64,000 bases of DNA from an uncultured Bacteroidia bacterium (GTDB lineage: Bacteria > Bacteroidota > Bacteroidia > Bacteroidales > UBA932): the NCBI GenBank assembly GCA_902794005.1, contig CADBFO010000005.1, positions 1 to 64,000 on the forward strand, given 5' to 3'. Below the pieces are notes generated by a model that worked only from the letters and a program-made list of their open reading frames with translations, did no database searches and had not been told where the DNA came from. Positions 1 through 64,000 of the stretch are shown one piece after another. A program made the position numbers and the translations under genes. How positions within the stretch are numbered: the stretch's first letter is position 1; each line of letters starts with the position of its first letter.

Positions 1-1305
1 GATGTGCCTGGGGGAAGGCATGAGGCAGTGCTTGATGCCGCCGAAGCCCGACAGGGCCTCCTGATACGCTCCCGTATGGAAGAAACCGATATACAGGTTT
101 TCCCGGCGGCTGCGGATGGTGGGCAGGAAGATGGCGTTGGCATGATAATCGGCATTGTAGAAGTCCTGGCTGTCGCAGGTGAGACCGCCCAGGAACACGC
201 GCTGATACTCATCGTTCCACTTGTTGATGGGCAACAGGATGAAGCGCTGGTTCAAGCCCCAGGTATCCGGCAGGCAGGTCATGAAACTGTTGTCGATCAT
301 GTACCACTTCTCGCGGTCGTTCTGCTGCTTGATGTCCAGAATCTTGAAGATGGTGGCGCCGCTTTCTCCCACGGTGAAGGAGCCGAATTCCGTGAAGATG
401 TCCGGCTCTTCCACGCCCATGGCATTGCAGGTGACCTTGATCTGGTTGATAATCTCTTCCACCATGTACTCGTAGTCGAACTCCTGGGCCAGGGAGGTCT
501 TGTTGGGAAGACCGCCGCCGATATTGAGGCTGTCCAGCTCCGGGCAGATGGCCTTGAGTTCGCAGTACACCTTCACGCACTTGGACAGTTCGTTCCAATA
601 GTAAGCGGTGTCCCGGATACCGGTGTTGATGAAGAAATGCAGCATCTTCAGGTGGAAGTTGGGATACTTGGCCACCGTTTCACGATAGAATTTGAGGATG
701 TCCGAATAGCGGATGCCCAGACGGGAGGTATAGAAATCGAAGTTGGGCTCTTCTTCCGAGGCAATGCGGATGCCCATCATGGTATCCTCTTCGATGAGGT
801 CCGCCAGGTCTTCGAACTCGTTCTTGTTGTCCAGCACGGGAATGATGTTCTTCCAGCCGTCCTTGCGCAGTTTCGCGATGTTCTGGATATACTGGGGGCG
901 CTTGAAGCCGTTGCAGATGATGTAGAGCTCTTCCTTGTTCACCGACCCGTCGCGTCCCAGGGCTTCCACGAGGTCCAGGTCATAGGCCGATGAGGTTTCC
1001 AGATGCACGTCGTTCTTGAGGGCCTCGTGAACCACGAAGGCAAACTGGGAACTCTTGGTGCAGTAGCTATAGTGATAATCTCCCTGATAGTCGGCCTTCG
1101 CCATGGCCACCTTGAACAGGCGTTTGGCACGTTGAATCTGCAAGGAAATCTTGGGTAAGTAGCTTATTTTCAACGGAGTGCCGTACTTTTCGATGATCTC
1201 CATAAGATCGATGTCGTTGAACATCAGATTTCCGTCCACAACCAAGAACTCATCCTGCGGGAAATCGAAGGTATGGTCGATCAGGTCAATGTATTTGTTT
1301 TTCAT
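1..1305 (-). CDS. PLP-dependent (fold III) decarboxylase, probably arginine decarboxylase; C-terminus cut by window edge
   Basis: The reading frame is open from an ATG at 1303-1305 to the left edge (435 codons, no stop). The protein resembles the alanine-racemase-fold decarboxylases: a likely PLP lysine at K84 in the context YCTKSSQ, the glycine-rich phosphate-binding loop NIGGGLP in the middle, and a C-terminal FHTGAYQ block. In Bacteroidota such proteins are usually called biosynthetic arginine decarboxylases (first step from arginine to polyamines). It looks shorter than the classical SpeA of about 630 residues, so ornithine or diaminopimelate-type substrates remain possible. A TAnnTTTG element at 1336-1343 gives a leader of about 30 bases. 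Family call good, substrate uncertain. Confidence 0.75.
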   Translation of the reverse strand, partial: MKNKYIDLIDHTFDFPQDEFLVVDGNLMFNDIDLMEIIEKYGTPLKISYLPKISLQIQRAKRLFKVAMAKADYQGDYHYSYCTKSSQFAFVVHEALKNDVHLETSSAYDLDLVEALGRDGSVNKEELYIICNGFKRPQYIQNIAKLRKDGWKNIIPVLDNKNEFEDLADLIEEDTMMGIRIASEEEPNFDFYTSRLGIRYSDILKFYRETVAKYPNFHLKMLHFFINTGIRDTAYYWNELSKCVKVYCELKAICPELDSLNIGGGLPNKTSLAQEFDYEYMVEEIINQIKVTCNAMGVEEPDIFTEFGSFTVGESGATIFKILDIKQQNDREKWYMIDNSFMTCLPDTWGLNQRFILLPINKWNDEYQRVFLGGLTCDSQDFYNADYHANAIFLPTIRSRRENLYIGFFHTGAYQEALSGFGGIKHCLMPSPRHI

Positions 1306-1335
1306 CCGAGTTAAAACGAAGTTTAAAAATTCTCG

Positions 1336-1343
1336 CAAATATA
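1336..1343 (-). promoter_or_regulatory. Bacteroidota -7 element of the decarboxylase gene
   Basis: TATATTTG on the minus strand matches TAnnTTTG, 30 bases before the start codon. It lies back to back with the plus-strand element at 1356-1363. No clear -33 TTTG was seen. Confidence 0.55.
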
Positions 1344-1355
1344 AGTAAAAAGTAT

Positions 1356-1363
1356 TACTTTTG
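1356..1363 (+). promoter_or_regulatory. -7 element of the TamL-like gene, only 5 bases before ATG
   Basis: TACTTTTG matches TAnnTTTG and ends 5 bases before the ATG at 1369. Since transcription begins a few bases after this element, the mRNA would be leaderless or nearly so. Confidence 0.5.
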
Positions 1364-1368
1364 TAAGA

Positions 1369-3555
1369 ATGAAATCGCGGAAAGTCATATTTCTTGTCTT
1401 TTGCCTGCTGTCAGTGGCTTCCTGCAGCGTTACCCGGTCGCTCAAAGACGGAGAATACCTCCTTCGCAAGAATCAGGTGAAGGTGGACGATCCCTCCTTC
1501 AACGCATCGGAACTCACCTCCTACATCAGCCAAAGGCCCAATTCCTTTCTGTTCGGCGTAAATCCGCTCTTGTCGGTGTACAACTGGGGAGGAGACGGCA
1601 GCACCCGTTTCAAGAGATTCCTGCAGAAAATCGGCGTAAAACCCATCGTGTACGACCCCGTCCTGGTGGACAAGAGCATCCAAAGCATCGAGAATCACCT
1701 GCAATATACCGGATACTACGATTCCCAGGTAGAAAGCCAGGTGAGCGTGAAGGGACGGAAGGTATTCGTCACCTATTATGTCGCCCTTGGCAAACGCTAC
1801 AAAATCAGCGCAATCGATTATGAGCTTCCCACCTATGGCACCTTTGCCGAAGATTTCCGGGAAGTTCTTCCCAAAAGCACCGTCACCATCGGGGACTACC
1901 TGTCCGAATCGTCCCTGGAAAAAGAAGCGGAGCGGTCGGCCCGAGAACTCAGGAACAAAGGCTATTACGGCTTCAACAAGAGTTTCTATGCCTTCGAGGC
2001 CGATACCCTTTCCGCGGACGGAAACGCCCGGCTGAAGCTGACGATCCGCGATTATGCCATGGGAGATACGCCGGCGGCCGCCCGCGAGCACAAGAAATTC
2101 ACCCTGGGGGCGGTTACGGTCTCCCATCCGGAGAAACTCAAGATCCGTCCATCTGTGCTGGAGAACCTCAATACGCTCCGTCCAGGGCAGTTGTACGACG
2201 AACGGGAAGTGAACACGGCCTACACCCGCCTGGCCAGCCTGAGTATGCTCTCCGGCGTCAACGTGAACATGATTCCCGTCTCGGATGAGAAGGTGGACTG
2301 CGACATCACGCTCCGCAACTCCCGTCTCCAGTCCATCAAGACCGACTTGGAGGCTTCGGTGAATTCCACGGGACTGTTTGGCATTTCCCCGCAGATCAAC
2401 TACTATCACAAGAATATTTTTCATGGCGGAGAGCGGCTCAGCATCGGCCTCAAGGGCAATTTCCAGTTCAAGCCCAAAGACCGTATCAATTCCACCGACC
2501 TGAGTTTGACGGCCTCCATCCGTTTCCCGCAGATGGTTGGCTTCCCCAACCGCATTTTCAAGGGCTCCCACATCCCCACTACGGATGTCACGCTGGCGTT
2601 TCTTTACCAGAACCGTCCGGAATTCCGCCGCGCCAATATCGCCGCCTCTTTCAACTACAACGGAAGGGTAGGGAATCACTTGTTCTATCAAGTCACTCCG
2701 TTCCGCGTCAATATCGCCCGACTCTTCGACGTGGATCCGTTTTTTTGGCTCAAGCTGATTCAGTCCAATCCCTTCCTCACCAGCGTCTATTCGGACCACT
2801 TCGACATGGGTGTAAGCGGGATGCTTTATTACACCACCAACTCGGCGGCCATCCCCCAGACGCCGTACCATTATGTCCGTCTGGGCATCGATGTCTCCGG
2901 CAACGTGCTCAGCCTCTTCAATTCAGTCCTTCCCCAAAACGAATACGAAGAGCACACCATCTGGAATACGCCATACTATCAATATGTAAGGCTCGAGCTT
3001 AACCTGGGAAAAGTTTTCCGCTTCGGCCGGTCCCAAAAACATGCCTTGGCCCTGCATGCGATGGCCGGTGCGGGCTTTGCGTATGGCAATTCCACGACCA
3101 TTCCCATAGAAAAGCAATTCTACGCGGGCGGTTCCATGTCCATGCGCGGCTGGCAGGCGCGTACCCTGGGGCCCGGCACCTCCGAATACATGGACATCTT
3201 CGCCATCCCCAGCCAAATCGGCGCCATGAAACTGGAAGCCAACGTGGAATACCGTTTTCCCATCACCTGGAAACTGGAGGGAGCTTTGTTCGTGGATGCC
3301 GGTAACGTATGGGGGCTCAACTATGACCTGGATTTCCATGACGGCAGCCTTTTCCGCCTGAAAGAATTGCCGCAAGCCATCGGCCTGAACTGGGGTTTCG
3401 GACTCCGCGTGAACCTGGATTTCCTTCTTCTCCGGCTGGACAGCGGTATCCGCCTGCACGATCCCAACCGTCAGAATACCAGTCGCTGGGTCCCTGTAAG
3501 CGAATGGTTCAACGGGAATTACGCCATTCACTTTGGCGTGGGTTATCCTTTCTGA
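1369..3555 (+). CDS. tamL: TamL-type outer-membrane lipoprotein of the BamA/TamA (Omp85) family
   Basis: This 728-residue protein begins with a lipoprotein signal peptide ending in the lipobox VAS-C (Cys19), followed by POTRA-like sequence and a C-terminal 16-strand-type barrel. The conserved Omp85 loop-6 motif is visible as RGW at residues 593-595 after a GGS run, and the D15 block (FVDAGNVW) follows. TamA inserts proteins into the outer membrane with TamB; in Bacteroidota the TamA role is held by a lipidated form called TamL, which fits here. No TamB-like gene lies in this window. The final 13 bases overlap the convergent rarA gene. Alternative: another Omp85 paralogue without TamB partner. 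Confidence 0.85.
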   Translation: MKSRKVIFLVFCLLSVASCSVTRSLKDGEYLLRKNQVKVDDPSFNASELTSYISQRPNSFLFGVNPLLSVYNWGGDGSTRFKRFLQKIGVKPIVYDPVLVDKSIQSIENHLQYTGYYDSQVESQVSVKGRKVFVTYYVALGKRYKISAIDYELPTYGTFAEDFREVLPKSTVTIGDYLSESSLEKEAERSARELRNKGYYGFNKSFYAFEADTLSADGNARLKLTIRDYAMGDTPAAAREHKKFTLGAVTVSHPEKLKIRPSVLENLNTLRPGQLYDEREVNTAYTRLASLSMLSGVNVNMIPVSDEKVDCDITLRNSRLQSIKTDLEASVNSTGLFGISPQINYYHKNIFHGGERLSIGLKGNFQFKPKDRINSTDLSLTASIRFPQMVGFPNRIFKGSHIPTTDVTLAFLYQNRPEFRRANIAASFNYNGRVGNHLFYQVTPFRVNIARLFDVDPFFWLKLIQSNPFLTSVYSDHFDMGVSGMLYYTTNSAAIPQTPYHYVRLGIDVSGNVLSLFNSVLPQNEYEEHTIWNTPYYQYVRLELNLGKVFRFGRSQKHALALHAMAGAGFAYGNSTTIPIEKQFYAGGSMSMRGWQARTLGPGTSEYMDIFAIPSQIGAMKLEANVEYRFPITWKLEGALFVDAGNVWGLNYDLDFHDGSLFRLKELPQAIGLNWGFGLRVNLDFLLLRLDSGIRLHDPNRQNTSRWVPVSEWFNGNYAIHFGVGYPF

Positions 3556-4844
3556 TAATATTTGGGCCAGCAGGCCTCGAGATAGGCACGCAGAGCGTTT
3601 TCATGCTTGTTCACCTGCGGCTGATAGAACACCGTACCTTTAATGGCCTCCGGAAGGAATTCCATGTCCACGAAATTCCCGGGATAGTCGTGGGCGTACT
3701 TGTAGCCGTCACTGTAACCCAGATCCTCCATCAGCTGGGTAGGTGCGTTGCGGATGGGGAGGGGGACCGGCAGATTGCCCGTTTCCTTTACTTTGGCCAG
3801 CGCATTCTCCAGGGCCATATACGAAGCGTTGCTCTTGGGGGAGGAAGCCAGATAGACCGTAGTCTCCGCCAGGGGAATCCGCCCTTCCGGCATGCCGATC
3901 TTGGACACCACCTCAAAGCAGGCATTGGCCAACAGGAGGGCATTGGGGTTTGCCAGGCCCACATCCTCTGAAGCGCTCAAGCAAAGGCGGCGGGCGATGA
4001 ACAGCGGATCCTCTCCGCCTTCAATCATCCGGGCCAGGTAGTAGATGGCGGCATTGGGGTCCGACCCGCGGATGCTTTTGATAAAGGCCGAGATGATGTC
4101 ATAGTGCATCTCCCCGTCCTTGTCGTATATGGCCATGTTTTCCTGAACGGAAGCCGTGACGGTGGCGTTGTCGATGACGACAGGGGAGTGACCCGCCTGC
4201 GCATCCGTCACCAGTTCCAGCACATTGAGCAGTTTGCGGGCATCTCCGCCGCTGTAACGCAGCAGAGCCTCGTTCTCCTTGATCACAATCTCCTTCTCCT
4301 TCAGCAGGACATCCTCCTTCAGCGCACGGTCCAGAAGCTGCTGCAGATCGGCCTTCTCCAGTGATTTCAGGACAAAAACCTGGCAGCGGGACAGAAGGGG
4401 AGTGATCACCTCGAAAGAAGGGTTCTCCGTGGTGGCTCCGATCAGTACGATGGTGCCGTTTTCAACCGCTCCCAGAAGGGCGTCCTGCTGGGCTTTGTTG
4501 AAGCGATGAATCTCGTCAATGAACAGGATGGGCGCTCCTTTCCGATTGAACAGGGAAGACCCGCCGGCCTTTTCAAAAACTTCCCGCACATCCTTCACGC
4601 CGGCGGTGACGGCCGACAAAGTGAAGAAATCCCGGTCCAGCGTCTCGGCGATGATATGGGCAAGGGTTGTCTTTCCCACGCCCGGAGGGCCCCACAGGAT
4701 GAACGAACTGAGGTTCCCGCTCTCGATCATCTTCCTCAGGATGCATCCTTCGCCCACCAGATGCCGCTGGCCCACGTACTGGTCCAGCGTCCGGGGACGC
4801 ATCCGCTCCGGAAGCGGAGGAAGCATGGAAGAAGACGCACTCAT
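3543..4844 (-). CDS. rarA: Replication-associated recombination protein A (AAA+ ATPase)
   Basis: The 433-residue protein is a full-length RarA/MgsA. Walker A is GPPGVGKTT (K58), Walker B is FIDEIHRF, and the sensor region GATTENPSFEV is exactly family-like; the C-terminal MgsA tetramerisation part is present. RarA acts at stalled replication forks and binds SSB and DNA ends. It is co-transcribed behind the GNAT-like gene: the ATG at 4842-4844 overlaps the stop of that gene. Its 3' end overlaps tamL on the opposite strand by 13 bases. Confidence 0.95.
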   Translation of the reverse strand: MSASSSMLPPLPERMRPRTLDQYVGQRHLVGEGCILRKMIESGNLSSFILWGPPGVGKTTLAHIIAETLDRDFFTLSAVTAGVKDVREVFEKAGGSSLFNRKGAPILFIDEIHRFNKAQQDALLGAVENGTIVLIGATTENPSFEVITPLLSRCQVFVLKSLEKADLQQLLDRALKEDVLLKEKEIVIKENEALLRYSGGDARKLLNVLELVTDAQAGHSPVVIDNATVTASVQENMAIYDKDGEMHYDIISAFIKSIRGSDPNAAIYYLARMIEGGEDPLFIARRLCLSASEDVGLANPNALLLANACFEVVSKIGMPEGRIPLAETTVYLASSPKSNASYMALENALAKVKETGNLPVPLPIRNAPTQLMEDLGYSDGYKYAHDYPGNFVDMEFLPEAIKGTVFYQPQVNKHENALRAYLEACWPKYYQKG

Positions 4845-5974
4845 TATATAGGCTTGCTATAGACGCGACGGCGGCGCTTGAACTCTTTCTCGTACATGTT
4901 CCAGATATTCTGCACCTTGGTATTGGATTCCATTTCGGCATTGGATTCGCCGTATTTGAAGCCGCCCTCAATGAGGTTGGGAATAATCTCGTTGAAAAGC
5001 ATGGCATGCACGCCCCGGTTGCGGTATTCGGGATCCACGGCGATAAGCATCAGTTCCAGGGCCTCTTCATGCTTGATATACATGGATTTCAGCAAATGCC
5101 ACCAGCCCGTCGGGAAAAGGTAGCCGTTCCCCTTCTTGACAGCGCGCGCCAGGGAAGGCATGGTGATGGCCAGCGCGATGAGTTTGCCGTCGGCATCTTC
5201 CACCAGTGTCACATACTTGAGATTCAAAAGCCCCAGGAAGGTATCCACATACTGGTCGATCACGTCCGGAGGAAGAACCGTGTAGTCGAACAGATCACAG
5301 TAGGTTCGGTTCACCAGGTCGAACAGTTTCTGTCCATAATTTTCTTTCGCGACTTCCTTTTTGGTAATCTTGCGGATATGCAGCTTATAGCGTTCAGAGA
5401 CCAGTTCGGCGGCACGGACCACCTTGTCCGGAACTTGGTCGGGAACATAAATGCGGTACTCCAGCCAATCGTTGGCCTTGTTCATGCCCAAAGCCTCAAA
5501 ATGCTCCCCATAATAGGGATAATTGTATTTGAGCATAAAGGAAGAGATGTCATCGAATCCTTCCACTACGCAGCCTTCATTGTCGAAATCGGTGAAACCG
5601 AGGGGACCGCTGACCGTGTCCATCCCGTATTCCCGGCCGAAGGCAATCACGGCGTCCATCAGCGCACCGGATACTTCCTTGTCATCGATGAAATCCATCC
5701 AGCCGAAACGAACCTCCTTGTGATTCCAGTCCCTGTTGGCAATCTCGTTGATGATGGCGATGACGCGCCCGGCGATTTTCCCATCCTTGTAGGCCAGAAA
5801 TTTCCTGGACTTGGAATACTTTCCCATGGCGTTTTTCCCGGGGTCCAGCGTGGACATTTCGTCCACGTAAATGTTGGGGACATAGTACGGGCAGTTCTTG
5901 TAAAGTGAAAGGGGAAATTTCACGAATTTACGAAGATTGGCCTTGGTTTCGACGGTCTTGATGACGACGGACAT
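4844..5974 (-). CDS. GNAT-fold protein of unknown substrate (paralogue 1 of 2)
   Basis: 376 residues from the ATG at 5972-5974. A longer frame starting at 6016 is ruled out because that ATG sits inside the -7 element at 6014-6021, and the paralogue at 59797-60930 starts at the matching position. The C-terminal third holds a GNAT-like acyl-CoA/pantetheine loop (AVDPEYRNRGVHA). Shared blocks with the paralogue include the N-terminal FVKFPLSLYKNCPYYVP-like segment, a VEGF(D/E) block and NYPYYGEHFEALG versus NFPYYKDHVEKLG. The two are clearly homologous but not close copies. The substrate is unknown; the paralogue lies in a fatty-acid operon. It is followed directly by rarA with a one-base overlap, perhaps only a shared transcript. 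Confidence 0.7.
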   Translation of the reverse strand: MSVVIKTVETKANLRKFVKFPLSLYKNCPYYVPNIYVDEMSTLDPGKNAMGKYSKSRKFLAYKDGKIAGRVIAIINEIANRDWNHKEVRFGWMDFIDDKEVSGALMDAVIAFGREYGMDTVSGPLGFTDFDNEGCVVEGFDDISSFMLKYNYPYYGEHFEALGMNKANDWLEYRIYVPDQVPDKVVRAAELVSERYKLHIRKITKKEVAKENYGQKLFDLVNRTYCDLFDYTVLPPDVIDQYVDTFLGLLNLKYVTLVEDADGKLIALAITMPSLARAVKKGNGYLFPTGWWHLLKSMYIKHEEALELMLIAVDPEYRNRGVHAMLFNEIIPNLIEGGFKYGESNAEMESNTKVQNIWNMYEKEFKRRRRVYSKPI

Positions 5975-6013
5975 ATCTCTATGAATCAGTTTCGGTTTTG
6001 TGTAAACGTGCTG

Positions 6014-6021
6014 CAAAGATA
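6014..6021 (-). promoter_or_regulatory. -7 element of the GNAT-like/rarA operon
   Basis: TATCTTTG on the minus strand, 39 bases before the chosen start at 5974. It begins immediately after the terminator T-run of the upstream lipoprotein gene, so one unit ends and the next begins within 40 bases. Confidence 0.65.
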
Positions 6022-6054
6022 CAAAAAAAACTGCACTCGAAAGGGGAGTGCAGT
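6022..6054 (-). terminator. Intrinsic terminator of the barrel/lipoprotein operon
   Basis: Read on the minus strand, a perfect 9-bp stem (ACTGCACTC, 6046-6054 paired with 6030-6038) with a 7-base loop is followed by eight T residues. This is a classical Rho-independent terminator after the lipoprotein gene ending at 6076. Confidence 0.85.
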
Positions 6055-6075
6055 CCTTAATTAATTATAGGCGCT

Positions 6076-6945
6076 TTACTTTTGCTCAGTAAGGTCAAAT
6101 TCTATGGTGCCGGTATAGGTATTCCAGAGATGCTTGGCAGAAGTGCTGATGACAAGCGTGCACTTGGAATCGGCCGGGAAGGCGATGCTGCCGTTGGCCG
6201 AGACGTTCAGAAGGTCGTTCCCCTCGACGAGGTTGTAACTGAAATCCATGTTGGAGGTAATCTTGAAGGTTCCCCTGTAGCAGACACCGTTCACAAAACT
6301 GATGACGAAGGTATCGGATGCCGTAAAAATGACTTCGTCCACTTTCAGTCCCTTGAAAGAATTCATGTTCTCTTCGCTGAACGGGACACCATTTTTCTTG
6401 GCATAGACGGAAATCTCCTCCAAGTCGCAGCCGGAGAATTTCCGCTGCAGATTGTAGCTGCCGCCGACAAGGCCGACAATGACGGAATTCACCTTCCAGG
6501 TACGGGAAGCATTGAAATGATAGTCCGACGCAGCCTGGGAAGTGGTGACCGTAGCCGTCACGGTCTGCGCTTCTCCGGATGCGGGGGTAAAGGTGACACT
6601 GTTCCCGTTCGTCTTTACGGAACCGACGCCGGAAAGGTTGTAAACACCGTTCTGATAAGTGAAGGACCCCACAGATACTTCTTCCTTTGTGATGGCTTTG
6701 GAAGCAGTGGGTGCATAGGTCATAATAAAGCGGGAGGCCTCGGTAAACTCGATTTTCTTGATGTCCACCGGTGTGTCTTTTACAAGCAGGGAAGGAGTCT
6801 TTTCACCGGAAAAAGTGACTACGGCCGCAACATCCTTGGTGGCCGGATCGGCCATCTTGATATTGTCCTCCATCCCGCCGTTCTTATTGCAAGAATAGGG
6901 AAGTATCAGCGAAAAGGCAAGAAGGAGATAATAAAAATTTTTCAT
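6076..6945 (-). CDS. Hypothetical lipoprotein
   Basis: 289 residues with a lipoprotein-type signal peptide ending at Cys19 (context ILPYSC). The mature part is rich in Thr, Ser and Val in alternating pattern, suggesting beta-sandwich repeats; the end (NTYTGTIEFDLTEQ) is strand-like. I do not recognise a named family; it resembles the many secreted lipoproteins of unknown function in Bacteroidales. It starts 3 bases after the stop of the upstream barrel gene, so the two are one operon and may act together at the cell surface. Confidence 0.7.
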   Translation of the reverse strand: MKNFYYLLLAFSLILPYSCNKNGGMEDNIKMADPATKDVAAVVTFSGEKTPSLLVKDTPVDIKKIEFTEASRFIMTYAPTASKAITKEEVSVGSFTYQNGVYNLSGVGSVKTNGNSVTFTPASGEAQTVTATVTTSQAASDYHFNASRTWKVNSVIVGLVGGSYNLQRKFSGCDLEEISVYAKKNGVPFSEENMNSFKGLKVDEVIFTASDTFVISFVNGVCYRGTFKITSNMDFSYNLVEGNDLLNVSANGSIAFPADSKCTLVISTSAKHLWNTYTGTIEFDLTEQK

Positions 6946-6948
6946 AAT

Positions 6949-7719
6949 TTAAAAAATATTAAAGAATACATTTAACTTAATCATGGGAAGGACAGGAAGT
7001 TTGTTCAAAAAATCCAGAAGACCCCTGTCCCGGTCATCCACAACGTGGCTGGTAATGATTACCGGTTCACCGGCATTGTTCCGGAGATAATTGTAGGACT
7101 GCGTTTTGACACTGGTGACCAGGACCCCCATGTCGAACGTGACGCTCACGAGATGCCTGGTATTGACTGCATGGCCGAAACCGATGCCCACATAGGGCAT
7201 CACGGGGTTTGTCATGACGTCCATTTTAACGAAACCGTCCATGTCGGAGGAAATGAAAACACCATTGTGGCTGAAAGCCAGATGACCATATTCGTCGGGC
7301 GTAAGGATTTCCCGGGCATCCATGGAGAGGTCGAACATTTTTCCGGAGCCGATGAACAGGCCGGCGGCAAAATGGAAAGGAAGGCTGGGCCAGGGATAGA
7401 TATCGGCAATCAGTTTTCCCTGACCGCCTTCCAAAGGAGTGGCGGAAATGGGAACACGGGTCATATCCAGCTTACGGGTGCTGGAAACAGTGAATGAACC
7501 GAAATTGTAGATTGATGTAACCTTTGTGGGGACAAAAAGCGAGTACCCGGCCCGCAGTTGCACATAGCGTGTGATTGGAGCAGACACTTCAATGCCCAAA
7601 CCGTCGAGGCCGACCGTTGCCCCGACAGAAAGATGATTGAACAAGCCTTTGTCCTCCTGAGCAAAGGCCGAAAAGCCCAACATCAGGACAGAGATGAAAA
7701 GGGAAAACAATTTTTTCAT
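6949..7719 (-). CDS. Predicted outer-membrane beta-barrel protein
   Basis: 256 residues from the ATG at 7717-7719, which gives a clean signal peptide (MKKLFSLFISVLMLGFSAFA). An upstream in-frame ATG at 7776 is rejected because it lies beyond the promoter element at 7736-7743. The mature protein has alternating hydrophobic residues, many Gly and Tyr, and ends in an aromatic strand (NVFFNIF, C-terminal Phe), all typical of outer-membrane barrels; a stretch YVGIGFGHAV also fits. Function unknown. Operon with the lipoprotein gene 3 bases downstream. Confidence 0.7.
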   Translation of the reverse strand: MKKLFSLFISVLMLGFSAFAQEDKGLFNHLSVGATVGLDGLGIEVSAPITRYVQLRAGYSLFVPTKVTSIYNFGSFTVSSTRKLDMTRVPISATPLEGGQGKLIADIYPWPSLPFHFAAGLFIGSGKMFDLSMDAREILTPDEYGHLAFSHNGVFISSDMDGFVKMDVMTNPVMPYVGIGFGHAVNTRHLVSVTFDMGVLVTSVKTQSYNYLRNNAGEPVIITSHVVDDRDRGLLDFLNKLPVLPMIKLNVFFNIF

Positions 7720-7735
7720 GACTGTACGTATAGTG

Positions 7736-7743
7736 CAAATGTA
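7736..7743 (-). promoter_or_regulatory. -7 element of the barrel/lipoprotein operon
   Basis: TACATTTG on the minus strand, 16 bases before the ATG at 7719. It decides the start of the barrel gene. Confidence 0.6.
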
Positions 7744-7834
7744 CGAAAAAGATTTTGATAATCGACTATATTTCAAAAAAATACTCTATTTTCGCATATT
7801 CGCATTTTTGTTACACAATTTATATTATGTTAAC

Positions 7835-7865
7835 TTGTGAATGTTTAAAGTTTCCCCTACCTTTG
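7835..7865 (+). promoter_or_regulatory. Promoter of rlmD
   Basis: TTG at 7835-7837 and TACCTTTG at 7858-7865 are separated by 20 bases, matching the -33/-7 Bacteroidota consensus. The leader to the ATG at 7892 is about 20 bases. Confidence 0.65.
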
Positions 7866-7891
7866 CAGAGTAAATCATAACGCCCGCAGAA

Positions 7892-9301
7892 ATGTCCAAG
7901 AAAAAAATTAATCTCCTTCTGGAAAATGTCACCATCGAATCCGTCGCGGCCGAAGGCAAAGCGCTCGCACACGTGGACGGAATGGTGGTCTTCGTGGATT
8001 TCGCCGTTCCAGGAGATATCGTGGATATCCTGGTTTACAAGAAAAAGAAGAACTACATGGAAGGTTTTATCAAACAGATTGTAAAACCTTCAGAATATCG
8101 ACTGGAACCTTTCTGCGAGCATTTTGGCGTGTGCGGAGGCTGCAGATGGCAGCCGCTGCCCTATGAGATGCAACTTCAGGCAAAACGCCGGCAAGTGGAA
8201 GACCAGCTGGTCCGTATCGGTCATCTGGAAGTACCCGAGATAAGGGATACGCTCCCCTCTCCGGAAACCACATTTTATCGTAACAAGCTGGAATTCAGCG
8301 CTTCCAGCAAAAGATGGCTGCTGCGCGATGAAGACCCTGACAGCATCCCCGAGAACGAAAAAATGGGCCTGGGATTCCATGTCGGGAAGTTTTTCGACAA
8401 GGTTCTGGACATTCGGAAATGTCATCTGCAGCCGGAGCCGTCCAATGCTATACGATTGTTTGTCAAGCAGTTCTGCATAGAAAACGGCCTGGAGTTCTAC
8501 AACATCCGGGAGAATAAAGGTTTTTTCAGGAATATGTTTGTCCGGACTACCGAAAAAGGCGAAGTAATGCTGATCCTCTGCTTCGCCAGGGAGGATGAAC
8601 TGTCGCGAAAGGCCCTTTTGGATGCCGTTGCAGCCCGTTTTCCGCAGATTACCAGCCTCTATTATGTCATCAACGAAAAACTGAATGACTCCATCGGAGA
8701 CCAGTCTCCCGTCCTGTATAAAGGGAATGAGGCCATCTATGAAGAGATGGAAGGCCTGCGCTTCAAAATCGGCCCAAAATCTTTCTACCAGACCAATTCC
8801 CGACAGGCGTACGGGCTGTATCGCGTAGCACGGGAGTTCGCCGCCCTCAGCGGAAACGAAGTGGTTTATGACCTTTACACCGGAACGGGAACCATTGCCC
8901 AGTTTGTCAGCGGAAAAGCCGGCAAAGTCATCGGCATCGAGTATGTTCCCGAGGCCATCGAAGACGCCAGACATAATGCCGATGCCAACGGAATCACCAA
9001 CTGCAGCTTCTTCGCCGGAGACATGAAAGATGTCCTGAACGAGGCCTTCATTGCCCGCCACGGAAAACCCGATGTGGTGATTCTGGACCCTCCCCGTGCC
9101 GGCATTCACCCGGACGTAGCCCGGGTCATTCTCAAGGCGGCCCCCCGGCGGATGGTATATGTAAGCTGCAATCCGGCCTCCCAAGCCCGTGATCTGGCCA
9201 TTCTGTGTGAAGATTACAAGATTACCGCCGTCCAGCCGGTAGATATGTTCCCCCACACCATGCATGTGGAGAATGTCGTCGCCCTGGTACGAAAGGACTA
9301 A
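7892..9301 (+). CDS. rlmD: 23S rRNA (uracil-5-)-methyltransferase, RlmD/RumA type
   Basis: 469 residues. An N-terminal TRAM domain (about residues 5-65) is followed by iron-sulfur cysteines C75, C81 and C84 (CEHFGVCGGC), a SAM-binding motif YDLYTGTGTI, the DPPRAG motif and the catalytic VSCNP segment near the C-terminus. This is the TrmA/RumA fold that makes 5-methyluridine in 23S rRNA. In Bacteroidota the exact uracil (747 or 1939) cannot be told from sequence alone, so a RlmCD-like range is possible. Monocistronic; 3' end overlaps the M6 protease gene by 4 bases. Confidence 0.9.
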   Translation: MSKKKINLLLENVTIESVAAEGKALAHVDGMVVFVDFAVPGDIVDILVYKKKKNYMEGFIKQIVKPSEYRLEPFCEHFGVCGGCRWQPLPYEMQLQAKRRQVEDQLVRIGHLEVPEIRDTLPSPETTFYRNKLEFSASSKRWLLRDEDPDSIPENEKMGLGFHVGKFFDKVLDIRKCHLQPEPSNAIRLFVKQFCIENGLEFYNIRENKGFFRNMFVRTTEKGEVMLILCFAREDELSRKALLDAVAARFPQITSLYYVINEKLNDSIGDQSPVLYKGNEAIYEEMEGLRFKIGPKSFYQTNSRQAYGLYRVAREFAALSGNEVVYDLYTGTGTIAQFVSGKAGKVIGIEYVPEAIEDARHNADANGITNCSFFAGDMKDVLNEAFIARHGKPDVVILDPPRAGIHPDVARVILKAAPRRMVYVSCNPASQARDLAILCEDYKITAVQPVDMFPHTMHVENVVALVRKD

Positions 9302-11586
9302 TCGACCAGCACTTCCGCGGCCACGTATTCTTCCCTTCCGTCAGGATACTTCAGGCAGGCTTCCAGCGTATGTTCGCCAGCCGTGAGAACGACGGAAGCA
9401 CCTTCGACGGCTTTCCCGTCCCAGGTCCAGGACTGGCTCTGGATACGGACCCCTTCGGGAAGCTGCAACGCGAAATCCAGTTTCTCCCCTGCCCTGTAAG
9501 GCCCTGGCCGCAGCAGAAGGGTGGCGTACCCCATTCCGGCAAGCGTACTTGCCGGAACCTCCTCCAGGAAACTGTCCAGCATAAGGTCCATATAAAAACC
9601 GGCTTTGTCCAGATAGAGCGGCTGCCATGCCTGCGCTTCAAAGCCGAAAGGGGCATAATAGCTGTTTCCCTTCTTTCCGGGATAGACGGCCGCCAGAGGG
9701 GTGTTTTCCCCCTGCTCCCGGAAACCGTACCCCACATAGACATCAACACCTTCGGGAATTCGCACATCATACTGTGCAAGGGAGACGTTTACAGGAAGGT
9801 ATTCCCCCAATTCCTGTTTTTCCACTGGATGATTGAGCACCCTCTCCCCTCCAATATCCACCGTTATGTACAAATCGCCGGCGCTTTCGGGCTGGCTGAC
9901 AAAAGGGTAGCAGACCACCCGATCCAGACGGCCTCCCGCATAAGGGGCCAATTCTTCCGGCGTGTATCGGACGGCCCCGATGAGCGCTTCGGCAGACGGG
10001 AAATAACCGGCACCGAGGGAAGGGTCGTATTTATAGAGGCGGACATTGGCGGGCGCCTCGTTGCTGAACAGATGCAAATACCTGCATACAAGTTCCTTAC
10101 CACCAAGATTGAGGGTCTCGGTCACCCTCCGGAAACCCGTTTTTTCCACGACGAGCGTCAATGGTCCCGTATTCTCTTCACGGACCGGAAGCAGGAAGCA
10201 TCCGTCCATTCCGCTTACATCGGAGGATACCACCTTTCCGTCCTTGAGAAGTCTTACGGAGACATTTGTCACAGGGCCTTCGGAATCATCCAGCACCAGA
10301 CCGCTTACAAGGGCCCCTTCGCGTTCGAGAACGCGGAAACGGACTTTCCCGTCCATCACGTCCACACAGGTAATCTGGACGCCCGTTTGCGCGTTTTCCC
10401 AATCGACGGGCTCGAAGCAACGCACCTCCCCCACTCCCGGAAATACAAGGGTGGCCGGATTGACGGCGGGTGCATAGTTGAAATCCTTGGGAGCCATGGG
10501 CGGCACGACGTAACAGCATGGGTGTTTTCCCCTTGCATTCAATGTGTTGGTTTCCCGCCACTCGTCCCACAGACGGAAAGCGGGCATCCCGCCTACCTCC
10601 CGCTGCGAACGGTCCACATGATAGACCAGGAGCCCGGCGGGAAGCGGGGCGTCCCACCCTCTGCCGTCGCGGAATTCATAGAGGAAGGACTCCCCTTCCA
10701 CGGTGGTTTTTCCGATCGCAGCCTTCCCCTCCGGGAAAGCGGCAAGCTCCATCCAGCCCTCGCGGAGCGGAACCAGATCCTTTTCGTCCATCCAGCCCAG
10801 CAGAATCCGCTCCAGCGTCGTAAAAAAGGGCGGCGTGTCTCCCCCGTCATTGTACAGGCCCGTGCACATCGGCGAGAACTGGTACATGCCTCCCGCCATA
10901 CCGTCCTCGCCGGCATTGCTATCATAGAAATCCGGAAGGCCCAGAGCGTGCCCCATTTCATGGACGATGGATCCGATGCCGACGCTTTCGCTCCCGGAAC
11001 TTCCCCTCAATTCACCCGTACAGAAGTAGTAGCCAAGCCTTACACCGTCCAGAAAGGTGCCGGAGACCTTCGGAAAGCGGCTGTCCTGCGCATCCTGGTG
11101 ATGAGACCAGATCGCGTCAGGCGGGCCTCCGGCCGCCTGGTCATAACCGGCATAATAGAAAAGCACCATATCCATGATACCGTCCCCATCCACATCGTAG
11201 CGGGAAAAATCCACCTCTTCATCCAACGCCATACAGGCCTCCAGGAGGGCCTTTTCCGGTGCCTCATCGGCCACCCGGGAACCCTCTGCAAAGATATCCT
11301 TTCCATAGACGGCCATGGGAGCGTCCAGAAGGACCGGACCGAAGACGTCAAAGGAAGGCGTAAAGGCAGCCTGGGAATTGTCCGAGAAATACGAGCGTAC
11401 CCGGCCGTTGAGAAGGTCGGAAAAAAGCTCACGGGGATTTTCCGACGTGAAACGGACGTTCCTGAACTCGACCAGAACGGTAAATATATGCGGATTTCCC
11501 TTGGGCGACACTTGCCGGGAAGGAGTGCGGGCCGGCAAGAGTCCGCTTGTCAGAATCAGGAGCGATATGAGCAGCAGCCTTTTCAC
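9298..11586 (-). CDS. Secreted M6-family metalloprotease (immune inhibitor A-like)
   Basis: The best start is a GTG at 11584-11586 that overlaps the stop of the upstream lipoprotein gene (GTGA); it gives a proper signal peptide (KRLLLISLLILTSGLLPA), whereas the longer frame from 11628 puts charged residues before it. From this start the protein has 762 residues. The zinc site HEMGHALGLPD (H209, E210, H213, D219) is the M6 signature HExxHxxGxxD. A Ca-binding-like DVDGDG run precedes it, and a carboxypeptidase-regulatory-like Ig domain follows around residues 430-510. Likely exported and acting on proteins outside the cell. Confidence 0.85.
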   Translation of the reverse strand: MKRLLLISLLILTSGLLPARTPSRQVSPKGNPHIFTVLVEFRNVRFTSENPRELFSDLLNGRVRSYFSDNSQAAFTPSFDVFGPVLLDAPMAVYGKDIFAEGSRVADEAPEKALLEACMALDEEVDFSRYDVDGDGIMDMVLFYYAGYDQAAGGPPDAIWSHHQDAQDSRFPKVSGTFLDGVRLGYYFCTGELRGSSGSESVGIGSIVHEMGHALGLPDFYDSNAGEDGMAGGMYQFSPMCTGLYNDGGDTPPFFTTLERILLGWMDEKDLVPLREGWMELAAFPEGKAAIGKTTVEGESFLYEFRDGRGWDAPLPAGLLVYHVDRSQREVGGMPAFRLWDEWRETNTLNARGKHPCCYVVPPMAPKDFNYAPAVNPATLVFPGVGEVRCFEPVDWENAQTGVQITCVDVMDGKVRFRVLEREGALVSGLVLDDSEGPVTNVSVRLLKDGKVVSSDVSGMDGCFLLPVREENTGPLTLVVEKTGFRRVTETLNLGGKELVCRYLHLFSNEAPANVRLYKYDPSLGAGYFPSAEALIGAVRYTPEELAPYAGGRLDRVVCYPFVSQPESAGDLYITVDIGGERVLNHPVEKQELGEYLPVNVSLAQYDVRIPEGVDVYVGYGFREQGENTPLAAVYPGKKGNSYYAPFGFEAQAWQPLYLDKAGFYMDLMLDSFLEEVPASTLAGMGYATLLLRPGPYRAGEKLDFALQLPEGVRIQSQSWTWDGKAVEGASVVLTAGEHTLEACLKYPDGREEYVAAEVLVD

Positions 11587-12296
11587 TTCCTGAGCACAAA
11601 ATAGGTGTTTTCGTCTTTCTTGAGCCATACCAATGACTCCTTGACCCGGATGACCTGCACTTCATAGGACTCTGAAACACGGGTAAGCCCTCCCTCCTGC
11701 ACACGGTACAGGACGGTGAAATGCATGCCGGGCTCCATATTACGCGAGAGCCCGCTCAGCGTGGCAAGCCGCACGGCAGAGGGATTGAACAGCCGGAAAG
11801 AAAGGCGGTCCGTCCCATAGTGCAGGCGGCTGTACTGGAAACGCTCGCGGTCAAAAATGACATCTCCGCCAGGAACGCCATAGGCTCCGATGGTATGGGT
11901 ACGGAAAACGGGGTCTTCCACCGACTGGGTCACAGTGACGCGGCGCTGCAACGTTCCGCTTGTAAAAATGAACACGGCCGTCCGGGGAGCGTTCCCGGTA
12001 TTCTCCGTCAGGACGAGGGATATTTTCCAGGTATCTTTCTTGTCCGACCGGACCATCTCGTAGGAAACCCAGCTGCGCTCGAATCCCTCCTGGATGCAAT
12101 CCCATTTTTTTTCAGAATAGACATCGAAATACAGGGTCTGCACATCGGCCGATGGGCTGAACTCGGAGTCTCCGGTACGCCCGTTGACCAGGAAACGGCT
12201 GCCGTCATCTTCGCGATTCTCCTTCGGGCCGCAGCCCGCCAGGCTCCACAGTCCCAGCAGGCATATCAGAAGGCTGCCCAAAGAAAAAATTCTCAT
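11583..12296 (-). CDS. BACON-domain lipoprotein
   Basis: 237 residues with a lipobox SLAG-C (Cys22). Residues 45-135 resemble a BACON domain, with the typical order: W in a strand (SEKKWDCI), a turn with NTGNAPRTA and a strand ending in VTVTQS. BACON domains are found in Bacteroidota surface proteins linked to carbohydrate or mucin binding. The rest is not recognised. The gene leads a two-gene operon with the M6 protease through a 4-base GTGA overlap, so the lipoprotein may anchor or present substrate to the protease. Confidence 0.7.
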   Translation of the reverse strand: MRIFSLGSLLICLLGLWSLAGCGPKENREDDGSRFLVNGRTGDSEFSPSADVQTLYFDVYSEKKWDCIQEGFERSWVSYEMVRSDKKDTWKISLVLTENTGNAPRTAVFIFTSGTLQRRVTVTQSVEDPVFRTHTIGAYGVPGGDVIFDRERFQYSRLHYGTDRLSFRLFNPSAVRLATLSGLSRNMEPGMHFTVLYRVQEGGLTRVSESYEVQVIRVKESLVWLKKDENTYFVLRK

Positions 12297-12318
12297 TTTT
12301 ATAGGTTTCAGTACATTA

Positions 12319-12326
12319 CAAATATA
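12319..12326 (-). promoter_or_regulatory. -7 element of the BACON lipoprotein/M6 protease operon
   Basis: TATATTTG on the minus strand, 22 bases before the ATG at 12296, divergent from the exchanger promoter at 12348. Confidence 0.6.
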
Positions 12327-12347
12327 AATAATATCTTTAAAAAATAC

Positions 12348-12355
12348 TAACTTTG
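12348..12355 (+). promoter_or_regulatory. -7 element of the Ca/Na exchanger gene
   Basis: TAACTTTG, 18 bases before the ATG at 12374. An in-frame ATG at 12353 overlaps this element and so cannot be the start. Confidence 0.6.
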
Positions 12356-12373
12356 CCTCTAAATTACAGAACT

Positions 12374-13327
12374 ATGCTTGTTCAGATTCTATTGCTGCTC
12401 ATCGGCCTGGCCCTCGTCGTTTTCGGGGCCGACTATGTGGTGGAAGGCGCCTCTTCCATCGCCCGTAAATTCGGCCTCAGCGAGTTTGTCATCGGCCTCA
12501 CCATCGTGGGAATGGGAACGTCCGCTCCGGAAATGGTGGTCAGTTTCATCGGGGCCGCACAGGGAAATGCCGATATTTCCATCGGCAACGTCATCGGCTC
12601 CAATATCTTCAATACACTGCTTATCCTGGGCATTACGGCACTGCTCCTGCCCATGCCCATCACCTCCGGCAACCGCAAGAAAGACATTCCCGTAAACATC
12701 CTTGTTACGGTCATGCTGGTTGTTCTGGGGCTGAAGAATACGCTTTTCGGAATCGGAACGGATGGGCTCAGCCGCGTGGACGGGGGCATCCTCATCGCCC
12801 TGTTCCTGGGGTATATGATTCTCTCTTTCCGCCAGAAGGACCCGGTCCAGGAAGAAGACAATTCCCGGCCGATAAAGCCCTGGCTGGCCGTTCTGATGAT
12901 TCTCGGCGGTCTTGCCGCCCTCGTATTCGGCGGCAATCTTTTCGTCGATTCCGCCACGTACGTCGCCCGTTCAATGGGCGTAAGCGACAAATTCATCGCC
13001 ATCACCATCCTTGCCGGAGGAACGTCCCTGCCGGAGCTGGCCACCTGCGTCGCTGCTGCGGTCAAGAAGAAAGGGCAGCTGGCGCTGGGGAACATCATCG
13101 GCTCCAACATATTCAACATCCTGCTGATCCTGGGAGGATCGGCCCTGATTCATCCCCTGTCCTTTGAAGGAATCAACTATGTCGATCTGGGCATCCTCCT
13201 GGCCAGCGCACTGGCCATCCTGGCGGCCTGCCGGATAGGCAAAAGAAATCAAATAGACCGCCTGGACGGAAGTTTGTTCCTGATCCTGTGGGCGGCCTAT
13301 ATGGCTTATCTGATTATCAACCTGTAA
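12374..13327 (+). CDS. Calcium/sodium antiporter (CaCA family, YrbG-like)
   Basis: 317 residues from the ATG at 12374 (the upstream ATG lies in the promoter). Two inverted alpha-repeats are plain: GMGTSAPEMVVS then GNVIGSNIFNT in the first half, and GGTSLPELATC then GNIIGSNIFNI in the second; the acidic residues bind cations. About ten hydrophobic segments are seen, and a short charged loop around residues 155-170 links the halves. The protein exchanges Ca for Na or H across the inner membrane. Single gene; the stop abuts the stop of the convergent acyltransferase with no space. Confidence 0.92.
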   Translation: MLVQILLLLIGLALVVFGADYVVEGASSIARKFGLSEFVIGLTIVGMGTSAPEMVVSFIGAAQGNADISIGNVIGSNIFNTLLILGITALLLPMPITSGNRKKDIPVNILVTVMLVVLGLKNTLFGIGTDGLSRVDGGILIALFLGYMILSFRQKDPVQEEDNSRPIKPWLAVLMILGGLAALVFGGNLFVDSATYVARSMGVSDKFIAITILAGGTSLPELATCVAAAVKKKGQLALGNIIGSNIFNILLILGGSALIHPLSFEGINYVDLGILLASALAILAACRIGKRNQIDRLDGSLFLILWAAYMAYLIINL

Positions 13328-14470
13328 CTAATCCAGCTGTTCTTTGGCCAGAACCGGATTGCTGTAGATATGCAGGAAGATATCCGCTAAATCCATTCGG
13401 TTCAGATTGGGTTCCACGCGCAGGAACTGCTTGGCGACATAAGACTTGAATGCCTCCAAGTCCTCCGGCGTATATTCTGCGGCGTATTTGTCGGTAGCAT
13501 ACACCATATCGTACGCCATATAGTTGGTCTTCCAGAGCTTGTAACCTTCGATGACCCGGCGGTCCACCAAATGGCGGATCTGCTGGTAGCGGTCATTTTT
13601 GTCGCAAAGGGACGCCTCATGGATTTCCTCCTCCGTAAGCGGCTTGCCGATCGTGAGGTGAACATGCCCCTTGGGCTGCCGGATTCCCGTCATGATGCTC
13701 TCCAGATCTTCGGTCTCCCCTTTCACGTACTTTTGGCTGCGTGAAATCAGCAGTTCGCGCGCCTTCATGACATCGCAGGGCTCGTATTCGTACGAGATGC
13801 TCATCGGAAGGATGTTCAGTTCCTTGAAATTCTCCACGAAACCCTTGGTTCCGCTCATGTCCAGCATCTTCAGAAGGCCCTGTTCAGTAGTATCTAAGCC
13901 ATCCTTGGTGCGTCCCTGCCGCTGGGCAATCCATACGGACGATGTGCCGGATGTTACCGTTTCGCGGATATAGCGGGACAAAAGCTGCGAGGAGAGATAC
14001 AATTCCCGGGCCGATATGCCCCGAATGACCTTGATCATGCGGTTGGAGCGGATAAGCAGCTCCACCGACTTGAATTTCAAGAGATTATCGCCCACGCAAA
14101 TCTGCGTTTCGGGGAGATGGTTCTGTTGCAGGATAATCTGCACCAGAGCCGGATCCAGAATAATGTCCCGGTGATTGGACATTGCGATGTACTTGCCGTC
14201 CAATGCCTGCAAATTCTCCAGACCGTCATAGCTAAAATCGGTCATGCTGGTGTCTATAACCCATTGAATGGCCTTGGCCATCACCACGGACTGGAACTGG
14301 TCCACCGTGTGGATATTCCGAAGGACCTCACCCAGGAAGGTTTCCGGCTTGTCCGGAAAGATAAACTTGGATATCCATTTGGTATTGGGATGATTGGAAA
14401 GCCGCGTCAAGGCAGCATCGGCCTCTTCGTCGGTAAAGGGAGCAATATCGCTGAATTCTGTCAGATCCAT
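13328..14470 (-). CDS. PlsC-like acyltransferase
   Basis: 380 residues. The segment YIAMSNHRDIILDP (H100, D106) matches the acyltransferase block I, but with one extra residue between His and Asp compared with the common HX4D. Downstream GQ/R-rich blocks (IRGISAREL, WIAQRQGRTKDG) match blocks II and III used for glycerol-phosphate binding and an LGMSISYEYEP-like block IV follows. Such proteins in Bacteroidota are called 1-acyl-glycerol-3-phosphate or glycerol acyltransferases; the true acceptor is unknown. No transmembrane helix stands out. Confidence 0.7.
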   Translation of the reverse strand: MDLTEFSDIAPFTDEEADAALTRLSNHPNTKWISKFIFPDKPETFLGEVLRNIHTVDQFQSVVMAKAIQWVIDTSMTDFSYDGLENLQALDGKYIAMSNHRDIILDPALVQIILQQNHLPETQICVGDNLLKFKSVELLIRSNRMIKVIRGISARELYLSSQLLSRYIRETVTSGTSSVWIAQRQGRTKDGLDTTEQGLLKMLDMSGTKGFVENFKELNILPMSISYEYEPCDVMKARELLISRSQKYVKGETEDLESIMTGIRQPKGHVHLTIGKPLTEEEIHEASLCDKNDRYQQIRHLVDRRVIEGYKLWKTNYMAYDMVYATDKYAAEYTPEDLEAFKSYVAKQFLRVEPNLNRMDLADIFLHIYSNPVLAKEQLD

Positions 14471-14521
14471 ATATTCTGTTGTTTTCTACTCTTTTTTTGC
14501 TGCAAATTATATTCCACAAAG

Positions 14522-15730
14522 CTATTCTCGTTCCAGCAAAGAACTGTCCCCATAGCTGAGGAAACGGAAATCGTGGGAAAGTGCGTAGTCATAAATGCGC
14601 CGCCAATCTCCTTTCACAAAGGCCGATACCAGAAGAATGAGCGTGCTTTCCGGCTGGTGGAAATTGGTCACCAGCCTTTCGACCAGACGGAAGCGGAACC
14701 CGGGGACGATGATAATCCGCGTGCCCGCCACCAGCTTGTCCAGTTTGTTCCGGTCCAGATAGGCGACAATGGCCTCCAAAGCCTCTTCGGTTCCGTAAGA
14801 ATAATCACGCGAATAGGGAGCCCACTGCTCCACATCGGCCGGATTTCCGGTTTCCAGGCAACTGACACCGATGTAATAAAGGGATTCTAAGGTACGGACG
14901 GACGTGGTTCCGACGGCGATGACGGGTCCCTTTCGGGTAAGCAGGCGCATGAGCAAATCTCTGGAGACCACAAACGGCTCCCGGTGCATGGGATGCTCGC
15001 TCACGAGGGAACTTTTCACCGGCAGAAACGTACCGGCTCCCACGTGGAGACACACCGTCTCCATGTCGATCCCCTTCGCCCGAATGCCGTCCAGAACAGC
15101 CTGCGTAAAATGAAGGCCGGCGGTAGGGGCGGCTACAGAGCCCCTGATGTGAGCATAAAGGGTTTGATAGCGCTCGGAATCGATCGCTTCCGATTCACGA
15201 TTCAAATAGGGTGGAATGGGAACGGTTCCCGCGCATTCCAGTACACGGGAGAAAGGCGAACCGTCCTTCCAGGAAAAAAGGACCAGGCCGGTCTGGCCAT
15301 CCCGCTGCACCAGATGCGCTGTAAGTCCAATGGAGTCAATGGCGGAATCGGATTCGGGATTATAGAGGTGAAGAACGTCCTCCTTCCATTTTTTTGCATT
15401 TCCGATGACGCATTTCCACACGGTCTTATCCGTAGAAGCAAAAGCAGTGTTGTATTCTACAGGAGATACTGGTTCCAGACAGAAGATTTCGATGTGTGCG
15501 CCGGTATCGCGCTGAAAATGCAAACGAGCCGGGACTACTTTTGTATCATTGAAAACCATAAGTCCATTTTCCGGAAGCAGAGAAGGAAGATCCCGGAAGA
15601 TATACTCGCCGATTTCTCCGTTTCGATAGTGGAGCAGCTTGGATGAATCTCTTTCCGGAAGGGGATATTTCGCGATTCTGGCGTCATCCAGGCCATAATT
15701 ATAGTTTTCAATATGAATTTCAGGTATCAT
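14522..15730 (-). CDS. queA: S-adenosylmethionine:tRNA ribosyltransferase-isomerase
   Basis: 402 residues covering the whole QueA fold: N-terminal RDSSKLL and VFNDTKVVPARL, the central APTAGLHF motif, the VGTTSVRTLES block and the C-terminal TNFHQPESTL-ILLVSAF motif. QueA moves the ribosyl part of SAM to preQ1-tRNA to form epoxyqueuosine. It is somewhat longer than the E. coli protein (about 355 residues), as usual in this phylum. It has its own promoter at 15750-15757; the downstream acyltransferase begins 51 bases after its stop. Confidence 0.95.
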   Translation of the reverse strand: MIPEIHIENYNYGLDDARIAKYPLPERDSSKLLHYRNGEIGEYIFRDLPSLLPENGLMVFNDTKVVPARLHFQRDTGAHIEIFCLEPVSPVEYNTAFASTDKTVWKCVIGNAKKWKEDVLHLYNPESDSAIDSIGLTAHLVQRDGQTGLVLFSWKDGSPFSRVLECAGTVPIPPYLNRESEAIDSERYQTLYAHIRGSVAAPTAGLHFTQAVLDGIRAKGIDMETVCLHVGAGTFLPVKSSLVSEHPMHREPFVVSRDLLMRLLTRKGPVIAVGTTSVRTLESLYYIGVSCLETGNPADVEQWAPYSRDYSYGTEEALEAIVAYLDRNKLDKLVAGTRIIIVPGFRFRLVERLVTNFHQPESTLILLVSAFVKGDWRRIYDYALSHDFRFLSYGDSSLLERE

Positions 15731-15749
15731 CAGAATCCAATATTTTACG

Positions 15750-15757
15750 CAAAGTTA
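15750..15757 (-). promoter_or_regulatory. Promoter of queA
   Basis: TAACTTTG on the minus strand with an ATTG-type -33 (15778-15781) 20 bases away; leader of 19 bases to the ATG at 15730. I saw no preQ1 riboswitch in the short leader. Confidence 0.6.
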
Positions 15758-16180
15758 CACTAATTATCGGAAATACTCAATTCTCGCCGGAAAGAGTGTT
15801 TCACCTTCTTTTTTGTTTACAAAATTGAATTATAAGAAAAGCAGATTTAGCATACATTTGTGAACAAGCGCCTCCTGCCAAGAGAGTGAAATCTCCCTGT
15901 GCTAAAATCATATAAAAATAATTTATATGGAATTATATTCCACAAATATTTGTCGCATTATCAATTAGTTACACGAATTAGCAAAAGTTTAACTTAATGT
16001 ATTGTCCTCAGAAATGCACGCGAAATGCATTCTACCACCGAACAATACGCGAATACAAAATGCTAAACTTAACATATTTATATAAAAATCAGTTATTTAT
16101 TCAATCAAAATAAAGCGAAACTTCATGTAATATTTATCCTGTGTTTTCGTCACTGCTCCTCCCTACCCTGCCATTTCTTG
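15758..16180. other. AT-rich intergenic region without a gene
   Basis: The gap between queA (15730) and the HTH gene (16233) is the only one above 300 bp. No reading frame with protein character was found on either strand. It contains an orphan TACATTTG element (15853-15860, plus strand), a directly repeated 8-mer GAAATGCA with an 11-base period (16011-16018 and 16022-16029), and a 16-base AT-rich word at 15931-15946 that recurs at 14505-14520. It may hold operators or a small RNA. Confidence 0.4.
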
Positions 16181-16212
16181 TTTGTTTATTTGAGAAAAGC
16201 TGATTATTTTTG
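16181..16212 (+). promoter_or_regulatory. Promoter of the HTH regulator gene
   Basis: TTTG at 16181-16184 and TATTTTTG at 16205-16212 with a 20-base spacer; 20-base leader to the ATG at 16233. Confidence 0.65.
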
Positions 16213-16232
16213 TAAAACGAAATGTTAGAAAA

Positions 16233-16580
16233 ATGAATCGACGTCTTCTCCAGTTTTTACAGGCAGAAAACCTGACGCAAACACAATTTGCAGACACACT
16301 CTCCGTGGCTCGCGGAAGCGTCTCCCATATTCTGTCCGGCAGAAACAAGCCCGGTTACGACTTCCTGGAGAGTCTTCTGCTCCATTACCCTTCCCTGAAT
16401 CTGGAATGGCTGCTCACCGGCAGGGGCAAAATGTACCGTGACAATCTCATGGAAGAGGGTTCCGACAGCGCTCAATTGGCTCTTTTTCCCCTTCCCAGTC
16501 CTTCGGAGCCCCGTCAGATAGAGCGTATTCTTGTCTTCTACGATGACAATACCTACCAGGAATTCCGTGCAAACCAATAA
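16233..16580 (+). CDS. XRE-type helix-turn-helix transcriptional regulator
   Basis: 115 residues. The first 65 form a Cro/C1-type HTH: LTQTQFADTLSVARGSVSHILSGRNKPG places the recognition helix at VARGSVSHILS. It is followed by a short segment EWLLTGRGKMY common to small Bacteroidota regulators and a polar tail with no known domain. Targets are unknown; repeats in the long upstream gap could be its operator. The next gene has a promoter of its own 7 bases after the stop, so co-transcription is not required. Confidence 0.8.
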   Translation: MNRRLLQFLQAENLTQTQFADTLSVARGSVSHILSGRNKPGYDFLESLLLHYPSLNLEWLLTGRGKMYRDNLMEEGSDSAQLALFPLPSPSEPRQIERILVFYDDNTYQEFRANQ

Positions 16581-16586
16581 TTTTCG

Positions 16587-16603
16587 TATTTTTGCATTGC
16601 AAA
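16587..16603 (+). promoter_or_regulatory. -7 element overlapping a 13-bp palindrome before the DHODH-like gene
   Basis: TATTTTTG (16587-16594) is a -7 element for the gene at 16614. It overlaps the perfect inverted repeat TTTGCA-T-TGCAAA (16591-16603), which covers the expected transcription start and might be an operator. Confidence 0.45.
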
Positions 16604-16613
16604 CCTATTTGTA

Positions 16614-17291
16614 ATGCGATTCGCTTCCAGAAACAAAAAAATGCCCGACATAGAGCTCGTCGGTCTCAAATTCTCAAATCCTGTAGGGGTTATTGAGACG
16701 TTTGATCTATCAAAAAAATGGTATAGAATGCGCTGTAAGGCCGGTTTTCGGGTTCTTACACCCCCGAAAGACAATGTATTGGAGTGGATTACAAATTTGC
16801 AGGATTTCAGGAAAGATACCCCCTTGGCCGTCAATCTCAACGTCGATATCGTGCGTTGCTTCTCCCTGGTCTATGATTTTGCCGATTTCATCATCATCGA
16901 TCCGGATTCCGACAACGGAATCTCGTCTCCCGATATCGCGGACACAGCCGAACTGCTGGACGAGATTGTCAACCTGCGTCTGTGCTACGAACGATATACG
17001 CCCATTTTTCTCCGGCTCTCTCACGCCCACACGCCGGACGAAATTCCGCCTTTGCTCTCGTGTGCGAGACTCTCAGGTCTTGACGGAATCGTCGCCCCAA
17101 CACCGCAGAAAGTTCAATTGACGCTGGCTGAATGCCAGGGAAGACTGCCCGTCATCGGTGTTGCCCAAACACCCGAGGAAGGCATGGAAGAACTGCAGTC
17201 CGGAGCCAGCCTGCTTGAGACTTCCCTAGGTCCATTGGGCCTTGCCAAACTATTGAATCTCATAAATAAACAACAATCTGAAACAAAATGA
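16614..17291 (+). CDS. Degenerate dihydroorotate-dehydrogenase-like protein
   Basis: 225 residues (216 if the ATG at 16641 is used). The order of blocks follows class 2 PyrD: GLKFSNPVG near the start, a VYDFADFIIID strand, PIFLRLS, GLDGIVA, and LPVIGVAQTPEEGMEELQSG near the end (the FMN phosphate region). But the hallmark residues are gone: no GFDKN after NPVG, no NxSSPN, no KIAPD and no second Gly-Gly at the IGVGG site. The protein is about 100 residues shorter than PyrD. It is probably not an active dehydrogenase; it could bind a phosphate ligand or be regulatory. It overlaps cinA by ATGA, so it is translated together with it. Confidence 0.65.
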   Translation: MRFASRNKKMPDIELVGLKFSNPVGVIETFDLSKKWYRMRCKAGFRVLTPPKDNVLEWITNLQDFRKDTPLAVNLNVDIVRCFSLVYDFADFIIIDPDSDNGISSPDIADTAELLDEIVNLRLCYERYTPIFLRLSHAHTPDEIPPLLSCARLSGLDGIVAPTPQKVQLTLAECQGRLPVIGVAQTPEEGMEELQSGASLLETSLGPLGLAKLLNLINKQQSETK

Positions 17292-18541
17292 TTGATGCCA
17301 TAATCTGCACCATCGGCGATGAAATCCTCATCGGCCAGGTGGTCGATACCAATTCGGCACAGCTCTCGCAGGCTCTGGAGGAGGCCGGAATTCACGTCAA
17401 GCGGATGATTTCCATCGGTGACAACCCCGAAGAAATCGCTTCTGTCCTCCTGGAGGCCCTCTCCCGTCACGCCATCGTTATTACTACCGGAGGACTGGGC
17501 CCCACCAAAGACGATATTACAAAGGCTGTCCTGGGGCAGATCAGCGGCAGCAAAGGGTATGTCACGCATCCGGGACAACTGGAAATGGTGCACAAGATCC
17601 TGGCCAAACGCGGCTTGGATGCATTGCCTTCCAACCTGGCACAGGCTCAGGTACCGGACAGTGCCGAAGTCATCGTTAACAAGCTGGGAACCGCCCCCAT
17701 CATGGTTTTCAGGGATGTCCGGGGCGGCGGGACACTCTATGCCCTTCCAGGCGTACCGCACGAAGCCGCAGGGGCCATTCCCGATGTCATGGACGATATT
17801 CTGCGCCACCAGCCCACGGAAAGCATCCTTCACCGCAATATAATGGTATATGGTATTGCAGAATCGGCACTCTCCGAGCGGATTGCAACCTGGGAGGACG
17901 CCCTTCCTGCAGACATGCACCTGGCCTATCTTCCCAATCCTCTTACCGGCATCCGGCTCAGGCTTTCCGTCTATGGCGGGGAGGCCGACGGAAACAGGCG
18001 CCGGGTAGAAGAACAGATGGCTGCTTTAAAGGTCCTGTTAGGCCCTCTCGTGTACGCCGATAAAGATTCCGACCTGGAGACTTCCATAGGAGAACTGCTA
18101 AAGAAAAGCGGGAAAACCCTCTCTGCCGCCGAGTCCTGCACGGGCGGTGAAATCGCGCATCTCATTACCTCGGTGGCCGGTTCCTCGGCCTATTTCCTGG
18201 GCTCGGTCACATCCTATGCCGTTTCCGTGAAAGAAGGGGTGCTGGGCGTCCCGGCAGAAACAATCGAACGCTACGGGGTGGTGAGCAGTGAGGTGGCAGC
18301 TGCCATGGCTGAGGGCGTCCGCCGGATAACAGGCAGCGACTATGCCGTCTCCACCACCGGACTTGCCGGACCGGCCGGAGATGAACGGAATCCAGTCGGA
18401 ACCGTATGGATCGGAGTGGCCGGTCCCCGTGGAGTCCGCACCGTCAGCTACTGTTTCAAGAACGACCGCAAACGGAATATCGAGCGCTTTGCAGCCTCTG
18501 CACTCAACTTTTTACGCATGATTCTCCTGGAAGAGGATTAG
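17288..18541 (+). CDS. cinA: CinA family protein (competence/damage-inducible; NMN amidohydrolase)
   Basis: 417 residues with both domains. The N-terminal MoCF-like domain (about 1-165) has GDEILIGQVVDTNS and TTGGLGPTKDD; the C-terminal amidase domain (about 250-415) has AESCTGGEIAHLI, SYAVSVK and TTGLAGPAGD. The family acts in pyridine nucleotide salvage (ADP-ribose pyrophosphatase and NMN deamidase). Translationally coupled to the DHODH-like gene (ATGA overlap) and followed by a strong terminator. Confidence 0.93.
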   Translation: MIDAIICTIGDEILIGQVVDTNSAQLSQALEEAGIHVKRMISIGDNPEEIASVLLEALSRHAIVITTGGLGPTKDDITKAVLGQISGSKGYVTHPGQLEMVHKILAKRGLDALPSNLAQAQVPDSAEVIVNKLGTAPIMVFRDVRGGGTLYALPGVPHEAAGAIPDVMDDILRHQPTESILHRNIMVYGIAESALSERIATWEDALPADMHLAYLPNPLTGIRLRLSVYGGEADGNRRRVEEQMAALKVLLGPLVYADKDSDLETSIGELLKKSGKTLSAAESCTGGEIAHLITSVAGSSAYFLGSVTSYAVSVKEGVLGVPAETIERYGVVSSEVAAAMAEGVRRITGSDYAVSTTGLAGPAGDERNPVGTVWIGVAGPRGVRTVSYCFKNDRKRNIERFAASALNFLRMILLEED

Positions 18542-18560
18542 CATTGATTATCAACAAGTA

Positions 18561-18602
18561 TAACACAAGTGTTATCATCAATAACACTTGTGTTACTTTT
18601 TG
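18561..18602 (+). terminator. Intrinsic terminator after cinA
   Basis: A 15-bp perfect stem (18561-18575 with 18581-18595) and the five-base loop CATCA are followed by a run of T. It lies between the convergent cinA and dipeptidase genes and is one of the few hairpins at a tail-to-tail junction in this window. Confidence 0.9.
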
Positions 18603-18613
18603 CTAAAATCTAT

Positions 18614-19699
18614 TTAACTTCTTAATTCAGAGCACTTTATAACTCTCTCGAACACTTCCATCAAATTTCCTCCGGAGATGCGCTCAATCTGCTCTTCGCT
18701 GTATCCACGGCGCCTCATTTCCTCCCAGAGACAATCCATTTTGGAGACATCTTCCAAGCCTTGTGGGGTCACCAGGATACCGTCAAAATCAGAGCCGATT
18801 CCCACATGTTCCACTCCGGCCAAACGGACGGCATGGTCGATATGGTCCACGATTTCCTTCACGCCGGGTCTCCACATTCCGTTCAAGCGGTCCTGCATGC
18901 GGTGCCAGGCGTCCCTTTTCTCCAGGTTCGATGGGTCTGCTATGAAAGCGGCCTCTACCCTTTCGGCCTCATTCATCAGGGCTGCGTCTTCCGGGCTGGA
19001 CGCAAATGCATCTGAAAGGAAAGCAGGATAGAAATTGATTCCCACATAACCGTCTTTTTCACCCAAGGCCTGCAACATGTCGTCCGTCAGGTTGCGTCTA
19101 TGACCGCAAAGGGAACGGCAGCACGAATGGGTGGCCACGACAGGTGCCTTGGAGAGTTTCAGGCAGTCCCAGAAGGTATTGTCCGAAGCGTGAGACAGGT
19201 CGATCATCATGCCGAGCGAATTCATCTCGTCCACCACTTGCCTGCCGAACGGACTCAGTCCGCCCCATTTCCGGCCTTCTGCGGCACAATCGGCCACAGC
19301 GTTGTCTCCATTATGGGTCAGGGTCACGTAACTTACGCCGAGCCGATAGAAGGTACGTAGTAGAGCAAGCGATTCCTGGATGGGCGAAGCGTTTTCCATA
19401 CCCATGAAGATGGAGATAAGCCCGTCAGCTTTATTGCGGGCGGCCTCTGAAGGGGAAAAAGCAAGCGCGGCATCCTCCGGATTCTCATCCACGGCATCGT
19501 AAACGGCCGACAGCATCTGCAGGGCATAGCGCGTGGCCGCGTCCGGAGCCATCTCCGCAGGCGTATAGAGAGCAAAGAATGAACCGTCCACCCCGCCACG
19601 CCTGAGCTTGGGAAAATCCACGTGGGCATAGGGGTTATCAAGGCCCGGATTCCGCAGTCTCATCAGCTGGGAAGGCGTATCGACATGCGAATCGTACAT
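18614..19699 (-). CDS. Dipeptidase, peptidase family M19 (renal dipeptidase type)
   Basis: 361 residues. Zinc-binding and signature blocks are intact: HVDTP at the N-terminus (H5, D7), a central GMEN (bridging Glu), IDLSHASD, THSCCRS with HRRNLTDD, and IGSDFDG. The family cleaves dipeptides, including ones with a D-residue at the C-terminal side. There is no signal peptide, so it should be cytosolic, unlike many secreted homologues. Last gene of the valS-to-dipeptidase run; the gap to the upstream gene is 5 bases. Confidence 0.9.
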   Translation of the reverse strand: MYDSHVDTPSQLMRLRNPGLDNPYAHVDFPKLRRGGVDGSFFALYTPAEMAPDAATRYALQMLSAVYDAVDENPEDAALAFSPSEAARNKADGLISIFMGMENASPIQESLALLRTFYRLGVSYVTLTHNGDNAVADCAAEGRKWGGLSPFGRQVVDEMNSLGMMIDLSHASDNTFWDCLKLSKAPVVATHSCCRSLCGHRRNLTDDMLQALGEKDGYVGINFYPAFLSDAFASSPEDAALMNEAERVEAAFIADPSNLEKRDAWHRMQDRLNGMWRPGVKEIVDHIDHAVRLAGVEHVGIGSDFDGILVTPQGLEDVSKMDCLWEEMRRRGYSEEQIERISGGNLMEVFERVIKCSELRS

Positions 19700-19704
19700 A
19701 GGAC

Positions 19705-20697
19705 TTACTTCGCCGTAGAGCCGTAGGGAGCCAGGGTAGATTTGATGACCTTGCCAATCTTGATGGAAGGCGTTCCGGTATAATAGAGCGAGCTTCCGCC
19801 TACCAGGGTCGCATCGAGGGATTCGGAGATGCTGATATTGACTTTGGCAGAGCCGCTCAAATTGGCTTCGGCCTTCTTGACGGAAAAGGCATTGGCGTCG
19901 ACCGATGCACTCCGTTCTCCGCGAATCTGGATGGAGTCGGCCTCTCCGGAGAGGTTCAGCTTGGAAAAACCGCCGACCGTCAGCACCATCTTCTCGGTCT
20001 TCTGGGAAAGGCTCAGGTCTGCCGATCCGGAAGTCGTGACGGTGGAAGATTTACAGTCGGCCGAGACAGTAAGCTCGGAAGAGCCGGCGGCATTCACGGA
20101 AAACTCCTGGGCCTTGCCGCTCAGTTTGATGCTGGCGTTTCCTTCCGTGTTGATTTCCAAACGGTTGGCTACTTCCACATTCATCGAGACCTGGGCGTTT
20201 TTCTTCAGGTTCAGATTGGCACTGTTCACGCGGACGGTCAGGGTCTTCACCTGGGCCTTGTCGGCCAGGTTCAGATCGAAAGTACCGCCGGAAAAGTCCT
20301 CGATCGATGACAGGGTAGCATTGTTGGAAAGGCTGATTCCGCCGATTTCCGGCATAGAAACCACCGCCCGGAACACCGGATCGGAGGAGCCACGGCCCCT
20401 GAACAGTTTTCGGATATCCTTGGGGACCGATTTCTCGTCATAGGTAATGAAAAGACTCTTGGAACGGACGTACACCTGAATATACGGAATCAGTTCCTTT
20501 TCGGAGGTGATTTTCACGCCGTGTTTCCCCTTCACCAGAGAGATTTCAAAATCGTCTGAAACGGAAATGGAGGAGAACTCCCCGACGGGAATGCTCTTTT
20601 CTTCCTGACCGGCCGTAACCTGGGCCTGTGCGGGAAGGACAAAAAGGCAGACGATGCCTACCGTAAGCCACAAGACTTTGTTAATGATTGCTTTCAT
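19705..20697 (-). CDS. Secreted GIN-domain protein (DUF2807, putative auto-transporter adhesin head)
   Basis: 330 residues with a signal peptide (cleavage after PAQA near residue 25). The mature protein is a long series of short beta-strand repeats of the form SGSADLSLSQKTEKMVL and AKVNISIS, matching the GIN/DUF2807 fold, a beta-helix or prism of uncertain role found widely in Bacteroidota. It is likely periplasmic or surface exposed. The gene sits 12 bases after the ABC-F gene and 5 before the dipeptidase. Confidence 0.8.
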   Translation of the reverse strand: MKAIINKVLWLTVGIVCLFVLPAQAQVTAGQEEKSIPVGEFSSISVSDDFEISLVKGKHGVKITSEKELIPYIQVYVRSKSLFITYDEKSVPKDIRKLFRGRGSSDPVFRAVVSMPEIGGISLSNNATLSSIEDFSGGTFDLNLADKAQVKTLTVRVNSANLNLKKNAQVSMNVEVANRLEINTEGNASIKLSGKAQEFSVNAAGSSELTVSADCKSSTVTTSGSADLSLSQKTEKMVLTVGGFSKLNLSGEADSIQIRGERSASVDANAFSVKKAEANLSGSAKVNISISESLDATLVGGSSLYYTGTPSIKIGKVIKSTLAPYGSTAK

Positions 20698-20709
20698 AGG
20701 TGCAATTAT

Positions 20710-22638
20710 TTAGTTTTCCAATTGTTCCATCAGGGAAGTCCATTCATCTGTATGGGCATCCAAGGCCCGTTTCAGTTCCAGATACTCCCTGGTCAGTTCC
20801 ATCATGTCATCTTTTTCGCCGGGATTGGCCAGCACGGTTTCAATCTCCCCCATCCGGCCTTCCTGCTTTGCGATCTCCTTTTCCAGAAAAGAGACGCGAT
20901 TCTGTATCTTCCTCTGCTCCTTGCCGAATGATTTCTGCTCCTGAAACTTCTGCATCTGCTGAGCCTTCTGTCGGCCGACACTTTTTTCTTCCGGTCCGGG
21001 AAAGCGTCTTTCCAGCTCCTGCAGGGATTCCATTTTGCGTTTTTCAAGGAACTCCTGCACGCTTCCCAGATGCTCCATCACCCGGCCGTCCCGGAACTCG
21101 TACAGCTTGTCCACCAGCCCGTCCAGAAAATCCCGGTCATGCGAGACAACAATTAGCGTGCCGTCAAAAGATTTAAGGGCCTGTTTCAGAATATCCTTGG
21201 AGCGGATATCCATGTGGTTGGTGGGTTCGTCAAGCGCCAAAACGTTATAGGGAGAAAGCATGAGCTTGGCCATGCCCAGCCGCGCCCGTTCGCCGCCGCT
21301 CAGGACGGAAACCTTCTTGTCGATATCTTCTCCCTTAAACAGGAACGCTCCCAGCAGGTCCCTCAGGCGCGTCCGGATTTCGCCCACGGCAATACGGTCC
21401 AGCGTTCCAAAAACCGTTTCGGCCGGATCCAGAATATCCTCCTGATTCTGGGCATAATAGCCTATATGGACATTGTGTCCCACCCGAGCCTCCCCTTCCA
21501 TTGGGTCCAATTCTCTCATGATTACCCGCATAAGGGTGGTCTTCCCTTCTCCGTTCCGGCCGATGAGCGCCACCTTATCACCGCGCTTGATTTCGATCTG
21601 CGCATTCCGGAAAACCAGCTTTTGCGGATAGCCGGCCGTAAGGTCCGTTCCCTTGAATACGATATCGCCGGAGCGCTGGGCCGGAGGGAACTTGAGCGTC
21701 ATCCTTGCATTGTCGGTCTCGTCAATCTCGATACGGTCCAGCTTTTCCAACGCCTTGATGCGGGACTGCACTTGATTGCTCTTGGTGGGTTTGTAGCGGA
21801 AACGATTGATGAAATCTTCCGTCTTCTCAATCATCCTCTGCTGGTTTTCATAAGCGGCCGTTTGCTGGGCCAGGCGCTCTGCCCGCAGCACAAGATAACG
21901 GCTGTAAGGAACTTTGTAATCGTTCACATGGCCCAAAAGGATTTCCACCGTGCGCGTGGTCACATTGTCCAGAAACTTGCGGTCGTGGGATACCAGGAGA
22001 ACGGAGCCGCGGAAAGCTTTCAGATACTCTTCGAACCACCCGATCGACTCAATGTCCAGGTGGTTGGTGGGCTCGTCCAGCAAAAGGACATCGGGCCGGG
22101 AAAGAAGAATCTTGGCCAGCTCAATGCGCATATTCCAGCCTTGGCTGAACGTTTCGGTGAGACGGTCCAGTTCCTCTTCCTTGAACCCCAGGCCGAAGAG
22201 CACCCTCTGCGCCTGGGCACGGGGCGACTCTCCTCCCTCCAGGGCCAGCGAGTCGCTGATCTCGTTCATCCGCTCGATGAGGGCGGCATAGTCCCGGGAT
22301 TCATAATCCGTCCTTTCGGCCAGCTGCGCTGTGATGCGTGTCAGCTCGTCTTCCATCTCGTGAATGTAGCTGAAGACCGACAGGACCTCCTCCATCACCG
22401 AATGGCCGCGATGATGCTCCATGATCTGGGGCAGATAGCCAATCCGCACACCGGCAGGCTTTTCGATACTGCCGGCCGACGGAGACTGCTCCCCGGTAAT
22501 GAGTTTCATCAGCGTGGATTTGCCGGCGCCGTTTTTCCCTACCAAGCCGATCTTGTCGTTCTCGCTGATATGGAAATTGATGCCGTCCAGCAGATTCCAG
22601 CTGCCGAAGGAGACCGTGACATTGTTGACCGAAATCAT
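20710..22638 (-). CDS. ABC-F family ATP-binding protein
   Basis: 642 residues from the ATG at 22636-22638, which overlaps the tatC stop (ATGA). Two ABC cassettes: Walker A GKNGAGKST and GRNGEGKTT, signature LSGGERARLGM in the second and a weaker FSQGWNMRIEL in the first; both have LALDEPTNHMD/LLDEPTNHLD. The linker between them is charged, as in ABC-F proteins, and the C-terminal 90 residues are coiled-coil (Uup-like). No membrane domain. ABC-F proteins act at the ribosome (translation factors or antibiotic protection); the subtype is not clear. Confidence 0.9.
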   Translation of the reverse strand: MISVNNVTVSFGSWNLLDGINFHISENDKIGLVGKNGAGKSTLMKLITGEQSPSAGSIEKPAGVRIGYLPQIMEHHRGHSVMEEVLSVFSYIHEMEDELTRITAQLAERTDYESRDYAALIERMNEISDSLALEGGESPRAQAQRVLFGLGFKEEELDRLTETFSQGWNMRIELAKILLSRPDVLLLDEPTNHLDIESIGWFEEYLKAFRGSVLLVSHDRKFLDNVTTRTVEILLGHVNDYKVPYSRYLVLRAERLAQQTAAYENQQRMIEKTEDFINRFRYKPTKSNQVQSRIKALEKLDRIEIDETDNARMTLKFPPAQRSGDIVFKGTDLTAGYPQKLVFRNAQIEIKRGDKVALIGRNGEGKTTLMRVIMRELDPMEGEARVGHNVHIGYYAQNQEDILDPAETVFGTLDRIAVGEIRTRLRDLLGAFLFKGEDIDKKVSVLSGGERARLGMAKLMLSPYNVLALDEPTNHMDIRSKDILKQALKSFDGTLIVVSHDRDFLDGLVDKLYEFRDGRVMEHLGSVQEFLEKRKMESLQELERRFPGPEEKSVGRQKAQQMQKFQEQKSFGKEQRKIQNRVSFLEKEIAKQEGRMGEIETVLANPGEKDDMMELTREYLELKRALDAHTDEWTSLMEQLEN

Positions 22639-23411
22639 TCTGTTTCCTCCTCTTCTACCAACGGATACGGAGCTTCCTTCCGACAAATCAAGATGGAAAA
22701 CTCATACAAAGCGTATAGGGGAACCGCCAGCACGAACATGGAAAAAGGATCACTGGGAGTAATGAATGCCGCCAGGATAAGAACCACCACGATGGCATGT
22801 TTCCGATAGGTTCTGAGGTGCTTCCGGTTCACGATTCCCATGGTGGACAAAACCAGGATGACGGTGGGGAACTCGAACAGGAGGCCGATGAGAAAGACCA
22901 TCGACACAAACAGCGACATATAGGAGCTCAGGGAAATGGTATTGGCGATGGTGTCGCTCACGGTGTAGTTCATGAAGAACATCAGGCACACCGGCAGCAC
23001 CACGAAATACCCCACGGCCACCCCCAGATAGAACAGGCCGGAAGACATGAGGAAACCGCCCCGGATGGCCGTTTTCTCATGGTCGTAAAGGGCCGGAGCG
23101 ATGAATTTCCAGATTTCGTAAACGATGTACGGGAACGCCAGCACCAGTCCGCACAGGATGGAAACCTTCAGGTGCACGAAGAACTGGGCCGATATGTCCA
23201 CGTTGATGAGAGACATCTGGAACGGAAGCTCCAGCATGCTGTAAAGGATGAAATCCGACTGGGTGGGCCACAGGACCGCCTTGAAAAGAGTCTGCGGGAT
23301 GCAGAGGAAGACGATGGACAGCAAGGCCACAGCGGCCACCGAGCGGAACAGGGTTCCCCTCAGTGCCTCCAGATGGTCCCAGAAGGACATTTCAGTGTCC
23401 TTCTCGGCCAT
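22635..23411 (-). CDS. tatC: Sec-independent protein translocase subunit TatC
   Basis: 258 residues with six hydrophobic segments and the N-terminal FWDHLEALRGTLFRS signature that binds twin-arginine signal peptides. The periplasmic loop PFQMSLINVD and the FPYIVYEIWKF block are family-like. TatC is the receptor core of the twin-arginine export system. It starts 2 bases after the tatA stop and its own stop overlaps the ABC-F start codon. No tatB is seen, so this is a TatA+TatC system. Confidence 0.95.
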   Translation of the reverse strand: MAEKDTEMSFWDHLEALRGTLFRSVAAVALLSIVFLCIPQTLFKAVLWPTQSDFILYSMLELPFQMSLINVDISAQFFVHLKVSILCGLVLAFPYIVYEIWKFIAPALYDHEKTAIRGGFLMSSGLFYLGVAVGYFVVLPVCLMFFMNYTVSDTIANTISLSSYMSLFVSMVFLIGLLFEFPTVILVLSTMGIVNRKHLRTYRKHAIVVVLILAAFITPSDPFSMFVLAVPLYALYEFSILICRKEAPYPLVEEEETE

Positions 23412-23412
23412 G

Positions 23413-23619
23413 TTACTTTTCGTCCTTTTTATACCCCGTGTCCACGGACTTGATTTCTTCCTCCACCTCGTTCATTCCCTTCTTGAAACTCTTGACGCCT
23501 TTTCCGAGACCTTGCATGAGTTCGGGAATCTTCTTTCCACCGAAAAGAAGAAGAACAATGGCCACGATAGCAATAATCTCCCATGTGCCAAGCATGATGA
23601 TGAGCGGATAAGTATGCAT
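23413..23619 (-). CDS. tatA: Twin-arginine translocase subunit TatA
   Basis: 68 residues from the ATG at 23617-23619 (60 if the ATG at 23595 is used). One membrane helix ([14 protein letters not shown]) is followed by the hinge [15 protein letters not shown] and an amphipathic helix, then a charged tail ending in KKDEK. This is the TatA/E pattern: pore former of the Tat system. A longer frame reaching 23730 overlaps the thioesterase and lacks sense. Operon with tatC. Confidence 0.92.
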
Positions 23620-23623
23620 AATA

Positions 23624-24037
23624 TCAATGTTTAATGAATTCTTCAAATAATGCGGCCACCGGTTCCGGACAGCGGACGGGACGGAAAGTGGTGCTGCTGA
23701 TAAAGCCCAGCGTAACCGTTCCTTCTGCACATAACACGCCGTCCTGGTTGTAAACAGTCTGCCGGATGACCATTTTTGCCAGCGGGACGCTATTCACCTC
23801 CGCCGTTGCCGTAAGGACATCTCCCATGCGGGCGGGATGCTTGAAATGGCATTCCACCGATACGATGGGCACCTGGATTCCCAATTCCTTCTCGCAACGC
23901 TCAATCGGAAAACCGAGCTGGACCATCATCTCGTCACGGGCGATCTCGAAATACCGGATGTAATTCGAGTGATGCACCACGGCCATCTGGTCGGTTTCAT
24001 AGTAGCGTACCGGGAATGTGGACTTGAAGACGGCCAT
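23624..24037 (-). CDS. Acyl-CoA thioesterase, YbgC/4-hydroxybenzoyl-CoA hotdog family
   Basis: 137 residues, a single hotdog domain. The active-site block [20 protein letters not shown] has the Asp of the YbgC type (DxM-x3-HHxNY). These enzymes cleave acyl-CoA or acyl-ACP thioesters; in other phyla YbgC goes with the Tol-Pal genes, but here it sits between valS and tatA, with gaps of 3 and 4 bases. Substrate unknown. Confidence 0.85.
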
Positions 24038-24040
24038 GAA

Positions 24041-26695
24041 CTAACTGTTTTTGAGTTGTTTGATCTTGGCTTCCAGACTCTCGATCTTGGAAAGGGCGTC
24101 GGACTCTTTCTTGCGCTCGTTCTCGATGACGGCAGCCGGCGCATTGGCCACGAAACGCTCGTTGGAGAGTTTTCCGCGGACTCCCTGCAGGAATTTCCGG
24201 AGGTAGTCAAGGTCCTTTTCCGCTTTCTCCAGTTCTTCGGCTACGTTCACCATGCCATCCAGGGCGACGAACATTTCTATGGTGCGCACAAGGAAGCCCA
24301 CGCCCTGGGCATTGCCGAAATCCTCGACGAGGGAAAGCTCACAGCCCGCCATCTTCTCCACAACGGGAATGACATCGGCCGGGAAAGCGTTCCCCTTGAT
24401 TTTGAGTTCCAGAGACTCTTTCGGGGCGATGTTTCGCTGGCTGCGGACGCCGCGGACACCGTTGACTGCCTCCATGGCAAGCGCGAAATGCTCCAGCACA
24501 GCGGGCTCGAAGGCTTCGGCCTTGGGGGTGGCGGCATACATGATGGTCTCCCCTTCCTTGCGCGGGGCAATATCCTGCCAGAGTTCCTCCGTGATGAAAG
24601 GCATCACCGGGTGGATGAGTTTGAGAAGGGCTTCGAAATACGCAAGTGTCTGCTGATACGTGGCCTTGTCGACGGGCTGTCCGTATGCAGGCTTGATGGC
24701 CTCCAGATACCAGGAGCAATAATCGTCCCAGAAAAGTTTGTAGATGGTCATCAGGGCGTCCGAAATGCGGAATTTGCTGTAATGGTCCTCGACGAGGGCC
24801 ACTGTCTCGGAGAGTTTCGCGCGGAACCATTCAATGGCCGATGCCGCCACCGGACTCTGGGGAAGAGCCTCGTCCACGCTGAATCCTTTCACCAGGCGGT
24901 AGCTGTTCCAGATTTTATTGCAGAACGCGGCGCCCTGCTTGATCTGGGCCTCGTCGTAGAAGATATCGTTGCCGGCGCTGGAACACAGGAGCATGCCGAT
25001 ACGGACGGCATCGGCCCCATAGGTATTGATGAGGTCCAGCGGGTTGGGGCTGTTGCCCAGGGTCTTGGACATCTTGCGGCCGATCTTGTCGCGCACGATA
25101 CCGGTGAAATAGACGTTGGAGAAAGGTTCCCGGCCCATGAATTCCTCGCCGGCCATGATCATGCGGGCCACCCAGAAGAAGATGATATCCGGGCCGGTCA
25201 CAAGGTCGTTGGTGGGATAATAGTAGGCCAGGTCCTTGTTGGGCTGATGCTCCGGATGACCGGGTTTCTGCGGGTCAAAAACGGAGATGGGCCAGAGCCA
25301 GGAGCTGAACCAGGTGTCCAGCACATCTTCGTCCTGGCGAAGGTCCCGGGCCTTGAGGGAAGGGTTCTTGGCCTGTGCCTCCTTCAGTGCCTCTTCAACT
25401 GTGGGAGCCACCACGAAACTGCCGTCCGGAAGATAATAGGCCGGAATGCGCTGGCCCCACCACAACTGGCGGGAGATGCACCAGTCCCGGGCGTTTTCCA
25501 TCCAGTGACGGTAGGTATTCACATACTTCTCGGGGATGAACTGGGTGCGGCCGCTTTCCACGGTTTCCAGGGCCATCTTGGCCAAGGTGTCCATCTTGAG
25601 GAACCACTGGGCGCTGAGCTTGGGTTCGATGACGGCGTCGGTGCGCTCGGAATATCCCACCGGAGAAATATACTCTTCGGTCTTTACGAGGTTGCCGGCT
25701 TCCTCCAGCATCTTCACAATCTTCTTCCGGGCCACGAAACGGTCTTCCCCGATAAGGATTTCCGCCTTCTCGTTGAGCTTGCCGTGGTCGTCGATGATTT
25801 CCAGCACGGGCAGGTTGTGGCGGAGGCCGATTTCATAGTCGTGTACGTCGTGGGCGGGGGTTACCTTGAGGCAGCCGGTACCGAAGTCCATTTCCACGTA
25901 GTCGTCCTCGATGACGGGAATCTCCCGCTTGATGAGCGGGATGAGCACTTTCTTGCCCTTGAGCCAGAAATGCCGCTCGTCCTTGGGGTTGACGCAGATG
26001 GCCGCATCGGCCATGATGGTCTCCGGGCGGGTGGTGGCAATGACCAGGTACTTGTCCGTAGGGTTGCCGTTGCCGTCCGAAACATAGTATTTCAGATGAT
26101 AGAAATGGCTCTTGGTGTCTTTGTGGATGACTTCATCGTCGCTCACGGCGGTGAGGGCTTCCGGATCCCAGTTTACCATCCGCACGCCCTTATAAATCCA
26201 GCCTTTCCTGTAAAAATACACAAACGTGTTGATTACCGCCTCGCTCAGGGCGGGTTCCATGGTGAAGCGGGTGCGGTCCCAGTCGCAGGAGCAGCCCAGT
26301 TTGCGGAGCTGTTCCAGGATAATGCCGCCATGCTCCTCCTTCCATTCCCATGCGTGTTTGAGGAATTCCTCACGGCCGATATCTTCCTTGGAGATCCCCA
26401 TGTCCTTGAGCCGGGCCACCACCTTGCTCTCCGTGGCGATGGAAGCGTGGTCCGTACCGGGAACCCAGCAGGCATTTTTCCCATCCATGCGGGCCTTGCG
26501 GATGAGCACGTCATTGAGCGTGTTGTTGAGCACATGGCCCATATGCAGGATACCCGTCACATTCGGCGGCGGGATCACGATGGTATAGGGTTCCTTATCG
26601 TTGGGTTCGCTGTGGAAGAACTTGTGTTCCATCCAGTAGCGATACCACTTGTCTTCTACTTGGGCAGCACTGTATTTGGCGGCTAATTCTTTCAT
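24041..26695 (-). CDS. valS: Valyl-tRNA synthetase
   Basis: 884 residues. Class I signature HMGH (51-54, in ILHMGHVLNN) and KMSKTLGNSPNPLD are present; the editing domain (GTGCLKVTPAHDVHDYEIG) and the C-terminal coiled coil (LEKAEKDLDYLRKFL-like) are complete. It charges tRNA-Val in the cytosol. First gene of a seven-gene minus-strand run with very short gaps. The opposite strand carries a long open frame that is an artefact of base composition. Confidence 0.97.
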   Translation of the reverse strand: MKELAAKYSAAQVEDKWYRYWMEHKFFHSEPNDKEPYTIVIPPPNVTGILHMGHVLNNTLNDVLIRKARMDGKNACWVPGTDHASIATESKVVARLKDMGISKEDIGREEFLKHAWEWKEEHGGIILEQLRKLGCSCDWDRTRFTMEPALSEAVINTFVYFYRKGWIYKGVRMVNWDPEALTAVSDDEVIHKDTKSHFYHLKYYVSDGNGNPTDKYLVIATTRPETIMADAAICVNPKDERHFWLKGKKVLIPLIKREIPVIEDDYVEMDFGTGCLKVTPAHDVHDYEIGLRHNLPVLEIIDDHGKLNEKAEILIGEDRFVARKKIVKMLEEAGNLVKTEEYISPVGYSERTDAVIEPKLSAQWFLKMDTLAKMALETVESGRTQFIPEKYVNTYRHWMENARDWCISRQLWWGQRIPAYYLPDGSFVVAPTVEEALKEAQAKNPSLKARDLRQDEDVLDTWFSSWLWPISVFDPQKPGHPEHQPNKDLAYYYPTNDLVTGPDIIFFWVARMIMAGEEFMGREPFSNVYFTGIVRDKIGRKMSKTLGNSPNPLDLINTYGADAVRIGMLLCSSAGNDIFYDEAQIKQGAAFCNKIWNSYRLVKGFSVDEALPQSPVAASAIEWFRAKLSETVALVEDHYSKFRISDALMTIYKLFWDDYCSWYLEAIKPAYGQPVDKATYQQTLAYFEALLKLIHPVMPFITEELWQDIAPRKEGETIMYAATPKAEAFEPAVLEHFALAMEAVNGVRGVRSQRNIAPKESLELKIKGNAFPADVIPVVEKMAGCELSLVEDFGNAQGVGFLVRTIEMFVALDGMVNVAEELEKAEKDLDYLRKFLQGVRGKLSNERFVANAPAAVIENERKKESDALSKIESLEAKIKQLKNS

Positions 26696-26722
26696 AAAAC
26701 TTCACATCAATCATTTACTTTA

Positions 26723-26730
26723 CAAATGTA
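26723..26730 (-). promoter_or_regulatory. -7 element of the valS operon
   Basis: TACATTTG on the minus strand, 27 bases before the valS ATG. Divergent from the element at 26743. No T-box or other leader structure was seen in the short leader. Confidence 0.6.
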
Positions 26731-26742
26731 CGGAAAAATTGT

Positions 26743-26750
26743 TAATTTTG
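26743..26750 (+). promoter_or_regulatory. -7 element of the DUF3467-kdsC-maf operon
   Basis: TAATTTTG, 22 bases before the ATG at 26773, back to back with the valS element. Confidence 0.6.
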
Positions 26751-26772
26751 CAGAAAAGAACACAATAAAATC

Positions 26773-27114
26773 ATGGATAACAATCAAGCAAAACCCCAGA
26801 ATCAAATCAGTTTGGAACTCAAGCCCGAGATCGCGAAAGGCTCCTACTCCAACCTGGCCATCATATCCCACTCCCGCAGCGAGTTCATCATCGACTTTGC
26901 AACGACCCTCCCCGGCCTTCAAAAGCCCGAAATCGGCAACCGTATCATCATGACTCCGGAGCACGCCAAACGGCTGATGAACGCCCTTTTCGACAACATC
27001 TCCAAATATGAAGCCCAGTTCGGCGTCATCGACCTCGGCGGCAAGGGCCCCCAGCAGGGCGGCACCTTTAACCTGGCCGACTTCGGCCCGCTGGGCGGAG
27101 GGAGCAAGTCGTAA
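26773..27114 (+). CDS. DUF3467 domain protein
   Basis: 113 residues, short and conserved in Bacteroidota. The core SNLAIISHSRSEFIIDF followed by KPEIGNRIIMTPEHAKRLMNAL is the DUF3467 pattern; the C-terminal tail is Gly-rich. Function unknown; cytosolic. It leads an operon, with kdsC beginning 1 base after its stop. Confidence 0.85.
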   Translation: MDNNQAKPQNQISLELKPEIAKGSYSNLAIISHSRSEFIIDFATTLPGLQKPEIGNRIIMTPEHAKRLMNALFDNISKYEAQFGVIDLGGKGPQQGGTFNLADFGPLGGGSKS

Positions 27115-27115
27115 G

Positions 27116-27640
27116 ATGACAGAACTGGCAAAAATCAAAGCGTTCGCCTTTGACATTGACGGCGTCGCCACGGACGGCGGCGTTTTCTGCGACGGCGACG
27201 GAGACCTCCTGCGCACCTATGACGCCAAGGACGGCTTTGCCATCCGTATGGCCGTGATGCATGGTTATCCCGTGGCTGTTATCACCGGCGGCAGCTCGGA
27301 AAGCATCCGTAAACGCATGGTTACCAGCGGCATAAAGGCGGAAGACGTTTTTCTGCACTGTCGGGACAAACGGGAGCAGTTCGCCCGGTTCTGTTCACGC
27401 TACGGCCTGGACCCTTCGGAGGTGATGTACTTCGGAGACGACGTCCCGGACATCGACGTGCTTCAAGCCTGCGGCTGCGGAGTCTGCCCTTCGGACGCGG
27501 TGGAACAGGTGAAGGAGATCGCCGATTGGGTTTCCTCCCGGCCGGGCGGAAAAGGTTGCCTTCGAGAGTGCATTGAAACCACCCTTCGCACCCATGGGAA
27601 ATGGACATTCGACCCGGTTCTGTACAAACAAAAGTTTTAG
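27116..27640 (+). CDS. kdsC: 3-deoxy-D-manno-octulosonate-8-phosphate phosphatase (KdsC-type HAD)
   Basis: 174 residues from the ATG at 27116. The HAD motif I FDIDGVATDG (D13, D15), motif II VITGG, and motif III/IV region YFGDDVPDID match the small C0-type tetrameric KdsC phosphatases. It removes phosphate from KDO-8-P for lipopolysaccharide inner core. The Leu usual in DVDGVLTDG is Ala here, a mild change. Operon with DUF3467 and maf. Confidence 0.88.
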   Translation: MTELAKIKAFAFDIDGVATDGGVFCDGDGDLLRTYDAKDGFAIRMAVMHGYPVAVITGGSSESIRKRMVTSGIKAEDVFLHCRDKREQFARFCSRYGLDPSEVMYFGDDVPDIDVLQACGCGVCPSDAVEQVKEIADWVSSRPGGKGCLRECIETTLRTHGKWTFDPVLYKQKF

Positions 27641-27643
27641 GAC

Positions 27644-28249
27644 ATGGACCTGAAAGGAAAGCATATCATCCTGGGCAGCAATTCCCCGAGGAGAAAGGAA
27701 TTGCTGAAAGGACTTGATATTGATTTTGAAGTAGATACAGGCAATAATTTCGAGGAACACTTTAACACTGATGTTCCGTTCGGCCAAGTCCCCCGCCTCA
27801 TGTCCGTCGGCAAATCCCACGGCTTTCACAGGCCCTTGGCCGAGAACGAGATTCTCATCACGGCCGACACCATGGTCATCCTTCCGCCACAGGAAGGCCG
27901 CCCGGGAGAAATCCTCGGCAAACCCAAAGACCGGGAAGATGCCGTCCGGATGCTCCGGGACCTCTCCGGCAGGGCGCACCATGTCACGACGGCTGTTACC
28001 CTCAGGGACAGCCGGGGCGAGGAGACCTTCGACGTAACCACGCAGGTGTGGTTCAAGGCCCTCTCCGAAGAAGAAATCACCTATTACGTAGATACTTACA
28101 GACCTTTTGACAAAGCGGGAGCCTACGCCATCCAGGAGTGGATCGGCCATATCGGCATCACCCGCATCGAGGGTTCTTATTTCAATGTGGTGGGCTTCCC
28201 CGTCCAGCGGGTCTATGAAGCCTTAATGCGCCGCCTTTCTACGCCCTGA
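27644..28249 (+). CDS. maf: Maf-family nucleotide pyrophosphatase
   Basis: 201 residues. The N-terminal LGSNSPRRKELL motif and the later ADTMVILP, GKPKDREDA and DKAGAYAIQEW blocks are diagnostic. Maf proteins hydrolyse dTTP/UTP or modified nucleotides and can delay septation. It follows kdsC by 3 bases. Its last 27 bases overlap the convergent ThrE-like gene. Confidence 0.93.
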   Translation: MDLKGKHIILGSNSPRRKELLKGLDIDFEVDTGNNFEEHFNTDVPFGQVPRLMSVGKSHGFHRPLAENEILITADTMVILPPQEGRPGEILGKPKDREDAVRMLRDLSGRAHHVTTAVTLRDSRGEETFDVTTQVWFKALSEEEITYYVDTYRPFDKAGAYAIQEWIGHIGITRIEGSYFNVVGFPVQRVYEALMRRLSTP

Positions 28250-29503
28250 GAACCAGCGCTGGGGCAGTTCCATGGCCAGGATGATGCCCAGTACGATGGA
28301 AATGGCCACTTTTACCGCCACAAAGCCGTAATGGGAAGAAAGGGCCAACTCCCCTGCCGTAAGGTAGTAGGAGAACCAGAACAGACCGGCACCGGGCACC
28401 AGCGGGAAAATACCGCAGATGATGAAGACCTGTGCCGGGCAGCGCGTGGGGACGGCGGCAAAGCGGGACAGCAGACACACCATCACCGCAGCGAAAAGGG
28501 TTGAAATGGGGGCCGAAAAATGTCCGAAACGCAGGGCCAGCAGATACACCATCCATCCCATGACTCCAACAAATCCGGACACCAGGTACTGTTCTTTGTC
28601 CACAGTATAAAGGACGGCAAAACCCCAAGTGCCGCCAAAGGCGCCCAAAGCCTGCCAGAAAAAGCCGGAAGTCTCCGGGCTCAGCGTCACGCCCGGCAGG
28701 TCGATAAGCCCGCCGAACAGCCATCCGTCCAGCATGAAGGCCACCGAAACGCCCAAAGCAATGCAGAAAAAGCCCAATAAGGCATCCGTCAGTCGCGTGA
28801 GGCCCGCCAAATGGTCGGAATTGGCCAGATCCCTCACGCCGTTGGTGAAAGCGACACCGGGGACCAGCGGCATGATGGCGCCCACGATGATATTGCTGAG
28901 GCTTTCCCCCAGTCCAAGCCGCCAGAAAGTGATGCTGAAAAGCATCACCACCAGCGCATTGCACATGGCACCCACAATCTTGGACAGGTAGCGGTTGCTC
29001 ACATAGAGGATGAACACATACAGCAGCAAGCCCGCCAGGGTGGCGGCCAGGCAGTCGGCCCACCCGCCGCCGAAGATAATGGCAAAACCGCCCGAGGCGA
29101 TACCGGAAGCCAGAATTTGCAGCCAGCCGGGCTTTCTGGGCAGTTGCTTGATTGCGGCCAGACACTCCCGGGCCTCCCGGACCGTATATTTCCCTTGGGA
29201 GATCTCGTAACTGAGCCGGTTCACGGCGGTTACTTTATTGAGCTGGGAACCCCGGATGGGGATGAAATCGATATTGGCATAGGTGGATGCCTGTCCGCCG
29301 GATTTTTCCACCTTTCCGGCTTTTCCGGAAGTGAAGATTCCGTTGGACACAATGAAAAAATTCTTCGAATCCACTCCGTAATGCGTACAGATACGGGCCA
29401 TAATGTCTTCGACGCGGGCAATCTCGGCCCCGTTTTCCAGAAGGATATGACCGGCTTCCGAAGCCAGTTCCAGCACATGGGTGAAATCTTCTCTTTTTTC
29501 CAT
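28223..29503 (-). CDS. Threonine/serine exporter family protein (ThrE type)
   Basis: 426 residues from the ATG at 29501-29503. The N-terminal half carries the ThrE motif (LLENGAEIARVEDIM, then VSNGIFTS) and the first membrane bundle; a second bundle follows, so both parts that are separate proteins in some bacteria are fused. Roughly ten hydrophobic segments. Likely inner-membrane amino-acid export. The -7 element lies only 4 bases before the start codon, suggesting a leaderless mRNA. Confidence 0.85.
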   Translation of the reverse strand: MEKREDFTHVLELASEAGHILLENGAEIARVEDIMARICTHYGVDSKNFFIVSNGIFTSGKAGKVEKSGGQASTYANIDFIPIRGSQLNKVTAVNRLSYEISQGKYTVREARECLAAIKQLPRKPGWLQILASGIASGGFAIIFGGGWADCLAATLAGLLLYVFILYVSNRYLSKIVGAMCNALVVMLFSITFWRLGLGESLSNIIVGAIMPLVPGVAFTNGVRDLANSDHLAGLTRLTDALLGFFCIALGVSVAFMLDGWLFGGLIDLPGVTLSPETSGFFWQALGAFGGTWGFAVLYTVDKEQYLVSGFVGVMGWMVYLLALRFGHFSAPISTLFAAVMVCLLSRFAAVPTRCPAQVFIICGIFPLVPGAGLFWFSYYLTAGELALSSHYGFVAVKVAISIVLGIILAMELPQRWFSGRRKAAH

Positions 29504-29507
29504 GGCG

Positions 29508-29515
29508 CAAAAATA
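29508..29515 (-). promoter_or_regulatory. -7 element of the ThrE-like gene, 4 bases before ATG
   Basis: TATTTTTG on the minus strand, four bases (CGCC) before the ATG. No upstream -33 TTTG was seen. Mirrors the element of mutY at 29529. Confidence 0.5.
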
Positions 29516-29528
29516 CGCAAAAAATAAG

Positions 29529-29536
29529 TATTTTTG
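29529..29536 (+). promoter_or_regulatory. -7 element of mutY, 5 bases before ATG
   Basis: TATTTTTG followed by five bases and the ATG at 29542; leaderless transcript expected. Confidence 0.5.
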
Positions 29537-29541
29537 TGCCG

Positions 29542-30540
29542 ATGAACGACTTTTCACAACGGATTTTGGACTGGTATGCAGAAAACGCCCGGGATCTTCC
29601 CTGGCGCCGTACGCAGGACCCGTATGCCGTCTGGCTCAGCGAAATCATCCTCCAGCAAACCAGAATCGCGCAGGGGACGACCTATTGGCAGCGTTTCATG
29701 GAGCGCTTCCCTACCGTTCAGGACCTGGCCGAAGCCAGCGAAGACGAAGTCCTGCGCCTCTGGGAGGGTCTCGGATACTATTCCCGCGCCAGGAACCTTC
29801 ACGCGGCCGCCCGGCAGATTGTCGCCCGGGGTGCCTTTCCGGACACCCTGGAGGGCATCCGTTCCCTCAAAGGAGTGGGAGACTATACGGCGGCAGCCAT
29901 CGGCTCCATCTGCTTCGGCATCCCCGCCGCCGTTGTGGACGGCAATGTGTACCGCGTGCTGGCCCGCCATTTCGGCATCTCCACTCCGGTGGGCACTACG
30001 GAGGCCAAAAAGGAATTCACCCTCCTGGCAGACAAACTGCTGCCGGAAAAGGAAGCTTCGGCCTTCAACCAGGGCATGATGGATTTCGGAGCCCTCCAGT
30101 GTACGCCGCAGCATCCTGACTGCCTCAGCTGTCCCCTGCAGGCAAGTTGCGATGCCTTCCGGACCGGCCGGACCCATCTTCTGCCGCTGAAAAAGACGGC
30201 GGCCAAGCCCCGGGAACAGCGGCTCAGCTACGTCTATGTCCGATTGGACGGAGAGACGGCCATTCGCCGCCGCGGCCCCGGAGACATCTGGCAAGGCCTC
30301 TATGAACCGCTGGTCCCGGATCCGGAACGCCTGCGCGAAGCCTCGCCCGTCCTGCTGAAAGCCGGCGTGAAACACCAGCTCACCCACCGCACCATCCTGG
30401 CCGATTTTTACCTCTGGGAGCCCTCTTCCCGGCCGGAACTGCCCGAAGGCTACAAATGGATAAAAGAAGCGGAGCTTGACAACTACGCCAAGCCCCGCCT
30501 GTTTGAACTGCTGCTGGAAACTATTCAGGCGTTTCCTTGA
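29542..30540 (+). CDS. mutY: A/G-specific adenine DNA glycosylase
   Basis: 332 residues. The catalytic region LPWRRTQDPYAVWLSEIILQ, the helix-hairpin-helix LKGVGDYTAAAI with the catalytic Asp in VDGNVYRVLAR, and the 4Fe-4S cysteines C187, C194, C197 and C203 (C-x6-C-x2-C-x5-C) are intact. The C-terminal NUDIX-like 8-oxoG recognition domain follows. MutY removes A opposite 8-oxo-G. The chosen ATG is the one matching homologues; an ATG six bases upstream lies on the promoter element. Overlaps mscS by 20 bases at the 3' end. Confidence 0.95.
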   Translation: MNDFSQRILDWYAENARDLPWRRTQDPYAVWLSEIILQQTRIAQGTTYWQRFMERFPTVQDLAEASEDEVLRLWEGLGYYSRARNLHAAARQIVARGAFPDTLEGIRSLKGVGDYTAAAIGSICFGIPAAVVDGNVYRVLARHFGISTPVGTTEAKKEFTLLADKLLPEKEASAFNQGMMDFGALQCTPQHPDCLSCPLQASCDAFRTGRTHLLPLKKTAAKPREQRLSYVYVRLDGETAIRRRGPGDIWQGLYEPLVPDPERLREASPVLLKAGVKHQLTHRTILADFYLWEPSSRPELPEGYKWIKEAELDNYAKPRLFELLLETIQAFP

Positions 30541-33082
30541 TATATACATCGTGCTGCGGGAAAGGAATCTCGATGCCGTTGGCGTTGAAGGCATTGTAGA
30601 TGGCCTCCTTGGCGCTGGCGGCAAGGGAATAATGCACTTCCACAGCCGCAAAAAACACCACCTGGATATCGACGGAACTTTCCCCGAAATTGCGGAACCG
30701 GATGGCGATTCCCCGCTTCATGTCCACCAGGTCGCGTCCGTACTTGTCCTTCACCAGAAGCGGTTCCAGAGCCTCCCGGATAACCTGGCGGGCCTTTTCC
30801 ACATCGGTTCCGTATTTCACGCCCACCGTAAAGTTAATCATCTCATACTGATGATTCCGCGTAAGGTTCTTGAAGTTCTTGTTGAACAGGGCCGTATTGG
30901 TGAAAGCAATGATGGAACCGTCCTCGGAAGCCACCTGGGTACTCTGGTAGCTGAGGCTTTCCACCTTGCCCCGGATGCCGTCGCATTCGATGGTATCCCC
31001 CACCCGCACGCGGCCGCCCATGAGCTGCACGCCATAGAAGAAGTTGTTCAGGACATCCTTCATGGCAAAACCGACACCTGTCGTGAAACCGGTCGCCACG
31101 ATGGTTAGCGCCGATGTGGGAATCTCCAGCATCACCAAGGCAACGATGACATAAATACCCCAGCCTGCCAGGGAGATGATGTTGTTGGCCAGGTTGAAGT
31201 TGATGTCGCTCTCCTTGAACAGGGCCGGATCTTTCATCTTGTTCAGGACCGCCTTGGTTCTCCACACTTTGAAGAACGCCTTGACGGCATAGACCAGATA
31301 GCGGAAGACAAAGAAAAGGCTCACCACCATCAGCAGTTTGAAGAGGGAGAGGTTCACCACCTTGTCCACATGAAGGAACGGAATCATGAAGAACTTGGAA
31401 GCCACATTATTCAGGTTGAATACGCGGCAGGCCAGGTTCACGGCCACGGGAAGCGACCAGATTCCCAGAATGGGCAAAAGCATTTTCCTGGCCAGGTCGT
31501 AGGCCCAGGTCACTTCGATGAAAACGCCGGGGCCGGAAGAGAAGGGAAGGTGGGGATGCTTTTTGCGGTAGGCCAGGTTTCTTTCCTTGATGGTGCTCTG
31601 ATAACGGCGGGTGATTATGACGGACACCGCGACCAGAAGCTGCAACAGCATCAGCTGGAAGAACCACCATATGAGCAGCAGCAGCGACATCATCACCAGG
31701 CCGGACCAACTGACAAGCGTACTGATCACCATCACGGCGGCCGATATCCAAAGCAAGCTGCGGTCGGCATTGGGGAGAGATGCTCCCCGGCGGATATTCA
31801 CGACCAGCTGCCAGATGGCGAAAAGCAGGACGACGGGAGGGAATATGAGGTTCAGGGCGCTGTCGGGAATGAAGATGATCCGCAGGAAGATAACCAGGAA
31901 GGCCAGGATAATCAGCGGAAGGTACACCCAAACAGCATGGCGGCGTTCCTGCCGGTCCAGGCGGATGAAAATGGACAGGAAGATGGTTCCCAGCAGGAAG
32001 GCGAACTCCGCCATGATGCGGCTTGCCATCGATACGAAACTCTCGACCGAACTGTTGAAACCCGTGAAACAGAAGATGGTAAACAGTACGATTCCCGTCA
32101 GGGTGATGATCATGCCCTTGTTCTCCTGGAAAGCCGGAGTCCGGAACCAGGGCACCCAGCGGATGGTGAGCCGGGTGATCAGGTTGGCCAGGAAGATGGC
32201 CAAAACCAGCATGATGAGCATCCCGAAGGCAAACAGCCATACGATGGGGCCTTTCCAGAAGCTTTCCGTGGACAGGGTCTGTCTTCCGTACTTGGCGCCC
32301 AGATCCCGCATGGCGCGGGAGAAATAGCGGCCGAACTGTTTCAGCACCTGGAAATAATCCCGGGACCCCTGCAGGAAGACCTGTTTCTGGACAATCTGGT
32401 AACGGTCCTGCGCATAGTCATAGGCTTCCTTGAGAAGGGCGTCGGTCTCTTCGTAGGAACTGTTGTCGTTGTTGATATTCTGGATGAGGTCGGAATAGAA
32501 GGAGACAATCCGGTCCGTCATGACCAGGCAGGTGTCCCTCAGGATGGCGGTTTCCTGGTCCATGATCAGGGTGGTATCCCCCACGGCGAAGGAAGGCAGC
32601 GACAGCAGGATGGAATCCAGCACCACACCGGAGGAGTCCGTGATGGTGATGACCGGCAGCTGCAAGTCTTCTTTCACGGGAGGAATCTTGCCCAGGGCCT
32701 GGGAGAGCCGACGGTAACGGTTGTATTCCAGCTGGACAGAATTGATGATTTCCTCGTAAGGAAGCTTTTGGGTCTGGAACTCCTCGTACTGCTTGGTGGC
32801 GCTGTTGAGCGCATAGGTGAGCTCGAAGGTGTTCCCCTGCTGCTGGGAGTACATGATGACGGAGAGCTCGTTGCTCCGCTCGATGAGGTTCAGCAGTTTC
32901 TGCTGCTGTTCCTCCAGCCGCTTCTGGGAGGAGGCGTTGCGCTCCAGGCCGACGACGGTATTGAGCAGTTCCGTCTTCAGGACGCGAAGCGTCTCTTTCA
33001 GGCTCTCCTCCTTGAGTACGGCCGCGGCCGGAAGGGCCAGCAGGACCAGTAGCGATATGATGATCAGCGACCTTTTTTTCAT
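30521..33082 (-). CDS. Large MscS-family mechanosensitive channel
   Basis: 853 residues: signal peptide (about 1-22), a long periplasmic helical region to about residue 280, about eight membrane segments, then the MscS pore helix region GVGFAMKDVLNNFFYG and the beta domain with VRVGDTIECDGIRGKVE. It is the MscK/YjeP-like size class, rather than the small 286-residue MscS. Releases solutes on hypo-osmotic shock; some members need ions. The start overlaps the serB stop by 4 bases, so serB-mscS form an operon. Confidence 0.9.
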   Translation of the reverse strand: MKKRSLIIISLLVLLALPAAAVLKEESLKETLRVLKTELLNTVVGLERNASSQKRLEEQQQKLLNLIERSNELSVIMYSQQQGNTFELTYALNSATKQYEEFQTQKLPYEEIINSVQLEYNRYRRLSQALGKIPPVKEDLQLPVITITDSSGVVLDSILLSLPSFAVGDTTLIMDQETAILRDTCLVMTDRIVSFYSDLIQNINNDNSSYEETDALLKEAYDYAQDRYQIVQKQVFLQGSRDYFQVLKQFGRYFSRAMRDLGAKYGRQTLSTESFWKGPIVWLFAFGMLIMLVLAIFLANLITRLTIRWVPWFRTPAFQENKGMIITLTGIVLFTIFCFTGFNSSVESFVSMASRIMAEFAFLLGTIFLSIFIRLDRQERRHAVWVYLPLIILAFLVIFLRIIFIPDSALNLIFPPVVLLFAIWQLVVNIRRGASLPNADRSLLWISAAVMVISTLVSWSGLVMMSLLLLIWWFFQLMLLQLLVAVSVIITRRYQSTIKERNLAYRKKHPHLPFSSGPGVFIEVTWAYDLARKMLLPILGIWSLPVAVNLACRVFNLNNVASKFFMIPFLHVDKVVNLSLFKLLMVVSLFFVFRYLVYAVKAFFKVWRTKAVLNKMKDPALFKESDINFNLANNIISLAGWGIYVIVALVMLEIPTSALTIVATGFTTGVGFAMKDVLNNFFYGVQLMGGRVRVGDTIECDGIRGKVESLSYQSTQVASEDGSIIAFTNTALFNKNFKNLTRNHQYEMINFTVGVKYGTDVEKARQVIREALEPLLVKDKYGRDLVDMKRGIAIRFRNFGESSVDIQVVFFAAVEVHYSLAASAKEAIYNAFNANGIEIPFPQHDVYIKETPE

Positions 33083-34308
33083 AATCTGCCTTGTTCTCCC
33101 AGATGGGAATCTTTGAATCCGAGGAAATACAGCACCCCGTCCAGGCCGATGGTGCTCAGGCTCTGGCGGGCTTCCTCCTTGACACGGGGTTTGGCGTGGA
33201 AAGCGATGCCCAGGCCGGCCTCCAGCAGCATGGGGAGGTCGTTGGCGCCGTCTCCCACGGCGATGGTCTGGGCAATGTTCACCTTCTCCGTCATGGCGAT
33301 CAGGCGGAGGAGGTCGGCCTTTCGGCGGCCATCGACGATTTCTCCCAGATAGCGTCCTGTGAGCTTGCCGTTCTCCCCCACTTCCAGTTCATTGGCATAC
33401 ACATAATCGATGCCGTATTTTTTCTGCAGATGCTCCCCGAAATAGGTGAAACCACCGCTCAGGATGGCGATTTTGTAGCCGCAGGTCTTGAGCACGGACA
33501 TCAGCCGGTCCGTTCCTTCCGTCATGGGCAGGTGGTCTGCGATGTCACGCAGCACGGAGACGTCGAGTCCCTTCAACAGGGCGACCCTTTCGGCAAAACT
33601 TTCCTTGAAGTCGATTTCTCCCCGCATGGCACGCTCGGTAATGGCGGCCACCTGGTCATAAACGCCGTGCCGGCGGGCCAGTTCGTCGATACACTCTGTC
33701 TGGATCAGCGTGGAATCCATATCGAAACAGATGAGCCGGCGCATGCGGCGGTACATGTCGTCTTTCTGGAAGGAAAAATCGATGCCTCCGGAGCGGCTCA
33801 TGGCCATCAGTTCCTTCTGGAAAGCGGTCTTGTCCTCTACCGTGCCCCGGAGGGAGAATTCCACGCAGGCCCGCACATTCCGCTCCGGGTGCATGATGCT
33901 CATACGCCCGGTAAGCCGCTTGATGGCGTCAATATTGAGTCCGTGGCTGGAAATCACCTGCGCGGCCATGGCTATCTGCCTGGCACTCAGGCTGCGGCCG
34001 ATGACCGTAAGAATGTATCGGTTTTTTCCCTGACGACCGGCCCACGACTCATAGTCCTGGTCGGAGATGGGCTCGAAGCCGATGGACACGCCCAGTTCCG
34101 TCGCCTTGAAAAGGAGTTCCTTCATCACCTGACCGGAATCGCTTTCGGCGATACGGATCAGGATGCCCAGCGACAGGGTGCTGTGGATATCGGCCTGTCC
34201 GATGTCCAGAATCCGGGCATCATACCGCGCCAGTATGGCCATGATGGAAGCGGTGAGTCCTACCTGGTCTTTTCCGGAAATGCGGATTAAAATCTGTTCT
34301 TGTGACAT
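33079..34308 (-). CDS. serB: Phosphoserine phosphatase with N-terminal ACT domains
   Basis: 409 residues. Two ACT-like domains (about 1-85 and 95-180) precede the HAD phosphatase: FDMDSTLIQTE (nucleophile DxDST), LSGGFTYF, and the C-terminal GDGANDLPML. It makes serine from phosphoserine; the ACT domains suggest serine feedback. Upstream TATCTTTG with a TTTG -33 20 bases away gives a very short leader (7 bases). Operon with the mechanosensitive channel. Confidence 0.95.
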   Translation of the reverse strand: MSQEQILIRISGKDQVGLTASIMAILARYDARILDIGQADIHSTLSLGILIRIAESDSGQVMKELLFKATELGVSIGFEPISDQDYESWAGRQGKNRYILTVIGRSLSARQIAMAAQVISSHGLNIDAIKRLTGRMSIMHPERNVRACVEFSLRGTVEDKTAFQKELMAMSRSGGIDFSFQKDDMYRRMRRLICFDMDSTLIQTECIDELARRHGVYDQVAAITERAMRGEIDFKESFAERVALLKGLDVSVLRDIADHLPMTEGTDRLMSVLKTCGYKIAILSGGFTYFGEHLQKKYGIDYVYANELEVGENGKLTGRYLGEIVDGRRKADLLRLIAMTEKVNIAQTIAVGDGANDLPMLLEAGLGIAFHAKPRVKEEARQSLSTIGLDGVLYFLGFKDSHLGEQGRL

Positions 34309-34315
34309 AGTTATG

Positions 34316-34347
34316 CAAAGATAGAAAATATTATCGCCGCATCCAAA
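34316..34347 (-). promoter_or_regulatory. Promoter of serB
   Basis: TATCTTTG (34316-34323) and TTTG (34344-34347) on the minus strand, 20-base spacer; the ATG lies only 7 bases beyond the -7 element. Confidence 0.65.
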
Positions 34348-34357
34348 AGAGCCTATA

Positions 34358-34388
34358 TTGGCTTTATACAGAAAATTGTGTAAATTTG
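34358..34388 (+). promoter_or_regulatory. Promoter of the CorC-like operon
   Basis: TTG (34358-34360) and TAAATTTG (34381-34388), 20-base spacer; 19-base leader to the ATG at 34408. Confidence 0.6.
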
Positions 34389-34407
34389 CAAGGTTTTTGA
34401 GTTCGAT

Positions 34408-35469
34408 ATGACACTACTTATCTTTTACCTGCTCCTCACTTTGGGAATCTCCTTCCTGTGTTCGCTGCTGGAGTCGGTACTTATGTCCACGCCCCTTTCC
34501 TACATCAGTATGAAGGAAGACGAAGGGGACAAGAACGCCGCCCTTTTTGCCCGGATGAAACAGGACCCCGACCGTCCCCTGTCGGCCATCCTGTCGCTCA
34601 ATACCATCGCAAACACCCTGGGAGCCGCCGCTGTGGGCCACCAGGCCACGCTGCTCAGCGGAGAGCACTGGTTCGGCATCATCAGCGCCCTGATGACCAT
34701 CCTCATCCTGGTATTTGCCGAGATTGTTCCCAAAACCATCGGCACCTCCCACTGGAAAGACCTCCTTTGGCTGGCCAAGGTAATGAATTTCCTGGTCTAT
34801 CTGCTCCTTCCCGTCGTCTGGGTCATCGACAAGCTGCACGACAGCATTTCGAATGAAGAACCCGACACCGCCATCTCCCGCGAAGAAGTGTCGGCCATGG
34901 CCAATATGGGTGAGGAAGAAGGCGTTCTGGACAACAGCGAAAACAAAGTCATCCAGAACATCATCAAGCTGGACGACATCAAGGCCTACGAGGTGATGAC
35001 CCCGCGCGTAGTGGCCAACATCGCTCCGGAAAGCATGACGCTCAAACAGTTCTACCGCCAGGAAGAACTCTCTCATAATTCCCGCATCCCGGTATATGCG
35101 GATTCTCCGGAATCCATCACGGGCTACATCATGCGCAACGACGTGCTGGAAAACCTGGCCGAGGACAAGTTCGACATGCGCCTCAAGGGCATTAAACGCA
35201 AAATCGCCGCCTTCCATGAGGAAACGTCCGTGAGCGATGTCTGGGAAAGCCTGCTGCGCACCAAAGACCAGATTGCCCTCATTATTGACGACTATGGCTG
35301 CTTCCAAGGTATCATCACGCTGGAAGACATCATCGAAACCATTCTGGGAATGGAGATTATCGATGAAAACGACACGGTGACCGACATGCAGCAGTACGCC
35401 AAGGAGCGCTGGCTCAAGCGCAAGAACCAGTACAAGCAAATCGTCCTGCCGGAGGAGGAGGATGACTAA
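34408..35469 (+). CDS. CNNM/CorC-family transporter (DUF21 and CBS domains)
   Basis: 353 residues. The N-terminal DUF21 domain (about 1-150) has four hydrophobic stretches with SAILSLNTIANTLGAA typical of the family; a CBS pair follows (VMTPRVVANI and the DDYGCFQGIITLEDIIETI block). These proteins move Mg or Na or resist heavy metals. The terminal CorC/HlyC domain is missing, so it is the short form. The stop overlaps the next gene by 8 bases. Confidence 0.88.
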   Translation: MTLLIFYLLLTLGISFLCSLLESVLMSTPLSYISMKEDEGDKNAALFARMKQDPDRPLSAILSLNTIANTLGAAAVGHQATLLSGEHWFGIISALMTILILVFAEIVPKTIGTSHWKDLLWLAKVMNFLVYLLLPVVWVIDKLHDSISNEEPDTAISREEVSAMANMGEEEGVLDNSENKVIQNIIKLDDIKAYEVMTPRVVANIAPESMTLKQFYRQEELSHNSRIPVYADSPESITGYIMRNDVLENLAEDKFDMRLKGIKRKIAAFHEETSVSDVWESLLRTKDQIALIIDDYGCFQGIITLEDIIETILGMEIIDENDTVTDMQQYAKERWLKRKNQYKQIVLPEEEDD

Positions 35470-35872
35470 GATTCTATTCAATCCCTTCACGGGACGCTAC
35501 ATCATTTTCAGAAGAAAGCCTCGGAGAAAAGCCGCCGTTACGCCCGAAGTGGAGGCATTGCGTGCCCGCGCAAAGGCCACCCTGCCCGGAAGGCTGGCGG
35601 AGCTGGCTTCGGCCCACGGCTTTTCCTACAACAAAGTGTTCATCAAGAACAACGTGAGCAACTGGGGCAGCTGCTCCGTGAAAGGGAACATCAATCTGAA
35701 CCTGCGCCTTGTAACCCTGCCGGAAGAACTCCGGGATTATGTGATGCTGCACGAGCTGTGTCACTTGAAACAGATGAACCACGGGGCCAAATTCCACGCC
35801 CTGCTGGAGGAGGTGTGTCCCGGTCACCGGGAACTGGAGAAAGCACTCCGGCAGTACCGCATACGATCTTAG
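35462..35872 (+). CDS. YgjP-like zinc metallopeptidase domain protein (SprT/WLM-like)
   Basis: 136 residues. The zinc motif is HELCHLKQMNHGAKFH: HExxH with a third His and a family block RLVTLPEELRDYVMLHELCH. Upstream NNVSNWGSCS is the usual YgjP-family entry. Substrate unknown; the fold is shared with M48/DUF45 peptidases. It overlaps the CorC-like gene by 8 bases and precedes the flavoprotein by 14. Confidence 0.85.
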   Translation: MTKILFNPFTGRYIIFRRKPRRKAAVTPEVEALRARAKATLPGRLAELASAHGFSYNKVFIKNNVSNWGSCSVKGNINLNLRLVTLPEELRDYVMLHELCHLKQMNHGAKFHALLEEVCPGHRELEKALRQYRIRS

Positions 35873-35886
35873 TCATTCTGTAAAGA

Positions 35887-37080
35887 TTGAAACGCGTCGC
35901 CATCATAGGGGCCGGAGCTGCCGGCTGTTTCTGCGCCGTTCAGTTAATGAAAGCGGGCGCGGGGGTTTCCGTGACTGTTTTTGAAGCCGCCCCCAGGGCT
36001 ATGGCCAAACTGTCCGTCACCGGCGGAGGCCGATGCAACCTCACAAACTCCTTCGAGGGCATCTCTTCCCTTTCAGAAGCATATCCCCGCGGTGAACGGG
36101 TTATGAAACGGGCCTTGAAAGTCTTTTCGCAGGAAGACACGGTGAGATGGTTCGAAGCGGAAGGCGTTCCGCTGGTGCTACAAAGCGACCACTGCTGGTT
36201 TCCCCGCTCGCAGAACGCGATGGATATCGTCCGCTGCCTGGAAAGAGGCATGAAAGGAGCGGATCTGCGGCTCCGCACCCCGGTGCGGGAGATTGCCGCA
36301 GGATCGGCCGGATACCTTGTCAACGGGGAGGCTTTCGACTTCGTGGTGGTCACCAGCGGAGGTGCGGCCCGTGGACTCCCCTTTCTGGACGCCCTGGATC
36401 TGGAAATGATTCCGCCCGTCCCTTCCCTTTTCACTTTTACCGTTCCGGATCCGGGACTCCGAAGCCTCATGGGGCTGGTGGCCGATGCAAGCATCAGCCT
36501 TCCCGGCACCCGCTTCAGCGCTTCCGGACCCCTCCTGATCACCGACTGGGGACTCAGCGGCCCCGCCACCCTCAAACTCTCTTCCTACGCCGCCCGCCAT
36601 CTGGCTGAGCGGCAGTACAAAGGCACCGTCATGATCAATTGGCTGCAAGCCAACGAGAATGAAGTCCGGGAACGTCTGAAGGAGATGGCATCGACCCATC
36701 CGCAGAAACAGATTTCCAGCGTTCATCCCGTTCAGCAGCGCCTGTGGGAGCATCTTCTGGGACGGGCCGCACTCCGCCGGGATCTTCGCTGGGCCGAACT
36801 GGGAAGCAAAGGGCTGAACCGTCTCACGGCGGTGATGATCAGCGACTGCTATCCCCTTTCCGGCAAAAGCAAGTTCCGGGAAGAATTCGTGACGGCGGGA
36901 GGCGTTTCCCTCAGCAATCTGGATCTGTCCACCCTTGCGTGCAAACGCCACGACGGGTTGTATTTTGCAGGAGAGGTTCTGGATATTGACGCCATCACGG
37001 GCGGATTCAACTTGCAGGCGGCCTGGAGTACGGGTTATATTTGCGCCCGGAACATCCTGAAAGCTATCCAAGCCGGATAA
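35887..37080 (+). CDS. HI0933/BaiN-type FAD-dependent oxidoreductase
   Basis: 397 residues starting with TTG at 35887, directly before the Rossmann loop IIGAGAAGCFCAV. Other family hallmarks are MAKLSVTGGGRCNLTNS, the GLSGPATLKLS block, VTAGGVSLSNLD and the closing GEVLDIDAITGGFNLQ. These proteins bind FAD and are called aminoacetone oxidases, NAD(P)/FAD-dependent oxidoreductases or BaiN; no substrate is safe. Third gene of an operon. It overlaps the convergent heptose gene by 17 bases. Confidence 0.88.
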   Translation: MKRVAIIGAGAAGCFCAVQLMKAGAGVSVTVFEAAPRAMAKLSVTGGGRCNLTNSFEGISSLSEAYPRGERVMKRALKVFSQEDTVRWFEAEGVPLVLQSDHCWFPRSQNAMDIVRCLERGMKGADLRLRTPVREIAAGSAGYLVNGEAFDFVVVTSGGAARGLPFLDALDLEMIPPVPSLFTFTVPDPGLRSLMGLVADASISLPGTRFSASGPLLITDWGLSGPATLKLSSYAARHLAERQYKGTVMINWLQANENEVRERLKEMASTHPQKQISSVHPVQQRLWEHLLGRAALRRDLRWAELGSKGLNRLTAVMISDCYPLSGKSKFREEFVTAGGVSLSNLDLSTLACKRHDGLYFAGEVLDIDAITGGFNLQAAWSTGYICARNILKAIQAG

Positions 37081-38218
37081 ATGGCATCCCGCAAGCTGCG
37101 GCGAAGGCGGCGTCTGAATCGGAATCACCCAACATCACACAGCGCCGGGCCTGAAGGTCCGGGAAAAGGGCACAGGCATCCTGAAACATTCCGGTATTGG
37201 GTTTCCGGCGAGGGTCGGCCTCATCCGCCGAGGTGCAGGAAAGGATAAGGTCCAGCCGCCCTCCAGCATCCAGGATGTCTTTCATCAGATGGGCGTGAAT
37301 GCGGGATAAATCGGCATCGGTCATGAGCCCTCTTCCCACCCCGCGCTGGTTGGTGACCAGAATCAGACGACTGAATCGGGCCGACCACAGCCGGATGGCC
37401 TGAAGAATGCCGGGAAGGTATTCGAATTCCTCCCAGCTTTTCACGTAATCTCCGGGGCGCAGACGGTTGATGACTCCGTCCCGGTCCAGGAACAGGGTAT
37501 CGGCATCGGCCCTCAGAACAGCCTCCGAGGCCTTTTGTACGGCAAACCAGGCCGGAATCTCCCACTGGGCGCGGCCATAGTCTTCCGGAATGCCGATGTC
37601 AATGAAATAGCTGTCCCCGTTCCATCCGCGGAGGCTTCCGCTTTCCGCCAGCGGTTCCAGCACGTCCTTCTCAAAGGAAAATTTCTCCGGAAGGGCCGAC
37701 ATATCCAGCCGGGAACGGTTCAACGCATAGACGCCTCCGTTGATAAAGCCCTCCTCACAATATTTTTTTTCCTGAAAGGCCGATATGCAAGTCCCCGAGA
37801 GGGACACGGCGCCATAGCGCTCGAACTTCTCCATGTGCTGAAGCGCCAGGGTAAGCGTGCCCGTGCAGGGCATCGCCTCCAGATTGACCGGGAAAAAACT
37901 GTCCCCGTTCACCACATATACCGTTTCCTCGCGGCAGAAACCCAGGGCCAGGCGGATAGCTCCGCCGGTACCGAGGGGTGTCTGTTCCTCAGCGAAATCG
38001 TAGGAGAAAGGCCATTCGCGCCCCCGGACAAAATCGAGAATCGGTTCCTTCAAGTAACCGACAGAAAACACGACATGATCAACGGAGTACATCTGAAGCC
38101 AATCCAGCAGATAGGCCAGGAAAGGCCGGCCCTGCACGGGGGCCATGCACTTGGGGACCTCCTGCACCACGGAACGGAGCCGGGTACCCAATCCACCGGC
38201 CAGGATTATAACTTCCAT
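37064..38218 (-). CDS. Bifunctional HddC nucleotidyltransferase and GmhB-like heptose bisphosphatase fusion
   Basis: 384 residues with two domains. Residues 1-225 are a sugar-1-phosphate nucleotidyltransferase (LAGGLGTRLR and VNGDSFF motifs). Residues 238-384 are a HAD-IIIA phosphatase: LFLDRDGVIN (D245, D247), VTNQRGVGRG, RRKPNTGM and GDSDSD. The zinc loop of GmhB (several Cys and a His before the RKP motif) is lost; only C328 remains. With the neighbouring HddA kinase the gene can convert sedoheptulose-derived heptose phosphates to GDP-D-glycero-alpha-D-manno-heptose. The isomerase GmhA is not in the window. Overlaps hddA by 13 bases. Confidence 0.8.
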   Translation of the reverse strand: MEVIILAGGLGTRLRSVVQEVPKCMAPVQGRPFLAYLLDWLQMYSVDHVVFSVGYLKEPILDFVRGREWPFSYDFAEEQTPLGTGGAIRLALGFCREETVYVVNGDSFFPVNLEAMPCTGTLTLALQHMEKFERYGAVSLSGTCISAFQEKKYCEEGFINGGVYALNRSRLDMSALPEKFSFEKDVLEPLAESGSLRGWNGDSYFIDIGIPEDYGRAQWEIPAWFAVQKASEAVLRADADTLFLDRDGVINRLRPGDYVKSWEEFEYLPGILQAIRLWSARFSRLILVTNQRGVGRGLMTDADLSRIHAHLMKDILDAGGRLDLILSCTSADEADPRRKPNTGMFQDACALFPDLQARRCVMLGDSDSDAAFAAACGMPFIRLG

Positions 38219-39228
38219 GCCACGACGCCTTTATCGGTGAACTGGAACGGGACCACTTTGCCGGGAAGGGCCTGGAGCGCCTCCCTGACGGCGAATTTCT
38301 TCTGCGGCGGGACCATGAGCATAATAAACCCGCCTCCGCCGGCACCGGATACTTTCCCGGAGATGGCGCCGGCGGCCAGCGCCACGTCGAAGGCCTCCTG
38401 AATCATGGGATTGGTGATGGCGTCGGCCATTTTCTTCTTGTCCTCCCAGGCAGTGCCCAGAATCCGGGCGAAGGACGACATGTCTCCCTGCAGGAGAGCC
38501 AGTTTCATATCCACGGCACTCTGCTTGATGCGGTGCATGGCCTCCACGGCCACAGCATCCCCGCATCGGGTGGCCTGCTGCTGCTTTTCGATGATGGCCG
38601 CCCCTTCCCTGCTCCGGCCTGTAAAGTACAGCAGCAGAGAAGCTTCCAGCTCTTCCACAATCCAATCCTTCACACGCAAAGGATTCACGATAACCAGGTC
38701 GCTGGGGAGGAATTCCATGAAATTGAACCCGCCGAAAGCAGCGGCATACTGGTCCTGCTTGCCGCCGGAGAGAAGAAGGTCTTTCCGTTCTATTTCATAG
38801 GCCAGGCGGGCCAGCTCGTAGTTCCCCAGCGGGATGCCCATCCACTCGGCAAAACATTTGAGAATGCATACCACCATGGTGGATGAAGTACCCAGCCCGG
38901 AGCCGGCAGGCGCGTCATTGTAAGTGGTGATGGAAAAGCCCGGAGCCGGCACAGGGCCGAAATCCCGCACGACCCGGCGATACACTCCGTCGATGAGGAG
39001 CGCGCCGGTATTGACAGGCCCCGTTCCCAGCGGAAACTCCGCGTGGATTCCGGCATCTGCCGCATCGATACGGAGCACGGGGCGATGAAGAGCTTCTATG
39101 GTGCAGTAAGCGGCCAGGTTGATGGTGGCATTGAGAACGTTGCCGCCATACAGGTCGCTGTACGGAGAGACGTCGCTGCCGCCGCCGGCCAAGCCCAGCC
39201 GGAGAGGGGCTTTGCTTCGGATAATCAT
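38206..39228 (-). CDS. hddA: D-glycero-alpha-D-manno-heptose 7-phosphate kinase (HddA-type GHMP kinase)
   Basis: 340 residues of the GHMP kinase superfamily: N-terminal SKAPLRLGLAGGGSDV, the phosphate loop APAGSGLGTSSTMVV, and the C-terminal SGKVSGAGGGGFIML. The first block with GGGSDV is typical of HddA/FKP-type sugar kinases. It phosphorylates heptose-7-P at the anomeric carbon. The next gene encodes the matching nucleotidyltransferase and phosphatase in one polypeptide, which supports the assignment. Confidence 0.88.
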   Translation of the reverse strand: MIIRSKAPLRLGLAGGGSDVSPYSDLYGGNVLNATINLAAYCTIEALHRPVLRIDAADAGIHAEFPLGTGPVNTGALLIDGVYRRVVRDFGPVPAPGFSITTYNDAPAGSGLGTSSTMVVCILKCFAEWMGIPLGNYELARLAYEIERKDLLLSGGKQDQYAAAFGGFNFMEFLPSDLVIVNPLRVKDWIVEELEASLLLYFTGRSREGAAIIEKQQQATRCGDAVAVEAMHRIKQSAVDMKLALLQGDMSSFARILGTAWEDKKKMADAITNPMIQEAFDVALAAGAISGKVSGAGGGGFIMLMVPPQKKFAVREALQALPGKVVPFQFTDKGVVAWKL

Positions 39229-40400
39229 GCCAGAACAGCGTTTGCAAGGGCTTCCAGCGCCGGTTCATCCTCTATCCGGAGACGGCTCTTGATGGTAACC
39301 AGTTCGCCGACCTGCTCCACATCCTTCATGGCACCGAACATTTCTTTCATCACACGACCGGCACTGGGCGCCCAGGAGCCGTTCTCGATCAGGGCGACAC
39401 GGCGCTTCTGCCAGCCCTTCATCTGCAAACTGTGCAGGAAGTCATACGCCGGGGTGAAAAGGCCGGCATCGTAGGAGCAGGCAGCCATCACCAGCGTGCC
39501 GTAACGGAAGGCATCTTCCACGGCCTCGGCCCGGTCACTGCGGGTGAGGTCGCAGACAGCCACCTCGGGACAGCCTTTTTCTTGAAGCATCCGGGCGAAC
39601 TTCAGGGCCACGTCTTCGGTTCCTCCGTGAATGGAGGCGTATGCCACGAACACGCCGGGGGTTTCCACGGCGTAACTGCTCCAGGTGTCGTACAGGGAAA
39701 GGTATTGGTCCAGGTCTTTTCGGAGAACAGGGCCGTGCAGCGGAGCGATGGTTTTCACCGGAACGGCGGAAAGTTTTTTCAGAAGCGCCTGAACCTGTGC
39801 GCCATACTTGCCTACAATATTGAAATAGTAGCGACGGCCTTCGCAGGACCAGTCGCCGTCCTCGTCACCATAGAAACCACAGATGGACAGGGCGCCGAAC
39901 TTGCCGAAAGCATCGGCACTGAAGAGGGTGCCTGTGGAAGCGTCAAAGCTCACCATCACTTCCGGCCAGTGAACCATGGGAGCGGCGAAGAACTGCAGCT
40001 GATGCTCTCCAAGAGAAAGGACATCCCCTTCCTTGATGGCCAGGGTGTTGAATGTCTTCCCGGGCTGGAACTGGCCCAGCAGCTGAATGGCCTTGGCGCT
40101 GGCGACAATCTGGATTTCGGGATACAGGGCCGCCACTTCTCCGATGAGCGCCGAATGGTCCGGTTCCATGTGATGGACCACCAGATAATCAGGCGTACGC
40201 CCTTCCAGGGCTTCTTTCAGGTTCCGAAGCCACTCCTCCCCTTTCCGACGGTCGATCGTGTCCAGCACCGCGCATTTGTCGTCCTTTATCAGATAGGAAT
40301 TATAGGATATTCCTTCCGGAACGACATACTGACTCTCAAAAAGATCCAACTGGGCATCATCTGCACCGATGTACACGATTCCCTTTGAAATTACATTCAT
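39225..40400 (-). CDS. FprA-family A-type flavodiiron protein
   Basis: 391 residues. The metallo-beta-lactamase domain carries the diiron site HHMEPDH (H77, E79, D81, H82), then PMVHWPEV, a FSADAFG Asp and the IAPLHGP His; the C-terminal flavodoxin domain (about 250-391) has AYASIHGGTED. Flavodiiron proteins reduce O2 to water or NO to N2O and so protect anaerobes. The gene leads the heptose operon and its stop overlaps hddA by 4 bases; no functional link is obvious. Confidence 0.9.
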   Translation of the reverse strand: MNVISKGIVYIGADDAQLDLFESQYVVPEGISYNSYLIKDDKCAVLDTIDRRKGEEWLRNLKEALEGRTPDYLVVHHMEPDHSALIGEVAALYPEIQIVASAKAIQLLGQFQPGKTFNTLAIKEGDVLSLGEHQLQFFAAPMVHWPEVMVSFDASTGTLFSADAFGKFGALSICGFYGDEDGDWSCEGRRYYFNIVGKYGAQVQALLKKLSAVPVKTIAPLHGPVLRKDLDQYLSLYDTWSSYAVETPGVFVAYASIHGGTEDVALKFARMLQEKGCPEVAVCDLTRSDRAEAVEDAFRYGTLVMAACSYDAGLFTPAYDFLHSLQMKGWQKRRVALIENGSWAPSAGRVMKEMFGAMKDVEQVGELVTIKSRLRIEDEPALEALANAVLA

Positions 40401-40420
40401 AGCTTATTTCTTTTATTCCA

Positions 40421-40428
40421 CAAAGTTA
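40421..40428 (-). promoter_or_regulatory. -7 element of the FprA-heptose operon
   Basis: TAACTTTG on the minus strand, 20 bases before the ATG at 40400. Confidence 0.6.
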
Positions 40429-40464
40429 AAAATAAAATACGTATCTTGCGAAAAAATTGGCGCT

Positions 40465-41676
40465 ATGACTATCAAACAGCTGATCAAGCAGTTCATCCAC
40501 CGATATGTTTATATTTACGAAGAACTGGACACGGATGGTGCCGCCCAGCGCATAAAGAGCGGCATCTGGTTCCGCGGGCCCAATGTATGGATTCTGGCCT
40601 TCTCCATCGTCATTGCCTCGGTGGGCCTCAATGTGAACTCGACGGCCGTCATTATCGGCGCCATGCTCATATCCCCCCTGATGGGCCCTATTATCGGCGT
40701 GGGCCTGTCCCTGGGCACCAATGACGTGGACCTTCTCAAGAGCGCCGGAAAGAACCTGCTGGTGATGGTCCTGATCTCGCTGGTGGCATCGGCCCTCTTT
40801 TTTATCCTGTCTCCCCTCTCACTGGTGAATCCCACGGAATTGGAGGCACGTACCAGTCCCACTATTTACGATGTGCTCATCGCGCTGTTCGGCGGCCTGG
40901 CCGGCATTCTGGAAAATAGCCGCAAGGAGCGCGGAACGGTGCTTTCGGGGGTCGCCATCGCCACGGCCCTCATGCCGCCGCTGTGTACGGCGGGATACGG
41001 CCTGGCCCATTGGAACCTGCACTTTTTCTTCGGGGCCATGTACCTGTTTATCATCAACAGTGTTTTCATCGCCCTGGCCACCTACATGATGGTGAAATAC
41101 CTTCGCTTCAAGACCGTTACCGGCATCGATCTGGCCACGGCAAAAAAACGCAGGAATATGATTTCGGCCATACTGATGATTGTGCTGATTCCCAGTATAT
41201 GGAGTGCCTTCATCATGATCCGGGAAAACAATTTCGAGCGCAACGTGCAGTCCATCATGGACAGCGATCGCCTGGTGGGCCCCCGTACCTATATCAGTGA
41301 ATACCGGATACAGGGACGCAATGTAGAATTCATCCTGGCCGGCGAGCCGCTTTCGGACAGCGTCAAGACGGCGTTTTTAGGCAAAACCAAGCAGTTCGGA
41401 ATCAATGAAAAGCACGTTACGCTCACGGAGCACTCTTTCGGGATGAGCCAAAAAGACATGGACAACATCCTTTCCGAAATATACAGCCGCACGGAAGCGG
41501 AGGTAAACGAGAATGATGCCGAAGTGGAAAGCATGAAGGTCCGCTTGAACTATCTGGAAAAACGCTTGGACGGCCTGGCCGGCATGAACGACTCCCTCTT
41601 TACAGCCAACCAGAAACTGCAACATCAGCTTGATTCCATCAAAGCTCCGGCCCGAATCAAAAGCAGCAAACGCTAA
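40465..41676 (+). CDS. DUF389 membrane protein
   Basis: 403 residues from the ATG at 40465; homology begins near there and the upstream extension is not membrane-like. The membrane part has about six helices with the DUF389 hallmark VNSTAVIIGAMLISPLMGPI and IATALMPPLCTAGYGL. The C-terminal 180 residues include a coiled coil (about 350-395) and should be soluble. Function unknown (sometimes called TIGR00341). A weak TATCTTG lies 16 bases before the start. Single gene, divergent from FprA. Confidence 0.88.
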   Translation: MTIKQLIKQFIHRYVYIYEELDTDGAAQRIKSGIWFRGPNVWILAFSIVIASVGLNVNSTAVIIGAMLISPLMGPIIGVGLSLGTNDVDLLKSAGKNLLVMVLISLVASALFFILSPLSLVNPTELEARTSPTIYDVLIALFGGLAGILENSRKERGTVLSGVAIATALMPPLCTAGYGLAHWNLHFFFGAMYLFIINSVFIALATYMMVKYLRFKTVTGIDLATAKKRRNMISAILMIVLIPSIWSAFIMIRENNFERNVQSIMDSDRLVGPRTYISEYRIQGRNVEFILAGEPLSDSVKTAFLGKTKQFGINEKHVTLTEHSFGMSQKDMDNILSEIYSRTEAEVNENDAEVESMKVRLNYLEKRLDGLAGMNDSLFTANQKLQHQLDSIKAPARIKSSKR

Positions 41677-41683
41677 AATTATT

Positions 41684-41714
41684 TTTGCGATTTACCGAAA
41701 AAGCGCTATCTTTG
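41684..41714 (+). promoter_or_regulatory. Promoter of tRNA-Cys
   Basis: TTTG (41684-41687) and TATCTTTG (41707-41714), 19-base spacer: a full match to the Bacteroidota consensus, 11 bases before the tRNA. Confidence 0.75.
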
Positions 41715-41725
41715 CATTCCTCAAC

Positions 41726-41796
41726 GGTGCTATGGCCGAGCGGTTAGGCACAGGTCTGCAAAACCTGCTACAGCGGTTCGATTCCGCTTGGCACCT
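41726..41796 (+). tRNA. tRNA-Cys (anticodon GCA)
   Basis: 71-base cloverleaf: acceptor stem GGTGCTA paired with 41789-41795, anticodon stem 41751-41755/41763-41767 with loop CTGCAAA (GCA at 41758-41760), T-arm 41772-41776/41784-41788 with TTCGATT. The discriminator base is T, as needed for Cys. The CCA end is not encoded. Followed by a terminator. Confidence 0.97.
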
Positions 41797-41800
41797 CCGA

Positions 41801-41831
41801 AAAAGCCCTTGGATGTCCTCCAGGGGCTTTT
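41801..41831 (+). terminator. Intrinsic terminator after tRNA-Cys
   Basis: Stem AAAAGCCCTTGGA (41801-41813) pairs with 41819-41831 (one G-T pair) over the five-base loop TGTCC and ends in TTTT; it can act on both strands. Confidence 0.85.
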
Positions 41832-42037
41832 GTGATGCCCCATTCCCGCGCCATGCCCCCAAGCAGGTCCCACTTGCCCGAGCTGCTTCGTGTCTGCTGC
41901 ATGCGTTTTATTTCCACCGGATAGCAACATCGGCCTCCCGGGGTATTGGAAGGCCGATGGTGTTGGAGCCATATGAACTCAAATTGTCGGAGGACTATTC
42001 CGTCACCAACAAGCAGTTGGTGATGTGGCCGTACCGG
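41832..42037 (+). other. Structured noncoding stretch between tRNA-Cys and the SMR gene
   Basis: No coding frame is convincing. Two perfect inverted repeats are present: CATCGGCCT/AGGCCGATG (41928-41936/41951-41959) and TCACCAAC/GTTGGTGA (42003-42010/42016-42023). Both lie upstream of the likely promoter at 42038-42069, so they are not in the SMR leader; they may be a small RNA, a remnant or an unrecognised element. Confidence 0.35.
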
Positions 42038-42069
42038 TTTGGACAAATCCGCGGAAAGAAGTATCTTTG
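42038..42069 (+). promoter_or_regulatory. Promoter of the SMR gene
   Basis: TTTG (42038-42041) and TATCTTTG (42062-42069), 20-base spacer; 23-base leader. The leader is too short for a guanidine riboswitch. Confidence 0.7.
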
Positions 42070-42092
42070 CACGCAGAAAACAATGCTGTTAA

Positions 42093-42413
42093 ATGAACTG
42101 GATTATTCTGATTTTTGCCGGATTGTGCGAATGTGGCTTTACCTTCTGCCTGGGCAAGGCCAAACTGGCCGTGGGCTGGGAAGCGGTGGCATGGTATGGC
42201 GGATTTGCGGTCATATCGGCCTTGAGCATGCTGCTTCTGGCAAAAGCAACCAAAACCATCCCGATCGGGATCGCATATCCGGTCTGGACCGGCATCGGCG
42301 CAGTGGGAACCGTGCTCATCGGGATTCTGGTATTCAAGGAACCGGCCACCTTCTGGAGACTGTTCTTCATCTTTACCCTGATTGCCTCCATCATCGGGCT
42401 CAAAATGGTATAG
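42093..42413 (+). CDS. SMR-family efflux protein, Gdx/SugE-like
   Basis: 106 residues with four membrane helices. The essential Glu is in helix 1 (AGLCECGFTFCLGKA) and the block IAYPVWTGIGAVGTV matches the Gdx (guanidinium exporter) side of the family better than EmrE. It works as a dual-topology dimer exchanging protons for small cations. Position 13-14 reads CE where Gdx has LE, otherwise typical. The phosphoesterase gene begins 22 bases downstream. Confidence 0.85.
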   Translation: MNWIILIFAGLCECGFTFCLGKAKLAVGWEAVAWYGGFAVISALSMLLLAKATKTIPIGIAYPVWTGIGAVGTVLIGILVFKEPATFWRLFFIFTLIASIIGLKMV

Positions 42414-42435
42414 CCGTTTTTTTTCCATCTGTCTC

Positions 42436-43518
42436 ATGCGCTTAGGGTTCATCGCCGTCATATTGGCCTTCCTGGGGCTTGTCATCTGGACAGCCTGGCA
42501 TTTCTGGCTGATTCTCCCCTTTTCAAAATGTGGGAAATGGGCATTTACAGCGCTTTATCTCCTGTCGTTCCTGGTCTTGATCCCGCATTACGCCTGGGGC
42601 GACAGAATGCCTTTTTGGCTGGCTGTGTGCACCTATGAGCTGGGCAATTCCTGGATCATTTTCTTCCTGTATGCCGTTCTGATTTTTATTGTTCTGGGAC
42701 TGGGCCGGCTGCTTCAGCTGCTTCCCGCCTCTTTCCTGAAAGATTCTGCGGGCGGCAGCGCCACGGTGCTGGGAATACTGGCGCTTCTGCTGGTTTATGG
42801 TGGATTACACTATAAGCACAAATACCGTGAATCCTTTGAAATCCAGACCGGGAAGCCGCTGGAAAAACCGCTGACCCTGGTCCTGGCCAGCGACCTTCAT
42901 GCCGGCTATCACAATCGGAAGTCCGAACTTTCGCGCTGGGCAGACATGATCAACGCCGAACAACCGGACCTGGTGCTTTTTGCAGGAGACATCATAGACG
43001 GGTCGTTGCGGCCTGTCCGGGATGGCCGATACGAAGAAGTTTTCCGCCGCATCCAGGCACCGGTTTACGCCTGTCTTGGCAATCACGAATACTTCAGCGG
43101 CGAAACCGACGCTGAGGCTTTCCTTGTCGCGGCAGGAATTCACTTGCTCAGGGATTCCTCCGACGTGGCCCAAGGGGTCCGGATTATCGGCCGGGATGAC
43201 AGGAGCAATCCGGACCGGGCTCCCCTATCGGTTCTGGCGCCCCGGGACACGCTGTTTACCATTCTTCTGGACCATCAGCCTTATCATCTGGAAGAGGCGC
43301 AGGAAGCCGGAATAGACTTTCAGTTCAGCGGGCACACCCATCATGGACAGGTTTGGCCCCTCAGCTGGCTGACCGACATCATGTATGAAAAAGCCTTCGG
43401 CCACCACCGCAGAGGAGACACGCAGTATTACATCAGTTCCGGGCTGGGCATCTGGGGCGGAAAATTCCGCATCGGAACCCGTTCCGAGTATGTTGTCCTG
43501 AAGATTATCCCGCGCTAA
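42436..43518 (+). CDS. Membrane-anchored metallophosphoesterase (YkuE-like)
   Basis: 360 residues from the ATG at 42436. Three to four hydrophobic segments in the first 130 residues anchor it; the catalytic part then shows SDLHAGYHN, FAGDIIDG, GNHEYFSG and GHTHHGQVW, the full two-metal calcineurin-like set. YkuE-like proteins act on phosphodiesters outside the membrane face; the substrate is unknown. It overlaps the convergent gene by 4 bases. Confidence 0.85.
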   Translation: MRLGFIAVILAFLGLVIWTAWHFWLILPFSKCGKWAFTALYLLSFLVLIPHYAWGDRMPFWLAVCTYELGNSWIIFFLYAVLIFIVLGLGRLLQLLPASFLKDSAGGSATVLGILALLLVYGGLHYKHKYRESFEIQTGKPLEKPLTLVLASDLHAGYHNRKSELSRWADMINAEQPDLVLFAGDIIDGSLRPVRDGRYEEVFRRIQAPVYACLGNHEYFSGETDAEAFLVAAGIHLLRDSSDVAQGVRIIGRDDRSNPDRAPLSVLAPRDTLFTILLDHQPYHLEEAQEAGIDFQFSGHTHHGQVWPLSWLTDIMYEKAFGHHRRGDTQYYISSGLGIWGGKFRIGTRSEYVVLKIIPR

Positions 43519-44216
43519 AGCAGCATCTTCCGCAGGAGTTTCTCCGGGACATCGCCGGCATGGGCCCGCACCGTTTCCATTACGAATTCCAGAGATTCCT
43601 GGGGCGTCATGGCCGATTTCAAACTGCGCGGCCTGAATCCCGGGAAGGGGAAATCAAGGTCTTCAAAAAGCGCTTCCGGAGAGCAGAAACTGCAACGCTG
43701 CCAGCCGCTGTAGTGCAGGTCGCTGCCCCTGTACACCCGCTGGATATCGCCGGTAACCACGCGGGTCTGGTATTGTAATTTGGCCATCAAGGCATCCGCT
43801 GCGCCTTTTTTCACGCCCAGCAGTTTTCTCACTTCCGGAATGGAAATGCCGCCGTTTTCTTCCATGCAGGAAAGCACTTTCTCCTGTTCCGCCGTGGGCC
43901 GATACTTTTCTTGCGCCCGGCGCCAGTTCATGAGCTCCCGATACACTTCCACGGTTGCGAAAGCGGCTTTTCCGCCCCACAGGAACTTCCCATAGGCAAT
44001 ATCTCCGCTTTGGACGCAATGGATTTTCCAGTCCCAGGGCCCCAGATTTTCGTCTGTAAACCAATGCTCCGGGGCTGTATGCTCTTCCACGGAGAACCCG
44101 GCAACGGGATTTTCGAAAAAAGGAAGGATGCCGTACTCCCGGATGAGCCCGTACATGGTTTCGGGACTCACCACCTCCGGCAGAAGGACCTTTCCGCTAT
44201 GAGATACAATGGACAT
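43515..44216 (-). CDS. AlkZ-related winged-helix protein
   Basis: 233 residues. The segment GPWDWKIHCVQSGDIAYGKF followed by an RELMNWRRA helix and a winged-helix region (SIPEVRKLLGVKKGAADALMAKLQYQTRV) resembles small proteins described as AlkZ-related. AlkZ/YcaQ proteins are DNA glycosylases acting on crosslinks and alkylated bases through a QxQ or QxD motif; QYQ occurs here after the winged helix, but whether it is equivalent is my guess. Last gene of the priA operon, 3 bases after the NUDIX-HD gene. Confidence 0.5.
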   Translation of the reverse strand: MSIVSHSGKVLLPEVVSPETMYGLIREYGILPFFENPVAGFSVEEHTAPEHWFTDENLGPWDWKIHCVQSGDIAYGKFLWGGKAAFATVEVYRELMNWRRAQEKYRPTAEQEKVLSCMEENGGISIPEVRKLLGVKKGAADALMAKLQYQTRVVTGDIQRVYRGSDLHYSGWQRCSFCSPEALFEDLDFPFPGFRPRSLKSAMTPQESLEFVMETVRAHAGDVPEKLLRKMLL

Positions 44217-44219
44217 ATT

Positions 44220-45227
44220 CTATTTTTCTTCCTCCCAGATTTTGTCAAAGACAGTCCTTAAAAGCGCCTCATCCTTAATGATTTGACGAAGCGACTCCAA
44301 TTCGGCGGCGTTGGGCGATTCCGGAATCCACAGTTTGAGGTAACCGCCATAATAGTACTTCTCGTGCAAGTGCTCCAGCGTTCGCTGCCAATGTCCTTCC
44401 TTGTCCAGTTCCGGATAATGCGACAGGCCGAACTGCACCGTCCGCAGGATAATCTGCTGCGGCTCGATGAGGCGGTCGGCCTCCGCGACGATACGGCCGT
44501 ACAGGGAACGGGGCTCGTGGTCGGAAGAGGCCCGGTGATCCTCGGCCGCCCGGGCGATGATTTCTACCTCATCGGCCGAAAACCACTGCCTGAGCGCTGT
44601 CATCTCACGGATGATGCGGCCACTTTCCAGATGGTGGGTTTTCCGGTCCACCGATAGCCCCAGATCGTGACAGGCCGCCGCCGCATAGACCAAATTCCGG
44701 TTCACGGGATAGTGCGCCGCCAGATCCAGGGCCCGCGAAATGACGCTGCGGGCATGGTCTTCCTGGTGCGCCTTGTCGAAGCTCCCGTAGCGCGGCACTA
44801 CGGCCGATTCCACATAACGGGCCAGTTCCTCATCCACATCCAGCAGTTCGGCGGCCAGAAGCGGAAGAAGGTCCTCGTCGGCCGGAAGCCAACGGACATC
44901 ACGAAGGGTCCTGTAATTGAGCCAGCGGGCGGCTTCATGCTCGTTCAGGTGCAGGGCCTTCCCTTCCAGCGTACACAGAAAACAGTGAAGTGTCAGATGG
45001 AACTGCGGATAATCCCATTCCACGGTTTTCAGCAGACGCCCAAGCCGGATTCCGGCCGACAGTTCCTCCCGGATTTCACGGACCAGCGCCTGCTCCGGCG
45101 TTTCTCCGGCTTCGATTTTGCCGCCGGGAAACTCCCACCAGTCTTTATAATCACCATATCCGCGCTCGGTGGCAAACAGTTCGTCGCCCCGGCGGATGAT
45201 GGCGGCAACCACTTCAATCCGCTTCAT
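44220..45227 (-). CDS. NUDIX hydrolase fused to an HD phosphohydrolase domain
   Basis: 335 residues. The N-terminal 130 residues are a MutT-like NUDIX domain; the box runs from G36 to E55 (GX5E at G36-E42, REIREE at 50-55). From about residue 145 an HD domain follows: H158, HD at 187-188 (AACHDLGLS) and a late Asp in VAEADRL, all expected metal ligands. NUDIX members of this type clean oxidised dNTPs; the HD part would hydrolyse nucleotides or phosphate esters. Its start overlaps the stop of the upstream GNAT gene. Confidence 0.85.
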   Translation of the reverse strand: MKRIEVVAAIIRRGDELFATERGYGDYKDWWEFPGGKIEAGETPEQALVREIREELSAGIRLGRLLKTVEWDYPQFHLTLHCFLCTLEGKALHLNEHEAARWLNYRTLRDVRWLPADEDLLPLLAAELLDVDEELARYVESAVVPRYGSFDKAHQEDHARSVISRALDLAAHYPVNRNLVYAAAACHDLGLSVDRKTHHLESGRIIREMTALRQWFSADEVEIIARAAEDHRASSDHEPRSLYGRIVAEADRLIEPQQIILRTVQFGLSHYPELDKEGHWQRTLEHLHEKYYYGGYLKLWIPESPNAAELESLRQIIKDEALLRTVFDKIWEEEK

Positions 45228-45694
45228 TACAGGAGGGTTTCCATGCTGGTGAACTGAGGATGCATCCCCATGGCTTCATAGAACTTGAGCGCAGGATGAT
45301 TGCATTCCCATACGTGAAGCGTAATGTTGTGGCAGTCCCGCTCCCTGGCAAATTGTTTGGCGTGCTCGAAAAGCTTGGTGCCAATCTTCTGCCCGCGCAC
45401 ATGCTCGTCCACGCAGATGTCGTCGATATAAAGCGTGGAAAGCGGCTGCAGACTGCCGGTATTCTGGAAAGTGAGGGCGCAGAAGGCATATCCCAGCACT
45501 TCCCCGTCCCGCTCATAGACAAACACCGGGGTTTCCGGATTGGCGAAAATGGATTCCAGGGCGGCATCCGTGTATTTCTTGCCCTGGTCCCTGAAAAGGT
45601 CGGGGCGGCCGTCGTGGTGAATTTTAAGGACTTGCTCCAGGAGCCTGTTCACGGCTCCCAGGTCCTTGCTGTTTGCTTTTCTGATCAGTTCCAT
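45227..45694 (-). CDS. GNAT-family N-acetyltransferase
   Basis: 155 residues, a single GNAT domain: strand YIDDICVDEHVRGQKIGTKLFEHA contains the acetyl-CoA loop (R/Q-x-x-G-x-G/A), followed by CHNITLHVWECNHPALKFYEAMG, the usual last block. Acceptor unknown. It lies 11 bases after priA and overlaps the NUDIX-HD start by one base. Confidence 0.9.
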   Translation of the reverse strand: MELIRKANSKDLGAVNRLLEQVLKIHHDGRPDLFRDQGKKYTDAALESIFANPETPVFVYERDGEVLGYAFCALTFQNTGSLQPLSTLYIDDICVDEHVRGQKIGTKLFEHAKQFARERDCHNITLHVWECNHPALKFYEAMGMHPQFTSMETLL

Positions 45695-45705
45695 ATTGCA
45701 ATGAA

Positions 45706-47652
45706 TTATATCGGATCTACGTCCAGAATGATATGACCGAAATATTTCTTTTCCTTCTCAAAGGCATTCACGCGTTCCATCAGCTTTCTCTTGTTGGCCT
45801 GCAAGGCCTTGTCACGCGGCAGCATCACCCGGATTTGGCGGAGATAGCGGTCGGCCACTTTGTCCACGGCGGGCGTATAGGGGCCGATATGAGGAAGTTC
45901 CAGCTGCGAAGAGAACTCCCGGGAGAGGTAATCGGCCCTATTCTCGCTGCTGTCCTTGAAAGTAAGGTAAATGAGCCGCGTATAAGGCGGATAACCGAAC
46001 AGGCGGCGCTCCTGCAGCATGTCGGCGGTATTGTCCTTTTCCTCGCCAAGGCGGGCGAAAACGGGATGCGAGGGCTCGCGGGTCTGGATGACAAAGAGGC
46101 CCGGCTTTCCACGCCGGCCGCTGCGCCCCCGGAACTGCTCCAGAATCTGGATGGCATGTTCATCGGCCCGGAAATCCTGCTGGCCCAGGATATTGTCGGC
46201 CTGGATGACGGCCACCAGGGACAGATTCGCGAAATCAAAGCCTTTTGTAAGAACCTGGGTACCGATAAGGATGTCAATCTCTCCGGCGGAGAATTTTCGG
46301 ATGACGTCAGCTTCGGCGCCGCTGTTGTCACTGTCCAGGCGCGCAACACGGGCCCGGGGGAAAACGGCTTTCACTTCCTCCTCTATTCTCTGGGTTCCGG
46401 CTCCAAGGGGCTGGAGGGTCCCGCCGCACTTCCGGCAAACACCGGAATATTCTTCTGTGTGGCCGCAATAATGGCACAGAAGCCGCTGGGGCTGCATGTG
46501 AAGGCTCATGGACACATTGCAGTGCGGGCATTTGGGAATGTCGCCGCATTCGGTGCACTGGACGGCCGGCGAGTAGGAGCGGCGGGAGCGCAGCAGAACC
46601 GCCTGCCCGCCTTCTTTCAGGGTACGGTCCATCTGCTCCAGCAACTTGAGGGAAAGATTCCCCACCATTCCGTTTTTCCGCCGCTCGGCAATGGTATCGA
46701 TGATGAGGACGGGAGCCTCTTCTCCCTGATGAAAGCGTTGCTTCAGGTTAACTTTGACAAACCGCCCGTTTTCTGCATTATAGAGAGATTCCAGCGACGG
46801 GGTTGCACTGCCCAGCACCACATGGGCCCCATGGACGAGCGCCAGCATGATGGCACTTTCCCTGGCATGGTAGCGGGGTGCCGGTGAATCCTGCTTGAAA
46901 GACCGGTCGTGCTCCTCGTCCACAATAACGAGTCCCAGATTTCTGTGGGGAAGGAAAAGGGCCGACCGGGTTCCCAGGACCATGTATTTCTCCTGCTCCC
47001 TCACGGCCGACGCCACCCGGCCCTTCCGGGCCAGCGTCTGGGCACTGTGATAGACCAGCACTTCGGGAAACACGGCGGCCACCCGGTCTTCCAGCTGCCT
47101 GGAAAGGGCGATTTCCGGGACCAGGAAAAGGACGCTTCGGCCCTTCTCCATCGTCTCCCGGGCCAGCTGGAGATAAATCTCTGTCTTCCCGGCGCCGGTG
47201 ACCCCGTGCAGAAGTACGGTCCTGTTCTCCCCGAACGCCTTTCTGACGGCCGATGCCGCCTCTTCCTGAAGCGCACTCAGGGTCACGGCTTTTCTTTCCG
47301 CCTGACGGGCTTTTCCGGGGGTTTTGGCGGGTTTATCCCTGAGGAGGGCGGCTTTGTACACTTCCCCCACCGTACAGAGATAATATGACGCCACGGCCCT
47401 CCAGAAGCGGATTTCTTCCGGAAACACCGGCGGAACGCTTTCCTCACGTCCTACGATATAAAGGATTCTGGGAACCAGTTCTTCGGGAGGGACGGCATCC
47501 ACGGCCGAAACGACGGCCGAATACTGCTTGTATGCGAATTCCACCTTTACCCGGTCCCCGACGGACACCTCCATCCCTTCCGGGAGAATATAGTAAGGTT
47601 CCCACTCCAGCCGGAGCGGCAGAATCACCTGTATGAAGCGTTCATCGGCCAT
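45706..47652 (-). CDS. priA: Primosomal replication restart helicase PriA
   Basis: 648 residues. The helicase part has Walker A GVTGAGKTE, DEEH, GSATPSLES and GTQVLTKGFDF; the zinc-binding region contains four CxxC pairs from CTECGDIPKC to CRKCGG. The N-terminal 3'-DNA-binding domain is present but the winged-helix linker is short, so the protein is about 80-170 residues smaller than typical. PriA restarts collapsed forks. First gene of an operon with GNAT, NUDIX-HD and an AlkZ-related gene. Promoter TACATTCG lies 8 bases before the start. Confidence 0.95.
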   Translation of the reverse strand: MADERFIQVILPLRLEWEPYYILPEGMEVSVGDRVKVEFAYKQYSAVVSAVDAVPPEELVPRILYIVGREESVPPVFPEEIRFWRAVASYYLCTVGEVYKAALLRDKPAKTPGKARQAERKAVTLSALQEEAASAVRKAFGENRTVLLHGVTGAGKTEIYLQLARETMEKGRSVLFLVPEIALSRQLEDRVAAVFPEVLVYHSAQTLARKGRVASAVREQEKYMVLGTRSALFLPHRNLGLVIVDEEHDRSFKQDSPAPRYHARESAIMLALVHGAHVVLGSATPSLESLYNAENGRFVKVNLKQRFHQGEEAPVLIIDTIAERRKNGMVGNLSLKLLEQMDRTLKEGGQAVLLRSRRSYSPAVQCTECGDIPKCPHCNVSMSLHMQPQRLLCHYCGHTEEYSGVCRKCGGTLQPLGAGTQRIEEEVKAVFPRARVARLDSDNSGAEADVIRKFSAGEIDILIGTQVLTKGFDFANLSLVAVIQADNILGQQDFRADEHAIQILEQFRGRSGRRGKPGLFVIQTREPSHPVFARLGEEKDNTADMLQERRLFGYPPYTRLIYLTFKDSSENRADYLSREFSSQLELPHIGPYTPAVDKVADRYLRQIRVMLPRDKALQANKRKLMERVNAFEKEKKYFGHIILDVDPI

Positions 47653-47660
47653 AGACTATG

Positions 47661-47668
47661 CGAATGTA
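47661..47668 (-). promoter_or_regulatory. Variant -7 element of the priA operon
   Basis: TACATTCG on the minus strand deviates from TAnnTTTG at one position and lies 8 bases before the ATG. Confidence 0.4.
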
Positions 47669-47713
47669 GCAAAAATCTTTGAATAATCCTTGTGGAACTT
47701 TCGTGGAACATTT

Positions 47714-47745
47714 TTTGCTCTATTGCAGAATTATCACTATTTTTG
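47714..47745 (+). promoter_or_regulatory. Promoter of the parAB operon
   Basis: TTTG (47714-47717) and TATTTTTG (47738-47745), 20-base spacer; 37-base leader to the parA ATG. Confidence 0.7.
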
Positions 47746-47782
47746 TCTGATTATAGGGCAGGAGCCCCGGAAAAAGAACGAT

Positions 47783-48562
47783 ATGGGAAAAATTATTGCC
47801 ATCGCCAACCAGAAAGGAGGAGTGGGAAAAACCACTACCGCCATCAACCTGGCTGCCTCATTGGCCGTTTTGGAAAAGAACGTCCTCATCATTGACGCAG
47901 ATCCGCAGGCCAACACCACGTCCGGTCTCAACTTCGACCCGGAGAACAGCGATCACCGCACCTTGTATGAGATTCTTATCGGCAAACTCGGCGCCGAGGA
48001 CGCCCTCATCCAGACGGAACTTCCCAAACTGCACATGATTCCTTCCCACATCAACCTTGTGGGAGCGGAGATTGAACTGCTGGATGTGAAGGAACGCGAG
48101 TCCGTTCTCAAGAAAGCCCTGGCTTCCATCAAAGACCGCTACGACTTCATCATCATCGACTGCTCCCCTTCCCTGGGGCTCATTACGGTGAACTGCCTCA
48201 CGGCGGCCGATTCCGTCATGATTCCCGTCCAGCCGGAGTTCTTCGCGCTGGAAGGCCTTGCCAAACTCATCCAGACCATCCGCCTGGTGCAGAACGGCAT
48301 CAATCCGGAACTCGCCATCGAAGGCTTCGTGGTCACCATGTTCGACGGCCGCACCAAGGTACACAACCAGGTGGTGGCCCAACTCCGGGAGCATTTCAAG
48401 GACATGGTTTTCGATACCGTCATCACCCGGAGCATCCGCCTGAGCGAGGCACCCTCCTACGGCAAGCCCATCATCCTGTATGATGTCATGAACAACGGAA
48501 CGGCCAATTACATGAACCTGGCCAAGGAAGTACTGGACAAGAACGAAGCATCAAATGGCTAA
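47783..48562 (+). CDS. parA: Chromosome-partitioning ATPase ParA (Soj)
   Basis: 259 residues from the ATG at 47783 (MGKIIAIANQKGGVGKTT, deviant Walker A). Walker A' and B regions DADPQANTT and IIDCSPSLGLI, and the C-terminal TRSIRLSEAPSYGKP are exactly chromosomal ParA. It binds DNA nonspecifically and moves ParB-bound origins. The longer frame upstream lies over the promoter. Overlaps parB by 8 bases. No perfect parS (TGTTTCACGTGAAACA) was found in the window. Confidence 0.96.
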   Translation: MGKIIAIANQKGGVGKTTTAINLAASLAVLEKNVLIIDADPQANTTSGLNFDPENSDHRTLYEILIGKLGAEDALIQTELPKLHMIPSHINLVGAEIELLDVKERESVLKKALASIKDRYDFIIIDCSPSLGLITVNCLTAADSVMIPVQPEFFALEGLAKLIQTIRLVQNGINPELAIEGFVVTMFDGRTKVHNQVVAQLREHFKDMVFDTVITRSIRLSEAPSYGKPIILYDVMNNGTANYMNLAKEVLDKNEASNG

Positions 48563-49490
48563 CAAACCGCAATATGGCCTCGGAAAAGGGCTGGGGGCCC
48601 TTTTGGGAGGCGAAGACCTGTCGGAGCTCAGAAAGCCCGTCGGCTACATCAACAAAGAAGTGGTTTCCAAGGAAGGGAAGCCGCAGGACACTTCGGACGT
48701 CCTCCGCATCCCGGTGGACATGATTGAACCCAACCCCTATCAGCCGCGCATGAACTTTGACAGCGAAGCCCTGCGCGAGCTGGCCGATTCCATTCGCACC
48801 TTCGGCCTCATCCAGCCCATCACCGTTCGGCGCAAAGGAGACGGCAAATATCAGATTATCAGTGGTGAACGTCGGTACAGGGCATCCACCCTGGCCGGTA
48901 TGGACATGATTCCCGCCTACATTCGCGACGCCTCCGAACATGGCATGCTGGAGATGGCCATCGTTGAAAACATTCAGCGCGAGAACCTGGATCCGATCGA
49001 AGTGGCCATGAGCTACCAGCGACTGATGGAGGAATGCCACCTCACGCAGGAACAGATGGCAGACCGCGTGGGCAAGAAGCGCGCTTCCGTCGCCAACCAG
49101 CTCCGCCTGCTCAAATTGCCCGCCAAAGTCCAGCACGACCTCAAAGTCGGCCTGGTAAGCGTGGGACACGCCAAGGTGCTGCTGGGTATCGAAGATCCGC
49201 TGGCCCAGGAAGCCCTTTGCGACGCCATTGTCAAAAACGGTCTCTCCGTCCGTCAGCTGGAAGACAAGGTAAAATCCCTGGAAAGCAAACCGACGCCCAA
49301 GAAAAAGGCCGACGAGCCTCAGGAACTTCCCCAGATGTACTATCGGCTGCTGGAAAATATCGGCCGCTATGTGGGCGAAAACGGCATTTCGCTCCGTCGC
49401 GGGAAGGATGGAAAAGGTTCCCTCACCATCCGTTTCGATTCCGATGAACAGGCAGAAGAATTCCTCAAGGCGCTGGAACACCAGAGATGA
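48555..49490 (+). CDS. parB: Chromosome-partitioning protein ParB (Spo0J)
   Basis: 311 residues. The CTPase/ParB domain includes NPYQPRMNFDSEAL, GLIQPITVR and ISGERRYRAS (GERRxRA motif), then AIVENIQRENLDPIE; the HTH is around HLTQEQMADRVGKKRASVAN and the C-terminal part dimerises. ParB loads on parS next to the origin. The stop overlaps the DUF5683 start by 4 bases. Confidence 0.96.
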   Translation: MANKPQYGLGKGLGALLGGEDLSELRKPVGYINKEVVSKEGKPQDTSDVLRIPVDMIEPNPYQPRMNFDSEALRELADSIRTFGLIQPITVRRKGDGKYQIISGERRYRASTLAGMDMIPAYIRDASEHGMLEMAIVENIQRENLDPIEVAMSYQRLMEECHLTQEQMADRVGKKRASVANQLRLLKLPAKVQHDLKVGLVSVGHAKVLLGIEDPLAQEALCDAIVKNGLSVRQLEDKVKSLESKPTPKKKADEPQELPQMYYRLLENIGRYVGENGISLRRGKDGKGSLTIRFDSDEQAEEFLKALEHQR

Positions 49491-50395
49491 ACATCAGGAA
49501 AGTCGTAATTCTGCTCGCCGGACTGCTCGCAGCCTGGCCCCTGGCCGCCCAATTCCGGGACGACCAGTTCAAGCGTGACGCCTTTTCACAGAATTACACC
49601 GACACCACCCAGACAGCCAAGAGCGATTCGTCGGCCCTATTCAGTTTTAAGGAGTTTTTCGGCGGATTGGCCGGAAAAAACAAAGCTTCGCTCAAGACGC
49701 TGACCATGGGGTCGGCCGTCCTGGTGGGAAGCAACCAGATTTACAACCGCCAGTACTGGAAACTCCCCATCATTTACGGAGGGATGGGCGCCGGCATCTA
49801 CGGCGGCATCCGCTTCGGCAAGATGTACAAGGAAACGGAAGACACCAAGTACCAGACATACAGCACCTTATGCTATGTGGGTGCCGGGCTTGCCTATTGG
49901 GGGTCCCTGATGGACGGCGTCATCATGTTTGACCGCGGCGGAAAGTATCCCAATCCCGCCAAGGCCACAGTCTATTCCATTCTGCTGCCCGGCCTGGGGC
50001 AGGTTTACAACGGAGAACTGTGGAAAGTGCCCATTTATTTGGGCGGAATGGCCGCCGCAGTCCATTTCTGGATCGACAACAATGTCCAGTATCATCGCTG
50101 GAAATGGATTCACAACCAGGCGACTTCGACGGATGAAACCATTACGGAGCGGCCACCCTATTCCGGCGAAAACGCCAAGTATTACCGCGACCTTTACCGC
50201 CGCTACAGGGATTATTCCATTCTGGCAACGGCCGCTGTTTACCTGCTTCAGATCATCGACGCCAATGTCTTCGCCTATATGCAGGGCTTCGACGTGACGG
50301 ATGACATCTCCATGCGTCTGGAACCGACGGTTCTCACCAACCAATATGCTTCCACCGGTCCGGCCGTCGGCATGCGGGTCGGCCTTACTTTTTAG
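49487..50395 (+). CDS. DUF5683 membrane protein with internal repeat
   Basis: 302 residues: signal peptide (cleavage near QAAQ-like residue 22), then DUF5683. Two copies of a YN-x3-WK-x-P motif with following hydrophobic helix are seen: QIYNRQYWKLPIIYGG (84-99) and GLGQVYNGELWKVPIYLGG (169 on), a duplication of the domain unit. The linkage to parAB is common in Bacteroidota. Function unknown; likely inner or outer membrane. Overlaps parB (ATGA) and is followed by mltD after 3 bases. Confidence 0.8.
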   Translation: MNIRKVVILLAGLLAAWPLAAQFRDDQFKRDAFSQNYTDTTQTAKSDSSALFSFKEFFGGLAGKNKASLKTLTMGSAVLVGSNQIYNRQYWKLPIIYGGMGAGIYGGIRFGKMYKETEDTKYQTYSTLCYVGAGLAYWGSLMDGVIMFDRGGKYPNPAKATVYSILLPGLGQVYNGELWKVPIYLGGMAAAVHFWIDNNVQYHRWKWIHNQATSTDETITERPPYSGENAKYYRDLYRRYRDYSILATAAVYLLQIIDANVFAYMQGFDVTDDISMRLEPTVLTNQYASTGPAVGMRVGLTF

Positions 50396-50398
50396 GAT

Positions 50399-51811
50399 AT
50401 GAAAAAACTATTGATAATCGGCGCTTCCCTTTTCCTCCTGGCCTCCCCGCTCTGGGGTGCCGTTCCGCTCAGAAAGAGCCGCCGCCAACTGAAAAAGGAA
50501 AATGAAGAGCTCCTCAGGAAAATAGATTCCCTTCGGTCGGAACTTGAGACTTACCGGGAAAACGCCGCCGCCCTGGAAGAAATTGAGGAAGAACTTTCCG
50601 GAGAAAACGAGAACAAGGTTTCGGCCGCGCTGGAGAATTACACGTCGGCCAGTACGGATACCCTGCTGGCCCAATGGTATATGCATCGGCGCAGCAACAT
50701 TCCCGGACGCGAACAGTACGATATGGATTCCGTCCATTTCAGCACGGATGTGCCCGACTCTGTCCTGATTCAGCGGCTGACCGACATGAATTCCTTCATC
50801 TCGCTCCCCTACAATGAGACCGTGAAGAATTACATGATTCTGTATTCGGAAAAGATGCCCCGCAAGATGGGAGAGATGATGGGACTTGCCGAGTACTACA
50901 TGCCCATTTTTGAGGAGACTTTCCGCCAGTACGACCTCCCCGAGGAGCTGAAATACCTTTCCATTATCGAAAGCGCCCTCAACCCCAGGGCCGAATCCCG
51001 CGTAGGCGCCCTGGGCCTCTGGCAATTCATGTACCGCACGGCCAAAAGCTACGGACTGCGGATTGATTCTTATGTCGATGAACGGATGGATCCCGTCCTG
51101 TCGGCCGATGCCGCCGCCCGCTATCTCCGGGACGCTTACCGCATCTTCCGGGACTGGCCGCTGGCCATCTCTTCCTACAACTGCGGCTCAGGCAACGTGA
51201 ACAAAGCCATCAAGCGCGCCGGCGGCAAAAAAGACTTCTGGTCCATCTACGAGTACTTGCCGCGTGAAACCCGCGGTTATGTACCGGCCATGGTCGGCGC
51301 CATGTATGCTTTCCGTTACGCCAACGAATACGGCCTGTACGCGGAACCCATGGCCCTTCCCACCTATGTGGACACCATCCATCTGCACAAGAACCTGCAT
51401 TTTGCACAGGTCAGTGAACTGCTGGGCATCCCCATCGACGATTTGCGGGATCTGAATCCGCAGTATCATAAGGACATCGTTCCGGGCGCTTCCGGCAACG
51501 AAGTGCTGCGCATCCCGTTCAACTATACTTCCGCCTTCCTGGAGCTGCAGGATTCCGTATATGAACACCGCAAGGATGAACTGTTTGCAGTAAAAGTGCC
51601 CGACGGCCGCGAAACGGTTTCCAACAAGCCGGTTCCTACACCCCGCCCTTCAGCCGCCCCTCAGTGGACGTATTACAAAGTGAAGGCCGGTGACAATCTG
51701 GGAAAGATTGCCAGAAAGTATCATTGCACCGTCAAGCAGCTGAAGGCCTGGAACAATCTCAGGAGCGACCGCATTGCGATCGGCCAGAAACTAAAAATCG
51801 GCAAAAAATAG
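50399..51811 (+). CDS. mltD: Membrane-bound lytic murein transglycosylase D-like with LysM
   Basis: 470 residues. A signal peptide (about 1-20) is followed by a coiled coil (about 25-75), then the family-23 transglycosylase domain: YLSIIESALNPRAESRVGA holds the catalytic Glu, with GLWQFMYRTAKSYGL and ISSYNCGSGNV after it. One LysM domain closes the protein (about 425-468, TYYKVKAGDNLGKIA). It cleaves peptidoglycan to anhydromuropeptides. Last gene of the parAB operon; its stop abuts the stop of adk with no base between. Confidence 0.92.
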   Translation: MKKLLIIGASLFLLASPLWGAVPLRKSRRQLKKENEELLRKIDSLRSELETYRENAAALEEIEEELSGENENKVSAALENYTSASTDTLLAQWYMHRRSNIPGREQYDMDSVHFSTDVPDSVLIQRLTDMNSFISLPYNETVKNYMILYSEKMPRKMGEMMGLAEYYMPIFEETFRQYDLPEELKYLSIIESALNPRAESRVGALGLWQFMYRTAKSYGLRIDSYVDERMDPVLSADAAARYLRDAYRIFRDWPLAISSYNCGSGNVNKAIKRAGGKKDFWSIYEYLPRETRGYVPAMVGAMYAFRYANEYGLYAEPMALPTYVDTIHLHKNLHFAQVSELLGIPIDDLRDLNPQYHKDIVPGASGNEVLRIPFNYTSAFLELQDSVYEHRKDELFAVKVPDGRETVSNKPVPTPRPSAAPQWTYYKVKAGDNLGKIARKYHCTVKQLKAWNNLRSDRIAIGQKLKIGKK

Positions 51812-52384
51812 TTAGAAACGGTCCATAACGGTGAAAATCCGTTCCCGCACTTCCTCGATGCTGCCCACGCCGTTTATCTCCTGGTAACGGCCCGCTTTCC
51901 TGTAATACTCGATGAGAGGCTCCGTCTTGGCATGGTAGGTTTTGATACGGTTCTCCACCACTTCGGGGCGGGCATCGTCGGCACGTCCTTCAATCTGGGC
52001 GCGATGGGCAATGCGTTCCTGAATCAGTTCGTCCGGAATCATGATGGAGATGCAAGCGGTCACCTTCTCGTCCGTATTTTCCAGCATACGGTCCAGCGCC
52101 GCGGCCTGGGCGATGGTGCGCGGGAAGCCGTCCAGCAGGAATCCGTTTACCCCTCCGGTGCTTTTGAACTTGGATTCAATCATGCCTTCCACCACTTCGT
52201 CGGGGACCAGGTTTCCGGCCTCGATAAGGGCCTTGGCCTGCTTGCCGAGTTCGGTTCCGGCAGCGATTTCGCTGCGGAGAAGTTCGCCGGTGGAGAGATG
52301 ACAGAGATGGTAGCGTTCTACCATGGAACCGGCCTGGGTGCCTTTTCCGGCGCCCGGAGGGCCAAAGAGTACGTAGTATTTCAT
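51812..52384 (-). CDS. adk: Adenylate kinase
   Basis: 190 residues, the short form without a zinc LID. Motifs: GPPGAGKGTQA, LDGFPRTIAQA and the LID arginines RADDARPEVVENRI. It equilibrates ATP, ADP and AMP. The start overlaps the hpt stop by 4 bases, forming an hpt-adk operon. The 3' end is flush with mltD. Confidence 0.96.
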   Translation of the reverse strand: MKYYVLFGPPGAGKGTQAGSMVERYHLCHLSTGELLRSEIAAGTELGKQAKALIEAGNLVPDEVVEGMIESKFKSTGGVNGFLLDGFPRTIAQAAALDRMLENTDEKVTACISIMIPDELIQERIAHRAQIEGRADDARPEVVENRIKTYHAKTEPLIEYYRKAGRYQEINGVGSIEEVRERIFTVMDRF

Positions 52385-52935
52385 TTCGAATCGTCTAAAA
52401 CATAAATATCTTTGATGTTTCGTCCCAGTTCGTTATAGTCCAGGCCGAAGCCGACAATGAAGCGGTTGGGAATTTCCATGGCCACGTAGTCCAGTTTCAC
52501 GTCTTTGTCGTACACTTCATTCTTGAGAAGAAGCGTGCACACACGGGCGTCCTTCACCTTGTGCTCCTTCAACTGCTGCATCATGGCCACGATGGTGGTT
52601 CCCGTATCCACGATGTCTTCAACAATGAGGACCCGCTTGCCTTCCAGATGTTTCGGAAGCGGGACTTCCGTCTTTACCACGCCTGTGGAAGCAGTGCCTT
52701 CATAAGAAGACAGCTTGCAGGCCTTCAGCACCAGCGGGAAGTTTACGCGTTTTAAAAGCTCCGCCGCATAGATAACGGCACCGTTCAGGGTGCACAGCAG
52801 GATGACGGGGTCTTCGTCGGTAGCGTCGGCGTAATCTTTGTTCAGGCGCTCAGCCACCGCATCGATGGCTTTTTCAATATCCGCGTTGGGAATAAAAAGG
52901 CGGAAAGTTTTGTCGTGAAGGGTTACTTTTTCCAT
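52381..52935 (-). CDS. hpt: Hypoxanthine phosphoribosyltransferase
   Basis: 184 residues from the ATG at 52933-52935. The PRPP-binding motif VLIVEDIVDTGTTI, the early VILLCTLNGAVIYA and the late NRFIVGFGLDYNE-LGRN block are those of type I Hpt. It salvages hypoxanthine and guanine. A longer frame to 53001 lacks homology and runs over the promoter at 52956-52963, so the shorter start is right. Confidence 0.95.
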   Translation of the reverse strand: MEKVTLHDKTFRLFIPNADIEKAIDAVAERLNKDYADATDEDPVILLCTLNGAVIYAAELLKRVNFPLVLKACKLSSYEGTASTGVVKTEVPLPKHLEGKRVLIVEDIVDTGTTIVAMMQQLKEHKVKDARVCTLLLKNEVYDKDVKLDYVAMEIPNRFIVGFGLDYNELGRNIKDIYVLDDSK

Positions 52936-52955
52936 CGAATTCAATCTTATTTGTG

Positions 52956-52963
52956 CAAAAATA
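52956..52963 (-). promoter_or_regulatory. -7 element of the hpt-adk operon
   Basis: TATTTTTG on the minus strand, 20 bases before the ATG at 52935. Confidence 0.6.
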
Positions 52964-53039
52964 ATAAAAAACGTACAAAAAAAACTCCTGAAACAACACA
53001 AGTTATTAACAAAGGCTGTGTATTTTCAAACGGGCTTCG

Positions 53040-53047
53040 TACCTTCG
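53040..53047 (+). promoter_or_regulatory. Variant -7 element before the HhH/barrel gene
   Basis: TACCTTCG has one mismatch to TAnnTTTG and ends 5 bases before the ATG at 53053. The same TTCG variant precedes priA. Confidence 0.35.
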
Positions 53048-53052
53048 ACGCC

Positions 53053-54729
53053 ATGAGAAGGATTGTGTGTGTGCTATTGATCCTCCTGCAGGCCGAAGGG
53101 CTGCTTGCCCAGAGCGAGGAGGTGCTGCGGGCGGCCCGATATCTGTCGGGCGCATCGTCCGAAGAAGAAGCGGAGGAATACTGGGTCTCCCGTTTGGAAG
53201 CGGCGGAAGGCCGGAGAATCCGGATCAACGACCGTCATCTACGCTCCGAAGGCATTTTAAGCGATTACCAAATCGCATCTCTTGCCGACTACCGTTCCCG
53301 CTCCGGAGACATCCTCTCCTGGGAAGAACTGGCGCTGGTGGACGGCTTTTCCCGGGAACTTGTCGCGGTCTTGCGGCCCTTTATTTCCCTGGAATCCGCC
53401 CGCCTCCCCGGAGCTACGGACACGGTGCGGATCCGGGGCTATTCCTTCATCAGGGGAAGCTTGACGGGCGTGGGCGGCAAGTTGCGGCTTGAAGGCTCCC
53501 GGTGGCGGGCAGGCGCTGCCTGGCGAAGCAGCGGATGGCCTTTTGGACGAACATCCGACGGGACTTTCCATGCCGAAGGGAGCTGGCGCGGACATCGCCT
53601 GCTGCTGGGAGATTTCAATCTTCGATTCGGCCAGGGCATTGCCTTCTGGAGCGGTTTTTCCATGGCCAGCCTCTCCACCGTAGAGGCTTTCGTGCGCAGG
53701 ACGACGGGGCTTTCTCCGGTTTGGTCCTTTTCTGCATCCTCCGTTTATCGGGGGGCGGCTTATGAGTATCGCTCCGAGCACTGGCGCGCTCATGCCTTCG
53801 CCTCCCTTTCCGGAATGTCGGGAGGACATGCCGAATGGCTGGGCCGATACGGTCAGGCCGGCGTCACGCTGGGGTGGCAGAAAGAGGGCGGGTGGTCCGT
53901 ATCGGCCGATACCAGATGGAATATCCGGGGAAGTGACTTGGCCGCCGAATTTGCCTGCCGAAACGGTTCCCCGGCCGGAATGGTCAGTTTCCGACGCTCG
54001 TTCGGGACTGTCAAGGCCGCAATACAGGGACGGGCATTACCCTCCAGTTTTTCCGGCAAAAAATATGGAGAATATGCACTGGCGGGAGGGCTGTCGTATC
54101 AATCGGAAAAGTGGAAGCCGCTCTCCGGTCAGAGCGGTTTCGGCAGCAGCGTTCCCGAGCATAAGGCTTCCATTACGCTGGATGCTGCGCTTCTACCCAT
54201 TCCCGGGGCCGATCCGCGCCGGCTGCAAATTCGGGCCTATGCCGGATGGCAGTGGCAGTTTGACTCGGCCTGGAGCCTGGATGTGCGCCTGACGGAACGC
54301 TACCGGAATTACGAGAATCCCCGGACAGACCTGCGGGCGGATCTGAAGTTCCTCTCCGGATCATGGAGAGCCGCCGTACGGGTGGAAGGAGTTCATTGCG
54401 AGCGCTTTGGTTTCCTGAATTACTGGGAGGCTGGCTGGGCTCCCCCGAAAGCCTCCGGCGGCTGGAACGCTGTCAGCGCCTATCTCCGGCTAACCGCTTT
54501 TGTCATCGACCGGTGGAACGACCGCATTTATGTCTATGAGCGCGACGCCCCCGGCAACTTTTCCGTCCCGGCATATTCCGGCCGGGGTGCCAGTCTTGCG
54601 GCCGTCGGTTCCTGGAAGCACCGCTTCTCCCGCTGCTCCCTCAAGGCCTTCCTTCGGGCCGGATGGACCGTTCGCATCGGCCGCGTCCCTTCTCCTGTCC
54701 TCGCCCTCCAATTCCACCTGGACTTTTAG
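53053..54729 (+). CDS. Secreted helix-hairpin-helix protein with predicted barrel-like body
   Basis: 558 residues from the ATG at 53053; this gives a signal peptide (RRIVCVLLILLQAEGLLAQ). Residues about 60-115 form an HhH-like unit (LSDYQIASLADYRSRSG then SWEELALVDGF) as in DNA-uptake ComEA proteins. The remainder, with many Gly, Arg, Ser and aromatic residues in alternating strands and a final LALQFHLDF, looks like an outer-membrane beta-barrel. Similar proteins are widespread and uncharacterised in Bacteroidota. Single gene between hpt and the lipid operon. Confidence 0.65.
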   Translation: MRRIVCVLLILLQAEGLLAQSEEVLRAARYLSGASSEEEAEEYWVSRLEAAEGRRIRINDRHLRSEGILSDYQIASLADYRSRSGDILSWEELALVDGFSRELVAVLRPFISLESARLPGATDTVRIRGYSFIRGSLTGVGGKLRLEGSRWRAGAAWRSSGWPFGRTSDGTFHAEGSWRGHRLLLGDFNLRFGQGIAFWSGFSMASLSTVEAFVRRTTGLSPVWSFSASSVYRGAAYEYRSEHWRAHAFASLSGMSGGHAEWLGRYGQAGVTLGWQKEGGWSVSADTRWNIRGSDLAAEFACRNGSPAGMVSFRRSFGTVKAAIQGRALPSSFSGKKYGEYALAGGLSYQSEKWKPLSGQSGFGSSVPEHKASITLDAALLPIPGADPRRLQIRAYAGWQWQFDSAWSLDVRLTERYRNYENPRTDLRADLKFLSGSWRAAVRVEGVHCERFGFLNYWEAGWAPPKASGGWNAVSAYLRLTAFVIDRWNDRIYVYERDAPGNFSVPAYSGRGASLAAVGSWKHRFSRCSLKAFLRAGWTVRIGRVPSPVLALQFHLDF

Positions 54730-54792
54730 GCAGCGGCGGCATCCGAAGCCGCGTAATCCGCCCTGGCCTTGTCGATGACACAGAAGATAATC

Positions 54793-54823
54793 TTTCTAAT
54801 TCAAAGAATTATGCCTATATTTG
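54793..54823 (+). promoter_or_regulatory. Promoter of the MMPL-fakAB-plsX-acp operon
   Basis: TTTC (54793-54796) and TATATTTG (54816-54823), 19-base spacer. It places the transcription start after an in-frame ATG at 54821, so translation must begin at 54848. Confidence 0.6.
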
Positions 54824-54847
54824 TATGTTATACACATACTCAAAGGA

Positions 54848-57328
54848 ATGCATAGGATTTTTTTGCCGATATACCGCTTTTTCAGGGATCACAAGGCCCT
54901 GATGTATCTTCTGATGATGGGCAGTACGCTGTTGTTCGCCTGGTTCGGGGCCCAGCTGCAGTACGAGGAAAACATTGTCAAGCTTCTGCCCCGTTCTTCC
55001 ACGGACAACGAACTGGCTTTCAGTGAAATCGACCTGAAGGACAAAGTGTTCCTGCAGATAACTTCCAGAGATTCGCTCTCCCCCGTAGGGACAGACCGCC
55101 TGGCGGAAGCCATGGATGAATATTGCGCCATGCTGGAAAAGCGCGACAGCGTCACGCGCTACATCAAGGGCATCCTTTCTTCCTTCGATACCGACATGGC
55201 CATGGGAGCCATGGATTTTGCGCTTACGCATCTCCCCACTTTCGTGGACACCTCCTGGTACAAGGATATCCGGACATCCCTGCAGCCGGAAGAAATCGAC
55301 AGGCAGATGAGCGAGAATTTCCGCATCCTTGAAGAAGATGAAACCGGCGAGGCCACCCAGCTGGTGGCAATGGATCCACTCAACCTCCGGGAAACCCTCA
55401 TGGGGGCTGTCCTGGGCGGGAACGCCTTCGGCGGATTCACCATGCAGGACGGACATCTGTTCTGCCCGGACAAAAGCGTATCCCTCGCCTTCATCACGCC
55501 CAATTTTAACGGCGTGGATTCCGGAAAAGGCACCCGCTTCGTGAACATGATGAACAAGGCGACCAAAGATTTTGAAGCCGGGAACCCCGACATCCGCGTC
55601 CTTGTTCATGGAACGCCGCAGGAAAGCGTATCCAACGCCAGCACCATCAAGAAAGACCTGGCTCTCACCATCAGCCTCTCCCTGCTGCTCATCCTGGTGA
55701 TCATGCTCATGAGTTTCCACAAGTTCTCCTTCATCTGGCAGCAGGTGGTCCCGGTCATTTACGGCGCCCTCTTCGCCATGGCGTGCCTGTATTGGATGAA
55801 GGGTACCATTTCCCTCATGGCCCTGGGCATCAGCGCCATCGTACTGGGCGTCGCCATCAGCTACTGCCTGCACGTACTCATCCACTTCTACTATGTCGGG
55901 GATGTGGAAAAACTGCTCAGGGATGAGAGTACGCCCGTTTTCCTGGGCTGCCTCACCACCGTGGGCGCCTTCATGGGACTGCTGTTCACGGAAAGCGATC
56001 TCCTCAGGGATTTCGGCCTCTTTGCCACTTTCGCCCTTATCGGCAACACATTCTTCGCCCTGGTTTTCCTGCCGCATTTCCTGCATCCCGGACAAATCAA
56101 GTACAAGCGAACCCACGGTTTCCCGCTGGTGGAACGCATCAACAATCTGCCCTGGGACCGCAACAAATGGTTCATCGGCATCCTCCTTGTCCTCATTGTC
56201 GTGGGCGTCGCCTTCAGCCCCAGGGTAAAGTTCGACAGCGACCTCCAGAATCTGGACTATGACAAAGCTTCGCTTCGCGAAAGCGTGGAACTGTACAACA
56301 AAAAGAACGCGGACGGATTCACCCACATGTATTTTGCCGCATGGGACGAAAACAGCCTGGACAACGCCCTGGAATACAACAAGGGGCTTTTCCGGCATCT
56401 GGATTCCCTGCAGCAGGCCGGACTCGTCAAAAGTTACTCCCCCGTCACCCGCCTGCTTTTCCAGTCTCAGGCCGACCAGGAAATCAGAATCGCCGCCTGG
56501 CGCAAATTCTGGAACAGGGAGCGTGTCGCCCATCTCAGGCGGGACCTTGCGGCATCGGCCCGGGAATATGGGCTGCCCGAACGGCTTTTCGAGCCGTTCA
56601 TCAACATGGTCACCTCCAAATATGAAACGGGAGATCTGTTCCATTCAGGCGTCATTCCTCCGGGGCTGCTTTCCAATTATGTCGAGCAGCAGGAAAGCGG
56701 CCGCTTCATGGTGTTCACGGATGTATCCTATGAAAAGGCCCACCAGCAGAAAGTATGGAAAGCCATCACCCAGGCACCGCATGTGATTGTGCTGGAGCCT
56801 TTCTTCTATTGCCGCGACATGGTGGAAATTGTCCACGACGACTTTTCCACCACCTTATGGATTTCCAGCCTCTTCGTCCTCCTTGTGCTGCTGCTGAGTT
56901 TCCGAAACATCTGGATTGCCCTCCTGGCCTTCCTGCCCATGTTCACCAGCTGGTATGTAATGCAGGGCTACATGGCCCTCTTCGGCCTGGAATTCAACCT
57001 GATAAACATCGTTATTTCCACCTTTATTTACGGTATTGGCGTGGACTATAGCATCTTCGTGATGGAGGGCCTTCTGGCCGATGCCCGACGGGGCGAAAAA
57101 CAGATGCTCACCTATCACAAGGCGGCCATCTTCTACAGCGCCATGGTGCTGGCCATCGTCACCTTTTCACTTATTTTCGCCCAGCATCCGGCCATCCGGT
57201 CCATCGGCCTCATCACCCTCATCGGCATGGCGTCCACCATCCTCATCACCTATTCGCTGCAGCCCTGGCTGTTCCGCATTCTCACGCGCTACCGCTTCTT
57301 CCGCCGCAGTTTCCGCATTCCAGAATAA
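54848..57328 (+). CDS. MMPL/RND-family lipid-type exporter
   Basis: 826 residues from the ATG at 54848. Architecture: one N-terminal helix (about 18-40), a large extracytoplasmic domain, five helices, a second extracytoplasmic domain and a second helix bundle, as in MMPL and RND permeases. Family-like stretches are SAIVLGVAISYCLH and the second-bundle VISTFIYGIGVDYSIFVMEGLL, where the Asp may be part of proton relay. Such proteins export lipids or hopanoids. It is the first gene of the six-gene lipid operon; fakA starts 3 bases after its stop. Confidence 0.85.
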   Translation: MHRIFLPIYRFFRDHKALMYLLMMGSTLLFAWFGAQLQYEENIVKLLPRSSTDNELAFSEIDLKDKVFLQITSRDSLSPVGTDRLAEAMDEYCAMLEKRDSVTRYIKGILSSFDTDMAMGAMDFALTHLPTFVDTSWYKDIRTSLQPEEIDRQMSENFRILEEDETGEATQLVAMDPLNLRETLMGAVLGGNAFGGFTMQDGHLFCPDKSVSLAFITPNFNGVDSGKGTRFVNMMNKATKDFEAGNPDIRVLVHGTPQESVSNASTIKKDLALTISLSLLLILVIMLMSFHKFSFIWQQVVPVIYGALFAMACLYWMKGTISLMALGISAIVLGVAISYCLHVLIHFYYVGDVEKLLRDESTPVFLGCLTTVGAFMGLLFTESDLLRDFGLFATFALIGNTFFALVFLPHFLHPGQIKYKRTHGFPLVERINNLPWDRNKWFIGILLVLIVVGVAFSPRVKFDSDLQNLDYDKASLRESVELYNKKNADGFTHMYFAAWDENSLDNALEYNKGLFRHLDSLQQAGLVKSYSPVTRLLFQSQADQEIRIAAWRKFWNRERVAHLRRDLAASAREYGLPERLFEPFINMVTSKYETGDLFHSGVIPPGLLSNYVEQQESGRFMVFTDVSYEKAHQQKVWKAITQAPHVIVLEPFFYCRDMVEIVHDDFSTTLWISSLFVLLVLLLSFRNIWIALLAFLPMFTSWYVMQGYMALFGLEFNLINIVISTFIYGIGVDYSIFVMEGLLADARRGEKQMLTYHKAAIFYSAMVLAIVTFSLIFAQHPAIRSIGLITLIGMASTILITYSLQPWLFRILTRYRFFRRSFRIPE

Positions 57329-57330
57329 GC

Positions 57331-58935
57331 ATGGACATCCTTGACGCAACACTATACCTAAAACTGATCCGTGGCGCTGCTGCCCATCTGGCGGAAAACC
57401 GCCAGGCCATCAACGACCTCAATGTCTTCCCGATTCCGGACGGAGACACGGGAGACAACATGTACATGACCCTCGAGGCCGGCGGCCACGCCCACGGGCA
57501 GACGCTTTCCGAAATGGCCGATGCGGTTTCCCGGGGCATGCTCATGGGTGCCCGCGGCAATTCCGGCGTAATCCTTTCCCGTATCTTCGCCGGCATCGCC
57601 AAAGGGTTCAAGGGCCTCTCGATGGCCGATATCCCGGCCCTTGCGAAAGCCATGCAATGTGGTGTGGACGAGGCTTACCATGCCGTCTCCCAGCCTGTGG
57701 AAGGAACCATGCTCACCGTCCTGCGGGAAGGTGTCAGCGCCGCATCCGGCGCCCGGAGCCTGAAAGAATATTTCGACCTGTGGATTGCCGGGATGGACCT
57801 GTCCCTGCAACATACACCGGAACTGCTGGACGTCCTCAAGAAAGCGGGGGTCGTGGACAGCGGCGGAGCAGGGCTTCTCTGCGTAGGAGAAGGAATGCGG
57901 GAGGCGCTGCACGGGAGACAGCCGGTCGGCGCTCCCGAAGAGGGTCCGGGCGGCAGCCCGTCCCATGCCGTCGATTTCAACGCCTTTACGGAAGACAGCG
58001 AACTCGAGTTCGGCTACTGCACGGAATTTCTCCTCCGTCTCCAGCGGAGCAAAGTGAACCTGGATACCTTCGACGAGGATGTCATCCGGCAATGGCTGAC
58101 CTCCCAGGGGGATTCCCTGGTCTTTTTCCGCGACGGAAGCATCATAAAAGTACACGTACATACCCAGGACCCCGGTGCCGTTCTCAGCAAATGCCGCGAA
58201 TGGGGCGAGTTTCTCACCATCAAGGTGGAGAACATGACCCTGCAGCACCACGAGAACCACATGGAAGAGCGTTTCAAGCGCAGCCGCAAATCCCTTGGTG
58301 TCGTGACCGTTGCGGCCGGGAAAGGTCTCAGCGACACATTCAAGGAGATGGGGGCTGACGCCGTCATCGAAGGCGGGCAAACCATGAACCCGCCCGTAGA
58401 AAAGTTCCTGGAAGCCTTCGACCAGGTGGATGCCGACAACATCCTGGTCTTCCCCAACAACGGCAATATCATTCTCACAGCCCATCAGGCTGCCTCCCTG
58501 TACAAGGACTCCTGCATCAAGATCGTCCCTGCCAAAACCCCGGGGGAAGGCTATTTCGCCCTCGCGAGCCTGAATTCCGAACTGCCGATCGATGAACTTG
58601 TCGCCGTCCTCACGGATGCGGCACAGAGCGTCACTACCGGCCTGGTTTCGCGCGCCGTCCGGGATACGGACGAGGCCCGCTGCGGAGATTTTATCGGCTA
58701 CTGCGGAAAAGACATCCTCACCTCCGGAAAAGACCGGACGGAAGCCCTCCTTTCGCTCGCGCAAAAACTGGAAGCCGGAAAAGCAGACATCCTCATTCTC
58801 TTTTTCGGGGCCGATACTCCCGCAGATGAAGCGGAAGTCGTGTATAAGACCCTCGAGAAACAGTTTCCCAGAACGGAAGCAATCCTGCTCGACGGCGGAC
58901 AACCCATCTACGATTATATTCTGGTACTATGCTGA
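57331..58935 (+). CDS. fakA: Fatty acid kinase catalytic subunit FakA (DAK2/YloV type)
   Basis: 534 residues. The N-terminal DAK2 (DhaL) domain has the metal/ATP signature NVFPIPDGDTGDNMYMT and GARGNSGVILS; the middle and C-terminal domains (SAMP-like region with PNNGNIILTAHQAA) complete the YloV architecture. FakA phosphorylates fatty acids bound to FakB to give acyl-phosphate. The next gene encodes a FakB (overlap 7 bases), then PlsX and ACP follow, which strongly supports the function. FakA is best known from Firmicutes. Confidence 0.9.
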   Translation: MDILDATLYLKLIRGAAAHLAENRQAINDLNVFPIPDGDTGDNMYMTLEAGGHAHGQTLSEMADAVSRGMLMGARGNSGVILSRIFAGIAKGFKGLSMADIPALAKAMQCGVDEAYHAVSQPVEGTMLTVLREGVSAASGARSLKEYFDLWIAGMDLSLQHTPELLDVLKKAGVVDSGGAGLLCVGEGMREALHGRQPVGAPEEGPGGSPSHAVDFNAFTEDSELEFGYCTEFLLRLQRSKVNLDTFDEDVIRQWLTSQGDSLVFFRDGSIIKVHVHTQDPGAVLSKCREWGEFLTIKVENMTLQHHENHMEERFKRSRKSLGVVTVAAGKGLSDTFKEMGADAVIEGGQTMNPPVEKFLEAFDQVDADNILVFPNNGNIILTAHQAASLYKDSCIKIVPAKTPGEGYFALASLNSELPIDELVAVLTDAAQSVTTGLVSRAVRDTDEARCGDFIGYCGKDILTSGKDRTEALLSLAQKLEAGKADILILFFGADTPADEAEVVYKTLEKQFPRTEAILLDGGQPIYDYILVLC

Positions 58936-59795
58936 AAATCTACACCGACACTGACACAGACATTACCCCGGCCATCGCTGCGGAGTACGGTTACACACTC
59001 ATTTCGATGCCCTACAGCATCGATACCAAGACCACCTACCCGTATGTGGACTTCGAAACCTTCGATGCCCATGCCTTCTACGATATCCTGCGCGGCGGCG
59101 TCCTGCCAACCACAAGCGCCATTTCCAAGGAACAGTACCTTAACTATTTCGTCCGCGATTTCGCCGCCGGAAACGACATCCTGTATGTCCACTTTTCCCG
59201 CGCCATGACCAACACCTTCGACGCCATGGACCAGGCTGTCGCGGAACTCAAAAAAAAGTATCCCGGCACGCGCTTTGAGGAGATTGACACCAAGGGAATC
59301 ACCACCATCAGCTACAACATCGTACGCGAGGTGGGAGACCTCTACAAAGCCGGGAAAACCCTGGACGAAATCCTGGAGTGGGCCAAAACGGAAGTGGACA
59401 AGTTTGCCATGTACTTCTTTGCCGACGACCTCAAGTTCTTCCGCCGCAGCGGACGTGTCAGCGGCCTTGCCGCCACCATGGGAACGCTCATCGGCGTCCG
59501 CCCCCTCATTCACATGAGCCAGGAAGGCAAGATGGTCTCCGTGGGAACCGCCAAGGGACGCGTCAAGGCCATGGAATACCTGGTGGACAAAGTTGGCGAA
59601 CTGGGAGACGAAGTCAAGGAACACCGCGTCTGCATCGGCCATTCCGATTCTCCGGAAATCGCCCGGGAGGTCGGACGCATGTTAGAAGAGAAATATGGCA
59701 AGCTCACCCTGGAATATGTGGACGTAAACCCCACTGCCGGAAGCCATTGCGGCCCCAACGGCGTCGGAGTCTGCTTCCACGCGAAACGGCGCTGA
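58929..59795 (+). CDS. fakB: Fatty-acid-binding DegV-family protein (FakB)
   Basis: 288 residues. The N-terminal TDTDTDIT matches the DegV opening, TTSAIS (61-66) the TxSxxS block, FADDLKFFRRSGRVS the Arg that meets the phosphate, and AGSHCGPNGVGV the C-terminal His block. The fatty-acid carboxylate loop, usually SSGLSGT, reads SRAMTNT (90-96): the key Ser is Thr94. It presents the fatty acid to FakA. The gene overlaps fakA by 7 bases and is 1 base from the GNAT-like gene. Confidence 0.85.
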   Translation: MLKIYTDTDTDITPAIAAEYGYTLISMPYSIDTKTTYPYVDFETFDAHAFYDILRGGVLPTTSAISKEQYLNYFVRDFAAGNDILYVHFSRAMTNTFDAMDQAVAELKKKYPGTRFEEIDTKGITTISYNIVREVGDLYKAGKTLDEILEWAKTEVDKFAMYFFADDLKFFRRSGRVSGLAATMGTLIGVRPLIHMSQEGKMVSVGTAKGRVKAMEYLVDKVGELGDEVKEHRVCIGHSDSPEIAREVGRMLEEKYGKLTLEYVDVNPTAGSHCGPNGVGVCFHAKRR

Positions 59796-59796
59796 T

Positions 59797-60930
59797 ATGA
59801 TTACTGTCAAGCAAGTCCGGACCAAACGGGAGCAGAAGCAGTTTCTGCATTTCTCCCTGGACCTGTACAAAGGAAATCCCTTCTTTGTACCGCCTTTGTA
59901 TGGCGACGAGAAAAAAATGTTCCGCGCAGACTATGTGTACAATACGTCCTGCGACAGTGTCTTTTTCCTTGCCTGTGACGGAGATCAAGTCGTCGGACGC
60001 ATCCAGGGAATCATCCAGAAAGACGCCAACGCGAAAAACGGCGAGAAACGCTGCCGCTTCACCCGCTTCGACGTCATCGATAATCCTGCAGTTTCCCAGG
60101 CGCTGTTCCAGGCGCTGGAGGCTTGGGCCTGGGAAAAAGGGATGGACACGCTTGTGGGGCCTCTCAACTATTCGGACCTGGAACGTGAAGGCATGCTGGT
60201 CGAAGGTTTTGAAGAACCGTCAACTTTTGAGCAGACCTACAACTTTCCTTACTATAAGGACCATGTGGAGAAACTGGGATTCCGAAAGGAAACAGACTGG
60301 ACTTGCAGCCGGATTTATGGTCCCGAGAGCGATGAAGCCATGCAGGAACTGGACCAGCTGGTCTCGTTCATTTTCCGACGCTACAAGCTCCATTTCGGCC
60401 ATGCGAAGAGCGGACCGGACCTGCTGAAGAAATATGCCGGCGGGATGTTCGACCTGATTGACAAATCCTATGAAGGCCTGTACGGAACCGTTCCCTTCAC
60501 TCCCGGCATGCGCCGGCTTGTGCTGGATAATTTCGGCCTGGTCCTCAGCCCCAAATATGCAGCCGTCATTCTGGACGAAAACGAGAAGCCCGTCTGTTTC
60601 GGCCTGGCCATCCCCTCACTGAACCGCGCCCTTCAGGGAACCCGCGGATACCTGACTCCCCTTACGCTCATCCGTCTTCTGGGATGTCTCCGGAAACCGG
60701 ATGTGCTCGATCTCTGTCTGGTCGGGGTGGACCCGGAATACCTCAATCGCGGGGTTTCCGGCGCTCTCTCCCTGGCCATCATGCGGATGCTCAAGGAAAA
60801 TGCCTCCCTCAAGTGGGCCGATACCAACCTCAATCTGGAAGACAATTATGCCATCCAGAATCAGTGGCGCCGCTTCCGGCGCGAAGAATGCAAGCGCTAC
60901 CGCGCGTATGTCAAGGAACTGTCAGTCTGA
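59797..60930 (+). CDS. GNAT-fold protein, possible lipid acyltransferase (paralogue 2 of 2)
   Basis: 377 residues, homologous along its length to the protein at 4844-5974: FSLDLYKGNPFFVPPLYGDE, a VEGFEEPSTF block, NFPYYKDHVEKLGF and a C-terminal GVDPEYLNRGVSGALSLAI loop that fits the GNAT pantetheine-binding site. Here it lies between fakB and plsX. Since acyl-phosphate and acyl-ACP are made by its neighbours, an acyltransferase that uses acyl-ACP is the simplest guess; this is inference only, and the fold alone would also allow acetyl-CoA. Confidence 0.65.
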   Translation: MITVKQVRTKREQKQFLHFSLDLYKGNPFFVPPLYGDEKKMFRADYVYNTSCDSVFFLACDGDQVVGRIQGIIQKDANAKNGEKRCRFTRFDVIDNPAVSQALFQALEAWAWEKGMDTLVGPLNYSDLEREGMLVEGFEEPSTFEQTYNFPYYKDHVEKLGFRKETDWTCSRIYGPESDEAMQELDQLVSFIFRRYKLHFGHAKSGPDLLKKYAGGMFDLIDKSYEGLYGTVPFTPGMRRLVLDNFGLVLSPKYAAVILDENEKPVCFGLAIPSLNRALQGTRGYLTPLTLIRLLGCLRKPDVLDLCLVGVDPEYLNRGVSGALSLAIMRMLKENASLKWADTNLNLEDNYAIQNQWRRFRREECKRYRAYVKELSV

Positions 60931-60946
60931 ACAAAGTGAAGAATCC

Positions 60947-61966
60947 ATGATCAAAATCCTGATAGACTGCTTTGGCGGCGACCATTGCCCCGAAGCTCCG
61001 GTGAACGGAGCCATTGCGGCCCTCAAGGCCAATCCGGACCTGCACCTGATGCTTACCGGAGATGAAACGCTTCTGCGGAAAGAACTGGAAGGGAAGGTCT
61101 TTGATGCCGGGCGCCTTGAAATTATCCATGCGCCGGAAGTCATCGGCAGTGACGAAAAGCCCACGGATGCCGTACGCCTCAAACGGAACTCTTCCATGAT
61201 GAAGGCCATCATTCTCCTGCGGGACCGGGACGATATTGCCGCGATGGTCTCCACCGGTTCCACGGGTGCGCTTGTCACAGGAGCGCTCGTGCGTTTGGGG
61301 CGCATTCCCGGCGTTATCCGTCCTGCCTTCTGCCCCATTCTGCCCACCATGGACGGAGGGATTGTAGGCATTTGTGACAGCGGCGCCAATGTGGAAGTAA
61401 GCAGCGCACATCTTCGCCAGTTCGCCATCATGGCATCGCTCTACATGGAGAATGTCTATGGTGTCAAGAATCCCCGCACGGCGCTTTTGAACGTAGGAAA
61501 AGAGGCCGAAAAGGGAGATGACATGCGGCGGGAAACCTACGGGCTCCTGCAGGAAACCGAATCCGTGAATTTCGTCGGGAACATGGAAAGCCGGGATCTG
61601 CTTTCCGGAAAGTATGACGTGGTGGTGGCCGACGGCTTCTCCGGCAACGTGCTGGTGAAAACCACGGAAGGGACAGCCCTGGAGCTTCTCAAAAAAATCA
61701 AGAAAGATATCTGTAGCCGCACCCTCTACAAGATGGGAGCCTTGCTGATGAGCCGGATGTTCAAGGACGAGAAGGAATTCATGAACTACCAGAACTATGG
61801 CGGCAGCGTATTACTCGGCACGTCGAAAGTGGTTGTGAAAGGCCACGGTTCTTCCAAGGCTGTCGCCGTGGAAAAGTGCATTGAGCAGGCTTACAAGATG
61901 GAAGCGAGCCGGCTTTCCGGAAAGATTGAAACAGAAATCGCCAAATACGAGCATTATGATGTTTGA
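60947..61966 (+). CDS. plsX: Phosphate acyltransferase PlsX
   Basis: 339 residues from the ATG at 60947. Family motifs: DCFGGDHCPEAPVNGA at the N-terminus, STGSTGALVTGALVRLGRI, the TALLNVGKEAEKGDD block and DGFSGNVLVKTTEG. PlsX converts acyl-ACP and phosphate to acyl-phosphate and back, at the membrane surface. In many Bacteroidota plsX is next to rpmF; here it is in the FakAB operon. The stop overlaps the ACP gene by 11 bases. Confidence 0.95.
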   Translation: MIKILIDCFGGDHCPEAPVNGAIAALKANPDLHLMLTGDETLLRKELEGKVFDAGRLEIIHAPEVIGSDEKPTDAVRLKRNSSMMKAIILLRDRDDIAAMVSTGSTGALVTGALVRLGRIPGVIRPAFCPILPTMDGGIVGICDSGANVEVSSAHLRQFAIMASLYMENVYGVKNPRTALLNVGKEAEKGDDMRRETYGLLQETESVNFVGNMESRDLLSGKYDVVVADGFSGNVLVKTTEGTALELLKKIKKDICSRTLYKMGALLMSRMFKDEKEFMNYQNYGGSVLLGTSKVVVKGHGSSKAVAVEKCIEQAYKMEASRLSGKIETEIAKYEHYDV

Positions 61967-62192
61967 GAAAGTACAAGCCATCCTGGCAAAGCAGCTTCGC
62001 CAGGACCCGGCGAAGATTACGCCGGAATCCCTGATAAAAAAAGATTTGGGGGCCGATTCCCTGGATATCCTCCAGCTTCTGATGCGCATCGAGGACCAGT
62101 ACGGCATCGTCATCCCCGACCAGGCTCTGGCCCAATTTGAAACCGTGGCCGACGTGGTCGCTTATCTGGAACAGCAGGAAGTAAAACTGTAA
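61956..62192 (+). CDS. Acyl carrier protein
   Basis: 78 residues from the first of two adjacent ATGs (61956; 61959 is equally good). The phosphopantetheine site is GADSLD with Ser35, and the body is the usual acidic four-helix ACP (DQYGIVIPDQALAQFETVADV). It is a second ACP type in a specialised operon rather than the housekeeping one next to fabF; a role with PlsX or the GNAT-like protein is likely. Overlaps plsX by 11 bases. Confidence 0.88.
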   Translation: MMFEKVQAILAKQLRQDPAKITPESLIKKDLGADSLDILQLLMRIEDQYGIVIPDQALAQFETVADVVAYLEQQEVKL

Positions 62193-62200
62193 GCGGTCTC

Positions 62201-63859
62201 TTATCCGCCGATGAATTCCCGTAGCAGCGAAGTTGCGGGGATTTCCTTATCCGGCACCGGCGTGAAGTAGTGGATGAATTTGAGAAGACGGTGAGCCTCG
62301 GCGTATTCCGGAGAGTTCTGCGGAACGCTTCTGAGGATGGGTTCGGCATGGTTTTTCATCACGGCGAATTCAATGAGATAGGCGCTGTTGAACATGACGT
62401 CGGCCGTTTCCTGAAAAGGATAAATCCACTTTTGCTCGGCATCCAGCACGTTCTGCCAGTTGGAGATGGATTCGCGTGCCGTAAATGCGCCTTTGTTGTA
62501 GTCCCTTACGATGCGGCGCAACAGACGGTTGTCGCTGGTGGGAATCCAGTTATGGTTGTCAAGGTTGGTGCCGGTGAGCGTATTGATGAAAATCTTGAAC
62601 TTGGCGTAATCCGGAATCTGTGAGGTAAGGGCCGGATTCAAGGCATGGATTCCTTCGATAAGAAGGATTCTCCCCTCTCCCAGCCGGAGCTTCTTGCCAT
62701 TGTATTCCCGAAGACCTGTCACGAAGTTGAACTCGGGGACATTTACCTCTTCTCCGCCGATCAGTTTCATGATGTCGCTTTCCATCAGGGCGTGGTCCAC
62801 GGTATCGAAATTATCAAAATCGTAGCTCTCGTCCGGGAACCTGGGCGTATCCTCCCGGTTTACAAAATAATCGTCCGTACTCATGGACATGGGCTTCAGT
62901 CCGCATGCCTTCAACTGGACGGAGAGCCGTTTGCAGAAGGTGGTCTTGCCGGAAGAAGAAGGGCCGGTAATGAGCACCACCTTGAGCGGACTGTCCTCCC
63001 GGCGATAGCGGCAGTCTATCTCCTCGGCAATCTGGACAATCTTTTTTTCCTGCAAGGCTTCCGCTATCTGGATGAGTTCGCTGGCACGACCGTTCAGAAA
63101 AGCCTCGTTGACGTCACCGACCGTACTCAGCCCCATAATGATGTTCCAACGGAGGGCCTCCTTGAACATCTCGAAAGTCTTGGGCTGGTCTTCAAAATCG
63201 GCCAGGACGGAAGGGTTCTCATGGGAAGGGATGCGCAACAGCAGGCCGTCGTGGTACAGCATGATGCCCCAGACTTTCAGATAGCCCGTCGAAGGAACCA
63301 ATTTCCCATAGTAATAATCGGAAGTGTCGCCGAGGGTATAATAATCCGTATAGGCCTCTCCGCTGGTTTCCAGAAGGCGGACTTTGTCGTCAAATCCCGC
63401 CTTGCGGAATTCTTTGATGGCACGCTCGGTCTGCACATCGTACCGATGGAAGGGCATGTCTTTCTCTACAAGTTCATGCATCCGCCGCTCCAGGAGAGCG
63501 AGGTCATCGGCCGTGATATCTTTGCCGTCAGCTTTTCTCAGATGGCAAAAATAACCATGGGAGATGGGATGCTCCATATAGAGCTTGCTGCCCGGGAAAA
63601 CGTCGGTGGCGGCCTTGTACAGCAAGAAACACAGAGAACGGCAGTAAACACGCATGCCGCTCGATTCACGGACATCGATGAATTCGATGTCTTTGTTTTG
63701 GTAAACCTTGAACTTGAGGCCCTGCGAAACATTGTTTACCTTGGCGGACACAATGGGGTAAGGACTGTGGCAGTCAAATTCCGACAGCATTTGCAGCAGG
63801 GACGTCCCTTCCGGAAAGCGTTTGGTTTCTTTGGTGTTCTTGCAATAGACCTGGACCAT
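62201..63859 (-). CDS. Nucleoside kinase with N-terminal TGS domain (uridine kinase-like)
   Basis: 552 residues. An N-terminal TGS domain and tRNA-synthetase-like second domain (about 1-200, compare ThrRS N-terminus) precede a P-loop kinase: Walker A GPSSSGKTTFCKRL, then DDYFVNREDTPRFPDE and the EGIHALNP block of uridine kinases. Typical of Bacteroidota. It phosphorylates uridine or cytidine; the TGS part may sense nucleotides. The stop is 8 bases from the ACP stop on the other strand. Confidence 0.9.
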   Translation of the reverse strand: MVQVYCKNTKETKRFPEGTSLLQMLSEFDCHSPYPIVSAKVNNVSQGLKFKVYQNKDIEFIDVRESSGMRVYCRSLCFLLYKAATDVFPGSKLYMEHPISHGYFCHLRKADGKDITADDLALLERRMHELVEKDMPFHRYDVQTERAIKEFRKAGFDDKVRLLETSGEAYTDYYTLGDTSDYYYGKLVPSTGYLKVWGIMLYHDGLLLRIPSHENPSVLADFEDQPKTFEMFKEALRWNIIMGLSTVGDVNEAFLNGRASELIQIAEALQEKKIVQIAEEIDCRYRREDSPLKVVLITGPSSSGKTTFCKRLSVQLKACGLKPMSMSTDDYFVNREDTPRFPDESYDFDNFDTVDHALMESDIMKLIGGEEVNVPEFNFVTGLREYNGKKLRLGEGRILLIEGIHALNPALTSQIPDYAKFKIFINTLTGTNLDNHNWIPTSDNRLLRRIVRDYNKGAFTARESISNWQNVLDAEQKWIYPFQETADVMFNSAYLIEFAVMKNHAEPILRSVPQNSPEYAEAHRLLKFIHYFTPVPDKEIPATSLLREFIGG

Positions 63860-63879
63860 CGGCTATGAATTTTAGATGA

Positions 63880-64000
63880 TTATTTGACGATGAGGCCGCA
63901 GCCGGCCAAAATGAGGATAACTCCCACCCACTGCGTCCAGACCACCGTCTCATGAAAGAAAACGACGGCGATGAACATTCCGAAGAGAAAACTCAGCGAA
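63880..64000 (-). CDS. EamA/DMT-family transporter, C-terminal fragment
   Basis: Only the last 40 codons are inside the window (stop TAA at 63880-63882). The sequence SLSFLFGMFIAVVFFHET followed by WVGVILILAGCGLIV is the usual last helix pair of EamA-type drug/metabolite transporters. It ends 21 bases before the nucleoside kinase start, so the two may be one operon. Confidence 0.75.
   Translation of the reverse strand, partial: SLSFLFGMFIAVVFFHETVVWTQWVGVILILAGCGLIVK

Follow-up and report, generated by a model that had tools for sequence, protein, structure and literature searches.

Organization of the operon

Six open reading frames, all on the + strand, were found between positions 54848 and 62192 of the window (the whole 64,000-nucleotide stretch of an uncultured Bacteroidia contig that was analysed), as they had first been read, and together with a putative promoter element they give the following features:

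54816..54823, + strand: putative -7 promoter element TATATTTG (TAnnTTTG), from the window sequence
54848..57328, + strand: MMPL/HpnN-like RND transporter, optional operon member (PF03176, 52.7 bits, over cut-off)
57331..58935, + strand: FakA, predicted fatty acid kinase catalytic subunit, DAK2-YloV type (TIGR03599, 500 bits, over cut-off)
58929..59795, + strand: FakB, DegV-family protein, predicted fatty acid binding subunit (PF02645, 176 bits, over cut-off)
59797..60930, + strand: GNAT-like protein, putative N-acyltransferase of tandem-GNAT fold, YghO/CerS family (BLASTP to YghO)
60947..61966, + strand: PlsX (TIGR00182, 332.5 bits against a cut-off of 243.4)
61959..62192, + strand: operon acyl carrier protein, ACP (TIGR00517, over cut-off)

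From the transporter to the ACP the genes are spaced by a 2-base gap, a 7-base overlap, a 1-base gap, a 16-base gap and an 8-base overlap, a spacing that suggests co-transcription; the reading frames and family assignments agree with an earlier note on this DNA, which had described six genes with tiny gaps or overlaps. The transporter start is the ATG at 54848, and an in-frame TTG lies at 54821. The motif TAnnTTTG, which we take to be the Bacteroidota -7 consensus, occurs in the 100 bases that precede the first gene in 26 of 35 operons, the one in the window included, against 2.1 expected from shuffles, and no clear -33 element was seen by eye upstream of the operon.

Protein families and conserved residues

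All three FakA domains, DAK2 (PF02734), the middle domain (PF21645) and the FakB-like C-terminal domain (PF13684), scored over cut-off, and the NCBI equivalog NF038248 gave 398.8 bits, under its cut-off of 975. FakB has matches among solved FakB1 chains (for example 7sg3) and scored 87.3 bits against the equivalog NF038249 (FakB1), under the cut-off of 350. The residues presumed to bind the carboxyl group are strongly conserved in FakB, with T62, R176 and H273 invariant in all 37 copies and T94 represented by T in 22 and S in 15. FakA residues N31, D37, D39, T40, N77, D176, C230, H275 and H277 do not vary among the 11 aligned sequences and were paired by motif and offset with S. aureus N32, D38, D40, T41, N82, D185, C240, H282 and H284, for which PMC9136124 gives roles, the first six as Mg/nucleotide residues and C240/H282/H284 as a further set.

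The GNAT-like protein aligns with YghO of E. coli BL21 across its full length (BLASTP, E 2e-38, 26% identity) and is, as judged from this homology, a member of the YghO/CerS N-acyltransferase family, so that the product here would most likely be an N-acyl lipid; the earlier proposal that the protein acylates some acceptor is thereby sharpened. YghO itself is described, in the source text available, as a proposed and unproven ceramide N-acyltransferase. Its Pfam match is sub-threshold (E 0.0011, 19.6 bits against a cut-off of 20.7), no NCBIfam model matched it and no convincing relative was found in the PDB by sequence, while its structural model (pLDDT 88) aligns with structures of tandem GNAT proteins, mostly acetyltransferases, with a best E of 5.7e-13. 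An ordinary acetyltransferase is disfavoured by the YghO homology and the gene context, despite these best-matching folds.

Conservation and distribution of the module

The order FakA-FakB-GNAT-PlsX-ACP was kept in 30 of the 36 loci from relatives, with gaps mostly of <30 bases; gene order in related genomes had been set by the earlier note as a test of its proposal, and it held. The GNAT gene is flanked by FakB and PlsX in 32 of the 36 loci; no GNAT was detected in two of the 36 (L065, L085) and no PlsX in three (L054, L075 at a contig end, and L085). In G298, a relative in the same order whose operon is split over two contigs, a PF01553 acyltransferase between FakB and PlsX-ACP replaces the GNAT, a swap that is expected if the remaining genes supply acyl-ACP to an acyltransferase.

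FakA is patchily distributed, with 70 carriers among the 398 genomes of the family, and its rarity in Bacteroidota was borne out, as 6 of 296 phylum-sampled genomes match and only the source genome does so strongly. The module extends beyond Bacteroidota: in a scan that kept the best 80 loci, FakA accompanied by a same-clade GNAT is present in at least 12 loci titled Clostridia/Bacillota, an assignment made from MAG record titles and by-eye reading of neighbouring ORF N-termini, and all five genes were detected in at least five of them. The GNAT is retained across the two phyla as a single clade, in whose tree the Bacteroidales copies are nested among the Clostridia/Bacillota-titled ones. Bacteroidales probably acquired the module from a Clostridia-like source, a direction of transfer that we infer, and kept it patchily.

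The transporter gene is first in 19 of the 30 complete operons and absent from the other 11, which are otherwise complete and have at least 3.6 kb of upstream sequence in hand; none was detected in the Clostridia-type loci (at least 12), where the sequence in some cases stops near FakA. The MMPL protein is thus an optional operon member, and the suggestion that it exports the product is weakened. The earlier note stands in its gene identities, gene order, FakA rarity and acyl-ACP formation (see below), but not fully in MMPL export, and it had missed the Clostridia relatives.

PlsX, PlsY and the operon ACP

The source genome (G000, 89% complete) contains a single PF02504 match, the operon PlsX, and the same pattern was observed for the 26 operon-bearing genomes surveyed, each of which has one PlsX over cut-off, the operon's own (26/26), and no detectable PlsY (0/26; completeness 89% for the source genome and 92–99% for the others). 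Among 20 FakA-negative genomes of the same genus, PlsX was found in one and PlsY in none, and PlsX therefore goes with the module. Since PlsY is absent and the operon PlsX is the only copy, FakAB and PlsX would most likely yield acyl-ACP, which strengthens the earlier idea that free fatty acid is activated to this form. Of 15 Clostridia genomes that carry this kind of FakA, 10 have two PlsX over cut-off, as expected for a dedicated copy.

Three PP-binding matches were found in G000, and the operon ACP is distinct from the other two ACP-type ones, with 33% identity to the housekeeping-type ACP at L008; it carries the DSL motif, which is present in 27 of 32 aligned operon ACPs. A ketoacyl synthase was found in 23 of the 26 operon carriers (absent in G811, G900 and G617), so a general loss of FASII in operon carriers was rejected.

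Proposed route and alternative explanations

The observed gene set and order, homologies, residue conservation, PlsY absence and occurrence in two phyla point to a dedicated source of acyl-ACP that serves an N-acyltransferase, a reading to which we give a probability of roughly 0.6. In the reactions that we infer, FakB would bind free fatty acid, exogenous or recycled, FakA would phosphorylate the bound fatty acid to acyl-phosphate, and PlsX, working in this direction, would load the acyl group onto the ACP encoded in the operon. From this ACP the GNAT of YghO/CerS type would then move it to the amine of a small or lipid acceptor, giving an N-acyl lipid, with sphingoid bases (cell-made or salvaged) and amino acids as leading candidates for the acceptor, and in part of the Bacteroidales the MMPL/RND transporter may move the product or a precursor. 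The FakA and FakB1 equivalog scores under cut-off, the merely proposed function of YghO, the acetyltransferase folds and the few loci without a GNAT or PlsX count against this reading, and the GNAT might instead draw on the acyl-ACP that general fatty acid synthesis makes, with FakAB-PlsX as mere neighbours. A wider version is more tentative, with odds somewhat short of even: a mobile cross-phylum module of rumen and gut Bacteroidales and Clostridia, in which the kinase, a PlsY-free PlsX and a private ACP replace the acyl-ACP synthetase and feed a CerS-family enzyme, so that fatty acids from the environment would end up in an N-acyl lipid as yet undescribed. In this version, carriers that lack SPT (serine palmitoyltransferase) might even put acyl chains back onto sphingoid bases of host or dietary origin, as a bacterial form of sphingolipid salvage. 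The literature searched, most of it open access, yielded no paper on this operon.

The GNAT could specifically be a ceramide synthase, the operon supplying the sphingolipid N-acyl chain (perhaps also that of serine palmitoyltransferase, SPT) as the kinase counterpart of Rhodobacteria AasR/AcpR; we regard this as rather unlikely, although its full-length homology to YghO/CerS speaks for it. The source genome encodes an SPT with 54% identity (G000:C6:97866), and SPT at or above this identity was detected in 24 of 26 operon-positive against 5 of 20 operon-negative genomes of the genus, but on a FabF tree (29 of 30 FabF-type rows, L115/G904 left out, covering 29 of 52 surveyed genomes) just three independent comparisons were available, SPT was the same in most of them and the result was not significant, so the co-occurrence may reflect shared ancestry. 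A GNAT paralogue adjoins SDR and SPT genes in G517 and G600, and bacterial cerS is said, in PMC11324152, always to lie outside the de novo operon, perhaps for salvage; however, the RarA-, CDP-alcohol-transferase- or SPT-linked paralogue clades of the same genomes qualify equally well or better as CerS (tree of a subset of the listed paralogues, with 14 of 41 operon-type rows kept and the 880-residue L259 dropped). An SPT and SDR pair occurs in two module-bearing Clostridia genomes, but a close SPT is missing from 13 of 15 such genomes, and G635 and G864 carry the operon without one. A sphingolipid role as the sole answer is weakened by the FabF-tree control and the Clostridia without SPT.

It is improbable that FakAB-PlsX-ACP merely feeds free fatty acids back into the acyl-ACP pool of the cell, as salvage or detoxification with the GNAT and MMPL proteins as unrelated passengers: such recycling is known in E. 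faecalis (PMC11586512) and the other ACPs of the genome could be charged by PlsX, but the ACP here is a separate gene, and the GNAT keeps its place between FakB and PlsX as one clade over two phyla. Still less probable is phospholipid synthesis, in which FakAB/PlsX provide the acyl donor while PlsY is replaced as glycerol-3-phosphate acyltransferase by the GNAT or another enzyme. In Firmicutes, PlsX and FakAB act in phospholipid synthesis, and with PlsY missing from all 26 operon carriers another enzyme must acylate glycerol-3-phosphate; however, 19 of the 20 operon-negative genomes of the genus have neither PlsX nor PlsY, so phospholipid synthesis in the genus does not depend on the operon, a PF01553 acyltransferase lies in the window at 13328-14470, and the GNAT resembles a proposed N-acyltransferase.

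Comparison with known systems

The MMPL protein resembles the HpnN and HAE3 RND transporters in matching their models, but its scores are below their cut-offs. The fatty acid kinase route is known from Gram-positive bacteria. In Bacteroidota, Alistipes finegoldii reportedly (Radka et al. 2020) scavenges fatty acids to acyl-ACP as proposed here, but by an acyl-ACP synthetase route, alongside a PlsX/PlsY/PlsC phospholipid route.

The closest likeness for the kinase part is E. faecalis FakA/FakB/PlsX/AcpB, where a kinase, PlsX and an extra ACP turn exogenous fatty acid into acyl-ACP (PMC12594616 and PMC11586512), and the purified chain yields acyl-ACP (PMC12594616), which by analogy we count in favour of an acyl-ACP generator. 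The E. faecalis product goes to phospholipids via PlsY/PlsC, whereas PlsY is absent here, and the present genes form one cluster with a putative N-acyltransferase in a Gram-negative. According to PMC12594616, fatty acids are captured as thioesters in Gram-negatives and as acyl-phosphate in Firmicutes; if our reading is true, the operon would put the acyl-phosphate route into a Gram-negative, uncouple PlsX from phospholipids and point to an N-acyl lipid pathway common to two gut and rumen phyla. For the N-acyltransferase part, the AasR/AcpR/SPT/CerS (YghO) cluster of Caulobacter and E. coli BL21 is alike in placing free fatty acid on a special ACP (PMC9386255) and in its YghO/CerS-type enzyme, and yghO in BL21 neighbours acyl-AMP ligase, ACP and SPT genes, a context that, with the GNAT-YghO homology, was counted for the supply of an N-acyltransferase. 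AasR is an acyl-ACP synthetase (a fatty acyl-AMP ligase by annotation in BL21), whereas the operon here uses a kinase, and that cluster has an SPT and an epimerase, whereas this operon has neither.

Composition and gene order of the operon

Six open reading frames on the forward strand, separated by gaps of 2, 1 and 16 bases or overlapping by 7 and 8 bases, were observed with the strand and spacing proposed in the earlier note:

54848-57328, +, MMPL protein
57331-58935, +, FakA
58929-59795, +, FakB
59797-60930, +, GNAT-like protein
60947-61966, +, PlsX
61959-62192, +, ACP

Family searches bore out the identities of MMPL, FakA, DegV/FakB, PlsX and ACP, and returned a GNAT match for the fourth protein at sub-threshold level only. 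FakA retains the residues that are reported to matter for catalysis or nucleotide binding in S. aureus FakA, and the carboxyl-binding positions of FakB read T, T/S, R and H in 37/37 copies. Counting the window's own, 35 operons were compared, and in 26 of them the 100 bases preceding the first gene contain TAnnTTTG (2.1 expected).

Few genomes of the phylum have FakA (PF13684): 6/296 sampled ones match, with a strong match in the own genome only. It matches 13/295 genomes of the order and 70/398 of the family, the latter spread over 5 of 25 genera. The 40 regions fetched around FakA (38 from the family, 2 from elsewhere in the order) comprise 36 operon-type loci (L052-L087), three loci with a divergent FakA (L088-L090) and one split locus, fetched at its FakA end (L091). 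The order MMPL-FakA-FakB-GNAT-PlsX-ACP was found in 19 of the 36, the same order without MMPL, with upstream sequence present, in 11, and incomplete, rearranged or contig-end-cut versions in 6; the neighbourhood survey thus finds the gene order kept in relatives. The split locus belongs to G298, a genome of the same order and another family, where one contig carries FakA and the start of FakB and a second carries the rest of FakB, a PF01553 acyltransferase (458 residues, 25 bits against a cut-off of 23), PlsX and ACP: the acyltransferase is exchanged and the acyl-supply genes are retained. Other members of the phylum and order have a divergent FakA-FakB pair (about 28% and 21% identity to the window proteins; L003, L015-L017, L020), with no GNAT or PlsX detected beside it in loci of only about 3.5 kb.

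Relatives in Clostridia

Among the best 80 loci of a scan of named genomes, where counts are lower bounds and taxa are record titles, at least 12 outside Bacteroidales/Bacteroidia MAGs pair FakA with an operon-clade GNAT, titled Clostridia, Clostridiales, Bacillota, Lachnospiraceae, Oscillospiraceae, Ruminococcaceae or Ruminococcus; one Bacteroidales/Bacteroidia MAG of the 80 is titled Candidatus Cryptobacteroides choladohippi. These 12 Clostridia-type loci contain FakB (9), PlsX (10), ACP (8) or all five genes (5), with MMPL detected in none, and gene order or spacing differs in L336, L338, L341, L353 and L366. Five Clostridia rows branch first in the GNAT tree (100/99) and the Bacteroidales rows form two groups among Clostridia, the branches separating the two being only moderately supported, a topology suggesting that the module moved from Clostridia to Bacteroidales, possibly twice.

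The GNAT-like protein and its paralogues

The operon GNAT matches E. coli BL21 YghO from end to end (26%, E 2e-38), and the yghO gene neighbours a fatty acyl-AMP ligase, an epimerase, ACP and spt. PMC9386255 lists yghO among the genes of dihydroceramide synthesis, as presumptively encoding an acyl-CoA N-acyltransferase, and its Caulobacter counterpart, CC_1154, is proposed as CerS (PMC11324152). The AlphaFold2 model (pLDDT 88) displays a tandem GNAT fold, and the nearest solved structures are mostly acetyltransferases. The YghO-type family is present in 52/52 surveyed genomes, with 1 to 5 matches per genome, and its trees resolve distinct clades:

operon clade, SH-aLRT 100, and 100/100 in the tree with Clostridia
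paralogue clade linked to CDP-alcohol transferase, UvrA or SPT (serine palmitoyltransferase)
paralogue clade linked to RarA, including window 4844-6016
paralogue clade linked to PrfA
paralogue clade linked to AMP-ligase

A GNAT paralogue adjoins SDR and SPT in G517 and G600. The third YghO/CerS-family paralogue (window 4844-6016, -) adjoins a RarA/MgsA-like ATPase gene, and may be the true ceramide synthase, since its clade is found in SPT-bearing FakA-negative genomes of the genus (G668, G779, G791); its sister rows in the SPT-less G303, G691 and G702 count against that role. The second paralogue of the own genome lies in L009 (G000:C18, 3494-7628), with two neighbours:

5926-6108, -, ACP-type match
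6138-7628, -, AMP-binding ligase

These genes are possibly an AasR/AcpR-like counterpart within the own genome, and most members of this clade in the tree have a ligase nearby.

PlsX and the absence of PlsY

The gene survey covered 52 genomes (26 operon-positive, own included; 20 FakA-negative of the same genus; 6 others). PlsX exceeds the cut-off once in each of the 26 operon-positive genomes (in G588 as two pieces at two contig ends), always inside the operon or a contig fragment of it, with an additional below-cut-off match in 3, and occurs in 1 of the 20 FakA-negative genomes (G713); PlsX travels with the module. PlsY was found in 0/26 and 0/20 of these genomes, the four matches of the survey being in G420, G667, G732 and G523, so the genus uses other means to acylate glycerol-3-phosphate. 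With PlsX tied to the module and PlsY absent, the operon PlsX likely runs from acyl-phosphate to acyl-ACP; a passage of PMC12594616 gives the reaction as freely reversible in vitro. Two PlsX over the cut-off were observed in 10/15 Clostridia genomes.

A PF01553 acyltransferase of 380 residues (window 13328-14470, -) is a candidate for the missing glycerol-3-phosphate acyltransferase of the genus, which lacks PlsY. Ketoacyl synthase (PF02801) was not found in G811, G900 and G617 (93-96% complete), which may be fatty acid auxotrophs carrying the Fak operon, or may have assembly gaps.

Candidate acceptors

In the genus, 24/26 operon-positive versus 5/20 operon-negative genomes have an SPT with 54% identity or more, the one of the own genome lying at:

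G000:C6:97866-99053, SPT

The FabF-tree control (29 rows) gave three independent comparisons, with SPT the same in most of them, so this co-occurrence is no evidence of functional linkage. The 15 Clostridia genomes reached through loci, 12 with GNAT, include 11 without an SPT match, 2 with a distant match only, and the Clostridia-titled G986 and G987 (L373, L374), where an SPT with 49-51% identity to the Bacteroidales one is followed by SDR, a sign that ruminant-gut Clostridia may make sphingoid bases, unless these MAGs are contaminated. Given the null control and the mostly SPT-less Clostridia, sphingoid bases and other amines both stay candidates for the GNAT acceptor. According to a passage of PMC11324152, bacterial cerS never shares an operon with the de novo genes, an arrangement that may serve salvage; this would leave room for salvaged sphingoid bases too.

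Proposed pathway

The earlier note had envisaged FakAB-PlsX acyl supply, GNAT acylation and MMPL export. By the established biochemistry of the families, FakA would turn FakB-bound fatty acid into acyl-phosphate, which PlsX and the operon ACP would convert into acyl-ACP; we infer that the GNAT would then form an N-acyl product from acyl-ACP, transported in some lineages by MMPL. Searches of open-licence papers found no description of the operon. The operon would work like the Fak-PlsX-AcpB chain of E. faecalis, but coupled to a YghO-type acyltransferase.
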